Part shown: positions 1 through 64,000 of the stretch, piece by piece
Layout: every line of letters begins with the position of its first letter
How positions within the stretch are numbered: position 1 is the first letter of the stretch
DNA from: Desulfovibrionales bacterium
GTDB taxonomy: Bacteria; Desulfobacterota; QYQD01
Length of the DNA: 64,000 nucleotides
NCBI GenBank assembly: GCA_028715605.1
Contig: JAQURM010000005.1
Coordinates: 1-64,000 of the forward strand
Direction of reading: 5' to 3'
Program-made: the position numbers and the translations under genes
The notes under the pieces: generated by a model
What the model saw: the letters and a program-made list of their open reading frames with translations, nothing else
The model's database searches: none
Told to the model about the DNA's origin: nothing

Positions 1-216
1 GCAAATACTCTTCACATCCGATACAAAAATAGCTCAGGCTGCCCTGTATGACAATTCAAGTTGATACTTTCCTCCACCGAAAAGATAACTTAAAATAGGG
101 ACTAAACTGTTACCACTAAACTGTTACGCTCTTCGACGGTCATCCCCGCGAAAGCTCACCAGCGCCGCCGGGGTATTGGATTAAAGCGCCGATGCTTCCC
201 GGCGTCTGGTTGGCGT

Positions 217-507
217 TCAACTCGTTGGTTCCTTTGGAAGCTGCGCGCCATGCCACACTGCAACAATCCAAACAGTGTCGGCTTTGATTTTATAAAAAAA
301 TCGATATGGCGAAATAATCACCTCCCGGTATGGAAGTTCTGGAAACTCCGGTATAATTCTTCCGGATTCGGGAAAATCCTCAAGCCTTCGCAAGATTCTT
401 TCGGTCCTATCTCGAAAACTGGTCGCAGCTGAAGGTTTATCACGCCGAATATATGAGAGGGCAGAAAGAAATTGTGTCCGGGCAGAAGGGGTAAAGCGGA
501 CCTTCAC
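217..507 (-). CDS. RelE/ParE-family toxin
   Basis: A 96-residue basic protein with the layout of RelE/ParE toxins: an N-terminal beta strand (MKVRFTPSA), two helices carrying ARTQFLSAL and the Arg-rich RDRTERILRRLEDFP, then the typical ESGRIIPEFP and YREVIISPYRFFYKI strands and a terminal IVAVWHGAQ strand. Such proteins either cleave mRNA on the ribosome or poison gyrase; the LRRLEDFPESGR type is closer to ParE. It overlaps the upstream antitoxin by 4 bp (ATGA), so the two are translationally coupled. The family call is good; target and activity are not readable from sequence. Confidence 0.85.
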   Translation of the reverse strand: MKVRFTPSARTQFLSALSYIRRDKPSAATSFRDRTERILRRLEDFPESGRIIPEFPELPYREVIISPYRFFYKIKADTVWIVAVWHGAQLPKEPTS

Positions 508-785
508 GAGGGTTCCTTGGTTAAGAGTGAATCAGCTTCAGCAAGTACAGTGTCCAGATCGTATCCTTCACCTATTTCTATTTCCCTATCTCCCTTGGCT
601 AAAAGGCGCAGAATCTCTTTTTCATTTTCAGATTTCTCATACGCATCGACACTGATTATTACCGCAGCTGCCCGCCCCCGCTGCGTAATGACTAACGGCT
701 CTTTTTTGTTTCGTAATTGTTTCAGAATCTTGGCGGCATCTTGCCTCAAATCGCTAACTGGAATGATGTTTAATAGATTACCCAT
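504..785 (-). CDS. Phd/YefM-family antitoxin
   Basis: A 93-residue protein starting NIIPVSDLRQDAAKILKQL, the DNA-binding N-terminal fold of Phd/YefM antitoxins, followed by the EPLVITQRGRAAAVIISVDAYE motif usual in this family and an acidic C-terminal tail expected to wrap the toxin. A good ribosome site (GGAGG) lies just upstream of the start. It is the first gene of the pair with the ParE-like toxin. These antitoxins normally repress their own promoter, which would lie around 790-850. Confidence 0.88.
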   Translation of the reverse strand: MGNLLNIIPVSDLRQDAAKILKQLRNKKEPLVITQRGRAAAVIISVDAYEKSENEKEILRLLAKGDREIEIGEGYDLDTVLAEADSLLTKEPS

Positions 786-911
786 GACGTACCTCCTTTT
801 GTATTTTTAAACGTACCACCAATTGCTGGATAAGGCAAGATTTGTTTTGAATGCCATGGGTACGCCAACAGGCCGGATGAGGAGCACCCCGTAGGGCTGT
901 CTGCTCGAGCG

Positions 912-953
912 GATTGTTCCCGAGCGCGAATCAGCGCGCGAGGGAACAATTTT
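912..953. repeat. Long imperfect hairpin
   Basis: ATTGTTCCC at 913-921 pairs with GGGAACAAT at 942-950, with most of the inner GAGCGCG/CGCGCGA positions also pairing around a 5-nt loop. It lies just 3' of the minus-strand nuclease-like gene but has no T-tract on that strand; the T-run is on the plus strand, where no gene precedes it. Function not clear. Confidence 0.5.
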
Positions 954-997
954 ATTCCGCGAGAGCACAGCTCGGCTGGGCCGTTCTTGCCAAAATT

Positions 998-2128
998 CTA
1001 CGGTCTATCTTTCTGATAGCCTTGAATATGTTCTTTCACTTGCTCGACAATAAACTGATAAATCGTCTGCAATTGGGTCATATTGTCTTGCGTCACAAAG
1101 GTTGTCAAGGTGTAATTTCCACCTTCTTCAAAGACCTGGAACTTTCGTAATGCCTCACGAAGTGCTCCAGCTTTTTCGTCGTCTATCCAATCAGGATGAA
1201 GATAGACTTGAAATTTATTTGGAGGATATCCATACACAAAACTTGCCACTTTATTCCGTTTTGGGGAATAGGTTCGAATTGAAAATCCGATGATCCCCCA
1301 ATATACCGTGAAGTCTTGTTGTTGAGCGGTATCAAGGACGTTCTGAAAAAACTCTCGTATGTCAGGAGGACAGGCTTCTAAAAATGCTTCTTGTGTGGTA
1401 TGCTGTGTTCGTGAAGAAGAGATGTCTTTGGTACTTCGTGCACTTTCTGTCAGTCCAATCACTCGGGGAACCAAGGCTTTTTGACCGTGTGTATCTTCCC
1501 GCTGAAATTGTTTAATCTCCACCGCCAGGACTTCGACATGCATCATTTCCTCATTCAGAAATTCGATGAGTCGCCGGAGTTCTTTGGGCGTACTATCGGC
1601 AACAAAAATTAGGCGGACTTTATGTTCCCGGAGATTTGTTTCGACGGTTTTCCAATAGTGCTCAATATCTGTATCTGCCCGGTCATTGCCGAGTAACTCG
1701 AGAATTTTTTCGTCTAACACCACGCCTTGAGCCTGGGCGGTTTCTGTCGCGGCTTGTCGGATGCGTTCCATACTCCAATACTCAATCCCATTTGCCGCAT
1801 AATCTAACATTTGCGCCACGACTTCACGACGAATCCGTGTATCCGATGACCGTTTACACTCCACAAATGTTGGGATGCCATCTTGATCAAGAAACAGATG
1901 ATCAAGACTCCATCGCCCGACTTCACTCTCATCTCCAGGGATTCCCATTTCACGAGCAACCAGTATCCATCGTCGTGGATTTTCTGGAACAATCTGATCT
2001 CCCGGTAAGAGATCGGGATATTTCTCTAGTAATCCCTGAAGCATATCCTCCGTGATATATTCGGCTTCTTCAAGAGCAATCAGGCGATCTTTTTCATCGC
2101 CAACAAGAAAAATCTTCGATTTATACAT
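998..2128 (-). CDS. PD-(D/E)XK nuclease-like protein
   Basis: A 376-residue protein. The N-terminal half contains SLDHLFLDQDGIPTFVECKRSSD, in which D76, E90 and K92 fit the D-Xn-E-X-K active site of restriction-endonuclease-fold proteins, followed by RREVVAQMLDYAANG, the usual helix with a conserved Gln. This resembles the RecB-like domain of NucS/DUF91-type proteins. The C-terminal third (about 250-376) is a separate domain that looks like a ligand- or DNA-binding fold (VYWGIIGFSIRTY, FQVYLHPDW) and I do not recognise it. It stands alone near a toxin-antitoxin pair, so a host-defence or repair role is possible. A TATAAT-like box lies near 2196-2203 on the same strand, but its -35 is poor. 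Confidence 0.6.
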   Translation of the reverse strand: MYKSKIFLVGDEKDRLIALEEAEYITEDMLQGLLEKYPDLLPGDQIVPENPRRWILVAREMGIPGDESEVGRWSLDHLFLDQDGIPTFVECKRSSDTRIRREVVAQMLDYAANGIEYWSMERIRQAATETAQAQGVVLDEKILELLGNDRADTDIEHYWKTVETNLREHKVRLIFVADSTPKELRRLIEFLNEEMMHVEVLAVEIKQFQREDTHGQKALVPRVIGLTESARSTKDISSSRTQHTTQEAFLEACPPDIREFFQNVLDTAQQQDFTVYWGIIGFSIRTYSPKRNKVASFVYGYPPNKFQVYLHPDWIDDEKAGALREALRKFQVFEEGGNYTLTTFVTQDNMTQLQTIYQFIVEQVKEHIQGYQKDRP

Positions 2129-2392
2129 TCTGCTGATCCTTACTTCTATACGAATTGATTTGCATTACCGTGATAGAGGACGGCTAACTTATATATTATA
2201 TCGACTCGACTTTTTTTGTCTGAGCTGAATATGACAAGTATCGTATAGAAATCTGCTAAAAAACGCAACAGTCCCGTAGGGTGGGCATTGCCCACCGTCT
2301 TTGTCGTCCTTCATTCTCCACCGACGTCGATTGGAATCTCCACCGGTGTCGCACCCCAATCCGGCGGGTACATCCCTTTCTTAACATGCTGT

Positions 2393-2435
2393 TATCAAAA
2401 AAAACAGGCTGTACCCGGGGGGGGTACAGCCTGTT
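2393..2435 (-). terminator. Terminator of the ribosomal cluster
   Basis: A perfect 14-bp stem (2403-2416 with 2422-2435, closing a 5-nt loop) is followed on the minus strand by eight T (2397-2404). It lies about 210 bases downstream of rplQ, the last gene of the long minus-strand cluster, and is a textbook Rho-independent terminator. Confidence 0.9.
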
Positions 2436-2477
2436 AAATTGGTTGCTATAACGCCTTGCTAATGCTGACTGGAGCGG

Positions 2478-2558
2478 TCAGCAGTCAGCTATCAGCGTTC
2501 AGCTTAAGATGCTGTTTGTCTTGATTTTTTGCTGAGAGCTGATGGCTGAAAGCGTGAA
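2478..2558. repeat. Heptad inverted element, word TCAGCNN
   Basis: Left arm 2478-2505 is four exact 7-nt units of form TCAGCNN. The right arm (about 2529-2558) is the inverted complement with units of form GCTGANN. The centre contains a TTTGTCTTGATTTTTTGCTG stretch that recurs, inverted, at about 43385-43406, so this and the element near 43361 are true copies in opposite orientation. Confidence 0.8.
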
Positions 2559-2645
2559 GTTCGCCTCGGCGAATCTGCCTATGGCACGACCGGAAACGGT
2601 AGTTTCCGGCCTACGGTCGGCCTAGGGCCGGATGAGCATTAATTA

Positions 2646-3170
2646 CTATTCAGAAGTTTCGGCCTTCACTTCTTCCGCAGTCTCCTTCTTCTTTACAATC
2701 TTTTTCTTTTCAGTTTTTTCCGGTTTTACAGATTTGGTCTTGGTGGAAGCGACTCGTTTCCTGGTCGTGGTCTTTCCCTTACCCTTCTTGCCCCGGGACT
2801 TCTCTCCCTCAGCAGCGCCTGTAACCAGCTCTATAAAAGATATCGGAGCTGCGTCTCCATGTCTCATGCCTATCTTTGTTATGCGCGTATATCCGCCCGG
2901 CCGGTCAACAAAATGTTTGCGCAAGTCCTCAAAGAGTTTTTTTACAATCCCATTATCACGGATGACTGCCAGGGCCTGCCTCCTGGCATGAATATCCCCG
3001 CGCTTAGCCAGAGTAATCATCTTCTCGGCCACGCACCTTAGCACTTTAGCCTTAGCATCGGTGGTCTTTATCTTTTCATGCATAAACAAAGAGGTGACCA
3101 TATTCCGTAACATGGCCTCACGATGGGCCGTAGTGCGGCTTAACCTTATTCCTGCCTTCCTGTGTCGCAT
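2646..3170 (-). CDS. rplQ: 50S ribosomal protein L17
   Basis: The first 120 residues are a standard L17 ([20 protein letters not shown] start, [15 protein letters not shown] near the core end). L17 lines the large-subunit exit tunnel region. The 174-residue length exceeds the usual 115-130 because of a Lys/Glu/Thr-rich low-complexity tail from about residue 122. It is the last gene of the alpha operon. Its ATG overlaps the rpoA stop (TAATG), indicating tight coupling. The terminator at 2393-2435 follows. Confidence 0.97.
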
Positions 3171-4210
3171 TATCCCTGTTCTCCTCTTCTCTTTTCAATC
3201 TCAGATGGCGGAGGGGGCCAATTTTCTAATTTCGTTCCCAGGTACAAACCCATCTCAGTCAATATCTCTTTGATCTCGTTAAGAGACTTGCGGCCAAAAT
3301 TCTTTGTCTTGAGCATTTCTGCCTCGGTCTTTTGTATCAAATCCCCTATCAGGTGGATATCCGCATTCTTTAAACAATTAGCGGAGCGAACCGATAATTC
3401 TAATTCATCTACGCTACGGTAAATATTTTCGTTGATAGCGGTCTTCTCCTCTTTAAGCTCCTCCCTCGGCTCAACTTCCGGCTCTTCCGCAAAATTGATA
3501 AACGCGGAAAACTGCTCCTTTAATATCTTTGCCGCATAAGCCACCGCATCCTCGGGGATGACACTCCCATCTGTCCAGACTTCCAGGTTCAATTTATCAT
3601 AGTCGGTGATCTGTCCGACTCTGGCATGAGTTACTACGTAATTGACCTTCCTTATGGGTGTAAATATGGCATCTATAGGTATGACCCCGATGGCCTGCCC
3701 CTCTTCTTTATTCTTCTCCGCCGGCACATAACCCTTACCCCATTTAACTACCATCTCCATACGCAGAGCGCCACCGCCGGTTAGAGTGGCTATCGGTACA
3801 TCAGGGGTTAAGACCTCTGCCGTGCCATCGGTGATAATATCACCTGCCGTGACTACGCCTTTCTTTTTTGCCTCGATACGAACAGTCTTAGGCGTATCAG
3901 CATGGAGTTTGAAGCGAATATTTTTCAAGTTCAGGATGATGTCCGCGACATCCTCCATTACGCCTGGAATGGTTGAGAATTCATGAGAAACACCGTCTAT
4001 CTTAATGGAAACTATGGCTGCGCCCTGCAGCGAGGAGATCAAAACCCGGCGTAAGGCATTGCCCAGGGTAATGCCAAACCCGCGTTCCAACGGTTCGCAG
4101 ACAAACTTACCGTAGGCATTGGTATGAGTGTCTGTCGCGATTTCCACCTTCTTGGGTTTTATCAACTCCCGCCAGTTTCGTACAGACAAGTTGGTAAATT
4201 CTTTAGGCAT
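3170..4210 (-). CDS. rpoA: DNA-directed RNA polymerase subunit alpha
   Basis: An N-terminal assembly domain ([22 protein letters not shown] is the dimerisation segment), a linker rich in Glu, and a C-terminal domain with [21 protein letters not shown] and [12 protein letters not shown], which bind UP elements and activators. I choose the ATG at 4210 (MPKEFTNL, 346 residues): an AAGGA site lies 10 bases upstream of it, whereas the GTG at 4219 sits almost on the same site. Gene order rpsD-rpoA-rplQ is the classic alpha operon. Confidence 0.97.
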
Positions 4211-4227
4211 ATCCGCCACTTCCTTTT

Positions 4228-4854
4228 TTACTTCGAGTATAATTCTACAATAAGCTGTTCTTGCATAGGCATGGTCAGGTCTTCACGCACCGGATAGGCC
4301 TTAACCGTGCCCCTGAAGTTATCTTTATCCAATTCCAGCCATTGAGGAACGCCCCGCCTTACTACGGCCTCAATGGCCTCATTTATGACCAAAACAGACC
4401 GGCTTTTTTCTTTAATCTCTATAACATCCCCTACCTTCACCAGATAAGAAGGAATGTTAACTTTTTTACCGTTAACCAGAAAATGATCGTGTCTTACCAG
4501 GTGTCGGGCCTGTCTGCGCGCGCTGGCAAACCCTAACCGATAAACTGCATTATCTAAACGGCGCTCCAATAAAACCAGCAGATTCGTACCGGTCACGCCT
4601 TTCTGCCAGTCGGCCTTCTCAAAACATGTACGGAACTGTCTTTCCAACAGGCCATACATCCTTTTGACTTTCTGCTTCTCACGTAATTGCAGACCATAAT
4701 TGGAAACCTTTACCCTGGCCTGCCCATGTTGCCCGGGGACATAACTACGTCGTTCGAAGGCACATTTATCCGAATAGCACCGGTCACCTTTCAAAAAAAG
4801 TTTTGAACCTTCCCGCCGACACAAACGACAGGCAGGACCTGTGTATTTACCCAA
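4228..4854 (-). CDS. rpsD: 30S ribosomal protein S4
   Basis: A 208-residue S4, primary 16S rRNA binder and assembly starter. The N-terminus holds a zinc-type quartet C9, C12, C26, C31, so this is the Cys-containing (C+) form. The S4 RNA-binding domain follows ([20 protein letters not shown]). The start codon is TTG, with GGAGG seven bases upstream. In E. coli S4 represses the alpha operon; no such pseudoknot was sought here. Confidence 0.97.
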
Positions 4855-4908
4855 GTTAAGACCTCCTCTATATTCCTTATATTTTTTTCAAACCGGGCAT
4901 GCGCAGTT

Positions 4909-5301
4909 TTACACCCTTCTTCTCTTGGGAGGACGGCATCCATTATGAGGAATGGGGGTAACGTCACGAATAAAGCTGATGTTAAAACCTGCCACCTGCA
5001 GTGCCCGCAAAGCCGCCTCACGGCCGGCCCCCGGCCCTTTGACATAGACCTCGATGTGCCGCATCCCGTATTCCATAGCCTTTTTAGCCGCATCACTGGC
5101 CGCCGTCTGTGCAGCGAAAGGAGTCCCCTTGCGAGAGCCCTTAAACCCCTGGCACCCGGCGCTGGACCACGACACCACATTGCCGATTTTGTCCGTAATG
5201 GTGATGATAGTATTATTAAAAGTTGATTGGATATGAGCGATACCTTCAGGGATATCCTTTTTTTCCTTCTTCTTTCGTCCCGACCTCTTTACTTGAGCCA
5301 T
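4909..5301 (-). CDS. rpsK: 30S ribosomal protein S11
   Basis: A 130-residue S11 from the 30S platform, with the family pattern [15 protein letters not shown] near residue 22 and [10 protein letters not shown] at the C-terminus. Length is normal. It lies between rpsM and rpsD in the usual alpha-operon order, with a clear GGAGG upstream of the ATG. Confidence 0.97.
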
Positions 5302-5319
5302 TCTCCCTCCTTATAAAAT

Positions 5320-5691
5320 CTATCCCTTCTTGCGGCTGAGCATAGATCGCCTCGGCCCTTTTCGGGTACGGGCATTCGTACGCGTCCGTTGCCCTCTAAG
5401 CGGCAAAGACTTTCTATGCCGCAATCCACGGTAACAACCCAGATCCATCAATCTCTTTATGTCCATAGAGATATCACGGCGTAGGTCGCCTTCTACTTTA
5501 TAATCCGCATCGATAATCTTTCTGATCTTGTTAATATCGTCGTCAGTTAAATTATCGCTCTTCTTGTTCCAGTCAATACCTGCTTTAGTCAGGATATCCT
5601 GGGCCGTCTTACGGCCGATGCCGTACATATAGGTTAAGGCGATCTCCAGTCGCTTCCCGCCCGGTAAATCAACTCCTGAAATCCTAGCCAA
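5320..5691 (-). CDS. rpsM: 30S ribosomal protein S13
   Basis: A 123-residue S13, located in the 30S head where it contacts the P-site tRNA and 50S bridges. It shows [25 protein letters not shown] at the N-terminus and [14 protein letters not shown] in the basic tail. The start codon is TTG with GGAGG six bases upstream. It follows rpmJ with no room for an extra promoter. Confidence 0.97.
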
Positions 5692-5712
5692 TCGATGCCT
5701 CCTTTAAACAGG

Positions 5713-5826
5713 CTATCCCTGTTTTTGTTTATGCTTTGGATTCTCACAAATCACCCGAACTACACCCCGCCTTCGAATGATTACGCACTTACTACAGATT
5801 TTCTTAACAGATGGGTTAACCTTCAT
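5713..5826 (-). CDS. rpmJ: 50S ribosomal protein L36
   Basis: A 37-residue protein beginning [14 protein letters not shown] and ending KHKQKQG. It has the L36 zinc pattern C11, C14, C27, H32, so it is the C+ (zinc-binding) version. It sits between infA and rpsM as in most bacteria. Confidence 0.96.
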
Positions 5827-5833
5827 AATTATC

Positions 5834-6052
5834 TTACCTTCCCCTATAAATAATACGGCCCCGGGTCAAATCATACGGCGACAGCTCTACCCGCACCTTG
5901 TCTCCCGGCAATATCTTGATAAAATGCATCCTCATTTTTCCTGATATATGCGCCAGTATCCTGTGACCGTTTTCCAGCTCAACCCGGAACATAGCATTGG
6001 GCAGTGTTTCCACAACCTTCCCTTCTACTTCAATGGCCTCTTCTTTAGGCAT
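5834..6052 (-). CDS. infA: Translation initiation factor IF-1
   Basis: A 72-residue OB-fold protein ([20 protein letters not shown], then [19 protein letters not shown] and a final LTRGRIIYR). IF-1 occupies the 30S A site during initiation. Length and sequence are typical. It is 13 bases downstream of map and 7 upstream of rpmJ, hence part of the spc/alpha transcript. Confidence 0.97.
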
Positions 6053-6065
6053 AATAAAATATCCC

Positions 6066-6851
6066 CTAATTTAATCTATCAAGCCGGCTCAAAATACGGG
6101 GGCCATCTTCAGTAATAGCCACACAATGCTCAAAATGAGCAGACAAACTCCCATCTTTGGTCACTGCCGTCCACCCATCGCTCAAAATAGTCACTTCATA
6201 ACTGCCCGCATTAATCATTGGTTCAATCGCCAGGACCATTCCCGTTTGAAGCCTTATCCCCTGCCCGGGCTGGCCATAATTAGGCACTTCCGGCGGCTCA
6301 TGGAGAGCGGTTCCGATGCCATGCCCAACAAATTGCCTGACCACCGAGAACCCTCTGCTTTCCGCATGTTTCTGGATAGCATGGGAAATATCATACAGCC
6401 GGTTTGTGACCTTGGCTTCCTGTATCCCCAGGTAAAGGGCCTCTTCCGTAGTCCTGATCAGCGACTCGGCCTCGGCTGAGACCTTACCCACTGGAACAGT
6501 TATAGCCGCGTCGCCGTAATAACCATCGTAAACCGCGCCAAAGTCTAAGCTTACGATATCTCCTTCTTTAAGTATGCGTGTCGCAGCGGGTAGCCCGTGA
6601 ACTACTTCATTATTTACCGAGACGCAGAGGCTAAAGGGATAACCTCTATATCCCAGGAAGGCAGGCTCTGCCTTCCTGGCACACACCATCTGCCTGGCCG
6701 ACTCATCCAATTCTATGGTGGCGATTCCAGGTCTTATCTTCTCCCGCAAGGCCTCCAGGACTTCGGCAACGATAACGCTGCTTATCCTCATTTTTTCATT
6801 TTCCCATGGAGACTTTAAGATTATCTTTTGTCGGGATTTCCTTGAGATCAA
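6066..6851 (-). CDS. map: Methionine aminopeptidase type I
   Basis: A 261-residue pita-bread-fold enzyme that removes the N-terminal Met from nascent proteins. Metal ligands are visible at D103 and D114, H177 (FVGHGIG), E210 (AIEPM) and E241 (HFEHCVA), with substrate His H85 (VVHGLP). The start is TTG directly after the adk stop (TGA-A-TTG), so translation is coupled. The later ATG (residue 21) would remove the conserved [12 protein letters not shown] segment and is rejected. Confidence 0.95.
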
Positions 6852-6852
6852 T

Positions 6853-7497
6853 TCAACTGCCCAATATGCTCACTATCTTATTAAAGATATCGTCGATACT
6901 GCCTATCCCTGGGATAGATTTTAATATGCCCTTTTTCTGGTAATAATTAATAAGGGGCTTTGTCTGGGCGTCATAGACCTCCAGCCTGGACATTACCGTG
7001 CTCTCGGTATCATCGTCCCGCTGATAGAGTTCGCCCCCGCACTTATCACACACGTCTTTGTTAAGCGAAGGTTTAAAAATAGCATGATACATAGCTCCGC
7101 ACTTGCGACAGGTGCGTCGCCCGGTCAGTCTCTTTACAAGTTCCTTGTTATCTACCTCTATACTAACAACATTGTCAATCTTGGACCCCATCCCGGCCAG
7201 AGCCTTGTCCAGGGCCTCAGCCTGCGCCACTGTGCGGGGAAAACCATCCAGGATATATCCTTTTTTACAATCATCCCGCTTTAATCTTTCCTCTACCAAT
7301 CCAATAACAATTTTATCAGGCACCAGTTGGCCTTTGTCCATATACTCTTTGGCCTTCATACCCAGTGGTGTCTTGTCTTTCAATGCCGCGCGAAACATAT
7401 CGCCGGTAGATATCTGCGGAACAGCATATTTCTCAATCAGCATTTTGGCCTGCGTTCCTTTGCCGGCCCCCGGTGGTCCCAAAAATATAATATTCAT
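6853..7497 (-). CDS. adk: Adenylate kinase
   Basis: A 214-residue long-form adenylate kinase (AMP + ATP = 2 ADP). It has P-loop GPPGAGKGTQ at 7-16, the AMP-binding segment TGDMFRAAL, DGFPRT at 84-89, and a LID domain whose four Cys (C130, C133, C150, C153) form the structural zinc site found in many bacteria. It lies between secY and map as in many spc operons; the secY-adk gap is widened by a heptad repeat element. Confidence 0.97.
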   Translation of the reverse strand: MNIIFLGPPGAGKGTQAKMLIEKYAVPQISTGDMFRAALKDKTPLGMKAKEYMDKGQLVPDKIVIGLVEERLKRDDCKKGYILDGFPRTVAQAEALDKALAGMGSKIDNVVSIEVDNKELVKRLTGRRTCRKCGAMYHAIFKPSLNKDVCDKCGGELYQRDDDTESTVMSRLEVYDAQTKPLINYYQKKGILKSIPGIGSIDDIFNKIVSILGS

Positions 7498-7574
7498 GGC
7501 CTCTCTCTTTTATCAGCAACGTTATATAATTTATTGTAACAAGTTAGCGCTCTTAAAAATGCGCTAAATCTCAT

Positions 7575-7665
7575 TGCAAAATAGAAAATGCAACATGGAA
7601 AATGTAAAATTTCGGACAAAAACCGTCAACATTTTGAATTTTGCACTTTGAATCTTGCATTTTAA
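7575..7665. repeat. Heptad inverted element, word TGNAAAA
   Basis: Left arm 7575-7609 is five contiguous 7-nt units of form TGNAAAA (one starts TA). Right arm 7631-7665 is five contiguous 7-nt units of form ATNTTGN. The arms are complementary when inverted. It lies between secY and adk inside a transcribed operon. Confidence 0.8.
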
Positions 7666-7669
7666 TTTC

Positions 7670-8977
7670 CTACCTGCGCCCTTTAACTCGTCCTGATTTC
7701 AAAAATCCTTCGTAATGTCTGGCTACCATATGCGTCTCCATCTGGGCTATGGTGTCCATAGCCACGCCTACCACAATCAGTAAGGCCGTCCCCCCGAAAT
7801 AAAACGGCACATTAAACTGGGCTATAAGTATAGAGGGAAGGACACAGACAGTCGACACATAAAAGGCCCCGATAAGAGTTACTCTGGAAAGCACGCGGTC
7901 GATAAATTCAGACGTCTTCTTGCCTGGCCGGATACCAGGTATATATCCTCCGTGCTTTTTCATATTCTCGGCCACATCAACCGGGTTAAAGACAACAGCC
8001 GTGTAAAAATAGCAAAAGAAAATAATAAAGCCGACATAAAGGATCTCATGGGAAATACTCCCTGGCGACAGAAGTTGAGACACTTTTTGTACCCAGGGGA
8101 TATTGATAAAATTAGCTATAGTAGCCGGAAACATAATTATGGATGAGGCAAAAATAGGTGGAATAACACCCGCCGTATTTATTTTTAACGGCAAATGCGT
8201 GCTCTGACCGCCGTACATTTTCCGTCCCACCACCCGCTTTGCATATTGCACCGGGATCCTGCGCTGGCCACGCTCCATAAATATGATAACTCCCACTACT
8301 GCTACCATCAAAGCAATTAAGAATAGTACAGATACAGCGCCGAGAGCGCCGGTCCCCATAAGGCGGAAGGTATTGATAATTGCCGAAGGCAGCCTGGCTA
8401 CAATACCCGCAAATATGATCAGAGATATGCCATTACCGATACCCCTCTCTGTAATCTTCTCCCCCAACCACATAATGAAGGCCGTACCGGAGGTCAACGT
8501 AATAACCGCCATTAACCGAAATCCCCATCCCGGAGAAATCACCACGGCCTCACCGGCCGGCCCGGTCATACTTTCCAGACCTATGCTGATCCCAAGTCCT
8601 TGTATAATGCTTAAGACTACCGTCCCGTAGCGCGTATATTGGGTTATCTTTTTCCGGCCGGCCTCTCCCTCTTTGGAAAGCCTTTCCAGATGCGGGATAA
8701 CCACTGTTAACAATTGTAAGATAATCGAAGCGCTGATATAGGGCATAATACCCAGGGCAAAGATTGAAAACTTTTCCAGCGCTCCACCGGAGAACATGTC
8801 AAAGAGGCCAAAGAGCGTCCCCTGCTTTGCCGCAAAAAAGGCAGCCAGCGCCTCGGTATTAATACCCGGAGTAGGTATCTGTGCCCCAATCCGGAAAACG
8901 GCCAGCATCATCAGCGTAAAAAATATACGCTTCCTGAGTTCTGCGATTCCCGCTATATTTTGAAAACCGCCCAGCAC
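7670..8977 (-). CDS. secY: Protein translocase subunit SecY
   Basis: A 435-residue polytopic membrane protein with ten predicted transmembrane segments and family signatures [21 protein letters not shown] at TM1, the TM2 region [20 protein letters not shown], and the cytosolic loop [15 protein letters not shown]. It forms the SecYEG protein-conducting channel with SecE (encoded at 34.4 kb). It directly abuts rplO, ordinary for the spc operon. Confidence 0.97.
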
Positions 8978-9427
8978 TTAACCTATAACCTCAATCGCTC
9001 CACCTGCCGATTCAATCTTCTGACGGGCGATCTCGCTAATCCTATGGGCGCAAACAGTGAAAGGCCTTTGCACCTCGCCCATGCCCAATACCTTTACCAG
9101 TGCATCCCGATTTTTTATCAGTCCTGCCTTTTTCATCTCTTCCAGGCCGATTACGCTGATATCCCCGCACCTGGCCAGGTCACGAAGGTTAATGATAGTA
9201 AAATCTTTTCGGAAAATATTCCTAAAGCCTCGTTTGGGCAAGCGCCGCTGAAGAGGCATCTGCCCGCCTTCAAATCCGGGAGAAACACCTCCCCCCGATC
9301 GCGCTTTCTGTCCCTTTGCGCCCCGACAGGCCGTCTTCCCGTGGCCGGAACCCTCTCCACGCCCGACACGTTTTCTCTTTCTCTTTGAGCCGGAGGAGGG
9401 CTTAAGCTCATGTAAAGTCGTCATCAT
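8978..9427 (-). CDS. rplO: 50S ribosomal protein L15
   Basis: A 149-residue L15. The N-terminal Gly/Arg-rich extension (KRVGRGEGSGHGKTACRGAKG) threads into 23S rRNA and GFEGGQMPLQRRLPKRGF is the family signature. Its stop is adjacent to the secY start. MMTTLHELKP is the start region; two adjacent ATG codons make the exact start uncertain by one residue. Confidence 0.96.
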   Translation of the reverse strand: MMTTLHELKPSSGSKRKRKRVGRGEGSGHGKTACRGAKGQKARSGGGVSPGFEGGQMPLQRRLPKRGFRNIFRKDFTIINLRDLARCGDISVIGLEEMKKAGLIKNRDALVKVLGMGEVQRPFTVCAHRISEIARQKIESAGGAIEVIG

Positions 9428-9607
9428 CTACTCCTGTACCTCAACTAAATGGATAACCTTACGGATCATTCCTCGAATCTCCGGTGTGTCCTTGCGCACC
9501 ACCGTCTTGCCGGTTCTGGTCAAACCAAGCCCGTGTAACACCAAACGCTGAGACCCGGGCCGCCCGATAGCGCTCTTCTTTAAGGTTATTTTAATAGCCT
9601 TGTCCAT
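9428..9607 (-). CDS. rpmD: 50S ribosomal protein L30
   Basis: A 59-residue L30 (MDKAIKITLKKSAIGRPGSQ, then LGLTRTGKTVVRKDTPEIRGMI). I place the start at the ATG at 9607, preceded by GGAAGGGAAG. An upstream in-frame GTG at 9622 would add five residues that contain this ribosome site. Usual spc order rpsE-rpmD-rplO. Confidence 0.94.
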   Translation of the reverse strand: MDKAIKITLKKSAIGRPGSQRLVLHGLGLTRTGKTVVRKDTPEIRGMIRKVIHLVEVQE

Positions 9608-9632
9608 CTTCCCTTCCTGCACAAAAATTTAT

Positions 9633-10142
9633 CTAGGCTGTAATTCCTTCAATCGCCTTGCCCCGGCGTTTAGCTACGCTTTCAGGATTACGCAATAAGC
9701 TCAACCCGTTTAAGGTAGCCTTAACCACATTATGCGGGTTATTCGATCCCAAACACTTTGTCAGTATATTTTGTATCCCGGCGACCTCGACTACCGCTCT
9801 TACCGCGCCGCCGGCAATGACCCCGGTCCCCTCTGACGCCGGCATCAGCACGACACGGCCTGCGCCATATTCCCCGGTAATCTCATGGGGGATGGTCTTG
9901 TTTAACAAAGGCACTAATATCATATTTTTTTTGGCCTTCTCCACGGCCTTGCTTATAGCCACCGGCACTTCCTTAGCCTTGCCGAGACCGTAGCCGACCC
10001 TGCCCTGTCCATCGCCAACCACAACAATGGCCGCAAAGCCAAACCGCCTTCCGCCCTTGACCACTTTGGCGACACGGTTTATATGGACCACTTTGTCTAT
10101 TAATTTAAACTGAGATTCCAATCCCGATTCTTTGTCTAACAA
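9633..10142 (-). CDS. rpsE: 30S ribosomal protein S5
   Basis: A 169-residue S5 involved in decoding fidelity, with a double-stranded RNA-binding-like N-terminal domain ([21 protein letters not shown]) and the second domain containing [19 protein letters not shown]. The start codon is TTG (10142), preceded by GGGGAGGGG. Upstream rplR ends 15 bases away. Confidence 0.96.
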
Positions 10143-10157
10143 CGATGCCCCTCCCCT

Positions 10158-10529
10158 TTAAAAATCCAGCCCGCCTTCTCTGGCTCCATTCGACAGGGCC
10201 TTGACTCTACCATGATAAAGAAACCCGCAACGGTCAAACACTACCTTTTTGATACCCTTGGCTAATGCCTTGGCCGCAATCAACTTCCCTACTTCCAGGG
10301 CCACATTCACTTTCCCTTCAAGTTTATCCTTTTTTTCACGGATCTCCTTGCTGAGCGTGGAAGCAGATACCAGTGATATGCCCATCTCATCATTTATAAT
10401 CTGGGCATATATATGCTTAGCGGTGCGGAACACGGTCAACCGAGGTCTTTCACTGGTACCGGCGATCTTCGCACGTATCCTCTTTTTTCTCTTTAATCTC
10501 ATCTCTTGTTTTAAGTTACATACTGCCAT
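10158..10529 (-). CDS. rplR: 50S ribosomal protein L18
   Basis: A 123-residue L18, a 5S rRNA-binding protein. [22 protein letters not shown] and [19 protein letters not shown] are diagnostic. A gap of 197 bases, holding an 8-nt-period inverted repeat, separates it from rplF upstream, unusual within the spc operon. Confidence 0.96.
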
Positions 10530-10580
10530 AGAAACACCTTCCGGGGTGAACTTAATTCGCTCCGCTCACAATTGGGGGTA

Positions 10581-10655
10581 ATGGAACGATGGGAAAACGG
10601 AAAAATGGGATTAAAAATGGCCTCTTTTACACCATTCCAACATTCCATCTTTCCT
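10581..10655. repeat. Inverted element with 8-nt word
   Basis: Left arm 10581-10612 is four 8-nt units of form ATGGNANN. Right arm 10632-10655 is three 8-nt units of form NCATTCCA, the complement inverted. It fills the rplF-rplR gap. Same architecture as the 7-nt elements elsewhere in the window. Confidence 0.7.
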
Positions 10656-10726
10656 TGTCTCGGGCTTGAATCCAGGCCAGCAAAGCCCCACTATTTCCAT
10701 CAGTTATACAAATTTCAAACGCTCAG

Positions 10727-11272
10727 TTACTTCTTGCCGGTCTTCCCGGCTTTTTTGCGGATAACCTCATCCGCATAACGGATGCCTTTGCCTTTGTAAG
10801 GCTCCGGCGGCCTTAGCCGCCTGATACGGTCGCAAATCAGACCCAGAAGCTCTTTATCTATGCCTTCCAGGGTTAATCTGGTCTGTTTCTCAACCTTGGC
10901 CGATATATTCTCGGGCAAGGCAAAATTAACCGGATGAGAATAACCCAGATTAAATACGAGATGATTTCCCTGCAACTCTACCCGGTATCCCACCCCTATA
11001 AGATCCATAACTTTACTAAATCCGGCGCTTACGCCCGTGACCATATTAGCCACCAGGGCGCGGGTCAACCCGCCCAAGGCATTTGTGGCCGGGGAGTCAT
11101 CTCTTTTCTTTATTAAAATCTGTCCATCTTCAACCGCTATATTTACAACCGGATTAATAGGCCTGCTTAGACTGCCCCTGCGGCCGCGCACCGTAATTAT
11201 GTCATCCGCCAGTTCTACATGGACATCTTTGGGTATAGGAATTGGCTTCTTGCCAATCCGCGACATCGACAT
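10727..11272 (-). CDS. rplF: 50S ribosomal protein L6
   Basis: A 181-residue L6 with two repeated alpha/beta domains. MSMSRIGKKPIPIP opens and PEPYKGKGIRYADEVIRKKAGK is the C-terminal signature near the sarcin-ricin loop. The first of two ATGs is chosen because GGAGG lies six bases before it. Confidence 0.96.
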   Translation of the reverse strand: MSMSRIGKKPIPIPKDVHVELADDIITVRGRRGSLSRPINPVVNIAVEDGQILIKKRDDSPATNALGGLTRALVANMVTGVSAGFSKVMDLIGVGYRVELQGNHLVFNLGYSHPVNFALPENISAKVEKQTRLTLEGIDKELLGLICDRIRRLRPPEPYKGKGIRYADEVIRKKAGKTGKK

Positions 11273-11318
11273 CTCTAACCTCCACTCGTCTTGTTACGCC
11301 TCATTATAAAAATTCTCT

Positions 11319-11717
11319 TTACCATACCTGGCACAACAGCTCTCCGCCAACGGCATTTTTACGGGCTTCCTCGCCGGTCATAATCCCCTTGGATGTGGAA
11401 AGAATAGCAATGCCCATGCCGCGCATTACCTTGGGGATATCTTCCTGCCGGACATAAACCCGCCGGCTGGCCTTGCTTATCCTCTTTAGCGAATTAAAGA
11501 TGCTCTTGTTGCTCTCATCATATTTCAGATAGATACGCAGTACGGTATGTCCCTTATCCTTAACGATCTTGTAATTTTTGATAAAGCCTTCTTCTTTTAA
11601 CACCCGTGCCACATTAGCCTTCATATTAGAAAACGGGATGTCCACCTTTTCAAATCGCGCTTTTCCCCCGTTTCTTATCCGGGTAAGCAGGTCACTCAAG
11701 GAATCAGTCATGCACAT
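11319..11717 (-). CDS. rpsH: 30S ribosomal protein S8
   Basis: A 132-residue S8 ([18 protein letters not shown] at the start, [22 protein letters not shown] at the end). It binds central-domain 16S rRNA and in E. coli is the spc operon repressor acting at the L5 start. The first ATG (11717) has GAGGTG eight bases upstream. Order rpsN-rpsH-rplF is standard. Confidence 0.96.
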
Positions 11718-11758
11718 ATTAATGACACCTCTTATATTTTTATCCGGCGGCCAAAGTC

Positions 11759-11944
11759 TTACCAGCTAGACTTAATTACCCCGGGTATCTCACCCTTTCC
11801 AGCCATATTGCGGAAGCATATACGGCAGATACCAAACCGCCTTATAAAAGCCCTCGGTCGTCCACAGAGTGGACAGCGATTGTAGCTCCGCGCACTAAAC
11901 TTCTGAGGGCTTTTTGCCTTTTCAATCAAAGACTTTTTGGCCAA
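11759..11944 (-). CDS. rpsN: 30S ribosomal protein S14, zinc type
   Basis: A 61-residue short S14 with the zinc quartet C24, C27, C40, C43 (CPLCGRP and CRICFR) and the RNA-binding [10 protein letters not shown] region. The short zinc (C+) form is the ancestral type; gammaproteobacteria such as E. coli carry the 101-residue Cys-free type. It lies between rplE and rpsH. Confidence 0.96.
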
Positions 11945-11959
11945 GATATTCCTCCTTAT

Positions 11960-12499
11960 CTAGCTTCTGAATGGCATACCCAGCAGTTTCAATAAATATC
12001 TGCCCTCGGCATCAGTCTGGGCTGAAGTAACAATGGTCACATTAAGACCTCTTATTTTTTCAACCTTATTATAGTCGATCTCCGGGAATATAATCTGCTC
12101 CTTGATGCCCAAGGTGTAATTCCCTCTACCGTCAAAAGACCCTTCAGATACCCCTCTGAAGTCTCGCACCCGGGGCAGGGCCACATGCACCAGCTTTGCG
12201 AGAAAATCATACATGCGGTCTCCGCGTAAGGTCACCATGCAACCAATGGACATTCCCTCGCGCAGCTTAAAAGAAGCTATTGACTTCCTGGCCTTGGTTA
12301 TCACCGGTCGCTGTCCGGCGATTAGAGTCAACTCTTCTGTCGCCGATTCCAGTGCTTTTGCATTTTGAATAGCCTCCCCCAAGCCCATGTTAAGCATAAT
12401 CTTAACCAGTTTAGGAAGCTGCATAGTATTCTTGTAACCAAACTCCTTCATCAGGAGAGGCACACATTCCTTATGATAAAACTCCTTCATCGAAGCCAT
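11960..12499 (-). CDS. rplE: 50S ribosomal protein L5
   Basis: A 179-residue L5 ([26 protein letters not shown] near the N-terminus; [16 protein letters not shown] and [17 protein letters not shown] further on). It binds 5S rRNA in the central protuberance. Normal length and place between rplX and rpsN. Confidence 0.97.
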
Positions 12500-12526
12500 G
12501 CCAAAGCCTCCAGCATCATACCGCTT

Positions 12527-12865
12527 TTATCCTTTATTATTTTCAATAGGTTCACCGCATTTACGGCAGATACGCACCTTCTTCCCGTCTTCAAGGGTTT
12601 TAAAGCCAACCCGTACGGGGTCTGTACATTTTGGACAAACCAACATCAGGTTCGATATGTGTACCGGGGCCTCTTTCTCTATAATGCCACCCTCTTTTGA
12701 AAGCGGCCCGGGGCGCGTATGTCTCTTCGCTACATTAACCTTCTCTACCAGTGCCCGATATTTCTTGGGGATAATCCTTAATACCTTGCCTATCTTACCC
12801 TTATCCTTGCCGACCATGACCATTACCCGGTCATCCTTCTTTATATAAGTCTTTAGGCTATCCAT
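12527..12865 (-). CDS. rplX: 50S ribosomal protein L24
   Basis: A 112-residue L24 with an N-terminal KOW motif ([20 protein letters not shown]). The C-terminal half has a four-Cys pattern C77, C80, C100, C103 that looks like a zinc ribbon, seen in some but not all bacterial L24. L24 starts large-subunit assembly. It is 2 bases downstream of rplN. Confidence 0.96.
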
Positions 12866-12867
12866 CC

Positions 12868-13236
12868 CTAAAGTACCTCCGGAGCCAAAGAAATAATCTT
12901 CATGAATTTTTTTGCCCGTAGTTCTCGGGCCACCGGCCCAAAGATACGCGTGCCGACAGGCTCCCCCTGGGCATTAATAAGCACTGCCGAATTATCATCA
13001 AAGCGGATATAACTTCCATCCGGACGTCCTAATTCTTTAGTCGTCCGTACGACTACGGCCCGCATCACATCCCCCTTTTTTACCTTAGAATTGGGCAGGG
13101 CCTCTTTAACAGAAACAATGATTAGGTCACCCACGCGGGCATATCGTCGTCGTGTGCCGCCCAACACCCGGATGCAACCCACAAGTTTTGCTCCTGAGTT
13201 GTCAGCCACATTCAATCTGGTTTCTGTCTGTATCAT
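12868..13236 (-). CDS. rplN: 50S ribosomal protein L14
   Basis: A 122-residue L14 ([49 protein letters not shown]). It sits at the subunit interface and is the binding site of the silencing factor RsfS. Typical length; first gene of the classical spc operon, here without any visible break from rpsQ. Confidence 0.97.
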
Positions 13237-13301
13237 TGCCTTATTCCCCTTATTGTCCTCAAGTGGGCTATTATTAGTCCGGGAGATATAGCTAATTAGC
13301 C

Positions 13302-13559
13302 TTAAACTGCCCGCTCAATAACCTGTCTTACCCCCCACCTTTTATCACGGCTCAACGGGCGACATTCCTCAATCATTACCTTATCGCCCACTTTACAGGC
13401 ATTAGCTTCATCGTGAGCCTTATACCTGGCCCGCCTGCGGACATATTTTTTATAGACAGGATGTTTAACCAGCCGTTCTACCTGCACAACTATCGTCTTG
13501 TCCATTTTATCGCTGACTACGATACCAATTTGTGTTTTACGATGTCCAGCTTCTTTCAT
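13302..13559 (-). CDS. rpsQ: 30S ribosomal protein S17
   Basis: An 85-residue OB-fold S17 ([33 protein letters not shown]; then [21 protein letters not shown]). Normal length and position between rpmC and rplN. It binds 16S rRNA early in assembly. Confidence 0.96.
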
Positions 13560-13595
13560 CTTCTCGTCACCTTCAAAACCAAAAGCTAAAACTTT

Positions 13596-13778
13596 TTATT
13601 TTTCACGTATAACTGTCTCAACCCGGGCAATATCACACTTTAATAAACGAAACCTGGCCGTATTTTCCAATTGCTGGGTCGAATGCTGAAATTTAATCCT
13701 GAACAACTCTTCCCTGAGGTCCTTAATCTTCGTCTGTAGTTCATCCGGACTTAAGGCACGGAGGTCTTTTGCTTTCAT
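13596..13778 (-). CDS. rpmC: 50S ribosomal protein L29
   Basis: A 60-residue helical hairpin protein ([30 protein letters not shown]). L29 lies at the tunnel exit and helps dock SRP and trigger factor. Its ATG overlaps the rplP stop by 4 bases. Confidence 0.95.
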
Positions 13779-14191
13779 GATAATTCACTCCTTGATACAA
13801 CCTGTGTAGGCAGAGGCAATTTATACGCAGCCAGTCTTAGGGCTTCCATAGCCACTGCCTTGCTGACTCCCTCCATCTCATAGAGAATGCGTCCCGGCTT
13901 AATCACGGCCACCCATCCCTCCGGAGCCCCTTTACCTTTACCCATACGTGTCTCCGCGGGCTTTTTAGTGACCGGCTTATCAGGAAATATCCTTATCCAT
14001 ACCTTGCCGCCGCGCTTAACATGCCGGGTGATAGCGATTCGCGCCGCCTCGATCTGTTGAGAAGTCAGCCGGCCGCAAGTTACCGCCTGGAGCCCATAAT
14101 CACCAAAAGCCAGAGCGCTCCCTCTATAGGCTGCCCCCTTCATACGCCCTTTCTGCTGCTTGCGATATTTAACTTTTTTGGGACTAAGCAT
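13775..14191 (-). CDS. rplP: 50S ribosomal protein L16
   Basis: A 138-residue L16 ([44 protein letters not shown] region). It contacts the A-site tRNA elbow and the peptidyl transferase region. Normal length; overlaps rpmC by 4 bp. Confidence 0.97.
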
Positions 14192-14216
14192 ATTATTCCT
14201 CTTAGGTTAAGTCTTC

Positions 14217-14858
14217 TTACGCAGTGCCCGCTTCCGGAAACACTTCGCCCTTAAACATCCACACTTTGACCCCGATGATCCCGTATGTGGTCTTGGCTTC
14301 AGCAAAACCATAGTCTATATCGGCGCGTAGGGTATGCAACGGCACCCGCCCTTCCCGGTACCACTCCCGCCTGGCCATCTCTGCGCCGCCGAGCCGACCG
14401 GCGCAAGCTATCCGTACGCCCTTAGCGCCCAGCCTTAGAGACGTAAAAACCGCCTTTTTCATGGCCCGGCGAAACGAAACCCGCCGCTCCAGTTGCAAAG
14501 CCACACTTTCTGCTACCAGTTGAGCATCCAGTTCCGGTTTCCGCACTTCGTGAATATCTAAAATAACCGGCCGCTTAATCTGCTTCTCTATCTCCTGTTT
14601 AAGCTTATCTATCTCAGCGCCCTTTTTACCAATGACGATGCTGGGCCGGGCGGTATGAATCTTCACCTTTAACTTATCGGCGGCCCGCTCGATCAAAAGC
14701 TTGGAAATCCCGGCATGATAAAGCTTCTTCTTTATGAAGTCCCGAATCTTTCTATCTTCATAAACAAAGGCTGCAAAATCTTTTTTAGCAAACCATCGTG
14801 AATCCCAGGTTCTTATATAACCAAGCCTAAAACTAATCGGATTTACCTTCTGCCCCAA
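14217..14858 (-). CDS. rpsC: 30S ribosomal protein S3
   Basis: A 213-residue S3 with an N-terminal KH domain ([23 protein letters not shown]) and the C-terminal [30 protein letters not shown] signature. It lines the mRNA entry tunnel. The start codon is TTG with a good GGAGG seven bases upstream. Confidence 0.97.
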
Positions 14859-14879
14859 GTTATCCTCCTGCCTTATCTC

Positions 14880-15212
14880 CTAATTTTCATCCAGAACTAC
14901 GGTTATATGACTCGTACGTTTGATTATGCGATTAGCCTTTCCCATGGACCTAGGCCGCCAACGTTTTAGCCTGGGGCCTTCATCAACGAATATCTTCTTA
15001 ATATAAAGTGTGTCCACGTCTATTTTAGGATTCTGCGCGGCATTCGCCAAGGCCGAATAGATAACCTTACTCACCAGCCGCGCAGCCTTTTTCGGTACAA
15101 ACTTCAAGAGATTCAAGGCCTCATTTACCTTCTTACCGCTTACCGGCCTGGTCACCGTTCTGGCCTTTATTGCAGAAATGCGCACATGCTTTGCTATTGC
15201 TTTAGACTCCAT
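14880..15212 (-). CDS. rplV: 50S ribosomal protein L22
   Basis: A 110-residue L22 (KHVRISAIKARTVTRPVSGK; then GPRLKRWRPRSMGKANRIIKRTSH, the tunnel hairpin where macrolide resistance mutations occur in the family). Order rpsS-rplV-rpsC is the S10 operon standard. Confidence 0.96.
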   Translation of the reverse strand: MESKAIAKHVRISAIKARTVTRPVSGKKVNEALNLLKFVPKKAARLVSKVIYSALANAAQNPKIDVDTLYIKKIFVDEGPRLKRWRPRSMGKANRIIKRTSHITVVLDEN

Positions 15213-15293
15213 AGCTCCTTACACTCCCCAGTCCAAAATCACCCGCTGCGTATATGATCTGTCCGTTAACTCTATAAAAACAACCCCTACAAG

Positions 15294-15581
15294 CTACTTC
15301 TTTCCCTTAACCTTGGTCTTACGATCGCCAGAATGGGCATGAAAAGTACGCGTGGGCGAAAATTCTCCGAGTTTATGGCCTACCATATTCTCGGAGACAA
15401 AAACCGGTATAAACTTCTTACCATTGTGCACTGCAAATGTAATACCGACCATATCCGGTATGACAGTTGACCGCCGTGACCAAGTCTTAATGACCTTTTT
15501 CCCTTGAGATTGACGGGCCTCATCCAGCTTCTTCATTAAATGTCCATCTACAAAGGGACCTTTCTTAACTGATCTTGCCAC
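15294..15581 (-). CDS. rpsS: 30S ribosomal protein S19
   Basis: A 95-residue S19 ([18 protein letters not shown]; then [21 protein letters not shown]). It forms a dimer with S13 in the 30S head. The start is GTG with a purine-rich GGGGGGAG upstream. Confidence 0.96.
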
Positions 15582-15652
15582 CCTGCTCCCCCCTCGAAAT
15601 TACATGACCATCAAACTCGTGCCTGAACCACGTATTAATAGATTGATAATAC

Positions 15653-16474
15653 CTAAGAACGCCTTTTAATTATAAGTTTATCACTGCTCTTTCGCCGGCG
15701 GGTCTTATAGCCCTTGGTAGGATAGCCCCATGGCGTACAGGGATGCCTGCCTCCGGAAGACTTTCCTTCACCCCCACCCATAGGATGGTCGACCGGGTTC
15801 ATAGCCACACCGCGCACATGAGGTCTTTTTCCCATCCATCTCGCACGGCCAGCCTTACCCAAAGAGACGCTTTCATGTTCCAGATTACCGACTTGACCCA
15901 CAGTAGCCATGCAGGCCACATGAACCTGCCGCACCTCACCCGAAGGCAACTTAATCTGACTATATTTCCCCTCTTTAGCCATGAGCTGGCCATAGGATCC
16001 GGCACTCCGTATAATCTGTCCACCCCTGCCGGGCCGTAGTTCCAGGTTATGCAGCAGTGTACCCATAGGCATCTTACCAATCGGCAGGGCATTGCCTGGC
16101 TTAATGTCCGCATTTTCACCGGACACCACCGTATCCCCTACCGCCAGGCCGACTGGAGCTAAAATGTAGCGTTTTTCTCCATCTGCGTAATGGAGGAGGG
16201 CAATGCGCGCCGAACGGTTAGGGTCGTACTCAATGCTCGCCACCCTTGCTGAAACATCACGCTTGTCACGTTTGAAATCAATCAATCTATATTTTCTCTT
16301 ATGTCCCCCGCCGTTATGTCGCGCCGTCATCCGGCCCACATTATTGCGGCCGCCGCTCTTATTTATAGGAACCAGAAGGCTCTTTTCCGCCTCAACCGCC
16401 GACAGGCCCTCGCCCACAATAGCAGTTTGCGTCCTTCTACCCGGTGATGTAGGTTTATAACTCTTGATTGGCAT
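15653..16474 (-). CDS. rplB: 50S ribosomal protein L2
   Basis: A 273-residue L2 ([45 protein letters not shown] around residue 220). L2 contacts the peptidyl transferase centre through this Gly/His loop. The ATG at 16474 is chosen because GAGGG lies six bases before it; the ATG at 16480 would overlap that site. Confidence 0.97.
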
Positions 16475-16501
16475 ACCCATCCCTCATTACTAAAACTCTA
16501 T

Positions 16502-16792
16502 CTAAACGCCTTCGAAAAATTCTATGCGTTCTCCAGGCCTTAAAGTCACGACGGCCTTCTTCCAGTCGGAACTATATCCCATATTACGGCCAACCCGTCT
16601 CTGTTTGCCGGGGTTAACCTGGGTGCGTACAGCTGCCACCTTGGCCTTGAAAATACGCTCGACGGCCTCTTTTATCTCTATTTTATTGGCCTGCCGGTCC
16701 ACAACAAAACAAACCTGATTGGCGTTTTCTTTCTGCCAGGTGCTCTTCTCCGTGAGGCATGGGCCTTTTATTATTTGATATATATCCTTCAT
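16502..16792 (-). CDS. rplW: 50S ribosomal protein L23
   Basis: A 96-residue L23 ([42 protein letters not shown]). L23 surrounds the tunnel exit and docks trigger factor and SRP. The ATG at 16792 overlaps the rplD stop by 4 bases (ATGA), which fits coupling. A longer in-frame start at 16825 would overlap rplD by 37 bases and adds residues not found in the family. Confidence 0.96.
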
Positions 16793-17412
16793 GACAAGAG
16801 AAACTCCTCGATCTTTGGGATACAATCCCTGTGCAAAATCAGATTATTATGTATCAAGATATCATGCACATTAATATCCGTGTACGGCAAGACATCTACA
16901 TAAGGTATATTGCGGGCTGATTTTTCCAGGTTTTCCTGTCGCTCGTTCATTACAATCAAGACATTTTTTACACCGAGATTATTCATGGTCTGGATAATTT
17001 TTTTTGTCTTGATCTCATCTAAAGTAAAATCATCCACAATCAACATCTGGCTATCTCTCAACTTGGCGCTTAAGGCCATACGTAGCGCCAGTTTTCTGAC
17101 CTTGCGCGTCACCTTATAGCTATAGTCACGCGGTGTTGGGCCAAAAACCGCTCCTCCGCGTCTCCACACAGGCGAGGTATTACTACCACTCCGCGCCCGT
17201 CCCGTGCCCTTCTGACGCCAGGGCTTGCTCCCGCCACCGCTGACCTCACTCCGGCTCTTAGTTGAAGCTGTACCTGCACGGCGCTTGGCCAGTTGCATAG
17301 TCACAACCTCATGCAGCACATCTTCTCGAACCGGAACACTAAAGACATCATCGTTCAGAGTAATCTCTGAAACTTTCTCTTTTTGCATGTTATAGACATC
17401 TAGGACTGGCAT
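16789..17412 (-). CDS. rplD: 50S ribosomal protein L4
   Basis: A 207-residue L4 ([44 protein letters not shown], the tunnel loop). In E. coli L4 also represses the S10 operon; no equivalent leader is visible before rpsJ here. The start is the ATG at 17412 with GAGGG eight bases upstream; the upstream TTG (17427) is less likely. Confidence 0.96.
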
Positions 17413-17442
17413 TATAACATCCCTCAATAAGCCATACTTATC

Positions 17443-18072
17443 TTAAAGGCACTTATGTATCAACAGCAGGCCATTTTTGCTTCCTGGCACAGACCCCTTG
17501 AGCACCAGCACATTTTCATCCGGCCGCACATCTAAAATGGTCAGGTTTTTCACTGTAACCCGGCTATTACCCATGTGGCCGGGCATCTTTTTCCCCTTAA
17601 TGACGCGCGACGGGAAAGAACTGGCCCCAATAGAACCCACGACACGGTGGGACATGGAGCCATGCGTATCCTTGCCCCCATGGAAGCCATGCCGCTTTAT
17701 AACGCCGGCAAAACCGCACCCCTTACTAATCCCCGCCACATCTATTTTTTCGCCAACCTCAAAGTTTTCTACCGTGACCTCCTGCCCTAATTCATAGGAC
17801 TCGAGTTCCTCGTCATCAATAGAAAACTCACGCAAGTAACGGTAACATCCCTTATCTGCTTTTTTAAAATGGCCGGCCTCTGGTTTAGTCACACGACTTT
17901 CCTTCTGAGGCATAAAACCCAACTGGACAGCATTGTAGCCATCCTTCTCTCTGGTTTTCTTCTGGATAATAGTACAAGGCCCTGCCTCTACCACCGTTAC
18001 CGGAATGGAATGTCCCTCTTCCGAAAAAATACGGGCCGTTCCCAGCTTACGCGCTAGCATTCCCCTGATCAT
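17443..18072 (-). CDS. rplC: 50S ribosomal protein L3
   Basis: A 209-residue L3 (MLARKLGTARIFSEEG; FHGGKDTHGSMSHRVVGSIGASSFPSRVIKGKKMPGHMG). It initiates 50S assembly and its loop approaches the peptidyl transferase centre. The start at 18072 has AGGA seven bases upstream; a second ATG lies four codons further on. Confidence 0.97.
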   Translation of the reverse strand: MIRGMLARKLGTARIFSEEGHSIPVTVVEAGPCTIIQKKTREKDGYNAVQLGFMPQKESRVTKPEAGHFKKADKGCYRYLREFSIDDEELESYELGQEVTVENFEVGEKIDVAGISKGCGFAGVIKRHGFHGGKDTHGSMSHRVVGSIGASSFPSRVIKGKKMPGHMGNSRVTVKNLTILDVRPDENVLVLKGSVPGSKNGLLLIHKCL

Positions 18073-18113
18073 CTCTTCATCCTATAGCCTTCAGATTTTA
18101 AACGAAAAATCTT

Positions 18114-18425
18114 CTAGAGTTTTATCTCGACATCGACCCCGGCCGAAAGTTCCAGTTTCATAAGGGCGTCGATGGTTTGTTGCGTCGGCTCCAAAATATC
18201 CAGAAGCCTTTTATGTGTCCGAATTTCGAACTGCTCTCTGGACTTTTTATCCACGTGGGGAGAGCGCAAGACACAATACTTGTTAATTACCGTAGGTAGA
18301 GGAATCGGCCCCGCCACCTTCCCCCCGGCACGCCTCACTGTTTCCACAATCTCAGCCGTAGACTGATCCAACAGGTTATGATCATAACCCTTCAAACGGA
18401 TACGAATTTTATGGTTTTGAATCAT
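18114..18425 (-). CDS. rpsJ: 30S ribosomal protein S10
   Basis: A 103-residue S10/NusE ([46 protein letters not shown]). Besides its 30S role, the family acts with NusB in antitermination. It lies only 33 bases after tuf, so the S10 operon is fused to the str operon without an obvious promoter. Confidence 0.97.
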
Positions 18426-18457
18426 ATTTCTTTCCCATCCTGATGCCAGGAAATTAT

Positions 18458-19681
18458 TTTATTCCATTATTTCGCTGATGACGCCTGCCCCAACGGTGCG
18501 TCCACCCTCTCGAATAGCAAACCTGAGCTCCTTCTCCATCGCTATCGGTGTAATTAAATCCACCTCCATCGATACATTGTCCCCAGGCATCACCATCTCC
18601 ACTCCATCCGGCAGCTTCACTATCCCGGTGACATCCGTCGTCCGAAAATAAAACTGCGGCCTGTACCCGTTGAAAAACGGCGTATGCCGCCCTCCCTCTT
18701 CCTTCGTCAATATGTACGACTCCGCCTTAAACTTCGTGTGCGGCGTTATGCTCCCAGGCTTCGCTACCACCTGGCCTCGCTCTACCTCATCACGCTTCGT
18801 ACCCCTAAGCAGCACCCCTATATTGTCCCCGGCCTGCCCCTGATCCAATATCTTACGAAACATCTCCACACCGGTACATACCGTCTTCGTCGTCGGACGT
18901 ATCCCTACTATCTCCACCTCTTCTCCTACCTTGACCATCCCTCGCTCTACCCGGCCCGTCACCACCGTGCCACGACCGGATATGCTGAAGACATCTTCCA
19001 CCGGCATCAAAAATGGCTTGTCTATATCCCGCACCGGATTCGGTATATAACTGTCCACCGCATCCATTAACTTCCATATCGGCCCACAATTCACACAATC
19101 CTTCTTGCCGCAACTGCACTCCAAAGCCTTCAAGGCGCTCCCAGGCACTATCGGTATATCATCCCCAGGAAACTCATACTTCGACAACAGCTCCCTCAAC
19201 TCCAGCTCCACTAACTCGATCAGCTCAGGATCGTCCACCATGTCCACCTTGTTCAAAAATACCACCATGCTCGGCACTCCCACCTGACGCGCCAACAATA
19301 TATGCTCCCGTGTCTGCGGCATCGGACCGTCATCCGCACCCACTACCAATATCGCACCGTCCATCTGCGCCGCTCCCGTTATCATATTCTTTATATAGTC
19401 GGCATGTCCGGGACAGTCCACATGCGCATAATGCCGCTTATCCGTCTCATACTCCACATGCGCCGTCGCTATCGTTATTCCCCTCTCCCTCTCCTCCGGC
19501 GCCTTGTCTATCTGATCAAACGGTATATGCTCCGCAAATCCCGCCTTCGATAACACCGACGTTATCGCACTCGTTAACGTCGTCTTACCATGATCTATAT
19601 GCCCTATCGTCCCTATGTTTACATGCGGCTTCTTACGCTCAAATTTCTTCTTCCCCATCTCAAAATCCTCCTTAAATTTAA
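18458..19681. repeat. tuf duplication, copy 1
   Basis: This 1224-base block recurs at 34965-36188 with no difference that I could find. Identity starts 1 base before the tuf stop and ends 23 bases upstream of the start codon, covering the ribosome site, then stops abruptly on both sides. The sharp limits point to recent gene conversion. Confidence 0.9.
18459..19658 (-). CDS. tuf: Elongation factor Tu, copy 1
   Basis: A 399-residue EF-Tu, the GTPase that brings aminoacyl-tRNA to the ribosome. It has G1 GHIDHGKT (19-26), G3 DCPGH (81-85) and G4 NKVD (136-139), then domains 2 and 3 with [17 protein letters not shown]. At 181-191 an insertion has the pattern C-X-C-X4-C-X2-C, absent from E. coli EF-Tu and resembling a small zinc-binding loop. 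Codons strongly favour G/A in third position (GAG, GCG, ATA, AGG), unlike the C/T-ending usage in fusA next door. Identical to the copy at 34966-36165. Confidence 0.98.
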
Positions 19682-19714
19682 CGCCAGGTAAAAATTATCC
19701 CCCCGTAATCAACC

Positions 19715-21793
19715 CTACATCGCAGATGCCTTTCGCATAATCTCTTCGCCCAAGGAAACGGGGACCGGCGCATAGTGTGAAAATTGCATGGTAAACGTAG
19801 CCCGGCCCTGGGTTTTTGAACGCAGATCCGTGGCATAACCAAACATTTGCTCCAACGGAACCCTGGCCGAGGCGATCTGGATGCTCGGTCTGGCCTCCAG
19901 ACCGACTAATTTACCCCTTCTTCCGTTAATGTCGCCGATTACTTCACCGATAAATTCCTCCGGGGTAACCACATCCAAAGACATAATAGGTTCCAGCAGT
20001 ACCGGCTCCGCCTTTCTGGCGGCCTCTTTGAAACCCATGGAAGCAGCGATGCTAAAAGCCATCTCTGAAGAATCAACCTCATGATATGAACCATCTATCA
20101 GAGTTACTCTAATGTCGGTCATCGGGTAACCAGCCGATACGCCGACCTCTGCCGCTCCCCTTATTCCCTTTTCCACAGCCGATATATACTCTCTGGGCAC
20201 CACGCCACCTTTAATGGCATCTACAAATTCAATGCCCTTACCCGGCTCAAGCGGCTCTATATCCAACCAGACATGGCCATATTGTCCACGCCCGCCGCTC
20301 TGTCTAACAAATTTTCCTTCGGCCCGGGCCTTTCTTTTAATCGTCTCTTTATAGGCTACGTGAGGCTGCCCCACCTTGGCATCAACCTTGAATTCTCTGA
20401 CTAAGCGATCAACAATAATTTCCAGATGCAACTCGCCCATCCCGGAGATGATAGTCTGCCCGGTCTCCTCATCCGTTCGAACCTTAAATGAAGGGTCTTC
20501 CATGGCGATCTTCGCTAATGACAGGCCCAGCTTGTCCTGATCCGCTTTAGACTTGGGTTCAATGGCCACCGATATCACCGGTAGAGGGATATCCATGGCC
20601 TCCAACTGTATTGGCGACCCTTCGTCACAAAGGGTATCTCCGGTAGAAACATCCCGCAAGCCGACAACAGCCGCAATATCCCCGGCAAAAACTTCCTTAA
20701 TTTCTTCCCGCTTGTTGGCATGCATCTTGACCAGCCGGCCGACTCTTTCTTTTTTCCTCTTCGTAGCGTTGTACACACTACCACCAGAGGTCAGTGAACC
20801 GGAATATACGCGCAGGAAGGTCAAGTTGCCAATAAAGGGATCGGTCATGATCTTGAAGGCCAGCGCGGCAAAAGGCGCATCATCTGTTGCTGGCCGATCT
20901 TCTTCTGCGCCTTTATCATTCAGGCCCTTGACCGGTAGTACATCCGTTGGGGCCGGCAGGTAATCAACAACGGCGTCCAAAAGCAGCTGGACGCCCTTAT
21001 TCTTGAAGGCAGAACCGCATAGTATCGGCACAGCCCTCAAGGATAGGGTTGCCTTTCGCAGGCTAAGGCGAATATCTTCCGGGGAGATAGCCTCTCCGCC
21101 CAAATATTTCTCCATAAACCCATCATCTACATCCGCCAATTCCTCTAGCAACTGTTCCCTATAGGCCAAAACCTCTTCTTCCAGCCCTGGCGGGATATCT
21201 TCTACGTGATATTTCGCCCCCAGCGTCGAGTCATCCCATATTACCGCCTTCATCCCCAGAAGATCGATGACCCCCCTAAAGCCCTCCTCCGACCCAAGAG
21301 GGATCTGAACAGCCACAGGATTGGCGCCGAGTCGATTTTTCATCATGCCCAGGCAGTGTTTAAAATCCGCACCCGAACGGTCCATCTTATTGATAAAGGC
21401 AATGCGCGGCACCTTATAGCGATCCGCCTGACGCCACACCGTCTCCGATTGTGGTTCGACGCCGCCCACCGCACAAAAAACTGCTACCGCCCCATCCAAT
21501 ACCCGCAACGATCGTTCCACCTCTACCGTAAAGTCAACATGGCCGGGGGTATCAATAAGGTTTATGCGATGGCCTCCCCATAAGCAGGTTGTTGCTGCCG
21601 AGGTAATGGTGATGCCACGTTCCTGCTCCTGTTCCATCCAGTCCATAACCGCAGTGCCGTCATGCACCTCTCCGATCTTATAAGACACGCCTGTATAATA
21701 AAGGATGCGTTCTGTCGTAGTAGTCTTACCGGCATCAATGTGCGCCATGATGCCGATATTGCGTGTCTTTTCTAATGAAACAAGACGTGGCAA
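19715..21793 (-). CDS. fusA: Elongation factor G
   Basis: A 692-residue translocase GTPase. G1 AHIDAGKT lies at 17-24, with DTPGHVDF and NKMD following; domain IV contains [16 protein letters not shown] and the C-terminus has the usual [10 protein letters not shown]. The start is TTG, preceded by GAGGGG. It sits between rpsG and tuf in the standard str order. Length is normal. Confidence 0.98.
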
Positions 21794-21868
21794 TTTTTCC
21801 CCTCTTCTAAATCTATTCTCTTTGATCTATTATCAAAGAACCCGGAAATTATTCCGTCTTAACTCTGA

Positions 21869-22339
21869 TTACCAACGATAATGGGCAAAGGCCTTATTGG
21901 CTTCAGCCATCTTGTGTGTATCTTCTTTTTTCTTTATCGATGACCCGCGATTATTATAGGCGTCGACTAATTCTGCCGCCAGTTTTTCCTCCATGGATTT
22001 CTCCGCCCGTGAATTTGCATAGCCAATTATCCAGCGGATAGCCAGGGCCACCCTTCTATTCGGCCGCACCTCTACAGGAACCTGGTACGTAGCGCCGCCC
22101 ACCCGGCGAGACTTAACCTCAATTACCGGTTTTACATGCTCCAGAGCAGCATTAAACACCTCTTCCGGATTCTTACCCACCCGATCACGTATAATATCCA
22201 TAGCCCGATAGAGTATATGCTGGGCAACGTTCTTTTTACCACGTAGCATAATCCGGTTAACAAATTTTGCTACCAATCCACTATTATATTTTGGATCCGG
22301 ATTAATCTCCCGCTTTATAACTACTTTCCTTCTGGGCAT
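21869..22339 (-). CDS. rpsG: 30S ribosomal protein S7
   Basis: A 156-residue S7 ([44 protein letters not shown]). It starts assembly of the 30S head and in E. coli is the str operon repressor. Normal length; 29 bases after rpsL. Confidence 0.97.
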
Positions 22340-22368
22340 ACCTACCTCTTATCTGTTATTTCACCCGA

Positions 22369-22740
22369 TTACTTGGGCCGCTTAGCGCCATACTTGGAGC
22401 GCCCTTTTTTCCTATCCTGCACACCTAGCGTATCTAACGCACCCCGGACGATATGATAACGCACGCCCGGCAGATCCTTAACGCGTCCGCCGCGTATCAG
22501 CACCACGGAATGTTCCTGTAAATTATGTCCTACCCCGGGAATATAAGAAGTTGCTTCTATTCCATTTGTTAAACGCACCCTGGCCACTTTGCGCAAGGCA
22601 GAATTCGGTTTTTTAGGCGTCGTAGTATAGACACGCACACATACCCCCCTCTTCTGCGGGCACTCTTTTAATGCAGGGGCAGAACTCTTCCTCTTAACCT
22701 TTTTCCGGCCACTGCGAACCAGTTGATTAACTGTAGGCAT
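22369..22740 (-). CDS. rpsL: 30S ribosomal protein S12
   Basis: A 123-residue S12 ([63 protein letters not shown]). Both streptomycin-determining lysines of the family (in TTPKKPNS and [10 protein letters not shown]) have the sensitive wild-type residue. The ATG at 22740 has GGAG six bases upstream; the in-frame TTG at 22752 overlaps that site. Confidence 0.97.
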
Positions 22741-22792
22741 CAGATTCTCCAACCCATGATTTTTAGTATCGCTTACGAATCCAAAAAACGTT

Positions 22793-22822
22793 CTTTTACC
22801 CCATTTACCGGCCTTCTGTCAA
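22793..22822 (-). promoter_or_regulatory. Possible str operon promoter
   Basis: In the 144-base rpoC-rpsL gap a perfect -35 TTGACA (22817-22822) is followed after 18 bases by a weak -10 TAAAAG (22793-22798). It could drive rpsL-rpsG-fusA-tuf separately from rpoBC. The poor -10 keeps this tentative. Confidence 0.4.
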
Positions 22823-22884
22823 GACTTTTTTACCCAAAGATAAAAACTACTAGGCTTATTTATTATCGTTTTTCCCCGCCGGTT

Positions 22885-25800
22885 TTAATCCCCTTTCCGG
22901 GCCTCGGCATAGTAAACTATACCTGTTCCGGCCGGGATAAGGCGACCCATGATGACATTTTCTTTTAGCCCGCGGAGGTAATCCACCTTGCCCGCTATAG
23001 CTGCGTCCGTAAGAACCTTGGTAGTCTCCTGGAAGGAGGCCGCAGATATAAAACTTTCCGTGCTCAAGGAAGCCTTTGTAATACCCAGAAGTAACGGTTC
23101 CGCCACTGCCGGCTGGCCGCCCCGGGCCAAAATCTTTTCGTTTTCTTCCTCAAACAGGTATCGTTCCACCTGCTCGCCCAGCATAAAACTGCTGTCCCCT
23201 ACCTCTTTGATCTTTACACGACGCAGCATCTGTCGCACGATGGCTTCAATATGCTTGTCATTGATCTTAACGCCCTGTAACCGGTAAACCTCCTGCACCT
23301 CATTGACCAGGTAGCGAGCCAGCTCTTTAATCCCAAGGACACGAAGGATATCGTGAGGATTAGCCGAACCATCCATAAGAGCCTCCCCGGCCCGGATAAA
23401 ATCCCCTTCATGGACACTGATGTGCTTGCCTTTGGCAACAAGATATTCCTTAGACTCTCCAACGTCAGGTTTTACTACAACCCTTCGCTTACCTTTTACG
23501 TCCTTGCCGAAGCTGACCACACCGTCAATCTCGCTGATCACCGCAAACTCTTTTGGTTTTCGCACCTCAAAGAGTTCCGCTACCCGAGGCAATCCGCCGG
23601 TGATATCTTTAGTTTTTGTTGTTTCCCGGGGGATACGCGCAATGACCTCTCCCGCATTGACCATGTTGCCTTCCGCCACCATAACGATGGCGCCGATAGG
23701 CATAAGATAGCGGGCCTCAGACGTAGAACCGGGGATCTTGAGGGTCTTGCCGCTCTCATCCTTTATGGAAACGCGCGGCCGAACGCTGGAATCCTTACAT
23801 TCAACAACAACCCTGCTGGCCTTACCGGTGACGGGGTCCAGCTTCTCCTGCATGGTGACGCCTTCTACGATATCGCCAAATTTGACCCGGCCGGAAACAT
23901 CGGTCAAAATCGGGATGGTATAAGGATCCCAATTCGCCAGGAGATCATTGGCGTTGACCGGTTGTCCGTCCTCGGCGTAGATCTGCGCCCCGTAGGTCAC
24001 CGGATAACGCTCACGTTCCCGTCCATCCTCAGTTACAACAGCTATTTCACCATTACGATTCATAGCGACCAGGCCACCCGCTACATTACGAACCGTGTGC
24101 AGGTTAATAAACTTTATCCGCCCTTCGTTCCGGGCATGGATTTCGGCTTGCTCCACCCTTCTGCTGGCTGTACCGCCGATATGGAAGGTACGCATGGTAA
24201 GCTGCGTTCCTGGTTCACCAATAGACTGTGCCGCAATAATACCGATGGACTCTCCGATGTTGACCATCTTTCCACGCGCCAGATCACGGCCGTAACACTT
24301 GATACAAACCCCGTGCTTAGAACGGCAGGTAAGCACAGAGCGGATTTTCACCCGCTCAATACCGGCATCCTCTATCTTCTGAACGTGGGACTCTGTAATC
24401 TCCTCATTGGCATTTACCAGAATTTCACCGGTCAATGGGTCATTAATATCCTCAAGGACCACACGGCCGAGAATACGATCGCCAACGCGCTGAATAATCT
24501 CGCCTCCCTCGATTAACGGCTCCATAGTGATACCATCGATAGTGCCGCAATCCTCCTCCGTAATCGTACAGTCCTGGGCTACATCGACCAGCCGCCGGGT
24601 CAAGTAACCGGAATTAGCCGTCTTCAAGGCGGTATCGGCCAGACCTTTACGTGCACCGTGTGTCGATACAAAATATTGTAGCACAGTAAGACCTTCCCTG
24701 AAATTTGCCGTGATCGGGGTTTCGATTATTTCACCGGAAGGCTTGGCCATAAGACCCCTCATACCCGCCAACTGCCGGATCTGATCTTTGCTCCCCCGAG
24801 CGCCGGAATCAGCCATCATGTATATGGGATTAAAACTAGGCGTCTCTATGGCGCGACCGTCTTTGCCCTTTATGCGCTGTACGGCTATGCCCCGCATCAT
24901 CTCCGCGGCTACATCATCCGTGGCCTTAGCCCAGATATCAATTACCTTATTATATTTTTCTCCGTCGGTGATTAAACCGTCAGTATATTGTTTCTCTACC
25001 GCATGCACTTCACTTTGGGCCTTATTTAAGATTCCCGCCTTCTTGGCCGGGATAACCATGTCCGCGATAGAAATGGAAATACCCGCCTTGGTGGCATATT
25101 TGTACCCCATATCTTTTAAGCGGTCAGCTAACAGGACCGTCTTTTTAATGCCCGCCCCCCGGTAGCACTTATCAATCAATTGGGCGAGTTCCTTTTTCTT
25201 CATGGGGCGATTAATAATATCAAACGGGATTTCTTCCGGTAAGATATCCCCAAGTAATATCCGCCCCGTCGTCGTATCTACTAACTTACCATTTAAGCGC
25301 ACTTTAATCTGGGCTTGAAGATCGACCGCACCGGCATCATAGGCCATCTGAACTTCTTCCGGCCCTGCAAACACCTTACCCTCGCCCTTAGCCAGCGCCC
25401 GGCTACGCGTCATGTAATATATTCCCAACACCACATCCTGCGTAGGAATAATAATCGGTTCACCATGCGCCGGCGAAAGAATATTATTGGTGGACATCAT
25501 CAGAACCCGGGCCTCTATTTGAGCCTCAATAGACACGGGGACATGAACAGCCATCTGATCACCGTCGAAGTCTGCATTAAAAGCCATACAGACCAGGGGA
25601 TGAAGTTGAATGGCCTTACCTTCTACCAGAACCGGCTCAAAGGCCTGGATGCCCAGACGATGAAGCGTAGGCGCCCGGTTCAGGAGGACCGGATATTCCC
25701 TCACCACTTCGTCCAGTGCGTCCCATACCTCCGGAACTTCCTTCTCCACCATTTTCTTGGCGCTTTTAATCGTCGTTACATAACCTTTCTGCTCCAATCG

Positions 25801-26949
25801 ATTGTAAATAAAGGGTTTAAAAAGTTCCAAGGCCATCTTTTTAGGCAAACCGCACTGATGCAATCGGAGATCAGGGCCGACCACGATAACCGAACGCCCG
25901 GAATAGTCCACTCGTTTGCCCAGCAGATTTTGCCGGAATCGGCCCTGTTTGCCTTTCAACATGTCACTTAACGACTTAAGTGGCCTCTTGTTCGGGCCGG
26001 TCACCACTTTGCCCCGCCGCCCGTTATCAAACAGGACATCAACTGCTTCCTGGAGCATTCTTTTCTCATTGCGGATTATGATATCGGGGGCATCCAGTTC
26101 CTTTAATCGTTTTAAACGATTATTGCGGTTAATTACCCGTCGGTAAAGATCGTTTAAATCCGAAGTGGCAAACCGGCCGCCATCCAGGGGCACCAACGGT
26201 CTTAAATCCGGCGGTAAAACCGGCACCACATCCAGGATCATCCACTCCGGACGGTTGCCTGAATCCTTGAAGGCCTCCACAACCCGTAGCCGCTTGCTGA
26301 GCTTTTTCCGCTTGGCTTCTGAACTGGTCTTCTGGAGTTCCTCACGCAAGCTCACTGACAGGGCGTTTATATCCAGATTGGAAAGCATATACTTAATGAC
26401 TTCCGCCCCGATACCTGCCTTAACTTGCGTTCCAAACTCTTCTTTAACCTGTCTGTACCGGTCTTCTGAAAGCAACGTCCCTACCGGCAAGGCGTCTATG
26501 GAAGACTCGGTTACCACATAGGATTCAAAATAAAGGACTTTCTCCAGTTCTTTAAGTGTAAAATCGAGGAGGTTGCCCACCTTGCTGGGCAGGCTCTTTA
26601 AAAACCATATATGCGCTACCGGCGCAGCCAGTTCAATGTGACCCATCCGTTCCCGTCTTACTTTTGACTGTATAACTTCCACACCGCATTTCTCACATAC
26701 CACTCCACGATGCTTCATCCGTTTATATTTGCCGCAGTTACACTCATAATCTTTAGCCGGGCCGAAAATCTTGGCGCAAAACAGACCGTCGCGCTCCGGT
26801 TTAAATGTACGATAATTTATTGTCTCCGGTTTTTTGATTTCACCATGCGACCACTCTCGAACCTTATCCGGCGAGGCTAAAGAAATTCGCACGAAGTCAA
26901 TGTTTGAAGGATCTTTTGATCTGGCAAAATAACTATATAGATCGTCCAT
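22885..26949 (-). CDS. rpoC: DNA-directed RNA polymerase subunit beta'
   Basis: A 1354-residue beta' subunit. The N-terminal zinc site is C70, C72, C85, C88 ([19 protein letters not shown]); the catalytic Mg-binding NADFDGD is at 458-464; the bridge/trigger region contains [26 protein letters not shown]; the second zinc cluster includes [15 protein letters not shown]. Length is close to the 1350-1410 usual in proteobacteria, and no split or large insertion is seen. It is 99 bases after rpoB, a gap containing part of a heptad repeat. Confidence 0.98.
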
Positions 26950-26997
26950 CTCTACTCCTTGCTTTCTTCCTCTTTTAAGTTAATCTGTTAATAAGCC

Positions 26998-27047
26998 GTC
27001 AGCTTTCCGGAAAAACTCTAGGCGGACTGATCGCTGAATGCTGAACG
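26998..27047. repeat. Partial heptad element at rpoB end
   Basis: Three contiguous 7-nt units of form CTGANNG (27027-27047) directly precede the rpoB stop triplet (27049-27051). A short GTCAGCTTTCCGG at about 26998-27010 may be the remains of the other arm. Same word family as the elements at 2478 and 43361. Confidence 0.6.
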
Positions 27048-27048
27048 C

Positions 27049-30000
27049 CTACTCTTTTTCTATTAATTCTACATCTAAACTTAAACCCTGGAGTTCTTTT
27101 ACCAGGACATTAAATGACTCGGGCAGACCTGCTTCCAGGGTATTGTTACCCTTAACTATCTTCTCATACATTCTCGTCCGTCCGGACACATCATCCGACT
27201 TGACCGTAAGGAACTCTTGCAAGGAATAAGCAGCGCCATAGGCCTCCATGGCCCAGACTTCCATTTCACCAAGCCGCTGGCCGCCGAATTGGGCCTTGCC
27301 GCCCAAGGGCTGTTGAGTAACCAGGGAATATGGGCCTGTACAACGGGCGTGTATCTTGTCATCAACCAGATGATGTAATTTCAGCATATACATAATGCCA
27401 ACAGTCACCTTCTGGTCAAATGTCTCTCCCGTTCGACCGTCACAAAGGGTGGCCTGGCCCGATTCCGAAACACCGGCCTCGGCTAATAATCCCCTTATGT
27501 CCGATTCCTCCGCTCCGTCGAAAACCGGCGTAGCCATATGCACACCGTTCCTATAATCCTCAGCAAACTTTAATAATTCTTCATCGGTCATGTTCCCGAA
27601 AAGTTTTTTATATTGTTCGGAAGAGAATATAGCCTTTAGTTTTTTACGCAGGGCCGCTACCTGGCAATTATCAATCAAGTTTCCTATCTGCTCTCCCAGC
27701 CCTTTTGCTGCCCATCCGAGATGGGTTTCTAAAACCTGGCCTACGTTCATACGTGAGGGAACGCCAAGCGGATTTAAAACAATATCCATAGGTGTTCCAT
27801 CTTCAAAATAGGGCATATTCTCTACCGGCATTATTCTTGAGACCACACCCTTATTGCCATGGCGGCCGGCCATCTTGTCGCCGACGGAAAGTTTTCGTTT
27901 AGTGGCCACATAGACCTTGACCATTTTTATCACGCCGGGAGGCAACTCATCACCCTTTTTAAAGCGGTTAATCCTGTCATCAAAAACCATCTTGATAAGG
28001 GCTGCCTGTTCCTCATGATTATCTAGAATCTTTTCTATTTCCGGCTCGATCTTGGTCTTCTCAGGGAAAGTTATGTCACGGATTTTGTGTAAGGGTATCC
28101 TGGCCAGGGCACCCGCAGTAACTTCTTCACCCTTACGAACAGCGATCTTGCCTTTTGCATCTTTTAATGAAACGGCTACCTTTTTGCCCACCATAAGCTT
28201 TTCCAGCCGGCGTCTGGTGTTCTTTTCCACAATAGCCAGTTCGTCAGCTTCATCCCTTCGAAGACGGGTAACTTCTTCGTCTTCGATAAACCTGGCCCGT
28301 TCATCTTTATCTACACCACGCCTGGAAAAGACTTTAGCATCAATAATAATGCCTTCGATACCCGGAGGTACACGTAGTGATGTATCCTTTACATCTCCCG
28401 CTTTTTCACCAAAAATAGCCCGCAAGAGTTTCTCTTCCGGCGAAAGTTGCGTCTCACCCTTAGGCGTCACCTTACCAACCAGAATATCGCCCGCTTTCAC
28501 CTCGGCCCCAACCCGAACGATACCGCTTTCATCTAAATCCTTAAGGGCCTCCTCGCCTACGTTAGGGATATCACGGGTAATCTCCTCTTTCCCCAATTTT
28601 GTGTCCCGGGCTACCGTCTCAAACTGTTCGATATGAATAGACGTAAAAACATCGTCCATTACTAATCGTTCGCTGACCAGTATAGAATCCTCAAAGTTGC
28701 ATCCACCCCAGGGCATAAAGGCTACCATTATGTTCTTACCCAATGCCAGTTCGCCTTTTTCCGTAGCCGGGCCATCCGCAATTATCTGACCGGGGCGTAC
28801 AACATCTCCTCTGTGCACAATCGGTTTTTGATTTATGCAGGTGCTCTGATTTGACTTCTGGAACTTGATAAGTCTGTAAATCTCCACTCCCGCTGATCGC
28901 CTTGGATGCTCTTCATCTTCATAACGTACTACAATACGATTGGCATCCACTTCTTCCACGTAACCATGGCCCCTGGCCACTACCGCAGCTCCGGAATCCC
29001 GGGCCACAACACCTTCGAGACCGGTGCCAATCACCGGAGCGCCTGCCTTCAAAAGAGGCACCGCCTGCCTCTGCATGTTTGACCCCATCAAGGCCCTGTT
29101 GGCGTCGTCATTCTCCAAAAAGGGGATTAGAGAAGCGGCGACACTTACTAACTGATTAGGCGAAACGTCCATAAAGGTTATTTCTTCCGGACGTACCATA
29201 ACGAACTCGCCATCGCGGCGGGCAGAGACAATATCACGCAAAAAATTACCTTTTGCATCTATAGGCGCATTAGCCTGAGCGATAGCATGATCCTGCTCAT
29301 CCAGGGCGGAAAGATAACGAACTTTCTTAGTAACGACCCCATTCATTACTTCACGATAAGGCGTCTCGATAAATCCATAATGGTTTACCTTGGCATAGGT
29401 ACTGAGAGAAACAATAAGGCCGATATTCGGCCCTTCCGGGGTCTCGACCGGGCATATCCGCCCATAATGGGTCGGGTGCACGTCCCTTACCTCAAAACCG
29501 GCGCGCTCACGAGAAAGACCGCCCGGGCCAAGGGCGCTTAGTCTTCTTTCATGAGTTATCTCAGAAAGCGGATTGTTTTGATCCATAAACTGTGAAAGCT
29601 GACTGGTGCCAAAAAATTCCTTGACGGCAGAAGAAACCGGCTTGGGATTAATGAGATCATGCGGCATTGCGGCCTCAATCTCTTGAAGGCTCATACGCTC
29701 CTTGATGGCCCTTTCCATACGCACTAAACCGATGCGATATTGATTTTCAATCAGCTCACCCACCGCCCGAACACGGCGATTTCCAAGATGGTCGATATCA
29801 TCCACCGGGCCCTGGGTATCCTTAAGTTTAATAAGATAGCGCACGGCCTCCAGGATATCTTCCTTCCTCAGGGTTCGGTCCGTAACAGAACTATCCATCT
29901 TAAGCCGGAGATTCAATTTATAGCGTCCTACATCGGAAAGGTCATAAGTTTCCGGGCTGAAAAAGAGAGAATTGAAAAAGGTATTGGCTATCTCCGGAGT

Positions 30001-31152
30001 GGGTATGCTGCTGGGCCGGAGTCGGCGATAGATGTCCATTATGGCTTCTTCCGGGGTGTTAACCCTGTCCAAGAGCATGGTATCGCGCAGGGAAGGGCCG
30101 ACCTTTACTCCATCTATATACAGAGTTTCAAACGCCGGGATATTTTTCTCTTTGATTAACTGGAACTTATCCTCGGTAATTTCTTCATTACATGAGATCA
30201 GAACCTCTCCGGTGGCCGGGTCAATTAGATCGCGGGCCATGATTGACCCCTTGATATCTTCAAAGTCAAGAGGGATAGTCTCTATTTTGGCATCTTCTAT
30301 CTTATTGGCCGCCATCCTTGTAATCTTACGGTTCTTCTTAACGATTACCTCCTTGGTCTCTGGATCAACAATGTCTCGTACCGCCTTTTTCCCAATAAAC
30401 AATTCCGGGACAAAACGTTTTTTAATACCACCTTGGTCAATAAAAATGGTCTCCGCCTGGTAAAAATACCCCAGTAATTGCTCTGTTGAATAGCCAAGCG
30501 CCTTGAGCAAGGCAGTAACCGGGAACTTCCTGCGGCGGTCGATACGCACATAGAGAACATCCTTGTGATCGAATTCGAAATCGGCCCAGGAACCACGAAT
30601 CGGAATTATTCTTGCCGAATAAAGAACCTTCCCGCTCGAATGTGTCTTCCCCTGGTCGTGGTCAAAAAAGATACCCGGCGAGCGTTGTAACTGACTGACG
30701 ATAACCCTTTCCGTACCATTGATTATGAAGGTCCCGCGGGCGGTCATAAGGGGAATGGTGCCGAAATAAATCTCCTGCTCCTTTATATCCCTTATGCTCT
30801 GCGTACCGATATCCTTATCTACATCATAAGAAACAAGCCTTACCGTTATCTTTAAAGGCGCTTCATAGGTCATATCCCTTTGCAGGCATTCTTCAACACT
30901 ATACTTGGGTTCTCCAAATGCATAATGAACAAATTCCAGTGAAGAAGTGCCGCTAAAATCCTTTATAGGAAATACACTCTTGAAAACTCCCTGCAGTCCT
31001 ACGTCTTCTCTTTTTTCGGGAGGCACATCCTTTTGCAGAAAACGCTCATACGACCTGCGTTGCATCTCCATAAGATCAGGTATATCAATAACCCTGCCTA
31101 TGCGACCAAAATCCTTCCTTATTCTCTGCATAGTCGAAAAAGATTGTCCCAT
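27049..31152 (-). CDS. rpoB: DNA-directed RNA polymerase subunit beta
   Basis: The beta subunit, 1367 residues from the ATG at 31152 ([18 protein letters not shown]) or 1375 from 31176. A GAGAGAGGG site precedes the former; the latter has only AAGG 11 bases away. The rifampicin region [34 protein letters not shown] carries the usual sensitive residues. The C-terminus has [15 protein letters not shown] and [15 protein letters not shown], which contact beta'. The gene follows rplL after a 200-base gap holding a perfect 30-nt palindrome. Confidence 0.98.
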
Positions 31153-31274
31153 CTTCCCTCTCTCTTCCTGGTTCATTCGAAATTAGCCTTACAGGTTACC
31201 TTCTGCAAGGAACCGAATAAACAGGCTTAGTATATTGATCCCTAAAAACAAGCCGCTAACCAATAGATTAAGCA

Positions 31275-31304
31275 AGGATGCCCCTTGAGCTCAAGGGGCA
31301 TCCT
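31275..31304. promoter_or_regulatory. 30-nt perfect palindrome, rplL-rpoB gap
   Basis: AGGATGCCCCTTGAG is followed directly by its exact reverse complement, giving a 15-bp stem with no loop on paper and no T-tract. In E. coli the same gap holds an attenuator and an RNase III site that set the RNA polymerase to L7/L12 ratio. By position this hairpin is a candidate equivalent. Confidence 0.6.
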
Positions 31305-31354
31305 ACTCTACCTAATAAATGACTTTATCCGAAAATTTTTCTATTAAATTGCAT

Positions 31355-31738
31355 TTACTTGATATCTGCAGTACCTCCGGCCTCTTCTAACTGCTTTTTA
31401 ATTTTTTCAGCCTCTTCCTTAGGTACGCTCTCTTTAACGGGCTTAGGCGCACCTTCTACCAAGTCCTTCGCCTCTTTAAGTCCAAGGCCGGTAATAGCAC
31501 GTACTTCCTTGATTACCTGGATTTTCTTGTCTCCGGCACCAGTCAGGATAACGTCGAACTCCGTCTTTTCTTCTGCCGGCGCAGCCGCTGCTCCACCGGC
31601 TGCGGGTGCGGCTACAGCCACAGGAGCGGCTGCGGTAACCCCGAACTTATCTTCCAACTCTTTAACCAATTCGGAAAGCTCGAGTACCGTCATGTTAGAT
31701 ATAAACGTAATAACATCTTCTTTATTAATATTAGCCAT
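31355..31738 (-). CDS. rplL: 50S ribosomal protein L7/L12
   Basis: A 127-residue stalk protein: N-terminal dimer domain ([26 protein letters not shown]), Ala/Pro-rich hinge about 45-62, and C-terminal factor-binding domain ([26 protein letters not shown]). It recruits EF-Tu and EF-G. The ATG at 31738 gives the family-standard N-terminus; a TTG at 31762 would add eight atypical residues. Confidence 0.97.
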
Positions 31739-31796
31739 TTCCCTTACATCCTCCCTAAACAATTATATAATATATTAATAAATACCCGGCCCATCC

Positions 31797-32324
31797 TTAT
31801 GAAGATGAGGCCGTTTTTTGATCCTGGATAGCCTTTAGTGTGTATAAAAACTTCCGGATAATACCACTGAAAACCTGCACCAACCCGGTAGGAGGCGATA
31901 CCAATACTGATAATAACTTACCCAGGAGCACCTCACGGCCCGGCAGGGTTGCTAACGATTTGACATCATCCTCGCTGATGAATTTGCCCTGCAATACCCC
32001 GCCTCTGATCTCCAGGTTTGGGTTGTTCTTGGCAAACTCAGTCAGAACCTTAGCCATGGTGACCGGATCATCATACCCGATGGCCAAGGCACATGGCCCG
32101 GTCAGATAGTCGCGCAAGGCCGCCGCATCTGTCCCTTCTGCGGCCAGCTTGGTAAGGTTATTCTTTACGACCTTATATTCAGCCCGGGAATTGCGCAATT
32201 GTAACCTGAGCGCGTTCAGCGCCTCTACCTTAAGACCGCGATAGTCTACAAGCACCGTCGCCCGAGACTGTTCCAGCTTGGCATGCAGGTCCTTTACTGC
32301 TTCTTCTTTTTCAGCGCGCTTCAA
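31797..32324 (-). CDS. rplJ: 50S ribosomal protein L10
   Basis: A 175-residue stalk base protein (ARATVLVDYRGLKVEALNALR; YKVVKNNLTKLAAEG) whose C-terminal helix binds L7/L12 dimers. The start codon is TTG with GGAGG seven bases upstream. The 235-base leader before it matches the conserved L10 autoregulatory structure, so the L10-L12 complex probably represses rplJL translation. Confidence 0.97.
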   Translation of the reverse strand: MKRAEKEEAVKDLHAKLEQSRATVLVDYRGLKVEALNALRLQLRNSRAEYKVVKNNLTKLAAEGTDAAALRDYLTGPCALAIGYDDPVTMAKVLTEFAKNNPNLEIRGGVLQGKFISEDDVKSLATLPGREVLLGKLLSVLVSPPTGLVQVFSGIIRKFLYTLKAIQDQKTASSS

Positions 32325-32339
32325 TATTCACCCTCCTTT

Positions 32340-32450
32340 CCTTATGACAGTTAATTCTGTCAAAGCCAGAGGCACGAAACAAGTTGTCTCGGTAGGTTGA
32401 ATCGCTCAATTAAACACGTACCGTAACCGTGTGCCTACTGTCTTTGACCA
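32340..32450 (-). promoter_or_regulatory. L10 leader RNA (autoregulation)
   Basis: Upstream of rplJ the transcript carries CAAAGACAGTAGGC, later CTACCGAGACAAC, and then GCCTCTGGCTTTGACAG, whose CTTTGA pairs back to TCAAAG. This matches the bacterial L10 leader, in which an L10(L12)n complex binds a kink-turn and blocks translation. I assigned it by motif and position, not by a covariance search. Confidence 0.75.
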
Positions 32451-32559
32451 CTTACTTTTATATTGCAATTTTTGACGGCTTCCGCAGGGATAACAGAAAG
32501 TAGCCTTTTCAGACCTTTTACAACCTCATCAATTTTTAATCATCAGCGCATTCCAGGGC

Positions 32560-33258
32560 CTACTTGACCAAGGCCTTAATCTGGAGCGGGTCGATATTGA
32601 CCCCCGGGCCCATAGTTGTAGAAATGCCTATGCTCTGCACATAAGTCCCTTTACTGCTGGCAGGCTTTAACCGTAATATAACCTCAAAAAAAGCGGCGAC
32701 GTTCTGCAATATCTTCTCTACCCCGAAAGAAACCTTGCCTACCGGAGCATGCACTATACCTGCCTTTTCTACTCTAAATTCTACCTTGCCGGCCTTTATT
32801 TCACGAATTGCCCTGGCCACATCAAATGTAACCGTACCCACCTTGGCATTTGGCATCAGACCTCTGGGACCTAAAATCTTACCAATCTTGCCTACTACCC
32901 CCATCATATCCGGCGTAGCCACTGCCTTATCAAACTCCAGCCATCCTTGTTTGATTTTCTCGATGAGGTCATCGTCTCCGATATAATCTGCGCCGGCTTC
33001 TTTGGCCTCCAGCGCCTTGTCTCCCTTGGCAAAAACCAGCACGCGCGCAGTCTTGCCTGTCCCATGAGGCAAAACCACGGCTCCTCTGACCATTTGTTCC
33101 GCATGTCTGGGATCAACTCCGAGGCGAATGGCAATATCCACAGACTCGTCGAACTTGGCGCAACTGTTCTTTACAGCTAATTCAACAGCCTCTTCAAAGG
33201 CGTACCTCTTACTCACGTCCAACTCTTCTTTTATCTTTCTGAGCTTTTTCCCGGCCAT
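32560..33258 (-). CDS. rplA: 50S ribosomal protein L1
   Basis: A 232-residue L1 ([37 protein letters not shown]-type core; [17 protein letters not shown]). It forms the mobile L1 stalk that moves E-site tRNA and represses rplKA in E. coli. The ATG at 33258 is preceded by GGAG at seven bases; the upstream in-frame start (33294) would add 12 residues foreign to the family. Confidence 0.97.
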
Positions 33259-33337
33259 TCTCTTTCTCCAAATTAATTTAATATAATTAACCAATTAGGT
33301 TCCATCCGGAATCCTTGGGTTTTCAGATGAACATTAA

Positions 33338-33760
33338 CTATACAATTTCAATACCCATACTCCTAGCTGTACCCTCGATGGTCTTTACGGCGCCCGCCAG
33401 ATCAACCGCATTGAGATCCGGCATCTTAAGTTTGGCAATCTCCTCAATCTGACTACGGGATACCTTGCCTACCTTTTCTTTATTCGGTTGGCTTGAACCC
33501 TTGGCTATCTGCGCCGCTTTCTTTAGAAGAACCGCTGCAGGCGGAGTCTTGGTGATAAAACTAAAGGACCGGTCAGCATAGACCGTTATAACTACAGGGA
33601 TAATCATCCCTTCCTGTCCCTGGGTTTTTGCATTAAACGCCTTGCAAAATTCCATGATATTAACACCATGCTGTCCTAAGGCCGGGCCGATAGGGGGCGA
33701 AGGGTTAGCCTGCCCGGCCGGCACCTGAAGCTTTATATTTGCAATAACTTTTTTGGCCAT
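33338..33760 (-). CDS. rplK: 50S ribosomal protein L11
   Basis: A 140-residue L11 ([38 protein letters not shown]) with the Pro-rich hinge and the C-terminal rRNA-binding domain ([28 protein letters not shown]). It binds the GTPase centre and is needed for RelA sensing. Usual order nusG-rplK-rplA. Confidence 0.98.
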
Positions 33761-33779
33761 CTGCCTTACTCCTTAATTC

Positions 33780-34310
33780 TCAAATTTTAGAGACCTGGAC
33801 AAAGTCCAGCTCAACCGGGGTCGCCCGTCCAAATATACTGACCAGGACTCGAATCTTACCTTTTTCCGGTTTAACCTCATCCACTACACCATTAAAGTTG
33901 GTAAAAGGACCATCAATGACCCGAACCTCATCACCTTTTTCAAAAAGGTACTTGGGCTTCGGTTTTAAAGCCCCCTCCTTCATCTGGTTAACAATTTTTC
34001 CTGCCTCTTCATCTGAAAGCGGTATTGGTCTCTCTGTTCCACCGACAAACCCTGTAATCTTTGGAGTATTTTTAACGGTATGCCACGTCTCATCGGTCAG
34101 TTCCATACACACCAGTATGTATCCCGGGAAAAATTTGCGCAAGGAGGTCTTTCGTTCTCCCTTAACCATTTCTACAACCTTTTCTGTTGGGAGAAGAACC
34201 TCAGAAAAGAGATCTTCCTGGTGTAAAGACTTAATGCGCTCCTCTAAAGCCGCCTTAGCTTTTTGTTCATATCCCGAATAAGTATGTACTATATACCACT
34301 TATGTACCAT
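33780..34310 (-). CDS. nusG: Transcription antitermination factor NusG
   Basis: A 176-residue NusG: N-terminal RNA polymerase-binding domain (MVHKWYIVHTYSGYEQKAK; FPGYILVCMELTDETWHTV) and a C-terminal KOW domain (FEKGDEVRVIDGPFTNFNGVV) that can bind Rho or S10. I choose the ATG at 34310 because it gives the family-standard N-terminus and has GGGGAGG just before it; the GTG at 34328 has no site. Follows secE. Confidence 0.96.
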   Translation of the reverse strand: MVHKWYIVHTYSGYEQKAKAALEERIKSLHQEDLFSEVLLPTEKVVEMVKGERKTSLRKFFPGYILVCMELTDETWHTVKNTPKITGFVGGTERPIPLSDEEAGKIVNQMKEGALKPKPKYLFEKGDEVRVIDGPFTNFNGVVDEVKPEKGKIRVLVSIFGRATPVELDFVQVSKI

Positions 34311-34350
34311 ATCCTCCCCAATTACCACACCATTAAAAACTTCCTTATTT

Positions 34351-34671
34351 TTACTTAATAAAAATCTTGATCAATTTAGCCAGGGCCATATCAATAAGGC
34401 CGAGAAAGAGGGCAATTATAAGCACGAGTACGATAACCACAAATGTCGTACCCATAGCCTCCTTCCGTGACGGCCAGGCCACTTTTTTAAATTCAACCCT
34501 TACTTCGCGTAAAAACTGTCCGGCCTTCTCTATAAACCCTACCTTATCTTTTACGGTATCTAGGATACTGACCTTGGTCTCCTGATTTACTTTTTCACTC
34601 TGGCTTTCACCCTTAACAAGAGCTTTCCGGGTCACTTTATTTTTTTTCTTTTCCTCGGCCGTTATCTTCAT
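34351..34671 (-). CDS. secE: Protein translocase subunit SecE
   Basis: A 106-residue SecE with a charged, Lys-rich N-terminal extension (residues 1-48), the conserved amphipathic FLREVRVEFKKVAWPSRKEA, and a single transmembrane segment about 75-98 (VVIVLVLIIALFLGLIDMAL). It clamps SecY in the translocon. It lies between tRNA-Trp and nusG, the usual bacterial position. Confidence 0.95.
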   Translation of the reverse strand: MKITAEEKKKNKVTRKALVKGESQSEKVNQETKVSILDTVKDKVGFIEKAGQFLREVRVEFKKVAWPSRKEAMGTTFVVIVLVLIIALFLGLIDMALAKLIKIFIK

Positions 34672-34699
34672 TCTATCCCCAAAATATAGCGCAGTAAAA

Positions 34700-34776
34700 T
34701 GGCAGGCCAGGAGGGATTCGAACCCCCATCACCCGGATTTGGAGTCCGGTGCTCTAGCCGTTAGAGCTACTGGCCT
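34700..34776 (-). tRNA. tRNA-Trp (CCA anticodon)
   Basis: Full cloverleaf: the 7-bp acceptor AGGCCAG/CTGGCCT, anticodon loop ACTCCAAAT with CCA, GGTTCGAATC T-arm, discriminator G and an encoded CCA end. It lies between rpmG and secE, a common place for tRNA-Trp. Confidence 0.96.
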
Positions 34777-34788
34777 GCAGGGATTTCA

Positions 34789-34938
34789 CTACTTGGTTTC
34801 TTTATGAATAGTATGCAACCGGCAAAAACGGCAATATTTTTTAAACTCCAGTTTTTCTGTCGTCTTGCGTTTGTTTTTAGTGGTCGTATAATTTCTCTGT
34901 TTACAAGTAGTGCATGCCAAAGTCACAATATCTCGCAT
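34789..34938 (-). CDS. rpmG: 50S ribosomal protein L33
   Basis: A 49-residue L33 ([21 protein letters not shown]; then [17 protein letters not shown]). The zinc quartet C9, C12, C36, C39 is present, so it is the C+ form. It lies 27 bases after tuf and before tRNA-Trp and secE. Confidence 0.95.
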
Positions 34939-34964
34939 AGGACCTATCCCTTATTTTTATCTCG

Positions 34965-36188
34965 TTTATTCCATTATTTCGCTGATGACGCCTGCCCCAA
35001 CGGTGCGTCCACCCTCTCGAATAGCAAACCTGAGCTCCTTCTCCATCGCTATCGGTGTAATTAAATCCACCTCCATCGATACATTGTCCCCAGGCATCAC
35101 CATCTCCACTCCATCCGGCAGCTTCACTATCCCGGTGACATCCGTCGTCCGAAAATAAAACTGCGGCCTGTACCCGTTGAAAAACGGCGTATGCCGCCCT
35201 CCCTCTTCCTTCGTCAATATGTACGACTCCGCCTTAAACTTCGTGTGCGGCGTTATGCTCCCAGGCTTCGCTACCACCTGGCCTCGCTCTACCTCATCAC
35301 GCTTCGTACCCCTAAGCAGCACCCCTATATTGTCCCCGGCCTGCCCCTGATCCAATATCTTACGAAACATCTCCACACCGGTACATACCGTCTTCGTCGT
35401 CGGACGTATCCCTACTATCTCCACCTCTTCTCCTACCTTGACCATCCCTCGCTCTACCCGGCCCGTCACCACCGTGCCACGACCGGATATGCTGAAGACA
35501 TCTTCCACCGGCATCAAAAATGGCTTGTCTATATCCCGCACCGGATTCGGTATATAACTGTCCACCGCATCCATTAACTTCCATATCGGCCCACAATTCA
35601 CACAATCCTTCTTGCCGCAACTGCACTCCAAAGCCTTCAAGGCGCTCCCAGGCACTATCGGTATATCATCCCCAGGAAACTCATACTTCGACAACAGCTC
35701 CCTCAACTCCAGCTCCACTAACTCGATCAGCTCAGGATCGTCCACCATGTCCACCTTGTTCAAAAATACCACCATGCTCGGCACTCCCACCTGACGCGCC
35801 AACAATATATGCTCCCGTGTCTGCGGCATCGGACCGTCATCCGCACCCACTACCAATATCGCACCGTCCATCTGCGCCGCTCCCGTTATCATATTCTTTA
35901 TATAGTCGGCATGTCCGGGACAGTCCACATGCGCATAATGCCGCTTATCCGTCTCATACTCCACATGCGCCGTCGCTATCGTTATTCCCCTCTCCCTCTC
36001 CTCCGGCGCCTTGTCTATCTGATCAAACGGTATATGCTCCGCAAATCCCGCCTTCGATAACACCGACGTTATCGCACTCGTTAACGTCGTCTTACCATGA
36101 TCTATATGCCCTATCGTCCCTATGTTTACATGCGGCTTCTTACGCTCAAATTTCTTCTTCCCCATCTCAAAATCCTCCTTAAATTTAA
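34965..36188. repeat. tuf duplication, copy 2
   Basis: Second copy of the 1224-base block at 18458-19681 (constant offset of 16,507), same orientation. Direct repeats of this size on one strand could recombine and delete everything from secE to fusA, which would be lethal, so the arrangement is presumably held by selection. Confidence 0.9.
34966..36165 (-). CDS. tuf: Elongation factor Tu, copy 2
   Basis: Protein identical over all 399 residues to the copy at 18459-19658, with the same GTPase motifs and the four-Cys insertion at 181-191. This copy lies downstream of four tRNA genes, the E. coli tufB arrangement, while the other is in the tufA position after fusA. Its A/G-ending codon pattern also contrasts with rpmG, secE and nusG next to it. 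Confidence 0.98.
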
Positions 36189-36230
36189 GCAGAATTATAA
36201 ACTGAACATAATCTTACATACGCCCTAACG

Positions 36231-36306
36231 TGGAGCCCACGACCGGGATTGAACCGGTGACCTCTTCCTTACCAAGGAAGTGCTCTGCCAACTGAGCTAC
36301 GTGGGC
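36231..36306 (-). tRNA. tRNA-Thr (GGT anticodon)
   Basis: Cloverleaf with acceptor GCCCACG/CGTGGGC, D-arm TAGCTCAGTTGGCAGAGCA, anticodon loop TTGGTAA, T-arm GGTTCAATCC and an encoded CCA end. Equivalent by position to thrT of E. coli, directly upstream of tuf. Confidence 0.96.
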
Positions 36307-36318
36307 GCTATAACACAG

Positions 36319-36395
36319 AATTCAGAATACAGAACTCAGGAGTCAGAATTTAGCCTTTATAATTCTGTCTCCCGTATCCTGAATCCTATATTCTG
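36319..36395. repeat. Heptad inverted element, word AATNCAG
   Basis: Left arm 36319-36353 is five 7-nt units of form AATNCAG. Right arm 36361-36395 is five 7-nt units of form NATNCTG, inverted complement. It sits between tRNA-Gly and tRNA-Thr inside one tRNA transcript, so its RNA hairpin could act as a processing site. Confidence 0.8.
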
Positions 36396-36407
36396 TTTTT
36401 TTCTTAT

Positions 36408-36484
36408 TGGAGCGGGAAACGGGTCTCGAACCCGCAACCCTCAGCTTGGAAGGCTGATGCTCTAGCCAATTGAGCTATTCCCGC
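36408..36484 (-). tRNA. tRNA-Gly (TCC anticodon)
   Basis: Cloverleaf with acceptor GCGGGAA/TTCCCGC, anticodon loop CTTCCAA, T-arm GGTTCGAGACC, discriminator T and encoded CCA. Position corresponds to glyT. Confidence 0.96.
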
Positions 36485-36602
36485 TTACGCATTCAGATAA
36501 ACACGCCTAATTAAACAACGCCTTAAAAAATAATAACGTGGGCGCACTCTCTACAAGACCAGAAAAACCTGACCCTGCCTACTCCTGTATTCAACCTAAA
36601 AA

Positions 36603-36687
36603 TGGTGGAGAGGGGAGGATTCGAACCTCCGAAGGCGTCGCCGGCAGATTTACAGTCTGCTCCCTTTGGCCGCTCGGGAACCTCTCC
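36603..36687 (-). tRNA. tRNA-Tyr (GTA anticodon)
   Basis: An 85-nt class II tRNA with long variable arm (CCGGCGACGCCTTCGG region), acceptor GGAGAGG/CCTCTCC, anticodon loop CTGTAAA and encoded CCA. Position corresponds to tyrU. Confidence 0.96.
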
Positions 36688-36705
36688 AATCTAAATAAAC
36701 ATGGC

Positions 36706-36781
36706 TGGAGCTGGCGATGGGACTCGAACCCGCAACCTGCTGATTACAAATCAGCTGCTCTGCCAATTGAGCTACGCCAGC
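36706..36781 (-). tRNA. tRNA-Thr (TGT anticodon)
   Basis: Cloverleaf with acceptor GCTGGCG/CGCCAGC, anticodon loop TTTGTAA, T-arm GGTTCGAGTCC and encoded CCA. First gene of the tRNA-tuf transcript; corresponds to thrU. Confidence 0.96.
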
Positions 36782-36900
36782 AAATCAATCCATAAAACTT
36801 TATGTGTTAAATCAAATAAATATTACAAACGGCTATTTTGAGATAATATTCTCTAGTTAATAAAATCTTTAGGGAATTTTAGCCGAAGTTTAAAAAAATT

Positions 36901-36929
36901 TATATACAATGAATAAATTATCTAGTCAA
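36901..36929 (-). promoter_or_regulatory. Promoter of the tRNA-tuf-secE cluster
   Basis: On the minus strand TTGACT (36924-36929) is followed by exactly 17 bases and TATATA (36901-36906). It lies about 113 bases before the first tRNA and is the best sigma-70-type promoter in this gap, so it may start the whole 34-kb cluster. Confidence 0.65.
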
Positions 36930-36989
36930 GAGAAATCCCTCTAAGGATTTCCAGGAAGAAAAGGTTCGGTCTGCCTCTTTAAATGGAGC

Positions 36990-37058
36990 AATCAGCATTC
37001 GGCTCTCAGCTTTCAGAAAGTGGAATAGTGCCTCAAACTGACCGCTGACGGCTGATCG
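36990..37058. repeat. Heptad inverted element, word NNTCAGC
   Basis: Left arm 36990-37017 is four 7-nt units (NNTCAGC); right arm 37038-37058 is three units of CTGANNG. It lies between the hisD 3' end and the promoter of the tRNA cluster, where it may separate the two transcripts. Confidence 0.75.
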
Positions 37059-37105
37059 CTATTTCGCAGCAAATGGACTTTTTACAAAGCCGTCAACATT
37101 GTTGT

Positions 37106-38410
37106 CTATCTCTTCAGCCTGATAGATACCGCCCGGGCGTGGGCAGTAAGCCCTTCTCTCTCTGCCATTCGAATAACATCTCCGGCATCCTGGACGAAAC
37201 TTTTCTCGGTATAATAAATAAGGCTGGTCCTCTTTAAGAAATGCTGAACTCCCAAGGCAGTAGCAAAGCGGGCCGTACCCATCGTGGGGAGGACATGATT
37301 GGGACCGGCGATATAGTCCCCCATGGGTTCCGGAGAAAATTCTCCTATAAATAATGCGCCGGCATGCCTTATCTCACCCAACCAGGCAAAAGGTTCCCGC
37401 ACTATAAGCTCCAAGTGCTCCGGAGCAATTTCATTAGCTATCCGTATGGCATCCGCCACATCATCTACCACAAATATAACCCCATTCTGCTCCAGTGAGG
37501 CCCGGGCGATTTCATGCCGCACTAATTGTTTGATCTGTTTTTTGAGAAAAGCTATGACTGCATGCGCCAGTTTTACCGACGGGGTAAGCAACAACGCTGT
37601 GGCCAGGGCGTCGTGTTCAGCCTGAGATAAGAGGTCGGCAGCAACGATCTCGGGACGAGCTGTAGCGTCGGCAATAACCAATACCTCGCTTGGGCCGGCG
37701 ATCATATCTATGCCTACCATACCGGATAATAGTTTCTTCGCCAATGTCACGTAAACATTGCCCGGACCAACGATTATATCTACTTTTGGCACTGTCCGGG
37801 TGCCAAAGGCCAGCGCTGCGATACCCCAGACGCTGCCCGCCTTATAGACCTCTTCTATACCCACTTCCTGTGCTGCCACCAACAAGTACGGATTTACTCC
37901 GCCCCCGGGAGAGGGCGGGGTGGTAAGGACAATTCGCGGGACACCGGCTATCCGGGCCGGAATGGCATTCATTAATACAGACGAGATAAGCGGCGTCTCT
38001 CCCCCCTTGCCGCCGGGTACATACAGGCCGGCAATATCTACCGGACGAACCAACTGGCCGACCATGGACCCGTTTTCTCTGGTTACTATCCAGGATTGTT
38101 CTCGCTGCCTGGAGTGAAAATCCTCAATCTGACGAATGGCCTTATTCAAAGTAGCATAGAAATTTTTATCCACCCGCCTATAGGCATTTTTGAACTCCGC
38201 CGCCTTAACTCTCAAAAAAGATTTTTTTAGATCAGGTGCATCAAATTGGCGTATATATTTAATAAGGGCCTTATCACCGCCGACGCGCACCTCTTCCAGA
38301 ATCCCGGCTACAGCCAACTCATGATCTTTAGCAAAGTTGATTTGTCTGGTCCCAAGGGCGCGTAATCTTTGACGGCCCTCTTCACTATCAGCACGAACCA
38401 AGGAGATCAT
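37106..38410 (-). CDS. hisD: Histidinol dehydrogenase
   Basis: A 434-residue zinc enzyme that oxidises L-histidinol to L-histidine in two NAD-dependent steps, the last reactions of histidine biosynthesis. Signatures seen: GLYVPGGKGGETPLISSVLM, DMIAGPSEVLVIAD, LLSQAEHDALA (metal ligands) and EIAPEHLELIV (catalytic His/Glu), AGPNHVLPTMGTARFA. The start is the ATG at 38410 with GGAGAAGG directly upstream; a TTG at 38437 would overlap that site. hisA and hisB are 6-8 kb away, so histidine genes are scattered here. Confidence 0.96.
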   Translation of the reverse strand: MISLVRADSEEGRQRLRALGTRQINFAKDHELAVAGILEEVRVGGDKALIKYIRQFDAPDLKKSFLRVKAAEFKNAYRRVDKNFYATLNKAIRQIEDFHSRQREQSWIVTRENGSMVGQLVRPVDIAGLYVPGGKGGETPLISSVLMNAIPARIAGVPRIVLTTPPSPGGGVNPYLLVAAQEVGIEEVYKAGSVWGIAALAFGTRTVPKVDIIVGPGNVYVTLAKKLLSGMVGIDMIAGPSEVLVIADATARPEIVAADLLSQAEHDALATALLLTPSVKLAHAVIAFLKKQIKQLVRHEIARASLEQNGVIFVVDDVADAIRIANEIAPEHLELIVREPFAWLGEIRHAGALFIGEFSPEPMGDYIAGPNHVLPTMGTARFATALGVQHFLKRTSLIYYTEKSFVQDAGDVIRMAEREGLTAHARAVSIRLKR

Positions 38411-38603
38411 CCTTCTCCCCCTCTCGCCCTTAGTCAAATTTTGCCTTTATATAACATGATCTATCAAAAAATTAAACTATTCCAGTTTTTCCTTGCATCT
38501 TTACCTGCAATCTCAGATAATTTATAACAATTTTCCCCCACGCCAGGCAACATAAAGATAAAAAGTGCACGGGAAAGATTTATCATCTTCTAAGGAGCTG
38601 AAC

Positions 38604-39398
38604 TTGCTAAAGCCGGAAGACCTATTTGACCTGGAAGGGTTCCATCACCGGGACTTATTCGCGGGGGTTAATCTGGTTTGGGAGGTGTTACCGAAATTAA
38701 AAGCCTACCTATTGCAGGCTATAGCGGTAAACCCTGTAACCGGCCTGCCTCTTTCTGTGCCACTTAGGGCCACCCTGGTGGTACATGAAGGAAAACTACT
38801 GCAAAAAGGTATAGAGATAATACCCGGAGATGCCACCAAGGGAAAGATGAAGGTCGTCAAAAACGGAAAGGTTCTGGAGGGGGCCTCTGTTTTGTATGCC
38901 GGCTGTGTCCTGGCGGATGAAGGAATAGCTATTGGCCGCGGCATAGTCGTTGAGCCCGGGGCCCTGATCAAAGGCCCGACCATAATAGGCGATCGGACGG
39001 AGGTCCGTCAGGGCGCTTATATCCGGGGGACTTGCCTGCTTGGCGCGCATTGTATAGTAGGGCATACCACCGAGATAAAAAACTCTATCATGCTGGATGG
39101 CGCCAAGGCCGGACATTTTGCCTACATGGGAGACAGCATCCTGGGGAGCAACTGCAACCTCGGGGCTGGAACCAAATTGGCCAACCTGAAACTCCTTAAT
39201 GCACCTATCACTATCAGGACTCAAGGGAAAGAATATCCCACCCTGCTCCGTAAACTCGGCGCAATCTTAGGTGACGGCGTACAAACGGGCTGCAACTCGG
39301 TCACCAATCCAGGGACTATCCTTGGACAAAGATCATTGGTCTATCCAAATACCACAGTCAAAAGCGGTTACTATCCCCCCGGATCCGTCATCCGCTAA
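38604..39398 (+). CDS. Left-handed beta-helix acyltransferase-like protein
   Basis: A 264-residue protein. Hexapeptide-repeat sequence (IAIGRGIVVEPGALIKGPTIIGDRTEVRQGAYIRG and onward) gives a left-handed beta-helix from about residue 95, and HTTEIKNSIMLDGAKAGHFAYMGDSILG resembles the acetyltransferase half of GlmU. There is no nucleotidyltransferase domain, so it cannot be a full GlmU. The N-terminal 90 residues are unassigned. The start is TTG at 38604 with AAGGAG six bases before it; a GTG at 38565 lacks a site. Likely role: acetylation of a sugar nucleotide, substrate unknown. Confidence 0.75.
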   Translation: MLKPEDLFDLEGFHHRDLFAGVNLVWEVLPKLKAYLLQAIAVNPVTGLPLSVPLRATLVVHEGKLLQKGIEIIPGDATKGKMKVVKNGKVLEGASVLYAGCVLADEGIAIGRGIVVEPGALIKGPTIIGDRTEVRQGAYIRGTCLLGAHCIVGHTTEIKNSIMLDGAKAGHFAYMGDSILGSNCNLGAGTKLANLKLLNAPITIRTQGKEYPTLLRKLGAILGDGVQTGCNSVTNPGTILGQRSLVYPNTTVKSGYYPPGSVIR

Positions 39399-39426
39399 TA
39401 ATAAACAAAATAGAAAGGAAATGTTT

Positions 39427-40314
39427 ATGAAAAGATTGAGGCTGGTTGTTCTATCTATCTGTCTGGGAGTTGTCTGTCTTTTACTTTTAGTATCATCCCT
39501 GACCTGGGCAGATAAGTCTGCAAAAAATGATAAGATCGTCGCTAAGGCAGGCAAACAGGTCTTGACGGTTGAGGCCCTCGACCAAAGGGTGAATTCTTTA
39601 CCGCCGGAATATCAGAAGATGATCAGGCAAAACCCTCAATTCAAACAAAATCTCATTGATCGCTGGGTCCAAATCTCTTTGCTCTCTCAGGAAGCGCGCG
39701 CCCGTAAGCTGGATCGCAACAAGGCCCTGGCCGAAAAAATCAATGAGCTGGTCGATACCGTCCTGGCCCAGGAATTTGTAACCAAATATGTCTTTGCTAA
39801 GATCAAGGTAACAGACAAAGAGATAGCCAACTATTATTCTGAGCATAAAGCTGAATTTGAAGAGCCGGAGATGGTCAAGGCACGGCATATCCTGGTCAGG
39901 GTCTCCTCTGAAGCCAAACCCGATGACTGGGGGGCAGCAGAAACCCGGATACGCGAAATCAAGAAGCGTCTTGATGGAGGAGAGGATTTCGCTGTGGTGG
40001 CCCAGGCTTCCTCGGAAGATCCGGGCAGCAAAGATAAGGGGGGCGAACTCGGATTCTTTCCGCGTGGACAGATGGTTCCGGAATTTGAAAAAGCAGCATT
40101 CGCGCTCAGGACAGGAGAGGTGAGCGAACCCGTGAAGACCGCATTTGGATATCATATCATCAAAGCAGAAGATAGAAAGGAAGCAAAGACCAAGGCCTTT
40201 GATGAAGTTAAGGAAGAGGTCAAAAACAGGTTGATAGAAACAAAGCAGGAAGAAGCTATGGGGAAACTTTTTCTGGAATTAAAAAACAAATACGGCGCAA
40301 CTATAACTCCATAG
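39427..40314 (+). CDS. PpiC/SurA-type peptidyl-prolyl isomerase
   Basis: A 295-residue exported foldase. It starts with a signal peptide (KRLRLVVLSICLGVVCLLLL, cleavage likely near TWA), then a SurA-like N-terminal helical region (residues 35-145) and one parvulin domain with KARHILVRV, GGEDFAVVAQASSEDPGSKDKGGELGFFPRG and GYHIIKAEDR. It helps outer-membrane or periplasmic proteins fold. The ATG at 39427 has AAGGA seven bases upstream, preferred over ATG 39421. It may be co-transcribed with the acyltransferase-like gene 28 bases before. Confidence 0.9.
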   Translation: MKRLRLVVLSICLGVVCLLLLVSSLTWADKSAKNDKIVAKAGKQVLTVEALDQRVNSLPPEYQKMIRQNPQFKQNLIDRWVQISLLSQEARARKLDRNKALAEKINELVDTVLAQEFVTKYVFAKIKVTDKEIANYYSEHKAEFEEPEMVKARHILVRVSSEAKPDDWGAAETRIREIKKRLDGGEDFAVVAQASSEDPGSKDKGGELGFFPRGQMVPEFEKAAFALRTGEVSEPVKTAFGYHIIKAEDRKEAKTKAFDEVKEEVKNRLIETKQEEAMGKLFLELKNKYGATITP

Positions 40315-40319
40315 TAACC

Positions 40320-40396
40320 GTTCACCGTTGTCCGTTCACCGTTCACCGAAAAAGACGTTTTCGTGTTTTTCACGGACAACGGTGGCCGAATAACGG
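40320..40396. repeat. Heptad inverted element, word GTTCACC
   Basis: Left arm 40320-40347 is four contiguous units of GTTCACC (second unit GTTGTCC). Right arm 40374-40396 has three units of form GGNNAAC-type. It starts 5 bases after the stop of the PpiC-like gene. Confidence 0.8.
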
Positions 40397-40480
40397 AAAA
40401 TACCTTCAGCGTTTAGCATTCGGGGTTTTTCACGTTTTTTGAGGGGCGACGGTTGCCGGAAAATACGACTACCATTGACT

Positions 40481-40540
40481 GTTCACCGAAAAAAAGCTTT
40501 TCAGGTTCTTACGGACAACGGTGAACTGATAACAGTGAAC
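40481..40540. repeat. Second GTTCACC-family element
   Basis: One GTTCACC unit at 40481-40487 and a right arm of four 7-nt units (40513-40540) of form NGTGAAC/GGACAAC. The GTTCACCGAAAAA and GGACAACGG segments are shared with the element at 40320, so this is a tandem, partly degraded copy. A TCAGCNN-like fragment lies between them near 40406. Confidence 0.75.
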
Positions 40541-40574
40541 GGATACAATCCATAGCCCTGGTTACAGGCGACGC

Positions 40575-40655
40575 CACTGGTCACCGGGCATCAGTTAGTG
40601 GTTAAGTGTGGAAAACTTTTAACCAGTGACAAATGAGTGTTGACCAATGACTAAG
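40575..40655. repeat. Heptad inverted element, word CACTGGT
   Basis: Left arm 40575-40609 is five 7-nt units (CACTGGT, CACCGGG and three variants); right arm 40621-40655 is five 7-nt units of form GACNAAT. It ends a few bases before the ribosome site of the next gene. Confidence 0.75.
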
Positions 40656-40674
40656 TGATAAGGAGGGAAAGACG

Positions 40675-41160
40675 ATGGATTTATTAACAGAACGGTTGGA
40701 CGTCCCGGCAAACAGTAATATTATCTTAGGCCAGACCCACTTCATCAAATCCGTGGAAGATATTTATGAGATATTGGTAAGTTCAGTCCCGGGCATAAAG
40801 TTTGGATTGGCTTTTTGTGAGGCCTCCGGTGACTGTCTTGTCCGGGTAGCCGCTAATGATGAAGAACTCAAAAAAGCTGCCATTGCCAACGTCGGGAAGA
40901 TAGCGGCCGGCCACTCGTTTATAGTTATCATGCGCAACGCCTTTCCTATTAATGTCTTAAATGCCATAAAACTGTGCCAGGAAGTATGCGCCATTTACTG
41001 CGCAACGGCCAATCCTGTAGAGGTGATCATCGCGCAAACAGAACAGGGGCGAGGGATACTCGGAGTCATTGACGGCTATTCACCAAAGGGGGTAGAAGAA
41101 GAAGGTAATATAACCTGGCGATTGAATTTGCTGAGAAAACTAGGGTACAAGGCCTCTTGA
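40675..41160 (+). CDS. PF04008 adenosine-specific kinase family protein
   Basis: A 161-residue protein that matches the archaeal/bacterial adenosine-specific kinase family (PF04008): NIILGQTHFIKSVEDIYEILVSSVPGIKFGLAFCEASG, RNAFPINVLNAIKLCQEVCAIYCATANPVEVI and GRGILGVIDGYSPKGVE are characteristic. The family crystal structure shows an AMP/adenosine-binding trimer; a true kinase activity is poorly established. AAGGAGGG lies nine bases before the ATG. A bidirectional terminator follows. Confidence 0.85.
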   Translation: MDLLTERLDVPANSNIILGQTHFIKSVEDIYEILVSSVPGIKFGLAFCEASGDCLVRVAANDEELKKAAIANVGKIAAGHSFIVIMRNAFPINVLNAIKLCQEVCAIYCATANPVEVIIAQTEQGRGILGVIDGYSPKGVEEEGNITWRLNLLRKLGYKAS

Positions 41161-41192
41161 GGACTGACGCCTATTCCTAAAACTAAAAATAT

Positions 41193-41220
41193 AAAAGGGA
41201 GACCGGATGGTCTCCCTTTT
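41193..41220. terminator. Bidirectional terminator
   Basis: AAAAGGGAGACC and GGTCTCCCTTTT form a perfect 12-bp stem with a 4-nt loop, with T-rich sequence leaving on both strands. It separates the convergent PF04008 gene and the small lipoprotein gene. Confidence 0.9.
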
Positions 41221-41246
41221 ATTATCCACTTCGTGCCACGGTTTGA

Positions 41247-41456
41247 TTAATGGCCAGCCGGAGGTGCCTCAGGGGCTGGAGCCGGAGCTGCCTCAGGAGC
41301 CGGAGCTGCCTCAGGGGCCGGAGCTGCCTCAGGGGCCGGAGCTGCCTCAGGGGCCGGAGCCTCTGGAACTGCCTCCTCCTTCTTCTGGCAACCAACCGCT
41401 ACGGCCAGAGACAATGCCATTACTAGCACAAGAAGAAAAGATAGAAACTTACGCAT
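41247..41456 (-). CDS. Small lipoprotein with PAPEAA repeats
   Basis: A 69-residue protein: MRKFLSFLLVLVMALSLAVAVGC is a lipoprotein signal with C23 as lipidated Cys, followed by QKKEEAVPE and a tail of four imperfect Ala-Pro-Glu-Ala-Ala-Pro repeats encoded by an 18-nt tandem repeat (about 41270-41360). GAGGTGATT lies before the ATG. The extended, acidic, Pro-rich tail suggests a surface or periplasmic spacer. Function unknown; repeat number is likely variable between strains. Confidence 0.75.
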   Translation of the reverse strand: MRKFLSFLLVLVMALSLAVAVGCQKKEEAVPEAPAPEAAPAPEAAPAPEAAPAPEAAPAPAPEAPPAGH

Positions 41457-41838
41457 ACCTTAATCACCTCTTTTCTTTTACAGATTTTGCTTTTCTCAAC
41501 GATTACCGCCAACTTTTGACGATCTACTATTTCTTCCATCAGAATTTATTTTCGAAATTCTAGATAAGTCTGAATGAAATGTCAATAAAAAATCACCGCA
41601 AGCCACAAGAAATGATTTATGAGGGCTTGCAGCAAGGTTTAATCGGGAGATTCGCCACGACGAATTCGCTGGTATAAAATTTTTAATTATCAATAAAAAT
41701 AAAGAAATCAATATGTTATGAGCACAATTAGCTATCTGTCCCGCACTTAGTTAAATTTTTTGAACCCGGATCATTTCTCACCCAAGGGATCAATATATAT
41801 TTATGCAATAAAATCCAACTGTTACATTTATGGCCCTT

Positions 41839-41857
41839 TTGGGCATGAACGTTGCAT
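41839..41857 (+). promoter_or_regulatory. Sigma-54-type promoter
   Basis: TTGGGCATGAACGTTGCAT has GG (41842-41843) and GC (41854-41855) separated by exactly 10 bases, within close matches to GGCACG and TTGCA. Transcription would begin near 41867. No protein gene follows before the terminator at 41899-41937. Confidence 0.55.
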
Positions 41858-41866
41858 GGTTACTAA

Positions 41867-41937
41867 TATCGAGTAAAAAACCTTTCTCCCTATCCGTAGA
41901 ACAGCCGGGATTATCAGCCACCCGGCTGTTCTTTTTT
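41867..41937 (+). ncRNA. Candidate small RNA
   Basis: A roughly 70-nt transcript is implied by the sigma-54-type promoter and the following terminator. Its single-stranded 5' part contains ACCTTTCTCCCTATCC, complementary to Shine-Dalgarno-like sequence, as in many trans-acting sRNAs. No protein-coding frame of note. No transcript evidence; inferred from promoter-terminator spacing only. Confidence 0.4.
41899..41937 (+). terminator. Rho-independent terminator
   Basis: GAACAGCCGGG (41899-41909) pairs with CCCGGCTGTTC (41921-41931) around an 11-nt loop and is followed by six T. No annotated gene ends just before it. Confidence 0.85.
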
Positions 41938-41994
41938 ATACACAGTAGAAAACCACTAGGCCCCAATTAAAAAACTCAATATCGGTTAAATAGA

Positions 41995-42024
41995 TTGACG
42001 AATAAAAAAAATCCCTTATATAAT
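41995..42024 (+). promoter_or_regulatory. Promoter of the diguanylate cyclase gene
   Basis: TTGACG (41995-42000), an 18-base spacer and a perfect TATAAT (42019-42024). Transcription would start near 42031, giving an 85-base leader before the ATG at 42117 and ruling out the upstream in-frame TTG at 42024. Confidence 0.65.
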
Positions 42025-42116
42025 TGTTAAAAAGGTGTAAAATAAGAAATTTGTCACGGCGGAAAACCGGACCTGTTACAACGCCTTCAACTTACTCTAA
42101 AAAAGCGACCGACGAT

Positions 42117-43004
42117 ATGGAAAAACAGAAAATACTGGCCGTAGATGATGATCCGTTTATTCGGGCCCTCCTGGCAGAGATTATGGACAAGCTGGGACAT
42201 GAATGTGATGTGGCTGAAGATGGCTTGGCTGCCCTGGATAAACTAGCCGCCGGTTCTTACACCATCGTGATCACAGACATAAAAATGCCCCGTTTGGACG
42301 GGGTTGAATTAACCAAAAAAGTAAAAGAAAAGTACAACAACACGGATATAATAGTTATTACTGCCTACAATGCGGACTACAAATACACCGATGTAATAAG
42401 GGCCGGGGCCAGTGATTTCATATCCAAGCCTTTTAATATAGATGAACTGGAAGCCAAATTTAACCGCATCATTCGTGAAAGAACCTTGCGCCATGAATTG
42501 GAAACCCTTTCTATAAGGGATGCGCTAACAAACATCTATAACCGGCGGCATTTTAACGTCAAACTGGAAGAGGAATCTTACCGGGCGTACCGCCAGGGTT
42601 ACAATCTATTTCTTATCCTCATGGACATAGATGACTTTAAAGACTTTAACGATCAAAAGGGACACCAAGAAGGAGATATTCTACTTCACAAACTGGGAGA
42701 GGTAATCCTGTCTTCCGTGCGCGAAAACGTAGACTGGGGGTTTAGATACGGTGGGGATGAATTTGCTGTTATTGTCACTCAAGCCACCGAAGACCAGGCC
42801 AAGAAGATAGCCGAACGTATCCGGACAAAATACAATGCTGAACACCTGGAGCCAACTTCCTTGAGCATTGGCCTGGCTAAGCTCATCTACAGCCCCAGCC
42901 TGACCCCACAAGAAAATATGGATATCCTCATCCGAGCCGCAGACAAAGCCCTTTACAGCGCAAAAAGCGCGGGTGGCGATCGAATTACTTTAGCCGAGGC
43001 TTAA
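42117..43004 (+). CDS. Response regulator diguanylate cyclase (REC-GGDEF)
   Basis: A 295-residue two-domain protein. The receiver domain (1-125) has acidic pocket D10/D11, phospho-acceptor D54 in VITDIKMP and K104 in ISKPF. The GGDEF domain has an intact RYGGDEF at 210-216, so it should make cyclic di-GMP from two GTP. The inhibitory I-site position reads E-N-V-D rather than RXXD, so product inhibition may be absent. No histidine kinase is nearby, so it is an orphan regulator. Start ATG 42117 fits the promoter at 42.0 kb. Confidence 0.92.
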   Translation: MEKQKILAVDDDPFIRALLAEIMDKLGHECDVAEDGLAALDKLAAGSYTIVITDIKMPRLDGVELTKKVKEKYNNTDIIVITAYNADYKYTDVIRAGASDFISKPFNIDELEAKFNRIIRERTLRHELETLSIRDALTNIYNRRHFNVKLEEESYRAYRQGYNLFLILMDIDDFKDFNDQKGHQEGDILLHKLGEVILSSVRENVDWGFRYGGDEFAVIVTQATEDQAKKIAERIRTKYNAEHLEPTSLSIGLAKLIYSPSLTPQENMDILIRAADKALYSAKSAGGDRITLAEA

Positions 43005-43071
43005 AAAGGCGGTTTGCCGTGAACCCTGACTATTTACTATAGGTAATGTCGCAAATCTGGGCTTTCCCCAT

Positions 43072-43131
43072 TTTTTATGGAATCCGATGTTCCTGAGCGA
43101 AATTTGCTGGAGCAGGGGGGACCCATCGAGG
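43072..43131 (+). repeat. Second copy of the serS-deoC element core
   Basis: About 60 bases align with 62641-62702 with few differences, including GAGCGAAANTTGCTGGAGCA and ACCCATCGAGG. Here the segment forms the leader of the small zinc-ribbon gene. CTTTCCCCA upstream can pair with TTGGGGAGG downstream. Confidence 0.65.
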
Positions 43132-43156
43132 TTAAATTGGGGAGGGGGGAAACAAC

Positions 43157-43321
43157 ATGCCCACGTATGAATATCAATGTATGAAATGCAATGAAGTCTT
43201 CACGTTGGTGTTAAGCCTTGCGGAACATGAAAAGAAAAAAGCCTCCTGCCCAAAATGCAAAAGTAAAAAGGTCAAACAGCAGATCAGTCACTTTATGACC
43301 AAGACTTCCAGGAAAACCTAG
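43157..43321 (+). CDS. FmdB-like zinc ribbon protein
   Basis: A 54-residue protein starting MPTYEYQCMKCNEVF, with Cys pairs at C8/C11 and C31/C34 that form a zinc ribbon, the hallmark of the FmdB/CxxC-CxxC-SSSS family of putative regulators. GGGGAGGGGGG precedes the ATG. Its unusually structured leader is shared with the element upstream of serS. Role unknown; some family members are said to regulate amidase or formamidase genes. Confidence 0.85.
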   Translation: MPTYEYQCMKCNEVFTLVLSLAEHEKKKASCPKCKSKKVKQQISHFMTKTSRKT

Positions 43322-43353
43322 ATAGTGTTCATCCGGAAACTACTGTTTCCGGC

Positions 43354-43450
43354 TTCACGCTTTCAGCAGTCAGCGCTTAGCTGTCAGCAAAAAACCAAGA
43401 CAAATAACACAGTAAGCTGAACGCTGATAGCTGTGTGCTGATTGCTATCG
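43354..43450. repeat. Heptad inverted element at hisA end
   Basis: Left arm 43361-43388 is four 7-nt units of form NNTCAGC; right arm 43416-43450 is five units of form GCTGANN. It is preceded by a CCGGAAAC/GTTTCCGG hairpin (43333-43352), as is the element at 2478. The hisA stop triplet (43445-43447) lies in its last unit. Confidence 0.8.
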
Positions 43451-44185
43451 TGCGGCGGCCGGGCTTCGTGTAAACAATACAGCCTCCCGGAAATTTAACG
43501 TCCCGCTATAAATTGCCCTACCCGTAATGACTCCTTCTACACCGTAATCTTCTATGGCCGTGATTTTCTTAATATCATCCAGCGTCGAAACCCCGCCGGC
43601 GACGTAGATAGGCACGCCTACCGAACGGGCCAGATATTTCGTAGCTTCGATATTGGGGCCGGTCTGCATACCATCGCGTTTGATATCGGTAAAAATGATG
43701 GCCCGCACTCCAAAATCTTCGTATTTTTGGGCCAGCGTCAGGACATCGGTATCCGTTGTTTCTGTCCACCCCTCGACAGCCACTTTTCCATTTCTGGCAT
43801 CGATTCCAACCACAATCCTTCCCGGAAAGATACGGCACATCTCCTTCACCAGATCTGGATTTCTGTGGGCTACCGTGCCCAGAATCACCCTATCTACACC
43901 CCAGGAAAGATATGTCTTAATGGTCTCACTATCACGGATACCACCACCAACCTGCACCGGTATTTTTAACGCCGAGAGGATATTTTTGATACTTTCGTGG
44001 TTTGCCGGTCTTTTACTTACCGCGCCGTCTAAATCCACAATATGCAGCAATTCTGCCCCATCCGATTCCCATCTAAGCGCCATCTCCACCGGGTTGTTGG
44101 AAAACACCGTTTCCTGAGCCATATCGCCCTGTCTCAGCCGAACACATCGGCCTTGTTTCAAGTCTATAGCCGGCACAACAATCAT
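43445..44185 (-). CDS. hisA: ProFAR isomerase
   Basis: A 246-residue TIM barrel that isomerises ProFAR to PRFAR, step four of histidine biosynthesis. Catalytic acids D8 (VVPAIDLKQGRCVRL) and D129 (VVGIDARNGKVAVEGW) are present, with phosphate-binding GGGIRD (80-85) and GGVSTLDDI/GVITGRAIY. No hisF or hisH is next to it. The last codons and stop fall in a heptad repeat. Confidence 0.97.
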   Translation of the reverse strand: MIVVPAIDLKQGRCVRLRQGDMAQETVFSNNPVEMALRWESDGAELLHIVDLDGAVSKRPANHESIKNILSALKIPVQVGGGIRDSETIKTYLSWGVDRVILGTVAHRNPDLVKEMCRIFPGRIVVGIDARNGKVAVEGWTETTDTDVLTLAQKYEDFGVRAIIFTDIKRDGMQTGPNIEATKYLARSVGVPIYVAGGVSTLDDIKKITAIEDYGVEGVITGRAIYSGTLNFREAVLFTRSPAAAR

Positions 44186-44254
44186 AACGTTATAGATAGT
44201 GCTCCTTCATGCTCAATAAATTACCCCGCAAAAAGCTACGGGGTACTGCCAAAA

Positions 44255-44450
44255 GATTAACCACAGAGGGCACAGAGAGAATAAAAATATCACTAAGTTA
44301 GAACAGATTTTGGCTCTTCCCCTCTGTGTTCTCCTGTATTCTCGTTTTTGCCCAAAAACGCCCGAGGAATTGCCCCGCTAATAACAGTTCAAGCAGCTTA
44401 ACCCGTTCAAACGGTTGAAACCGTCTCTTCTCGGTGTGCTCTGTGGTTTA
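44255..44450. repeat. Inverted element with 9-nt word CACAGAGNN
   Basis: Two CACAGAGNN units at 44262-44279 face right-arm units of form CTCTGTGNN at 44322-44343 and again at 44430-44447. An 85-base insertion containing GTTCAAACGGTTGAAAC splits the right arm. It fills the gap between the lipoprotein gene and hisA. Confidence 0.65.
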
Positions 44451-44460
44451 TTTTTCATCG

Positions 44461-45135
44461 CTATCGAGGGAAATCCGCCATCACTTTATCCACGCCTTCT
44501 TCCGCCAGTTCATCGGCCGTAAGCCATTTACCCCCTCTCTTAAGGTAAGAAGGAAACCTGAGTATATTTTCCATTAAAGAGGTCTGTGTCTCATCAAAGC
44601 GCCCCTTCCACATAATAACGCCGTCAGAAGTCCGCACCAGATGCAGATCAAAAGCCACAGAGGCAGGACGCTGGACACTATAGGTACGGCCTTCCCGTTC
44701 TTCATACCGGAATATCCGTCCATACAATACAGCGTCAGCCCCTGACTTCTCGCCAATCCCTTGCAAAATCTTCGTATATGGCATACCTCCCGACCTGGCC
44801 AGGGCATCCGCCCACAACCCCTTGCTCTGCCCGGGCGTCAGTAGGATAATATCCGGTTTGTCCTTCAACTTCTCAAAGAGCAGGTCAGACAGAACAGTTT
44901 CCGCCCTGGGCTCAATATGTCCCCCTTTATAGGCGCTACCGCAGACACTGCAGGTCACATATTGCTGGCCTGCCTCTCCCGCCGTTTCCATCTCAAAAGG
45001 GAGAACCGCTATGGCCTTTGCCGTCAGTCCGGCTTTTTTTTCTAACTCAGCATGCTTACCGCCGCAGCCTATGGATACACAACATAAAATCCAAAGCGCA
45101 GTCGCCAAAAAACAGACTTTCACCATGCTATTCAT
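44461..45135 (-). CDS. Putative lipoprotein
   Basis: A 224-residue protein with a lipoprotein signal (ATALWILCCVSIGC, lipidated C24). The body begins AIAVLPFEME and continues with RAETVLSDLLFEKL, SGADAVLYGRIFRY and FDLHLVRTSDGVIMWKGRFDETQ. This is the layout of small outer-membrane lipoproteins related to CsgG/TolB-N-like or GNA1162-type proteins, which probe polymer export or envelope assembly. An extra C62-X2-C65 lies in a loop. The family assignment is tentative. It follows hisB on the same strand by 29 bases. Confidence 0.6.
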   Translation of the reverse strand: MNSMVKVCFLATALWILCCVSIGCGGKHAELEKKAGLTAKAIAVLPFEMETAGEAGQQYVTCSVCGSAYKGGHIEPRAETVLSDLLFEKLKDKPDIILLTPGQSKGLWADALARSGGMPYTKILQGIGEKSGADAVLYGRIFRYEEREGRTYSVQRPASVAFDLHLVRTSDGVIMWKGRFDETQTSLMENILRFPSYLKRGGKWLTADELAEEGVDKVMADFPR

Positions 45136-45164
45136 TGTACTCCCTCACATGGAGCCGCTAACAA

Positions 45165-45764
45165 TTAAATAAGACCCTTGGTTGAAATTACACCACTAAC
45201 CCGGCCATCCAAGCTGACAGCCATGTCCAAAGCCCTTCCCATGGCCTTGAAAACAGCTTCAATTATATGGTGGGCATTTCGGCCATACATAACATTAACA
45301 TGGAGAGTGATACCCCCGCGCGTGGCAAGGGCTTGCAGGAACTCAGGGACCAATTGTGTGTCAAACATCCCTACCTTGCCCTGTCTCATTTTAACATTAT
45401 AGACCAGCAATGGCCTGTTGGAGATATCTATTGCCACCTGGCACAATGCCTCATCCATCGGAATGATGGCCTGCCCATAGCGCCTTATACCCTGTTTTTC
45501 ACCCAGGGCCTCCCGCAAGGCGTCTCCCAGGCATATACCAATATCCTCAACGGTATGATGGAAATCCACTTCTATATCTCCCCTGGCCCTTAAGACCAGG
45601 TCAAAAAATCCATGGGCGGCAAAAAGGGTGAGCATGTGATCGAGGAAGGCAATACCGCTATTGATATCGCTTTTACCCTCTCCATCCAGGCTGAATTTCA
45701 GAGAAATATCCGTTTCTTTCGTCTTTCTTTCTACTTTGGCCTTACGCCCCGGTTTCTTGTTCAT
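45165..45764 (-). CDS. hisB: Imidazoleglycerol-phosphate dehydratase
   Basis: A 199-residue manganese enzyme of histidine biosynthesis. The duplicated metal-binding halves are visible: [13 protein letters not shown] with [14 protein letters not shown], and the second half [19 protein letters not shown]. It is the monofunctional form without the phosphatase half of E. coli HisB. I use the ATG at 45764; an upstream TTG would add ten residues with no ribosome site. Followed by a lipoprotein gene and hisA. Confidence 0.96.
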
Positions 45765-45883
45765 GAATCTACCCTGTGAGTATCCTTGTGACAAAAACCA
45801 TTTGACTTTATTAGGCTTTTAGCTATAGTCTTTAAACCAATCGCCTGTAAAAGTAAATTAAAAAGTGTCTCCTGAACTATTTT

Positions 45884-46444
45884 ATGGATTATAAGAAAAA
45901 CCTCATTTTTAACATTATAACGATAATTGTCAGCATATCGGCTGTTACTTTTTCGGCTTATGCCCTCTGGCGGCTGGATCAATCCCAGAAAAAATGGGGA
46001 GAGATGGATAATGCCATAGCCACTGCTCAACTGCGTATAGACAAACTCGAAACCCACCTTCTTAACATGGAACTTACCAACTTTATTAACATTACCAGCG
46101 CCCGCCTATCCTTAAATCTCAACAGGCAGTTTGTATTCTATGGCTTGGTCAACCAACCCCCATTGACCCATGATGTAATCATCGCCCTCTACACGCGGGA
46201 TGATTTTTTCAAGACAGAAGATCCGGAATTAAAAAAATTTATCATTAATCTTGTCAAACAACATACAGAAACCGTCTTACAAACAGTAAAGGTCACCAGC
46301 GGGATAACCGGGACCGAAGTAGATCATCTCACCATAAATTTTCTCGACAACACGGACTCTAAAAACATACTGGCACAATACAAAAACAAAAAACTCAGGG
46401 TAAAAATAAACAATACCTTCACCCCGGTATCCATCCAGAAATAA
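45884..46444 (+). CDS. Hypothetical membrane-anchored protein
   Basis: A 186-residue protein, not recognised. It has one N-terminal transmembrane helix (about 7-29, NIITIIVSISAVTFSAYALW), a short coiled-coil-like stretch (WGEMDNAIATAQLRIDKLETHLLNME) and a mixed alpha/beta remainder, so it is probably anchored in the inner membrane with the body in the periplasm. It is transcribed divergently from hisB; no convincing operon partner. Confidence 0.55.
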   Translation: MDYKKNLIFNIITIIVSISAVTFSAYALWRLDQSQKKWGEMDNAIATAQLRIDKLETHLLNMELTNFINITSARLSLNLNRQFVFYGLVNQPPLTHDVIIALYTRDDFFKTEDPELKKFIINLVKQHTETVLQTVKVTSGITGTEVDHLTINFLDNTDSKNILAQYKNKKLRVKINNTFTPVSIQK

Positions 46445-46591
46445 CCACCTGTAACTTTTCCTGCATTTTATCAGCCAGTTAAAAATATTCGTCTTTATTT
46501 GTTTAAGTTGGTGCAGCTCATTGCCGATATGACAATAGAAAGTTGCAACTACCAATAAAGATTATGAACTCGTAAAAGGTCAAAAATAACA

Positions 46592-46963
46592 GTGGAAGAT
46601 TCCTTGGCGGAAAGTCCTTTAAAATCTTACCGGAGAAAAATACGTCAGGTCCCGTGCATGACAAAACTTGACAAAATTATAGAAACTTTACGTCGCAAAT
46701 TCCATTTCAAAATCAAAATATTCCCCCTGGAAAAAATTCCCGACGCTATAACCTGGGCGGAGCGAGGTTTCATATCCATACACGAAAACTACCTTTCGCG
46801 GCGAAAAAAGTCTTATCATATTATATCTACAGATAAAGAAAGGCTCCTTCGCCTCTGCCGGGAACTTTCCATACCGGAAGGCTCCATCCGGTCTTCGGAC
46901 TTTTATAAATTTTGGCACACAAACTGGATTCCGGAAAATGAGGGGTGCAAGGCAAGAAAGTAG
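46592..46963 (+). CDS. Hypothetical small protein
   Basis: A basic protein of 123 residues from GTG 46592, or 101 from the ATG at 46658 (MTKLDKIIETLRRKFHF). Neither start has a strong ribosome site. The pattern IHENYLSRRKKSYHIISTDKERLLRLCRELSIP suggests a compact alpha/beta fold, but I do not recognise it. It is flanked by repeat-rich gaps. Confidence 0.45.
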   Translation: MEDSLAESPLKSYRRKIRQVPCMTKLDKIIETLRRKFHFKIKIFPLEKIPDAITWAERGFISIHENYLSRRKKSYHIISTDKERLLRLCRELSIPEGSIRSSDFYKFWHTNWIPENEGCKARK

Positions 46964-47016
46964 ATATCCGCTACCTCTTTTACAACCTAACCAAGATACC
47001 TGTAAAATCAAAATTA

Positions 47017-47088
47017 CCGCAGAGAACGCCGAGATAACATATTGAATAATTTACAGTTTTTCTCTGCGGACTCTGCGTGCTCAGCGGT
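47017..47088. repeat. Inverted element with 9-nt word CGCAGAGAN
   Basis: Two 9-nt units (CCGCAGAGA, ACGCCGAGA) at 47017-47034 face three units of form CTCTGCGNN at 47062-47088. It fills the gap between two convergent hypothetical genes. Confidence 0.7.
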
Positions 47089-47130
47089 GAAAAGTCTTTT
47101 TTACGAATTGATCAAACAAAGATACGCAAC

Positions 47131-47655
47131 CTAGCCGGCCTTCCTAACCCCATCCTGTATCGTCTTGAACTCATCACACATTCTCTTCCGGGTCAGGGTT
47201 ATTTTCTCCAGGGAAGAAATAAACATGCGTTGTTTCCGGGGCGGCCACCTTTCTATAAATTCCAGCAAGGGTTCACAATACCACCAGTTACAGCGATGCG
47301 GCCGCATGGCGCGAGGCAGGACGCAGCCCCTTTCTGCCAGGAACTGGCACGGTTCCTCATCTCTCAAACCATCCCGGAAAGGGGGCAACTCCAGCCCCAG
47401 CGCCGCCAAATAAATCAGGTCACACCAGTCAAACCGGCCGTTTAGATTCGTACAGTTTGGACTTTTGCAGTGAGGGCAGACTTCCGAGGTCATTTCCTGG
47501 ATCAGCGGGTCTATAGCCTCAATACCGGTCTTTACCTCCAGAGCCAGGCGACGGATATTCTCCGCCTCGCGCGGATAACATTCAAAAATGAACCGGATCT
47601 CTCTATATACTTCTCTTAGTTCTTCTGACGTAGTTAGAGTTGCCATACGCCACAA
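47131..47655 (-). CDS. YkgJ-like Cys-cluster protein
   Basis: A 174-residue protein with eight Cys (C60, C63, C68, C78, C103, C111, C122, C127). The pattern CQFLAERGCVLPRAMRPHRCNWWYC resembles the metal-chelating core of the YkgJ family (putative zinc or iron binding), and CPHCKSPNC forms an extra Cys cluster before it. The N-terminal 58 residues are helical. The start is probably TTG 47655 with AAGGA five bases upstream; ATG 47646 has no near site. Function unknown. Confidence 0.6.
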   Translation of the reverse strand: MWRMATLTTSEELREVYREIRFIFECYPREAENIRRLALEVKTGIEAIDPLIQEMTSEVCPHCKSPNCTNLNGRFDWCDLIYLAALGLELPPFRDGLRDEEPCQFLAERGCVLPRAMRPHRCNWWYCEPLLEFIERWPPRKQRMFISSLEKITLTRKRMCDEFKTIQDGVRKAG

Positions 47656-47714
47656 ACCATTCCTTCCTATCGCCTATATAGCCTCAAGTAGGATAACGGC
47701 CCTGTTAATATAAC

Positions 47715-48392
47715 CTACCTAATAAACCTAAAAGTACGAAGCATCTGGTTATAAGTCAGTTGATGCCCCTCTGCTTCGGCATCATTGGGATTACTGCCGG
47801 TGAAACTGAGGTAATAGATATATCCATTATAAGGCAACACGATGTCAATGCCCTCGTGGTCAAACCCGAATATGGAAAGCCTTTGAGCTGGTATTCCATC
47901 CAGAGTCGTATCAAACACTTCCTGAATCAAACTACCTCCAGTTACGTCCTGGGGTTCATGTTTGCTAATCCATTCTTCCAGACTCAGCTGATCCGGGTTT
48001 GACAGGACCCGTATCTGAAATTCTCCTGGCCAATCTATGTATTCCTTCTCTAGAAAAGTTACCTTCTGTAACTCTCCCTCGAAGAGGGCATTCCCCGTCC
48101 ATGTGGCCTTGGCGCCTACCCTTGGTTGAGCCTCTATTACTTCCCAGCCTTCCGGACACTTAATTTCATAGCCGTATTTTTCATTTCTATAGGTTTTCCA
48201 GCCGGTCATTTGGTTGAGCGGCATAGCCGCTCTCTCCCCTTGTAATTGGGGAGTCTGCCCTAGGATACTTTTGGCGTTTTCAATCGCAGCCGCAGTTTTT
48301 ACCCACCATAAGGGTTCTAGAAACAGCAGAAAGCTAATAACCCAAAGCCAAGGGGAATACAGGACATGTTCGCTTTCGTGGAGAACCTTCAT
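47715..48392 (-). CDS. Hypothetical exported or membrane-anchored protein
   Basis: A 225-residue protein with an N-terminal hydrophobic segment (about 13-37, PWLWVISFLLFLEPLWWVKTAAA) acting as signal or anchor. The remainder contains GWKTYRNEKYGYEIKCPEGWEV, typical of PsbP-like or DUF-type periplasmic beta folds in many bacteria, and a C-terminal QMLRTFRFI that often ends such domains. No catalytic residues are apparent. It lies at the border of the SIR2 module, transcribed in the same direction. Confidence 0.55.
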   Translation of the reverse strand: MKVLHESEHVLYSPWLWVISFLLFLEPLWWVKTAAAIENAKSILGQTPQLQGERAAMPLNQMTGWKTYRNEKYGYEIKCPEGWEVIEAQPRVGAKATWTGNALFEGELQKVTFLEKEYIDWPGEFQIRVLSNPDQLSLEEWISKHEPQDVTGGSLIQEVFDTTLDGIPAQRLSIFGFDHEGIDIVLPYNGYIYYLSFTGSNPNDAEAEGHQLTYNQMLRTFRFIR

Positions 48393-48496
48393 AGCAGTTT
48401 TGTAACCTTATACCTCATACTGGATGCCAAAGGGTTTCAACCTCGCCAATCTTGGCATAACCTCCGATATTTCGTAAACGCACCCGCACGTCAAGC

Positions 48497-48513
48497 ACGT
48501 TCCGCACGAACGT
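48497..48513. promoter_or_regulatory. 17-bp palindrome downstream of the SIR2 module
   Basis: ACGTTC-CGCAC-GAACGT, a perfect 6-bp inverted repeat with a 5-nt spacer, starting 18 bases beyond the stop of the 948-residue gene. Near-identical sites lie at 52412 and 52529. Confidence 0.6.
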
Positions 48514-48530
48514 TAGCTTCCCTCTGGGGC

Positions 48531-51377
48531 TCACGTTATATTACCCCGTTCTGTCAATTGCTTAAATAGCTTGACCATACCAGGAAGTTTGATGCGGTCG
48601 GTATAACGTAGAGCATCATCTATTCTGCCATTCTTTGCCAATTTGATCAGCAGTTTCTCCAGCCGATCTTCATAATCGAAGTCCGGCTCATATCCATCGA
48701 GAACCTTTCCCAACACAAGGCTAATTCTTGCAGGATCTTGCTCGACCAAGCGATCGAGTTCTTCAATAAAAGTGTCGGCGTTATATTCAACGTTTACATA
48801 CGGCGCCACAGCTAACAACAGTTTGATTTCTTTATCTGAAAGTGTCGTTACATAACAGATCAATAGGCTCAACCTCGATAGAAGTGATTTTGGAGGCTCG
48901 GTCAAAGCTTCTGCCCAGGTCACACATTTTTCCCAAAAAAGGAGGATCCGGTCGATTTGTTCTTTCGTCAATTTCTGTCGTCTTGCGCTGGAGAAGAACC
49001 CAATTGCATCCTGAAGATCCTCATTCTGGCCGGGCTCGAACAGATAAGATAAGCGAGGAGAATCCAACGATTCATCCCTCCAGAGATACGCAAGTGCAAC
49101 CCTTTCAATGAGTTTTTCGCGAGCTTGCCGCCGAGTTGGTTCTAAACGCAACGCCCTGTCCAGGACTCCATGCTCAAGTAACAGCTTATAGATCAAGTGA
49201 GACGCTGAGGCATACGCCAGCCCCTCTATGGCACATACAAAATTGGTTCGAAAGTCTTTTGGGAACATTCTGTCAATACTTGCCTTTAGCCATTGAGGGT
49301 TAATGTAATCGATATTTGCGAGATAGGCCGCAGCCAAAGTGGAAAATTCGTAATTGGCGTTCTCACATTTTGCCAGTTCTGAATCAAAGACTGGCTTGAT
49401 AACCTCCCAAACCCCAGTATGGTATCCCCGCTCTTTGTCGCTGATACGGCATACCCTGAGCGTATGACTGAAAAGTGCTTCAATCGCCTTACCCTTGGGT
49501 GAGTTGATGGCTTGGAACATGGCATCTTCCTTCGCATCATCAACTGCTTTCAATTTTTCTAGTAGTATTTTTACTAACGAAAATGCACTGGAGAGAAGGT
49601 CTGGTGAATAGGCATTATTATCATCCCTCGTACCAGCACGAAGAAATTCAGCAATTACTGGCGGAATCCAGTTGCGGGTAGGAGTCAAATCATGATCATC
49701 GACGACTTCTTCCGCCCAGAAATCAGTATCATCGAGTAGCTGCTCGAAGAAATGGATCAATCGCTCCCATGCTACGTTCCAGTCAAGATCCTGCCGTGTA
49801 TCCTTAGGCATATCCCAGAGACGTTTAAAACCATTAATAATACCATACTGATATGGCCGTTTGGCCTCGAGGAATGCTGGTAGGAGGTCAAGAAATATAC
49901 GGGGATTGATCCCCACAATCTCCTCAAGCGTATCGACAAGAGCTTTCGTAGATGGAGTAGATGGGCCTGACCAATCACTGGATTGCTGAAAATCATTCAA
50001 TCTTTTGATCAAACTGCCCTCTTCTGCAAACGCAAGCAATTCTTGTATGGTATATGGTGAAGGGCCAGGACCCCACCATGTCTCCATATAGGAGTGAAAA
50101 TCAGGATGCTTTGACAACTTGCCTATGCTCTGGTCAGCTTCGAGTTCCTTGAACCAGCTATCAGCCGGTTCATATCCCTTGCCTGCAATTGCTGATAACC
50201 AGTTTCGCTGAGTGCGCCTCAGGAATCTGTCCCGATCTTCATGATTCGGTAGTGGTGACAACTGGCGAATCGCTTCAAGAGTGGCGGTTTTGTCTGGCTC
50301 ACTGAACTCGGAAAATCTCTCTTTGAGTAACTGGTAGAGTTCATGGATATTTCTTGAATCAAAGAGTTGAGAACTAACTATCCTATTATAGAGGTTTTTC
50401 AACACCGACCATCGTTGGCCGAGGACATAGATGGCGATCCGACGCACCATCTCGTTTTCATCTCTAAGGATCTCTTCAATGAAGGGCGCGGCACCCTCTG
50501 GCTCCTCTTCAACCCAAGACAATAATACATCCCGAAGACCTTCAACCATAGCATTGACAACTTTGTCCCATGAATGGTTCTGCGGATGATCCTCAACGGC
50601 GGGCCAGCTCAAATATGTCGGAAGGTCACCAAATTCTTCGCCAAAGACTTTGCGAATCCTGTCGCAGAATATCTGAGCTGCTTCCCTCCCTGCTCTAACG
50701 CCGAAGGTACTTGCATGGTGCCTGATCAGTTCCTTCAGCCAGTAATCCTTAACAACTGACACCGGCTTCTTGCGCCCTTTACCAAGGCCTTTTTCCTCGG
50801 CCCAAAGAATAGCCGTACAATAATCAAGTATTGTAATAGCTTTCTTCCAATCGCCAGGCGTATCGCTCGCGAGCCACCGCCTTAGTGCTCCCAGATCAAG
50901 CGCATGTCCAACCACGCCTCGGTCGTATTTGCTGCTCAGCCAGACCGGGATGAGACGGAGATCCTCTGTAGTAATTGCAGCAGTTGGTACAAGACCGAGA
51001 ATTTCGGCAAATTTACGATAGGTGTGATAGTTGTCACGACTTCTACCATCGGGGTCACGATAGCTACTTACGGAACGAATGACGTCCATCACCTTCTGTG
51101 CTAACTGGATCTCATTGTTGTCCCCAGCCTGCTTTGCAACTGCCTCCAAGTAGTCCAGCGCACTCCAATAGGGGATTCGCACATGCCCAGGATCTTCGGC
51201 TGGAACCGGGCCAGAATTATACTCTGGAGAGAAAAGGTTAGCATCTCTTAGATGATCAAAGAAGTCAGCGAAATCCTGACGCTTGAGTAGAATCTCAAAG
51301 CCCCACTTCGCTTGTTCTTGATTCTCAGTCATGCGATTGATAAACAACTTTTGCTTTGTCGATAATACTGGACTCAC
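48531..51377 (-). CDS. Large unrecognised partner of the SIR2 protein
   Basis: A 948-residue protein, not recognised with certainty. It is predicted mostly helical, with many Trp/Leu/Glu-rich helix pairs across its length (RWLASDTPGDWKKAITILDY, EEILRDENEMVRRIAIYVLGQRW), suggesting HEAT-like repeats. No ATPase P-loop, nuclease or transmembrane segment is seen. Its start overlaps the SIR2 gene stop by 4 bases, so the two are made together. By analogy with SIR2-containing defence systems it may be the sensor that recognises phage infection; this is inference. A DUF4020-like identity is worth testing. Confidence 0.6.
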   Translation of the reverse strand: MSPVLSTKQKLFINRMTENQEQAKWGFEILLKRQDFADFFDHLRDANLFSPEYNSGPVPAEDPGHVRIPYWSALDYLEAVAKQAGDNNEIQLAQKVMDVIRSVSSYRDPDGRSRDNYHTYRKFAEILGLVPTAAITTEDLRLIPVWLSSKYDRGVVGHALDLGALRRWLASDTPGDWKKAITILDYCTAILWAEEKGLGKGRKKPVSVVKDYWLKELIRHHASTFGVRAGREAAQIFCDRIRKVFGEEFGDLPTYLSWPAVEDHPQNHSWDKVVNAMVEGLRDVLLSWVEEEPEGAAPFIEEILRDENEMVRRIAIYVLGQRWSVLKNLYNRIVSSQLFDSRNIHELYQLLKERFSEFSEPDKTATLEAIRQLSPLPNHEDRDRFLRRTQRNWLSAIAGKGYEPADSWFKELEADQSIGKLSKHPDFHSYMETWWGPGPSPYTIQELLAFAEEGSLIKRLNDFQQSSDWSGPSTPSTKALVDTLEEIVGINPRIFLDLLPAFLEAKRPYQYGIINGFKRLWDMPKDTRQDLDWNVAWERLIHFFEQLLDDTDFWAEEVVDDHDLTPTRNWIPPVIAEFLRAGTRDDNNAYSPDLLSSAFSLVKILLEKLKAVDDAKEDAMFQAINSPKGKAIEALFSHTLRVCRISDKERGYHTGVWEVIKPVFDSELAKCENANYEFSTLAAAYLANIDYINPQWLKASIDRMFPKDFRTNFVCAIEGLAYASASHLIYKLLLEHGVLDRALRLEPTRRQAREKLIERVALAYLWRDESLDSPRLSYLFEPGQNEDLQDAIGFFSSARRQKLTKEQIDRILLFWEKCVTWAEALTEPPKSLLSRLSLLICYVTTLSDKEIKLLLAVAPYVNVEYNADTFIEELDRLVEQDPARISLVLGKVLDGYEPDFDYEDRLEKLLIKLAKNGRIDDALRYTDRIKLPGMVKLFKQLTERGNIT

Positions 51378-52357
51378 GATAGTAGCTCCTCCATTTCGAG
51401 GCGCTTTGGCAAACTCAACGGCGGACCAGGAGGAATTTTCCGGGCAAGGTAGTCAATGACTTCAACCAGTTGATCCCAATCGCGCTCGTCGCGCGAGAAT
51501 GGAAGCAACCCGATCCCGAATTGATGAAAATAGCTTTCCAAACTCCGTGCAAGCTCTAACTCGTGAGTGAAAAAACCTTGCAAGACGTAGTGTCTTGGCT
51601 CCTCATTGTTTTCTGGCAGCCTCTCGAGACCTTTCTCAACTATGTACTCGAGAACTTCCAACTCGTTGAGGCCGTAACCGATGAATAAAACATTCTTCAA
51701 CCGGAAAAGTGTCTGAAGAAATGTCAGGAAAGGATTCTCATGATTCTCTCTTCCGTCAATTCGATGACTTGAATAGCGATCGAGGTAGTCGACCGTCGTC
51801 AGCACCATGCTCTCACGATCACGGATAGAACCATGGATGTGGAACACGGCATTCGGGACATCCAAGTTCTCGACAGAGATATCGTTGCGCTTGTAGAAAG
51901 GATAGCGAGATGTGTTTTGTGGATTTAATTGAGAAGGAGACTCATCAGCACGAAAAGGCGTCGGCGTATTTTGGTCCAGCCACTCATCGTAATTAGTAGT
52001 AACAAACGTGGTCGCAAGTTTAGAGAGATTCGCATAGACCTCGTCCCCAATTTTTTTCTTAGCCATAGACGACGGTTCGAGCAATTTCTTGAATTCGATG
52101 GGAAGTTGCTTTTCTAATTCAAGGGCAACAGACAACTTCACACGAGAGGAAAGGGAAGAGATCTGGTCCAGTTGGGCATGACTCAACTTCCCTTTATCAA
52201 CGAAGAACTTGAGGGCGGCATCTGCAAACTCGTTCCAATTTGGGCAGCCTCCGAGTTGCGAAACCCCTGCGCCAATAAACGGAATGAGCTTCCTCTGGAG
52301 CGCTGCGAGGCGGAGTGCCTCTGGAATCTTTGGGAGGGGTTCGATCTTCTCTATCAC
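51374..52357 (-). CDS. SIR2-domain protein (putative NADase effector)
   Basis: A 327-residue protein whose body is a SIR2-like Rossmann domain: IPFIGAGVSQLGG (GAGVS 29-33) binds NAD phosphates, TTNYD (120-124) and HIHGS (H173, H175) match the NAD-binding and catalytic positions, and FIGYGLNELEV (GYG 227-229) closes the fold. Short SIR2_2-type domains like this act in several antiphage systems by depleting NAD. Only about 80 residues follow the core, so sensing must lie elsewhere, presumably in the overlapping 948-residue protein. An extended -10 promoter sits 120 bases upstream. Confidence 0.85.
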   Translation of the reverse strand: MIEKIEPLPKIPEALRLAALQRKLIPFIGAGVSQLGGCPNWNEFADAALKFFVDKGKLSHAQLDQISSLSSRVKLSVALELEKQLPIEFKKLLEPSSMAKKKIGDEVYANLSKLATTFVTTNYDEWLDQNTPTPFRADESPSQLNPQNTSRYPFYKRNDISVENLDVPNAVFHIHGSIRDRESMVLTTVDYLDRYSSHRIDGRENHENPFLTFLQTLFRLKNVLFIGYGLNELEVLEYIVEKGLERLPENNEEPRHYVLQGFFTHELELARSLESYFHQFGIGLLPFSRDERDWDQLVEVIDYLARKIPPGPPLSLPKRLEMEELLS

Positions 52358-52411
52358 GCTTGTGCCTCAATCAAAAAGATCCCTCTGAACGCGTGGAAAC
52401 GTGGAAACGGG

Positions 52412-52428
52412 ACGTTCATGCAGAACGT
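52412..52428. promoter_or_regulatory. 17-bp palindrome in SIR2 leader
   Basis: ACGTTC-ATGCA-GAACGT, perfect 6-bp arms. It lies in the predicted 5' untranslated part of the SIR2 transcript, on the opposite side of the promoter from the site at 52529. Confidence 0.55.
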
Positions 52429-52477
52429 GCATAACATATTTAATATGTATGGATTTTATTTTAAGTTGTTATCATCT

Positions 52478-52486
52478 ATTATAACA
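52478..52486 (-). promoter_or_regulatory. Extended -10 promoter of the SIR2 operon
   Basis: On the minus strand TGTTATAAT (extended -10) occurs in an A/T-rich region, with only a weak -35 (TTGTAT, 19 bases upstream). Transcription would start near 52471. The two palindromes lie at nearly equal distance on either side. Confidence 0.5.
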
Positions 52487-52528
52487 TATACCCCTTTGAA
52501 GCATACAAAAAATTAAAGGAATCTCAGC

Positions 52529-52545
52529 ACGTTCCGCACGAGCGT
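52529..52545. promoter_or_regulatory. 17-bp palindrome upstream of SIR2 promoter
   Basis: ACGTTC-CGCAC-GAGCGT; one mismatch from a perfect palindrome and 19 of 20 bases (52526-52545) identical to 48494-48513 in the same orientation. Confidence 0.55.
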
Positions 52546-52559
52546 CCGGTGGTCTTTGC

Positions 52560-52703
52560 CTATTTACAGAATAATTTTGGGATACCGGGGTGCGTTCCAT
52601 GGCAACCACAACAATTTATTGTGCCATCAGGATTTAGATATTTTGCCGGCACGTTAACCTCAGGTGGAACAGGAGTCAGATACCTCCTTCTATTTGCCTG
52701 TTC
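52560..52703 (-). pseudogene. Possible relic with CxxCH motif
   Basis: A frame without start reads about 46 residues to a TAG stop, with YLTPVPPEVNVPAKYLNPDG followed by TINCCGCHGTHPG and KLFCK. CCGCH fits a c-type haem-binding CXXCH motif and the composition looks protein-like. No ATG, GTG or TTG lies near the AAGGAGG upstream, and an in-frame TGA precedes it, so it is a fragment at best. Confidence 0.25.
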
Positions 52704-52894
52704 CGCTCAAACCGACCACTAATCGGAGTAGGCAGAGTTGGTTATAATGTATTTATAAATCATACGGACTGGTTGGAGTCAAGGAGAAATGCAGTCCTTT
52801 CATCGTGCGCCATTTGTTGCCCGTATATGTTGTTCACTAACCTGACCTCTCTTGCTTTTACCCCTGTGATATTGTACCTTTCATCCTGAGAAGA

Positions 52895-52922
52895 GCTGAA
52901 AGCTGAACGGTAAATGCTGATG
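52895..52922. repeat. Heptad units over the addB start
   Basis: Four contiguous 7-nt units of form GCTGANN (third unit degenerate) cover the addB start codon at 52914. No second arm is visible. Confidence 0.5.
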
Positions 52923-55685
52923 CAAACGGGCTACTTAACCGCTCGTACCACCCAAGAACTACAGGCTAAAATCATAGAAAAGGCCGACGAGGAGACTCTA
53001 ATCCTCACCCCGGGTCGCCGTCTGGCACGTCGGCTCCGCCATGCCTTCCGTATGGCCCAAATTGAACAGGGTCGGCGGGCCTGGTTACCACCAAAGATAG
53101 TAACCCTGAATTCCTGGTTAAACGAGACATGGCTTGAATCCTGGCCGGAGGAATGTATTGTTTCGGATATAGCACGCCTTTGTCTCTGGAAAGAAGCGGT
53201 TGAGGAAACAGCCCTGCCCGAAGACCTGGAATCTGACATTGGACTATATCGGCTTCTTGATGAGACCTACTCTGCAATCATCCGCCATAAGATACCGCCA
53301 CTATCCAGGGATTATCTCTCTCCCCTTATTGAATGGCGGCAGAAGGTCATGGAAATTTTCGAAGGCCGCCTGAGGACAAAAGGCTGCGTCCACCCGGCCT
53401 TTTTGCCTGCTCTTATAAAAGATAAATTAAAGGACGGTAGCCGTGCCCTGCCTGAGCAAATTCTATGCGCCGGCTTTGCATCTCCGGCGCCGGTCGAAAA
53501 CGACCTCCTGACCAGCCTGGCTAAAGACCATGGGGCTGTAATCTGCTCCACAGAATCAAACGAACCACCCTGCATAAAGGCCGTGAGCCTCTCGGACGTG
53601 GAGCAAGAGGTCATGTGGCTGGCCCAGGATGTACTGAAAAAGGCACAGGACACGCCGTTGCACCGGATCGGGGTAGTCGTACCCAACATGAGCGCCTACG
53701 CGCCTCTTCTATCCCGGGTATTCCAGGAGTTGGTCGGCAGCCCCACTGCCGAAAAAGGTGAAATATTCATGCCCCAAGAAGGCACAAAGAACAACGGAGA
53801 TAATCCCCCCTTCCCCCCCTTTAGTAAAGGGGGGGAAGGGGGGAATTACAATATCTCCCTCGGAGAATCACTCTTCAGCCAACCCCTGACCCAGGCTGCC
53901 CTCTTACCCTTACGCCTTATGCTCGATGGTGAAAAACGAGTTTCATTTCTTTCCCTGCTGCTTTCACCCTACTATGGCCTCTGGGACCGCCACCGGAATA
54001 TCCTTGCCCAAGCGGACCGTGTCTGGCGCGAATACTCTATCGATCAGGGTCTCGGTGATCTACTGTATATCCTGCAAAAAAAGAGGCCGGAAATCTTATC
54101 AGTTATCCACCCCCCCGGCCATGACCTGGCCCGCCTTATTCAAAGTCTCACGGGGAAACGAACAGGAGCCGGGTGGATTGAAACGCTTTACCGCCTGTGG
54201 GATATAACGCAATTCCCGGCTATAAATAACGAAGATGAAGAAAGGGTATTCCGGCACCTCCAGGAAAATCTGGCCGCACTGGCCTGCGACCTGGGAGAGG
54301 AGAAAATAGACGCCTATACCTTTTATGCGTGGCTTAAATATGCCCTCGAGGAGACTAAAGTCAATGTCCCCGGATACGAAGAAGCAGGTATCCAGGTCAT
54401 TGGTCTCATCGAGTCCCGCGGCCTGTCTTTTGATCATCTCTATGTAGTTGGCCTTTCAGCCGGAAGCCTCCCCCAACCGGTACGCCACTTTCCTTTGCTC
54501 ACCAGAGAAGAGAAAGGTCTGGTACAGGGGGCTACAATTGAGAGTCAGCATCTGTTTGCTGAGCAGGCCTTCGCCCATTTGATGACGGCGGCCCCGGCCA
54601 TCACCCTCACCCGCCCTTTGGAAGAAAAAAGCGATCCCCTGCCTGCATCTCCTTTCTGGCCGGAAGGTGAAGAAAATGCCGCGGTTAACTACTGGCTGGA
54701 GCCGGGGCAGGCCTCTCTGCGGGCCGGATGGTTACGCCAGGCCCACGAAGGCTGGCGGGACCACCCGATCCCCTACCCGACTGAAGATACGCCGTTTGTA
54801 CCGGCGCCCCTTCCGGATGAACTGTCAGTGACTGCTATAGAAAAAGCCATATCCTGCCCCTTTAAGTTTTTTGCCGATACCGTATTGCGGCTAAGTGAGC
54901 TTCCGGAACCAGCTATCGGTATCTCACCACAGGAAAAAGGGAACAGACTGCACCGGCTCTTTGCCCTGTTCACAGGCCGGATGCGGAAGCAGGCTGTCTC
55001 CCCTACCGACGCAGGACAAAGTGAATCCATACTGAAAGAGTGTATAACTGAGGTGCTGGCCGGCGTCACAGATAATCCATACTGGCAGATTGAAAGGGAA
55101 CGCTGGTCAGGACTACTGGCCACCTGGCTCTGCCTGGAAAGAAAGCGGAAAGAGGAAGGCTGGCGCTGGCTCCTCGAAGAGGCCAATTTTTCGAGCCTGC
55201 AAAACGCCCCCTGGCCATTTACTGTCCATGGCCGCATCGACCGGATAGATATAAACGATGGGGAGCACAAGATATGTTGCTGGGACTATAAGACCGGCAG
55301 CGCCCCTCCGCCCGCAGATATACATACCCACTTTCTCTCCCCTCAGCTCCCCTTGTATCTTCTGGCCCTCCGAAGTGGAAAGATTTCCCTGCCGGTTTCA
55401 TTTCAAAACTTGACGGCCGGGTATATCAGCCTGAAATCTGAGGGAGAAGTCCAGTTCGGTGAACCGGTCAAAGACGAAGCGGGTTGGGAGACCTGCCTTT
55501 CCGCCTGGGAAAAAGAGATCACCCGTCTCGGCCAACGGCTTAGCGCCGGTAACTTCCCGGCTGATCCCAAACCAATACCTAAAGGCAACAGGAACGGGGC
55601 CTGCCAGTACTGCCTTTACCTGACGCTTTGCACTTATTGGAAAAAAGAGGAAGAAAACGGTGAGGTAACCGATTGCCATGTCTAG
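52914..55685 (+). CDS. addB: AddB-type helicase-nuclease subunit
   Basis: A 923-residue AddB-like protein for processing double-strand ends. The N-terminal half is an inactivated helicase region (LILTPGRRLARRLRHAFR instead of a P-loop). The C-terminus is an iron-sulfur PD-(D/E)XK nuclease: C648, then GRIDRID (D776, D779), WDYKTG (D791, K793) and C897, C900, C906. Residues 297-311 (NPPFPPFSKGGEGGN) come from a GC-rich palindrome inserted in frame. The start lies in repeat sequence without clear ribosome site (ATG 52914 or 52920). It overlaps addA by 8 bases. Confidence 0.88.
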   Translation: MLMQTGYLTARTTQELQAKIIEKADEETLILTPGRRLARRLRHAFRMAQIEQGRRAWLPPKIVTLNSWLNETWLESWPEECIVSDIARLCLWKEAVEETALPEDLESDIGLYRLLDETYSAIIRHKIPPLSRDYLSPLIEWRQKVMEIFEGRLRTKGCVHPAFLPALIKDKLKDGSRALPEQILCAGFASPAPVENDLLTSLAKDHGAVICSTESNEPPCIKAVSLSDVEQEVMWLAQDVLKKAQDTPLHRIGVVVPNMSAYAPLLSRVFQELVGSPTAEKGEIFMPQEGTKNNGDNPPFPPFSKGGEGGNYNISLGESLFSQPLTQAALLPLRLMLDGEKRVSFLSLLLSPYYGLWDRHRNILAQADRVWREYSIDQGLGDLLYILQKKRPEILSVIHPPGHDLARLIQSLTGKRTGAGWIETLYRLWDITQFPAINNEDEERVFRHLQENLAALACDLGEEKIDAYTFYAWLKYALEETKVNVPGYEEAGIQVIGLIESRGLSFDHLYVVGLSAGSLPQPVRHFPLLTREEKGLVQGATIESQHLFAEQAFAHLMTAAPAITLTRPLEEKSDPLPASPFWPEGEENAAVNYWLEPGQASLRAGWLRQAHEGWRDHPIPYPTEDTPFVPAPLPDELSVTAIEKAISCPFKFFADTVLRLSELPEPAIGISPQEKGNRLHRLFALFTGRMRKQAVSPTDAGQSESILKECITEVLAGVTDNPYWQIERERWSGLLATWLCLERKRKEEGWRWLLEEANFSSLQNAPWPFTVHGRIDRIDINDGEHKICCWDYKTGSAPPPADIHTHFLSPQLPLYLLALRSGKISLPVSFQNLTAGYISLKSEGEVQFGEPVKDEAGWETCLSAWEKEITRLGQRLSAGNFPADPKPIPKGNRNGACQYCLYLTLCTYWKKEEENGEVTDCHV
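53802..53847. repeat. GC-rich palindrome inside addB
   Basis: A near-perfect inverted repeat: AATCCCCCCTTCCCCCCC, AGTA at the centre, then the complement ending GGGGGGAATT. The same CCCCC-TTT-AAA-GGGGG type occurs outside genes at about 59220-59275. Its reading frame here encodes a Pro/Phe then Gly-rich peptide. Confidence 0.8.
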
Positions 55686-58600
55686 AGAGCCAGTGGACAT
55701 AGCGGCCCGCACCCGCGCCTTATCTCCGGCCGAAAGCTTTCACGTCGAATCCCCGGCCGGCGCAGGTAAAACCTCGCTTTTAACCGCGCGGTTTATCCGT
55801 CTTCTTTCCGTAGTCGATCATCCGCATGAGATACTGGCCCTTACCTTTACCAATAAGGCGGCAAATGAGATGCGGGAACGGATTAATGCCCTTTTGCGCC
55901 AGGCGGAAAAGGGTGCATCGCCCGATGCCCCCTGGATCAACAGCCTTTTGCCCCATGCGCAGGAGGCATTAAAAAGACACAAGATTCACATCAACCTGCT
56001 TAAGTCCCCGGACGGCCTCCGTATCATGACCTTTCACAGCTTCTGTCTCCTCCTGATCAGACAATCCCCCTGGGAGGCGCAGGTACCCTTTGATGCGGTT
56101 GTTGCCGGGGACGAAGATCAGGGGGATTTGCTCACCGAGGCCGTTCGAAATACTCAGCAACAAATCTTCGCCATGGACCCGGACGACCCGCTGCGTCAGG
56201 CGCTGAAACAGCGTCTCCTCCACATGAACACCAACTGGCCTGCCCTGGAGGCCGAACTAAGGCAGCTCATTGCCAGGAGAGACCTCTTGGCCGATCTTAT
56301 CACCGAGGTAAAAGCAGTGCCGGATAAAGATCGCCTTGCCCGGGCCTTGGCCGGACGTCTGAGCGCCTTTATTTCCTACAGACTGGCAGAATTGCGAAGC
56401 TCTTTTCCGGCTACGGAACTGGGCGCTAACTGGTCCTTTCTTCAAGCCCACCTGCATGAAAATAATCCCTCCTCACCCCCCCCGGCCTCCATCCCCGGTT
56501 CAGCCTGGGATGATCTGCCGGACTGGCTGGTCATAGCCAACTTATGTCTCACCAAAGACGGTAAGCCCCGGAAGCAGTTCAGGATCACAGACGGTTTTTG
56601 CAAAAACTTTGGAGGAACGCATTGGGCAGAATGTATCAGGAACTTGCCGGAAAGGGTGGCTTCACAACTCCGTTCACTTAGGGAACTGCCATTGCCTGAT
56701 ACGCCGCTTACCGACCCGGAGGCGCTCTTTGACCTTATCCTTATGGTCGGCAAAACCATGCGGGCTTATGACGCAATATGTCGAAGGCGCGGGGTTATGG
56801 ACTATGTAGAATTGGAACTGGCAGCCCTGCGTGCCCTTGGCGGTGAAGATACCCCCGCTGATCTCCAGTTGCTTCTCGACCGGAAGATACAGCATATCCT
56901 TGTTGATGAATTCCAGGATACAAGTCGCAACCAGTGGCATCTCCTGCAGCACCTTTGCGCCGGCTGGCAACCGGGCGACGGCCGCACTGTTTTTATCGTC
57001 GGCGATCCCAAACAGTCTATCTATGGGTTTCGCAAGGCCGAGGTCTCCATTTTTATGGAGGCCAGGGAAGGCATCCCCATCCCCGGCCAGGGCTATCTAA
57101 AACTCACCCCTGTCAATTTGACCACAAACTTTCGTTCCTGTGCCAAATTGATCGATTTCACGAATGAAGTCTTCGGCCAGACGGTCATGGCCCGTCCGGA
57201 CGAAGAAGTGGATGAAGTGCCTTACCAGGCATTTCTACCCGCACCGGGCAAAGAAGGCAGGGGTAGAATTGTCCTGGCGACCTTCACCAAAAATGATGGC
57301 TCGCCGAATGAAGCCAGATTCCGGGAAGCAGGTTGGCTGGCTGGAGAAGTAAAAAGATTTTCGGCAAATTGTGACGGTAAAACCATAGGCATCCTGCTTC
57401 CAGCCCGCACCTATCTGGCTGCTTATCTGAAGGCCCTGACCGGAGAGGGCCTTCAGGTGCAGGTTCAAGAGGGAATTTTACTAAAAGAACGCCCTGAAGT
57501 AGTGGATATGCATTCCCTGGCCCTGGCCATGGTAAGGCCCCACGATGACCTGGTCTGGGCCTCGCTTCTCCGTTCCGCCTGGTGCTGGGTAGGTTTAGAT
57601 ATCCTCTATGAGGTATCCAGACAGAACGGAATAAGTTGGTCACAAAAGATCGAAAGGTTTAAACACAGCGCCGTCGCCCCGGAAGCATTAAAAAACCTGT
57701 GGGAATCCATCGCCCTCTACTCACCACAAATAGGACGTCGGCCACTAACCGAGGTCGTAGGTACAATATGGGAAAGCGTAAACGGCCCGGCTGCAGTATG
57801 TGCCAGGTTTGGGCCGGCAGGGGTGGAAAACTGTCGCCAGTTTCTAAAAATCCTGGCGGATGCTGAGTCCGGTATCCCGGAAGAGACCCTCTCCCGCCTT
57901 AACTTATTACTGGAAACCGCCTATGCCCCGCCGGATCCCCTCTCCGTTCGTTCACCGGTACAGATAATGACTGTCCACCGTGCCAAGGGTCTGGAATTTG
58001 ATGCCGTCTTCCTTCCCTATTTGGACTGGAACCCATTAGGGGGCAGCGGTAAAGACTCGCCGCCTTATCTCCTGGAACGCCTGCCCGGCTCCGCAGGTGA
58101 GCACCTTATTGCCCTGAGCCCTGACCGGCGCTTTAAAAAAGAGGATAAGACCTATAACCTCCTGAAAGACATCTGGAAGAGACGCCAACTGGCTGAATCT
58201 AAACGCCTCTTCTATGTAGCTGCAACCCGGGCTAAAAAGGAACTTTACCTGAGCGGCCTGGTCACAGAACGAGACGGCGAATCTTCGGCCACGAAAAACT
58301 CCTTCTTATCCTACCTCCTGGCACACACTGGGCTGAAAACCAAGGTTGAATCCATATCAGACCCTGTCCTCTCCGCAACAGAGGTGGCAGCCCCGGCTAT
58401 TGCAATTAAGTCAGAAGTCCCTGCGCCTATTCCTTTTACTCCGGAAAGGCTGCCTTATCAGGTAATTTCCCCTTCCAGTCTCAAGGGAGAAATGCCCCTG
58501 CGGGAGAGCGGATTTAATACACATCCGCTACAGATTTCGGACTACCACCTGGCCCGTGGAACGGTAATCCATCGCCTTTTTGAACATCTGGCAACAAAAG

Positions 58601-59073
58601 GAACCGGGCTACCCTCAGAAAGGGCCGTAGCTGCCGCCATGCTGTCTGAGGGGGTAGATAAACATACGTCTCAGGGATCAGCTAAAGGCATACTGGCCGA
58701 GTTTGAGGCCTGCCTGAAGGAAGAATTCTGCGCATACATTCTACGTACCGATCATCCCTTTGCCGCCAGCGAGTGGATGATCGAAGACCAGCCGGCCGTA
58801 GATGCGCTGGGGCGTAAGACAGGGACCGTACGAAGCGGCATCATCGATCGTGTAGTCTTCGATGGAGACTACTGGTGGCTCGTTGACTACAAAACCACTC
58901 CCTTGCCGTCAAGCTTCGGCCTTGAAGAATTCTTAAAGGAACAGGAGATGCTTTACCATGGACAACTCCTGTCTTACCGGGAGATGCTCGCCCGGCAAAG
59001 GCAGATTGACCCGGTAAAGATAAGGCTGATATTGTATTTTACAGCCATACAAAAGTCACATGAGATAAAATAA
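55678..59073 (+). CDS. addA: AddA-type UvrD-like helicase-nuclease
   Basis: A 1131-residue UvrD/RecB-family protein. Walker A is GAGKTS (28-33), helicase motif Ia LTFTNKAANEMRERI, motif II VDEFQD (409-414), motif III VGDPKQSIYGFR, motif V TVHRAKGLEFDAVFLP and motif VI RLFYVAATRAK. The C-terminal nuclease has D1057 and VDYKT (D1070, K1072). With AddB it resects broken DNA ends for RecA loading, replacing RecBCD. Translationally coupled to addB. The stop directly touches a heptad element. Confidence 0.93.
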   Translation: MSREPVDIAARTRALSPAESFHVESPAGAGKTSLLTARFIRLLSVVDHPHEILALTFTNKAANEMRERINALLRQAEKGASPDAPWINSLLPHAQEALKRHKIHINLLKSPDGLRIMTFHSFCLLLIRQSPWEAQVPFDAVVAGDEDQGDLLTEAVRNTQQQIFAMDPDDPLRQALKQRLLHMNTNWPALEAELRQLIARRDLLADLITEVKAVPDKDRLARALAGRLSAFISYRLAELRSSFPATELGANWSFLQAHLHENNPSSPPPASIPGSAWDDLPDWLVIANLCLTKDGKPRKQFRITDGFCKNFGGTHWAECIRNLPERVASQLRSLRELPLPDTPLTDPEALFDLILMVGKTMRAYDAICRRRGVMDYVELELAALRALGGEDTPADLQLLLDRKIQHILVDEFQDTSRNQWHLLQHLCAGWQPGDGRTVFIVGDPKQSIYGFRKAEVSIFMEAREGIPIPGQGYLKLTPVNLTTNFRSCAKLIDFTNEVFGQTVMARPDEEVDEVPYQAFLPAPGKEGRGRIVLATFTKNDGSPNEARFREAGWLAGEVKRFSANCDGKTIGILLPARTYLAAYLKALTGEGLQVQVQEGILLKERPEVVDMHSLALAMVRPHDDLVWASLLRSAWCWVGLDILYEVSRQNGISWSQKIERFKHSAVAPEALKNLWESIALYSPQIGRRPLTEVVGTIWESVNGPAAVCARFGPAGVENCRQFLKILADAESGIPEETLSRLNLLLETAYAPPDPLSVRSPVQIMTVHRAKGLEFDAVFLPYLDWNPLGGSGKDSPPYLLERLPGSAGEHLIALSPDRRFKKEDKTYNLLKDIWKRRQLAESKRLFYVAATRAKKELYLSGLVTERDGESSATKNSFLSYLLAHTGLKTKVESISDPVLSATEVAAPAIAIKSEVPAPIPFTPERLPYQVISPSSLKGEMPLRESGFNTHPLQISDYHLARGTVIHRLFEHLATKGTGLPSERAVAAAMLSEGVDKHTSQGSAKGILAEFEACLKEEFCAYILRTDHPFAASEWMIEDQPAVDALGRKTGTVRSGIIDRVVFDGDYWWLVDYKTTPLPSSFGLEEFLKEQEMLYHGQLLSYREMLARQRQIDPVKIRLILYFTAIQKSHEIK

Positions 59074-59342
59074 CAAATGACAAGGCCCAAATGACAAATT
59101 AAGCCCAAAGTTCAAATATCAAATCTATTCACCAAATTTATACTTTGACATTTGGGCATTTGAAATTTAGTAACAGTTTAGCTGTTTGAAAAAGCATCCT
59201 TAAATCCCTCCCGACCTCCCTTTTCCAAAGGGAGGAGAAACACTTCCCCCTTTGAAAAAGGGGGATTTTTGAGGCGCTGTTTTCTGGACGACTAGCTCTT
59301 TTCAAATAGCTAACGTGTTACGGATTTTAGCATTTGACATTA
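59074..59342. repeat. Heptad inverted element, word CAAATGA
   Basis: Left arm 59074-59122 is seven contiguous 7-nt units (CAAATGA and variants). The right arm begins at 59144 (TTTGACA, TTTGGGC, ATTTGAA), is interrupted at 59170 by another inverted-repeat element, and resumes at 59322 up to the dinG start. It begins on the base after the addA stop. Confidence 0.8.
59170..59321. mobile_element. 152-bp inverted-repeat element nested in a heptad array
   Basis: GTAACA...TAGCTGTTTGAAAA at 59170-59195 is matched, inverted with a few differences, by the segment ending TGTTAC at about 59296-59321. Inside are CCTCCC/GGGAGG and CCCCCTTTGAAAAAGGGGG hairpins. The heptad pattern of the host element continues on both sides, so this is a later insertion. 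No open reading frame; probably a non-autonomous (MITE/REP-like) element. Confidence 0.6.
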
Positions 59343-59346
59343 AATA

Positions 59347-62611
<3,265 letters not shown>

Positions 62612-62624
62612 TCAAAATATTTTT

Positions 62625-62888
62625 ACTGGAGTTTTCCGACTTTTTAGGGAACACCTATGTTTCTGAGCGAAACTTGCTGGAGCAGCGGGGTACCCATCGA
62701 GGGCGAGCAGGAAGGGGAAAGCCAGCCCTTTAGTGGCTGGAAGGGGCAACCATTCCCCAACTGCGAGCCCCGAAAGGGTCGCTGCGCAAGCCGTGAAGCG
62801 AAGAGACTAGGAAGTTCCCTAAAAAATGCAAAATTATCAATAAGGTCCTATTATGGGAATCCTTCTTTAAAAAGTCGGAAAACTCCAG
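62625..62888. mobile_element. 264-bp element with 20-bp terminal inverted repeats
   Basis: CTGGAGTTTTCCGACTTTTT (62626-62645) is repeated exactly inverted at 62869-62888. ATTTTT flanks both ends (62619-62624 and 62889-62894) and may be the target duplication. Inside, a second inverted pair (TTTTTAGGGAAC, 62641-62652; GTTCCCTAAAAA, 62814-62825) encloses several hairpins, one with a CCCCGAAAGGG tetraloop-like turn. The first 60 bases recur at 43072-43131. No credible protein. Confidence 0.65.
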
Positions 62889-62955
62889 ATTTTTCTTCTT
62901 TACATCCAAGTATCTGACATTGTAAAGACTGTATCAATTTAGAGGGCCTCAAGAA

Positions 62956-63627
62956 ATGGATACACAGGTTATTCCCCTTGCCTCATATATCGATCACACG
63001 CTGCTTAAACCAACCGCCACCCGGGCAGAGATAACCCGGCTCTGTGAAGAGGCCGTAGAATGCCGGTTTGCCTCGGTCTGTATCCCGCCCTGCTATGTAT
63101 CCCTGGCCGCAGACATACTGAATGGCACGTCCGTTGCCACAGGCACGATCGTTGGCTTTCCTCTTGGCTATAACACAACCGCCATCAAGGTAAAAGAGGC
63201 GGAAACGGCCCGGAAAGACGGCGCAAAGGAGATTGATATGGTCATAAATCGCGGCTGGATAAAGGATGGCCTCTATCCGTTGATGGTGCAGGAAGTCCGG
63301 GAAGTAACGCAGGGCGCGCCTGATATGATCGTTAAGGTCATCATGGAATTATGCGATTTGACCGGATCAGAAAAAAGAGAAGCCGCCGCCGCCCTGCTGG
63401 AAACCGGCGCCCACTTCCTTAAGACCTCCACTGGACTGGGCAAGGCCGGAGCGACCCTTGAGGATGTGCGTTTATTGGCAGAGATTAGCCGCGGCCGCAT
63501 GAAAATCAAGGCAGCGGGAGGTATTCGCCACGCCTCTGAAGCCCTGGCCTTCATAAAGGCCGGGGCTTCTCGTATCGGCACAAGTGCGGGTGTACAAATT
63601 ATGCGGGAGCATTTATCCAGCCACTAA
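62956..63627 (+). CDS. deoC: Deoxyribose-phosphate aldolase
   Basis: A 223-residue TIM-barrel aldolase that splits 2-deoxyribose 5-phosphate into glyceraldehyde 3-phosphate and acetaldehyde. The Schiff-base lysine is K156 (FLKTSTGLG), with D94 and K185 (MKIKAAGGIR) completing the usual triad. No other nucleoside catabolic gene is adjacent. The TAA stop (63625-63627) lies inside an 8-nt-period repeat. Confidence 0.96.
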   Translation: MDTQVIPLASYIDHTLLKPTATRAEITRLCEEAVECRFASVCIPPCYVSLAADILNGTSVATGTIVGFPLGYNTTAIKVKEAETARKDGAKEIDMVINRGWIKDGLYPLMVQEVREVTQGAPDMIVKVIMELCDLTGSEKREAAAALLETGAHFLKTSTGLGKAGATLEDVRLLAEISRGRMKIKAAGGIRHASEALAFIKAGASRIGTSAGVQIMREHLSSH

Positions 63628-63696
63628 GACACCAAGACACCAAAAAATTAGGAAATTATTTAAAACATAAGTGCAGACCTTTGTGTCTTTGTGGCT
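63622..63696. repeat. Inverted element with 8-nt word CACCAAGA
   Basis: Three 8-nt units (CACTAAGA, CACCAAGA, CACCAAAA) at 63622-63645 and two inverted units of form CTTTGTGN at 63679-63694. It contains the stop codon of deoC at one end and touches the stop of the convergent hydrolase gene (63695-63697) at the other. Confidence 0.75.
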
Positions 63697-64000
63697 ATCT
63701 TTTCGGTAATATACGCACTTCTACCTTACCCTTTAGAAGTTTCTGGAACTTTTGGGCGTCACTCTCCGTGCCGACAATAGATCCATAGTGCATGGGAATA
63801 GCTACGGCAGGCTTGATAGCCAGGGCCGCCTCTGCCGCCTCTTCGGCAGTCATGACATAGGTGCCGGAAACCGGCAGAAGGGCGATATCAGCCTTTATGG
63901 TCTTCATATCCGGGGTAAAATCCGTATCGCCCGCGTGGTAAATACGAACACCCTCCACAGTGACAATAAATCCCAGGCCGCCCGCCGCCTTGGGATGGAA
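63695..64000 (-). CDS. UPF0173-type metal-dependent hydrolase, partial
   Basis: The C-terminal 101 residues of a gene whose 5' end lies beyond the window; the frame is open to base 64000 and reads FHPKAAGGLGFIVTVEGVRIYHAGDTDFTPDM. YHAGDTD and IPMHYGSIVGTESDAQKF are the metal-binding motifs of UPF0173/UlaG-like metallo-beta-lactamase-fold hydrolases. The GTG at 63958 is internal. Substrate unknown. Confidence 0.85.
   Translation of the reverse strand, partial: FHPKAAGGLGFIVTVEGVRIYHAGDTDFTPDMKTIKADIALLPVSGTYVMTAEEAAEAALAIKPAVAIPMHYGSIVGTESDAQKFQKLLKGKVEVRILPKR

Follow-up and report, generated by a model that had tools for sequence, protein, structure and literature searches.

A DSR1-like SIR2 system, probably antiphage, encoded as two overlapping genes in a Desulfovibrionales bacterium

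DSR1 has been described as a single-gene system (PMC10973363): a SIR2 NADase and a large helical C-terminal region form one polypeptide. It has been treated as a single-gene entity, and its activation is poorly understood. More is known about DSR2, in which the catalytic pair is N133/H171, recognition of the phage tail tube falls to the C-terminal domain, and the isolated SIR2 domain is monomeric and inactive, activation opening the NAD+ pocket (PMC10973363). Nezha (SIR2-HerA) is a two-gene SIR2 system that needs its partner, a HerA ATPase/helicase, and the SIR2 domain is found also in Thoeris ThsA and in KomC. No published account of a two-gene DSR1 was found in the open-access literature.

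The stretch of DNA analysed here, referred to as the window, comprises 64,000 nucleotides of a Desulfovibrionales contig (JAQURM010000005.1). Two open reading frames with a four-nucleotide overlap, both on the minus strand and both with a GTG start, lie at 48531-52357, exactly where the preliminary description had placed them. The upstream gene (51374-52357) encodes a 327-aa SIR2-domain protein, the predicted NADase effector, with N122 and H175 as its putative catalytic residues. The downstream gene (48531-51377) encodes a 948-aa all-helical protein, which would represent the C-terminal sensor/scaffold of DSR1 as a separate subunit. The overlap reads GTGA (51374-51377, minus strand): the stop codon TGA of the SIR2 gene and the start codon GTG of the helical gene are written in shared letters, an arrangement that makes translational coupling of the two genes probable. 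A Shine-Dalgarno-like GGAGG stretch, ATGGAGGAGCTACTATCGTGA, precedes the helical start at approximately 51380-51392 on the same strand and is also kept in the three closest relatives (loci L003, L004 and L005). The short 5' leader and start of the SIR2 gene (TCTTTTTGATT..GGCACAA.., 52352-52380, minus strand) resemble at the DNA level those of L005 only, and promoter prediction for the module returned no candidate above shuffled sequence.

The preliminary description recognized a SIR2 module of two genes, probably an antiphage system, whose helical partner is not an ATPase, and this part stands; the same description regarded the partner as impossible to match with certainty and listed DSR, with its fused long C-terminus, among the other systems. 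This second part has to be revised, as the helical partner corresponds to the C-terminal half of DSR1. The PADLOC search that had been suggested proved informative: a single Dsr1 model (PDLC04166, 1227 positions) covers both genes in register, with the SIR2 protein aligned to positions 4-278 (177.9 bits) and the helical protein to 313-1204 (351.4 bits). Fused Dsr1 references were collected with an independent NCBIfam model, NF041818 (L078 with 1962 bits, above the cut-off; L088 and L089 weaker). Comparison of the SIR2 family profile (A1) with their N-termini gave 99.5% (E 1.2e-22), and comparison of the helical family profile (A3) with the fused proteins (A4) gave 99% over 635 columns (hhalign, E 3.9e-18). 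Because the Dsr1 model spans both genes and the profile comparison with fused Dsr1 agrees, the pair is identified, by homology, as a DSR1-like system split over two genes. This assignment rests first on PDLC04166, which matches TIR-fused proteins too. Moreover, the pair scores 13.7 and 24.4 bits with NF041818, far below its equivalog cut-off of 1400 bits, and should therefore be considered a split and only remotely related form of DSR1 rather than a typical member. Annotators should be aware that PDLC04166 responds to the helical region whether it is linked to TIR, PIN or SIR2; a match alone is therefore no proof of a SIR2 effector.

Comparison with the other systems sharpens this picture. DSR2 also combines SIR2 with an all-helical sensor and probably follows the same logic, but there the two are fused and the helical parts have no detectable sequence kinship: profile A3 found no DSR2 match in the PDB at E values up to 10. 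The pair resembles Nezha in being a two-gene SIR2 system, whereas its partner contains no Walker A motif and no domain of the HerA, STAND (Avs) P-loop or Argonaute kind. ThsA and KomC share the SIR2 motifs and the catalytic histidine, but the locus features neither a SLOG domain nor a nucleotide-signal partner: SIR2_2 is the only domain in the SIR2 protein, no TIR gene is present in the module, and the partner is a DSR1-type solenoid.

Several observations indicate that the split is real and not an artefact. The close relatives, located in three deltaproteobacterial genomes, are 73-76% identical in the helical protein and 82-84% in the SIR2 protein, and display the identical gene pair and order with a four-nucleotide overlap at the matching place (GTGA in L003 and L004, ATGA in L005). 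DNA similarity to L003 extends from 52356, in the SIR2 start codon, to 48545, 14 bases short of the helical end; similarity to L004 likewise begins at 52356 and that to L005 at 52380, 24 bases further upstream. As the similarity is confined to the two genes, they appear to travel as a unit. The dN/dS values between the window and its relatives, 0.11-0.18 for the SIR2 gene and 0.17-0.25 for the helical gene, indicate purifying selection on both. More distant split pairs were encountered in six further genomes (G030, G054, G085, G208, G220 and G313), and a 25% identical one with an 8-nt overlap resides on a Vibrio coralliilyticus plasmid (L055). The conserved overlap, the limited similarity, the purifying selection and the further split relatives together argue that the two-gene state is genuine. 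When PDLC04166 was run over 395 genomes of the phylum (E limit 1e-20), the helical-clade relatives whose N-terminus was examined included no SIR2 fusion. The fused Dsr1 references fall on a separate branch from this helical clade in a 22-protein tree, in which the deep branches are long and the placement of DSR1 is uncertain. Viral contigs and phage records yielded no relatives. In a betaproteobacterial locus (L006, 7602-9011), an open reading frame joins a cupin-like N-terminus to the last third of the helical protein beside AbiEii-like genes; it looks like a remnant.

The SIR2 protein contains a SIR2_2 domain (Pfam, 69.6 bits against a cut-off of 24.5), and its family profile matches the structures of ThsA, KomC and DSR2 with E values from 3e-27 to 4e-18. 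The NAD-binding motifs are intact, as had been noted: GAGVS (29-33), TTNYD (120-124) and HG (175-176). Across 12 aligned homologues G29, G31, S33, T120, T121, D124, H175 and G176 are invariant, N122 is nearly so, and position 173 varies. In the alignment with KomC, H175 falls on H146, a residue that appears as N in the chain of the H146N mutant. As H175 is invariant, position 173 variable and the alignment with KomC H146 concordant, the catalytic histidine is predicted to be H175 of the HG motif; H173, the residue originally proposed for mutation, is the wrong one. An AlphaFold model of this protein, built from four near-identical sequences, reached a pLDDT of 40.9 and was set aside. The same genome encodes a second SIR2_2 protein in an open frame of 414 aa (G000:C8:44781-45260).

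The helical protein has no Pfam domain above cut-off, no Walker A motif by regular expression and no HNH- or HD-type motif, and the AlphaFold2 model is all-helical with moderate confidence (pLDDT 65.9, pTM 0.40), in keeping with the earlier view of a large helical partner devoid of P-loop and nuclease motifs. The model is based on four close sequences and supports an all-helical solenoid and little beyond. A PD-(D/E)xK-like pattern at residue 592 is a single loose match and was judged to be due to chance. Of the two resemblances suggested for examination, DUF4020 is absent from the protein according to Pfam and was detected in one fused DSR relative (L089), and the HEAT-repeat likeness holds in a generic sense: Foldseek retrieved HEAT-type solenoids alone, with low TM-scores and with DSR2 absent from the rows shown, and neither Foldseek nor Pfam pointed to anything more specific. 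Approximately 58 positions are conserved across the family, for example D618, N625 and G629; conservation is even, with a peak at 601-640 and no hypervariable patch.

The helical region is also linked to other effectors (Pfam, BLAST). Three relatives (L042, L030 and L043) have the same helical module and an NADase-type effector and are matched by the PADLOC Dsr1 model, but they are fused and carry a TIR domain in place of SIR2. A PIN domain stands at the N-terminus of L053, and an unnamed helical domain occupies this position in L041 and L051 and is a separate gene in L050. Two proteins of one genus are particularly instructive: L052, with a split SIR2, and L051, fused to the unnamed domain, have helical regions that are sisters on short branches in the 22-protein tree, with 80% identity across 927 residues and, in DNA, 85% across 2.7 kb, the similarity beginning near the effector junction. 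On this tree the SIR2-split label must change at least four times. The helical protein is thus a portable module around which effectors are exchanged: as its relatives bear other killing domains, it resembles a reusable alarm with interchangeable weapons. That nearly the same helical protein is coupled to SIR2 in one species and to a different domain in its congener points to a general sensor. A broader proposition, whose chances are judged about even, is that the helical region of DSR1 is a mobile infection sensor in its own right, a separate subunit with interchangeable effectors (SIR2, TIR, PIN or the unnamed helical domain); fusion would then be one state and DSR1 one member of a modular defence family, and one sensor clade may recognize the same phage trigger whatever its effector. 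The unnamed domain, common to L050, L051, L041 and L054, spans about 200 aa, contains an AHR-like motif and has no Pfam match; it could be a HEPN-like effector or else an adaptor. At L043 a SIR2 gene (10335-11201) is followed by the TIR-helical fusion (6982-10302), two NADase-type domains in one apparent operon.

The chromosomal setting is that of a variable site. Between conserved flanks, the stretch 47671-52835, which also contains a 225-aa open reading frame (47715-48392, minus strand), is missing or replaced in sister species, as seen by blastn against G001 and G002 (both sides) and G003 (on two contigs). G001 harbours instead a 1.3-kb stretch with a 237-aa open reading frame; G002 has a C5-cytosine methyltransferase (294.8 bits) together with a Vsr endonuclease and an ATPase of the OLD/AriA-like type; and in G003, where left and right flank fall on separate contigs, the same right flank is adjoined by an HNH nuclease and a DNA methyltransferase. 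The Dsr1 model has no match in the four congeners G001-G004. Homologues in housekeeping contexts, which would have spoken against an antiphage candidate, were looked for: the neighbours vary and are often defence genes. The pair adjoins Gabija in L005, SIR2-HerA in the Vibrio L055, an HKD/SNF2 helicase and a type IIG-like enzyme in L003 and a type I restriction-modification system in L004; among the other relatives, L046 adjoins a DrmMI/IIG-like gene and L043 an AriA/OLD-like gene. Since the same site holds restriction-modification genes in sister species and the relatives adjoin defence genes, genomic context supports a role of the pair in antiphage defence.

Taken with good confidence, the locus is a DSR1-like antiphage system in the form of two genes, probably coupled in translation, one for a predicted SIR2 NAD+ hydrolase and one for an alpha-solenoid that would act as infection sensor and assembly scaffold. 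The SIR2 and helical subunits would probably associate in an inactive resting complex. Upon infection, the 948-aa solenoid may bind a phage component, a reasonable guess by analogy with DSR2 being a structural protein such as a tail protein; binding would rearrange the SIR2 subunits and open the NAD+ pocket, and the ensuing loss of NAD+ would halt phage production, with an abortive outcome of the infection. On the precedent of DSR2, it is likely that the solenoid senses infection and licenses NAD+ hydrolysis by the SIR2 subunit. With effector and sensor naturally on separate genes, each can be expressed, purified and mutated on its own, so that the question whether the solenoid restrains SIR2 or activates it is open to direct test.

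Other explanations have to be weighed against this one. The pair might behave like a toxin-antitoxin couple, the SIR2 protein being a constitutive NADase and the helical protein chiefly an inhibitor, released when a phage destroys or titrates it. The overlapping two-gene operon and the greater variability of the helical member are compatible with such an arrangement, but the isolated SIR2 domain of DSR2 is inactive (PMC10973363), and a releasable inhibitor fits the fused relatives less well: as SIR2 and helical region form one chain in DSR1, a dissociating inhibitor is improbable, and this explanation is considered unlikely. Still less credit is given to a two-enzyme system, in which the helical subunit would itself be catalytic and SIR2 would make its signal or act jointly with it. 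The size of the helical protein and its many conserved positions could be taken in this sense; however, no known enzymatic motif or domain is present, and exchange of the module between enzymatic effectors is what a sensor would be expected to show.

Two further readings are hardly credible. Since the PADLOC model describes a single protein, the pair could be imagined as a fused DSR1 gene broken by a frameshift, either a pseudogene or an assembly error; yet three other genomes have the overlap at the same place, together with matching start codons and the GGAGG, the dN/dS values are well below 1, and many diverged split relatives exist, that on the Vibrio plasmid included. The frameshift was rejected on the conserved overlap and the low dN/dS. 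A housekeeping sirtuin, a deacetylase with its scaffold, has scarcely more than the SIR2 fold in its favour: the protein belongs to the SIR2_2 family, its nearest solved relatives are defence NADases, its occurrence is patchy, with four congeners lacking a match to the Dsr1 model, its neighbours are often defence genes, and a syntenic housekeeping context across a genus was not seen.

The edges of the module are marked by repeats. A 20-bp palindromic interspersed repeat lies at the downstream edge of the module (48494-48513, plus strand), a second copy, identical at 19 of 20 positions, at the upstream edge (52526-52545, plus strand), and a third, inverted copy (52412-52431, minus strand) some 55 bp ahead of the start codon of the SIR2 gene. 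This palindrome of 19-20 bp, GCACGTTCYGCAYGARCGT, is likewise found at the borders of the restriction cargo of G002 and G003. Each genome in the genus contains six to eight copies with at most two mismatches, scattered in different contexts, and a reversed control contained none; a longer form of about 110 bp recurs elsewhere in G001. Two sister species (G001:C1:12959-13078 and G002:C56:10655-10771) have, at the right-hand edge of the variable site, an open reading frame that resembles the N-terminal 39 residues of an integron-type integrase, and the genome of the window encodes a full integron integrase (376.8 bits) on a different contig (G000:C4:185504-186439). An integron was considered as an explanation of the flanking repeats, but no cassette array came to light. 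Outside the site, a perfect 20-nt inverted repeat (TCCCCCCTTCCCCCCC..) at 53804-53844 lies inside a 923-aa open reading frame (52914-55685), where it is translated in frame as PPFPPFSKGG; it is interspersed and missing at this place in G003 and G004. Another interspersed repeat, of about 100 bp, is located at about 47004-47117 and occurs in many copies per genome of the genus.
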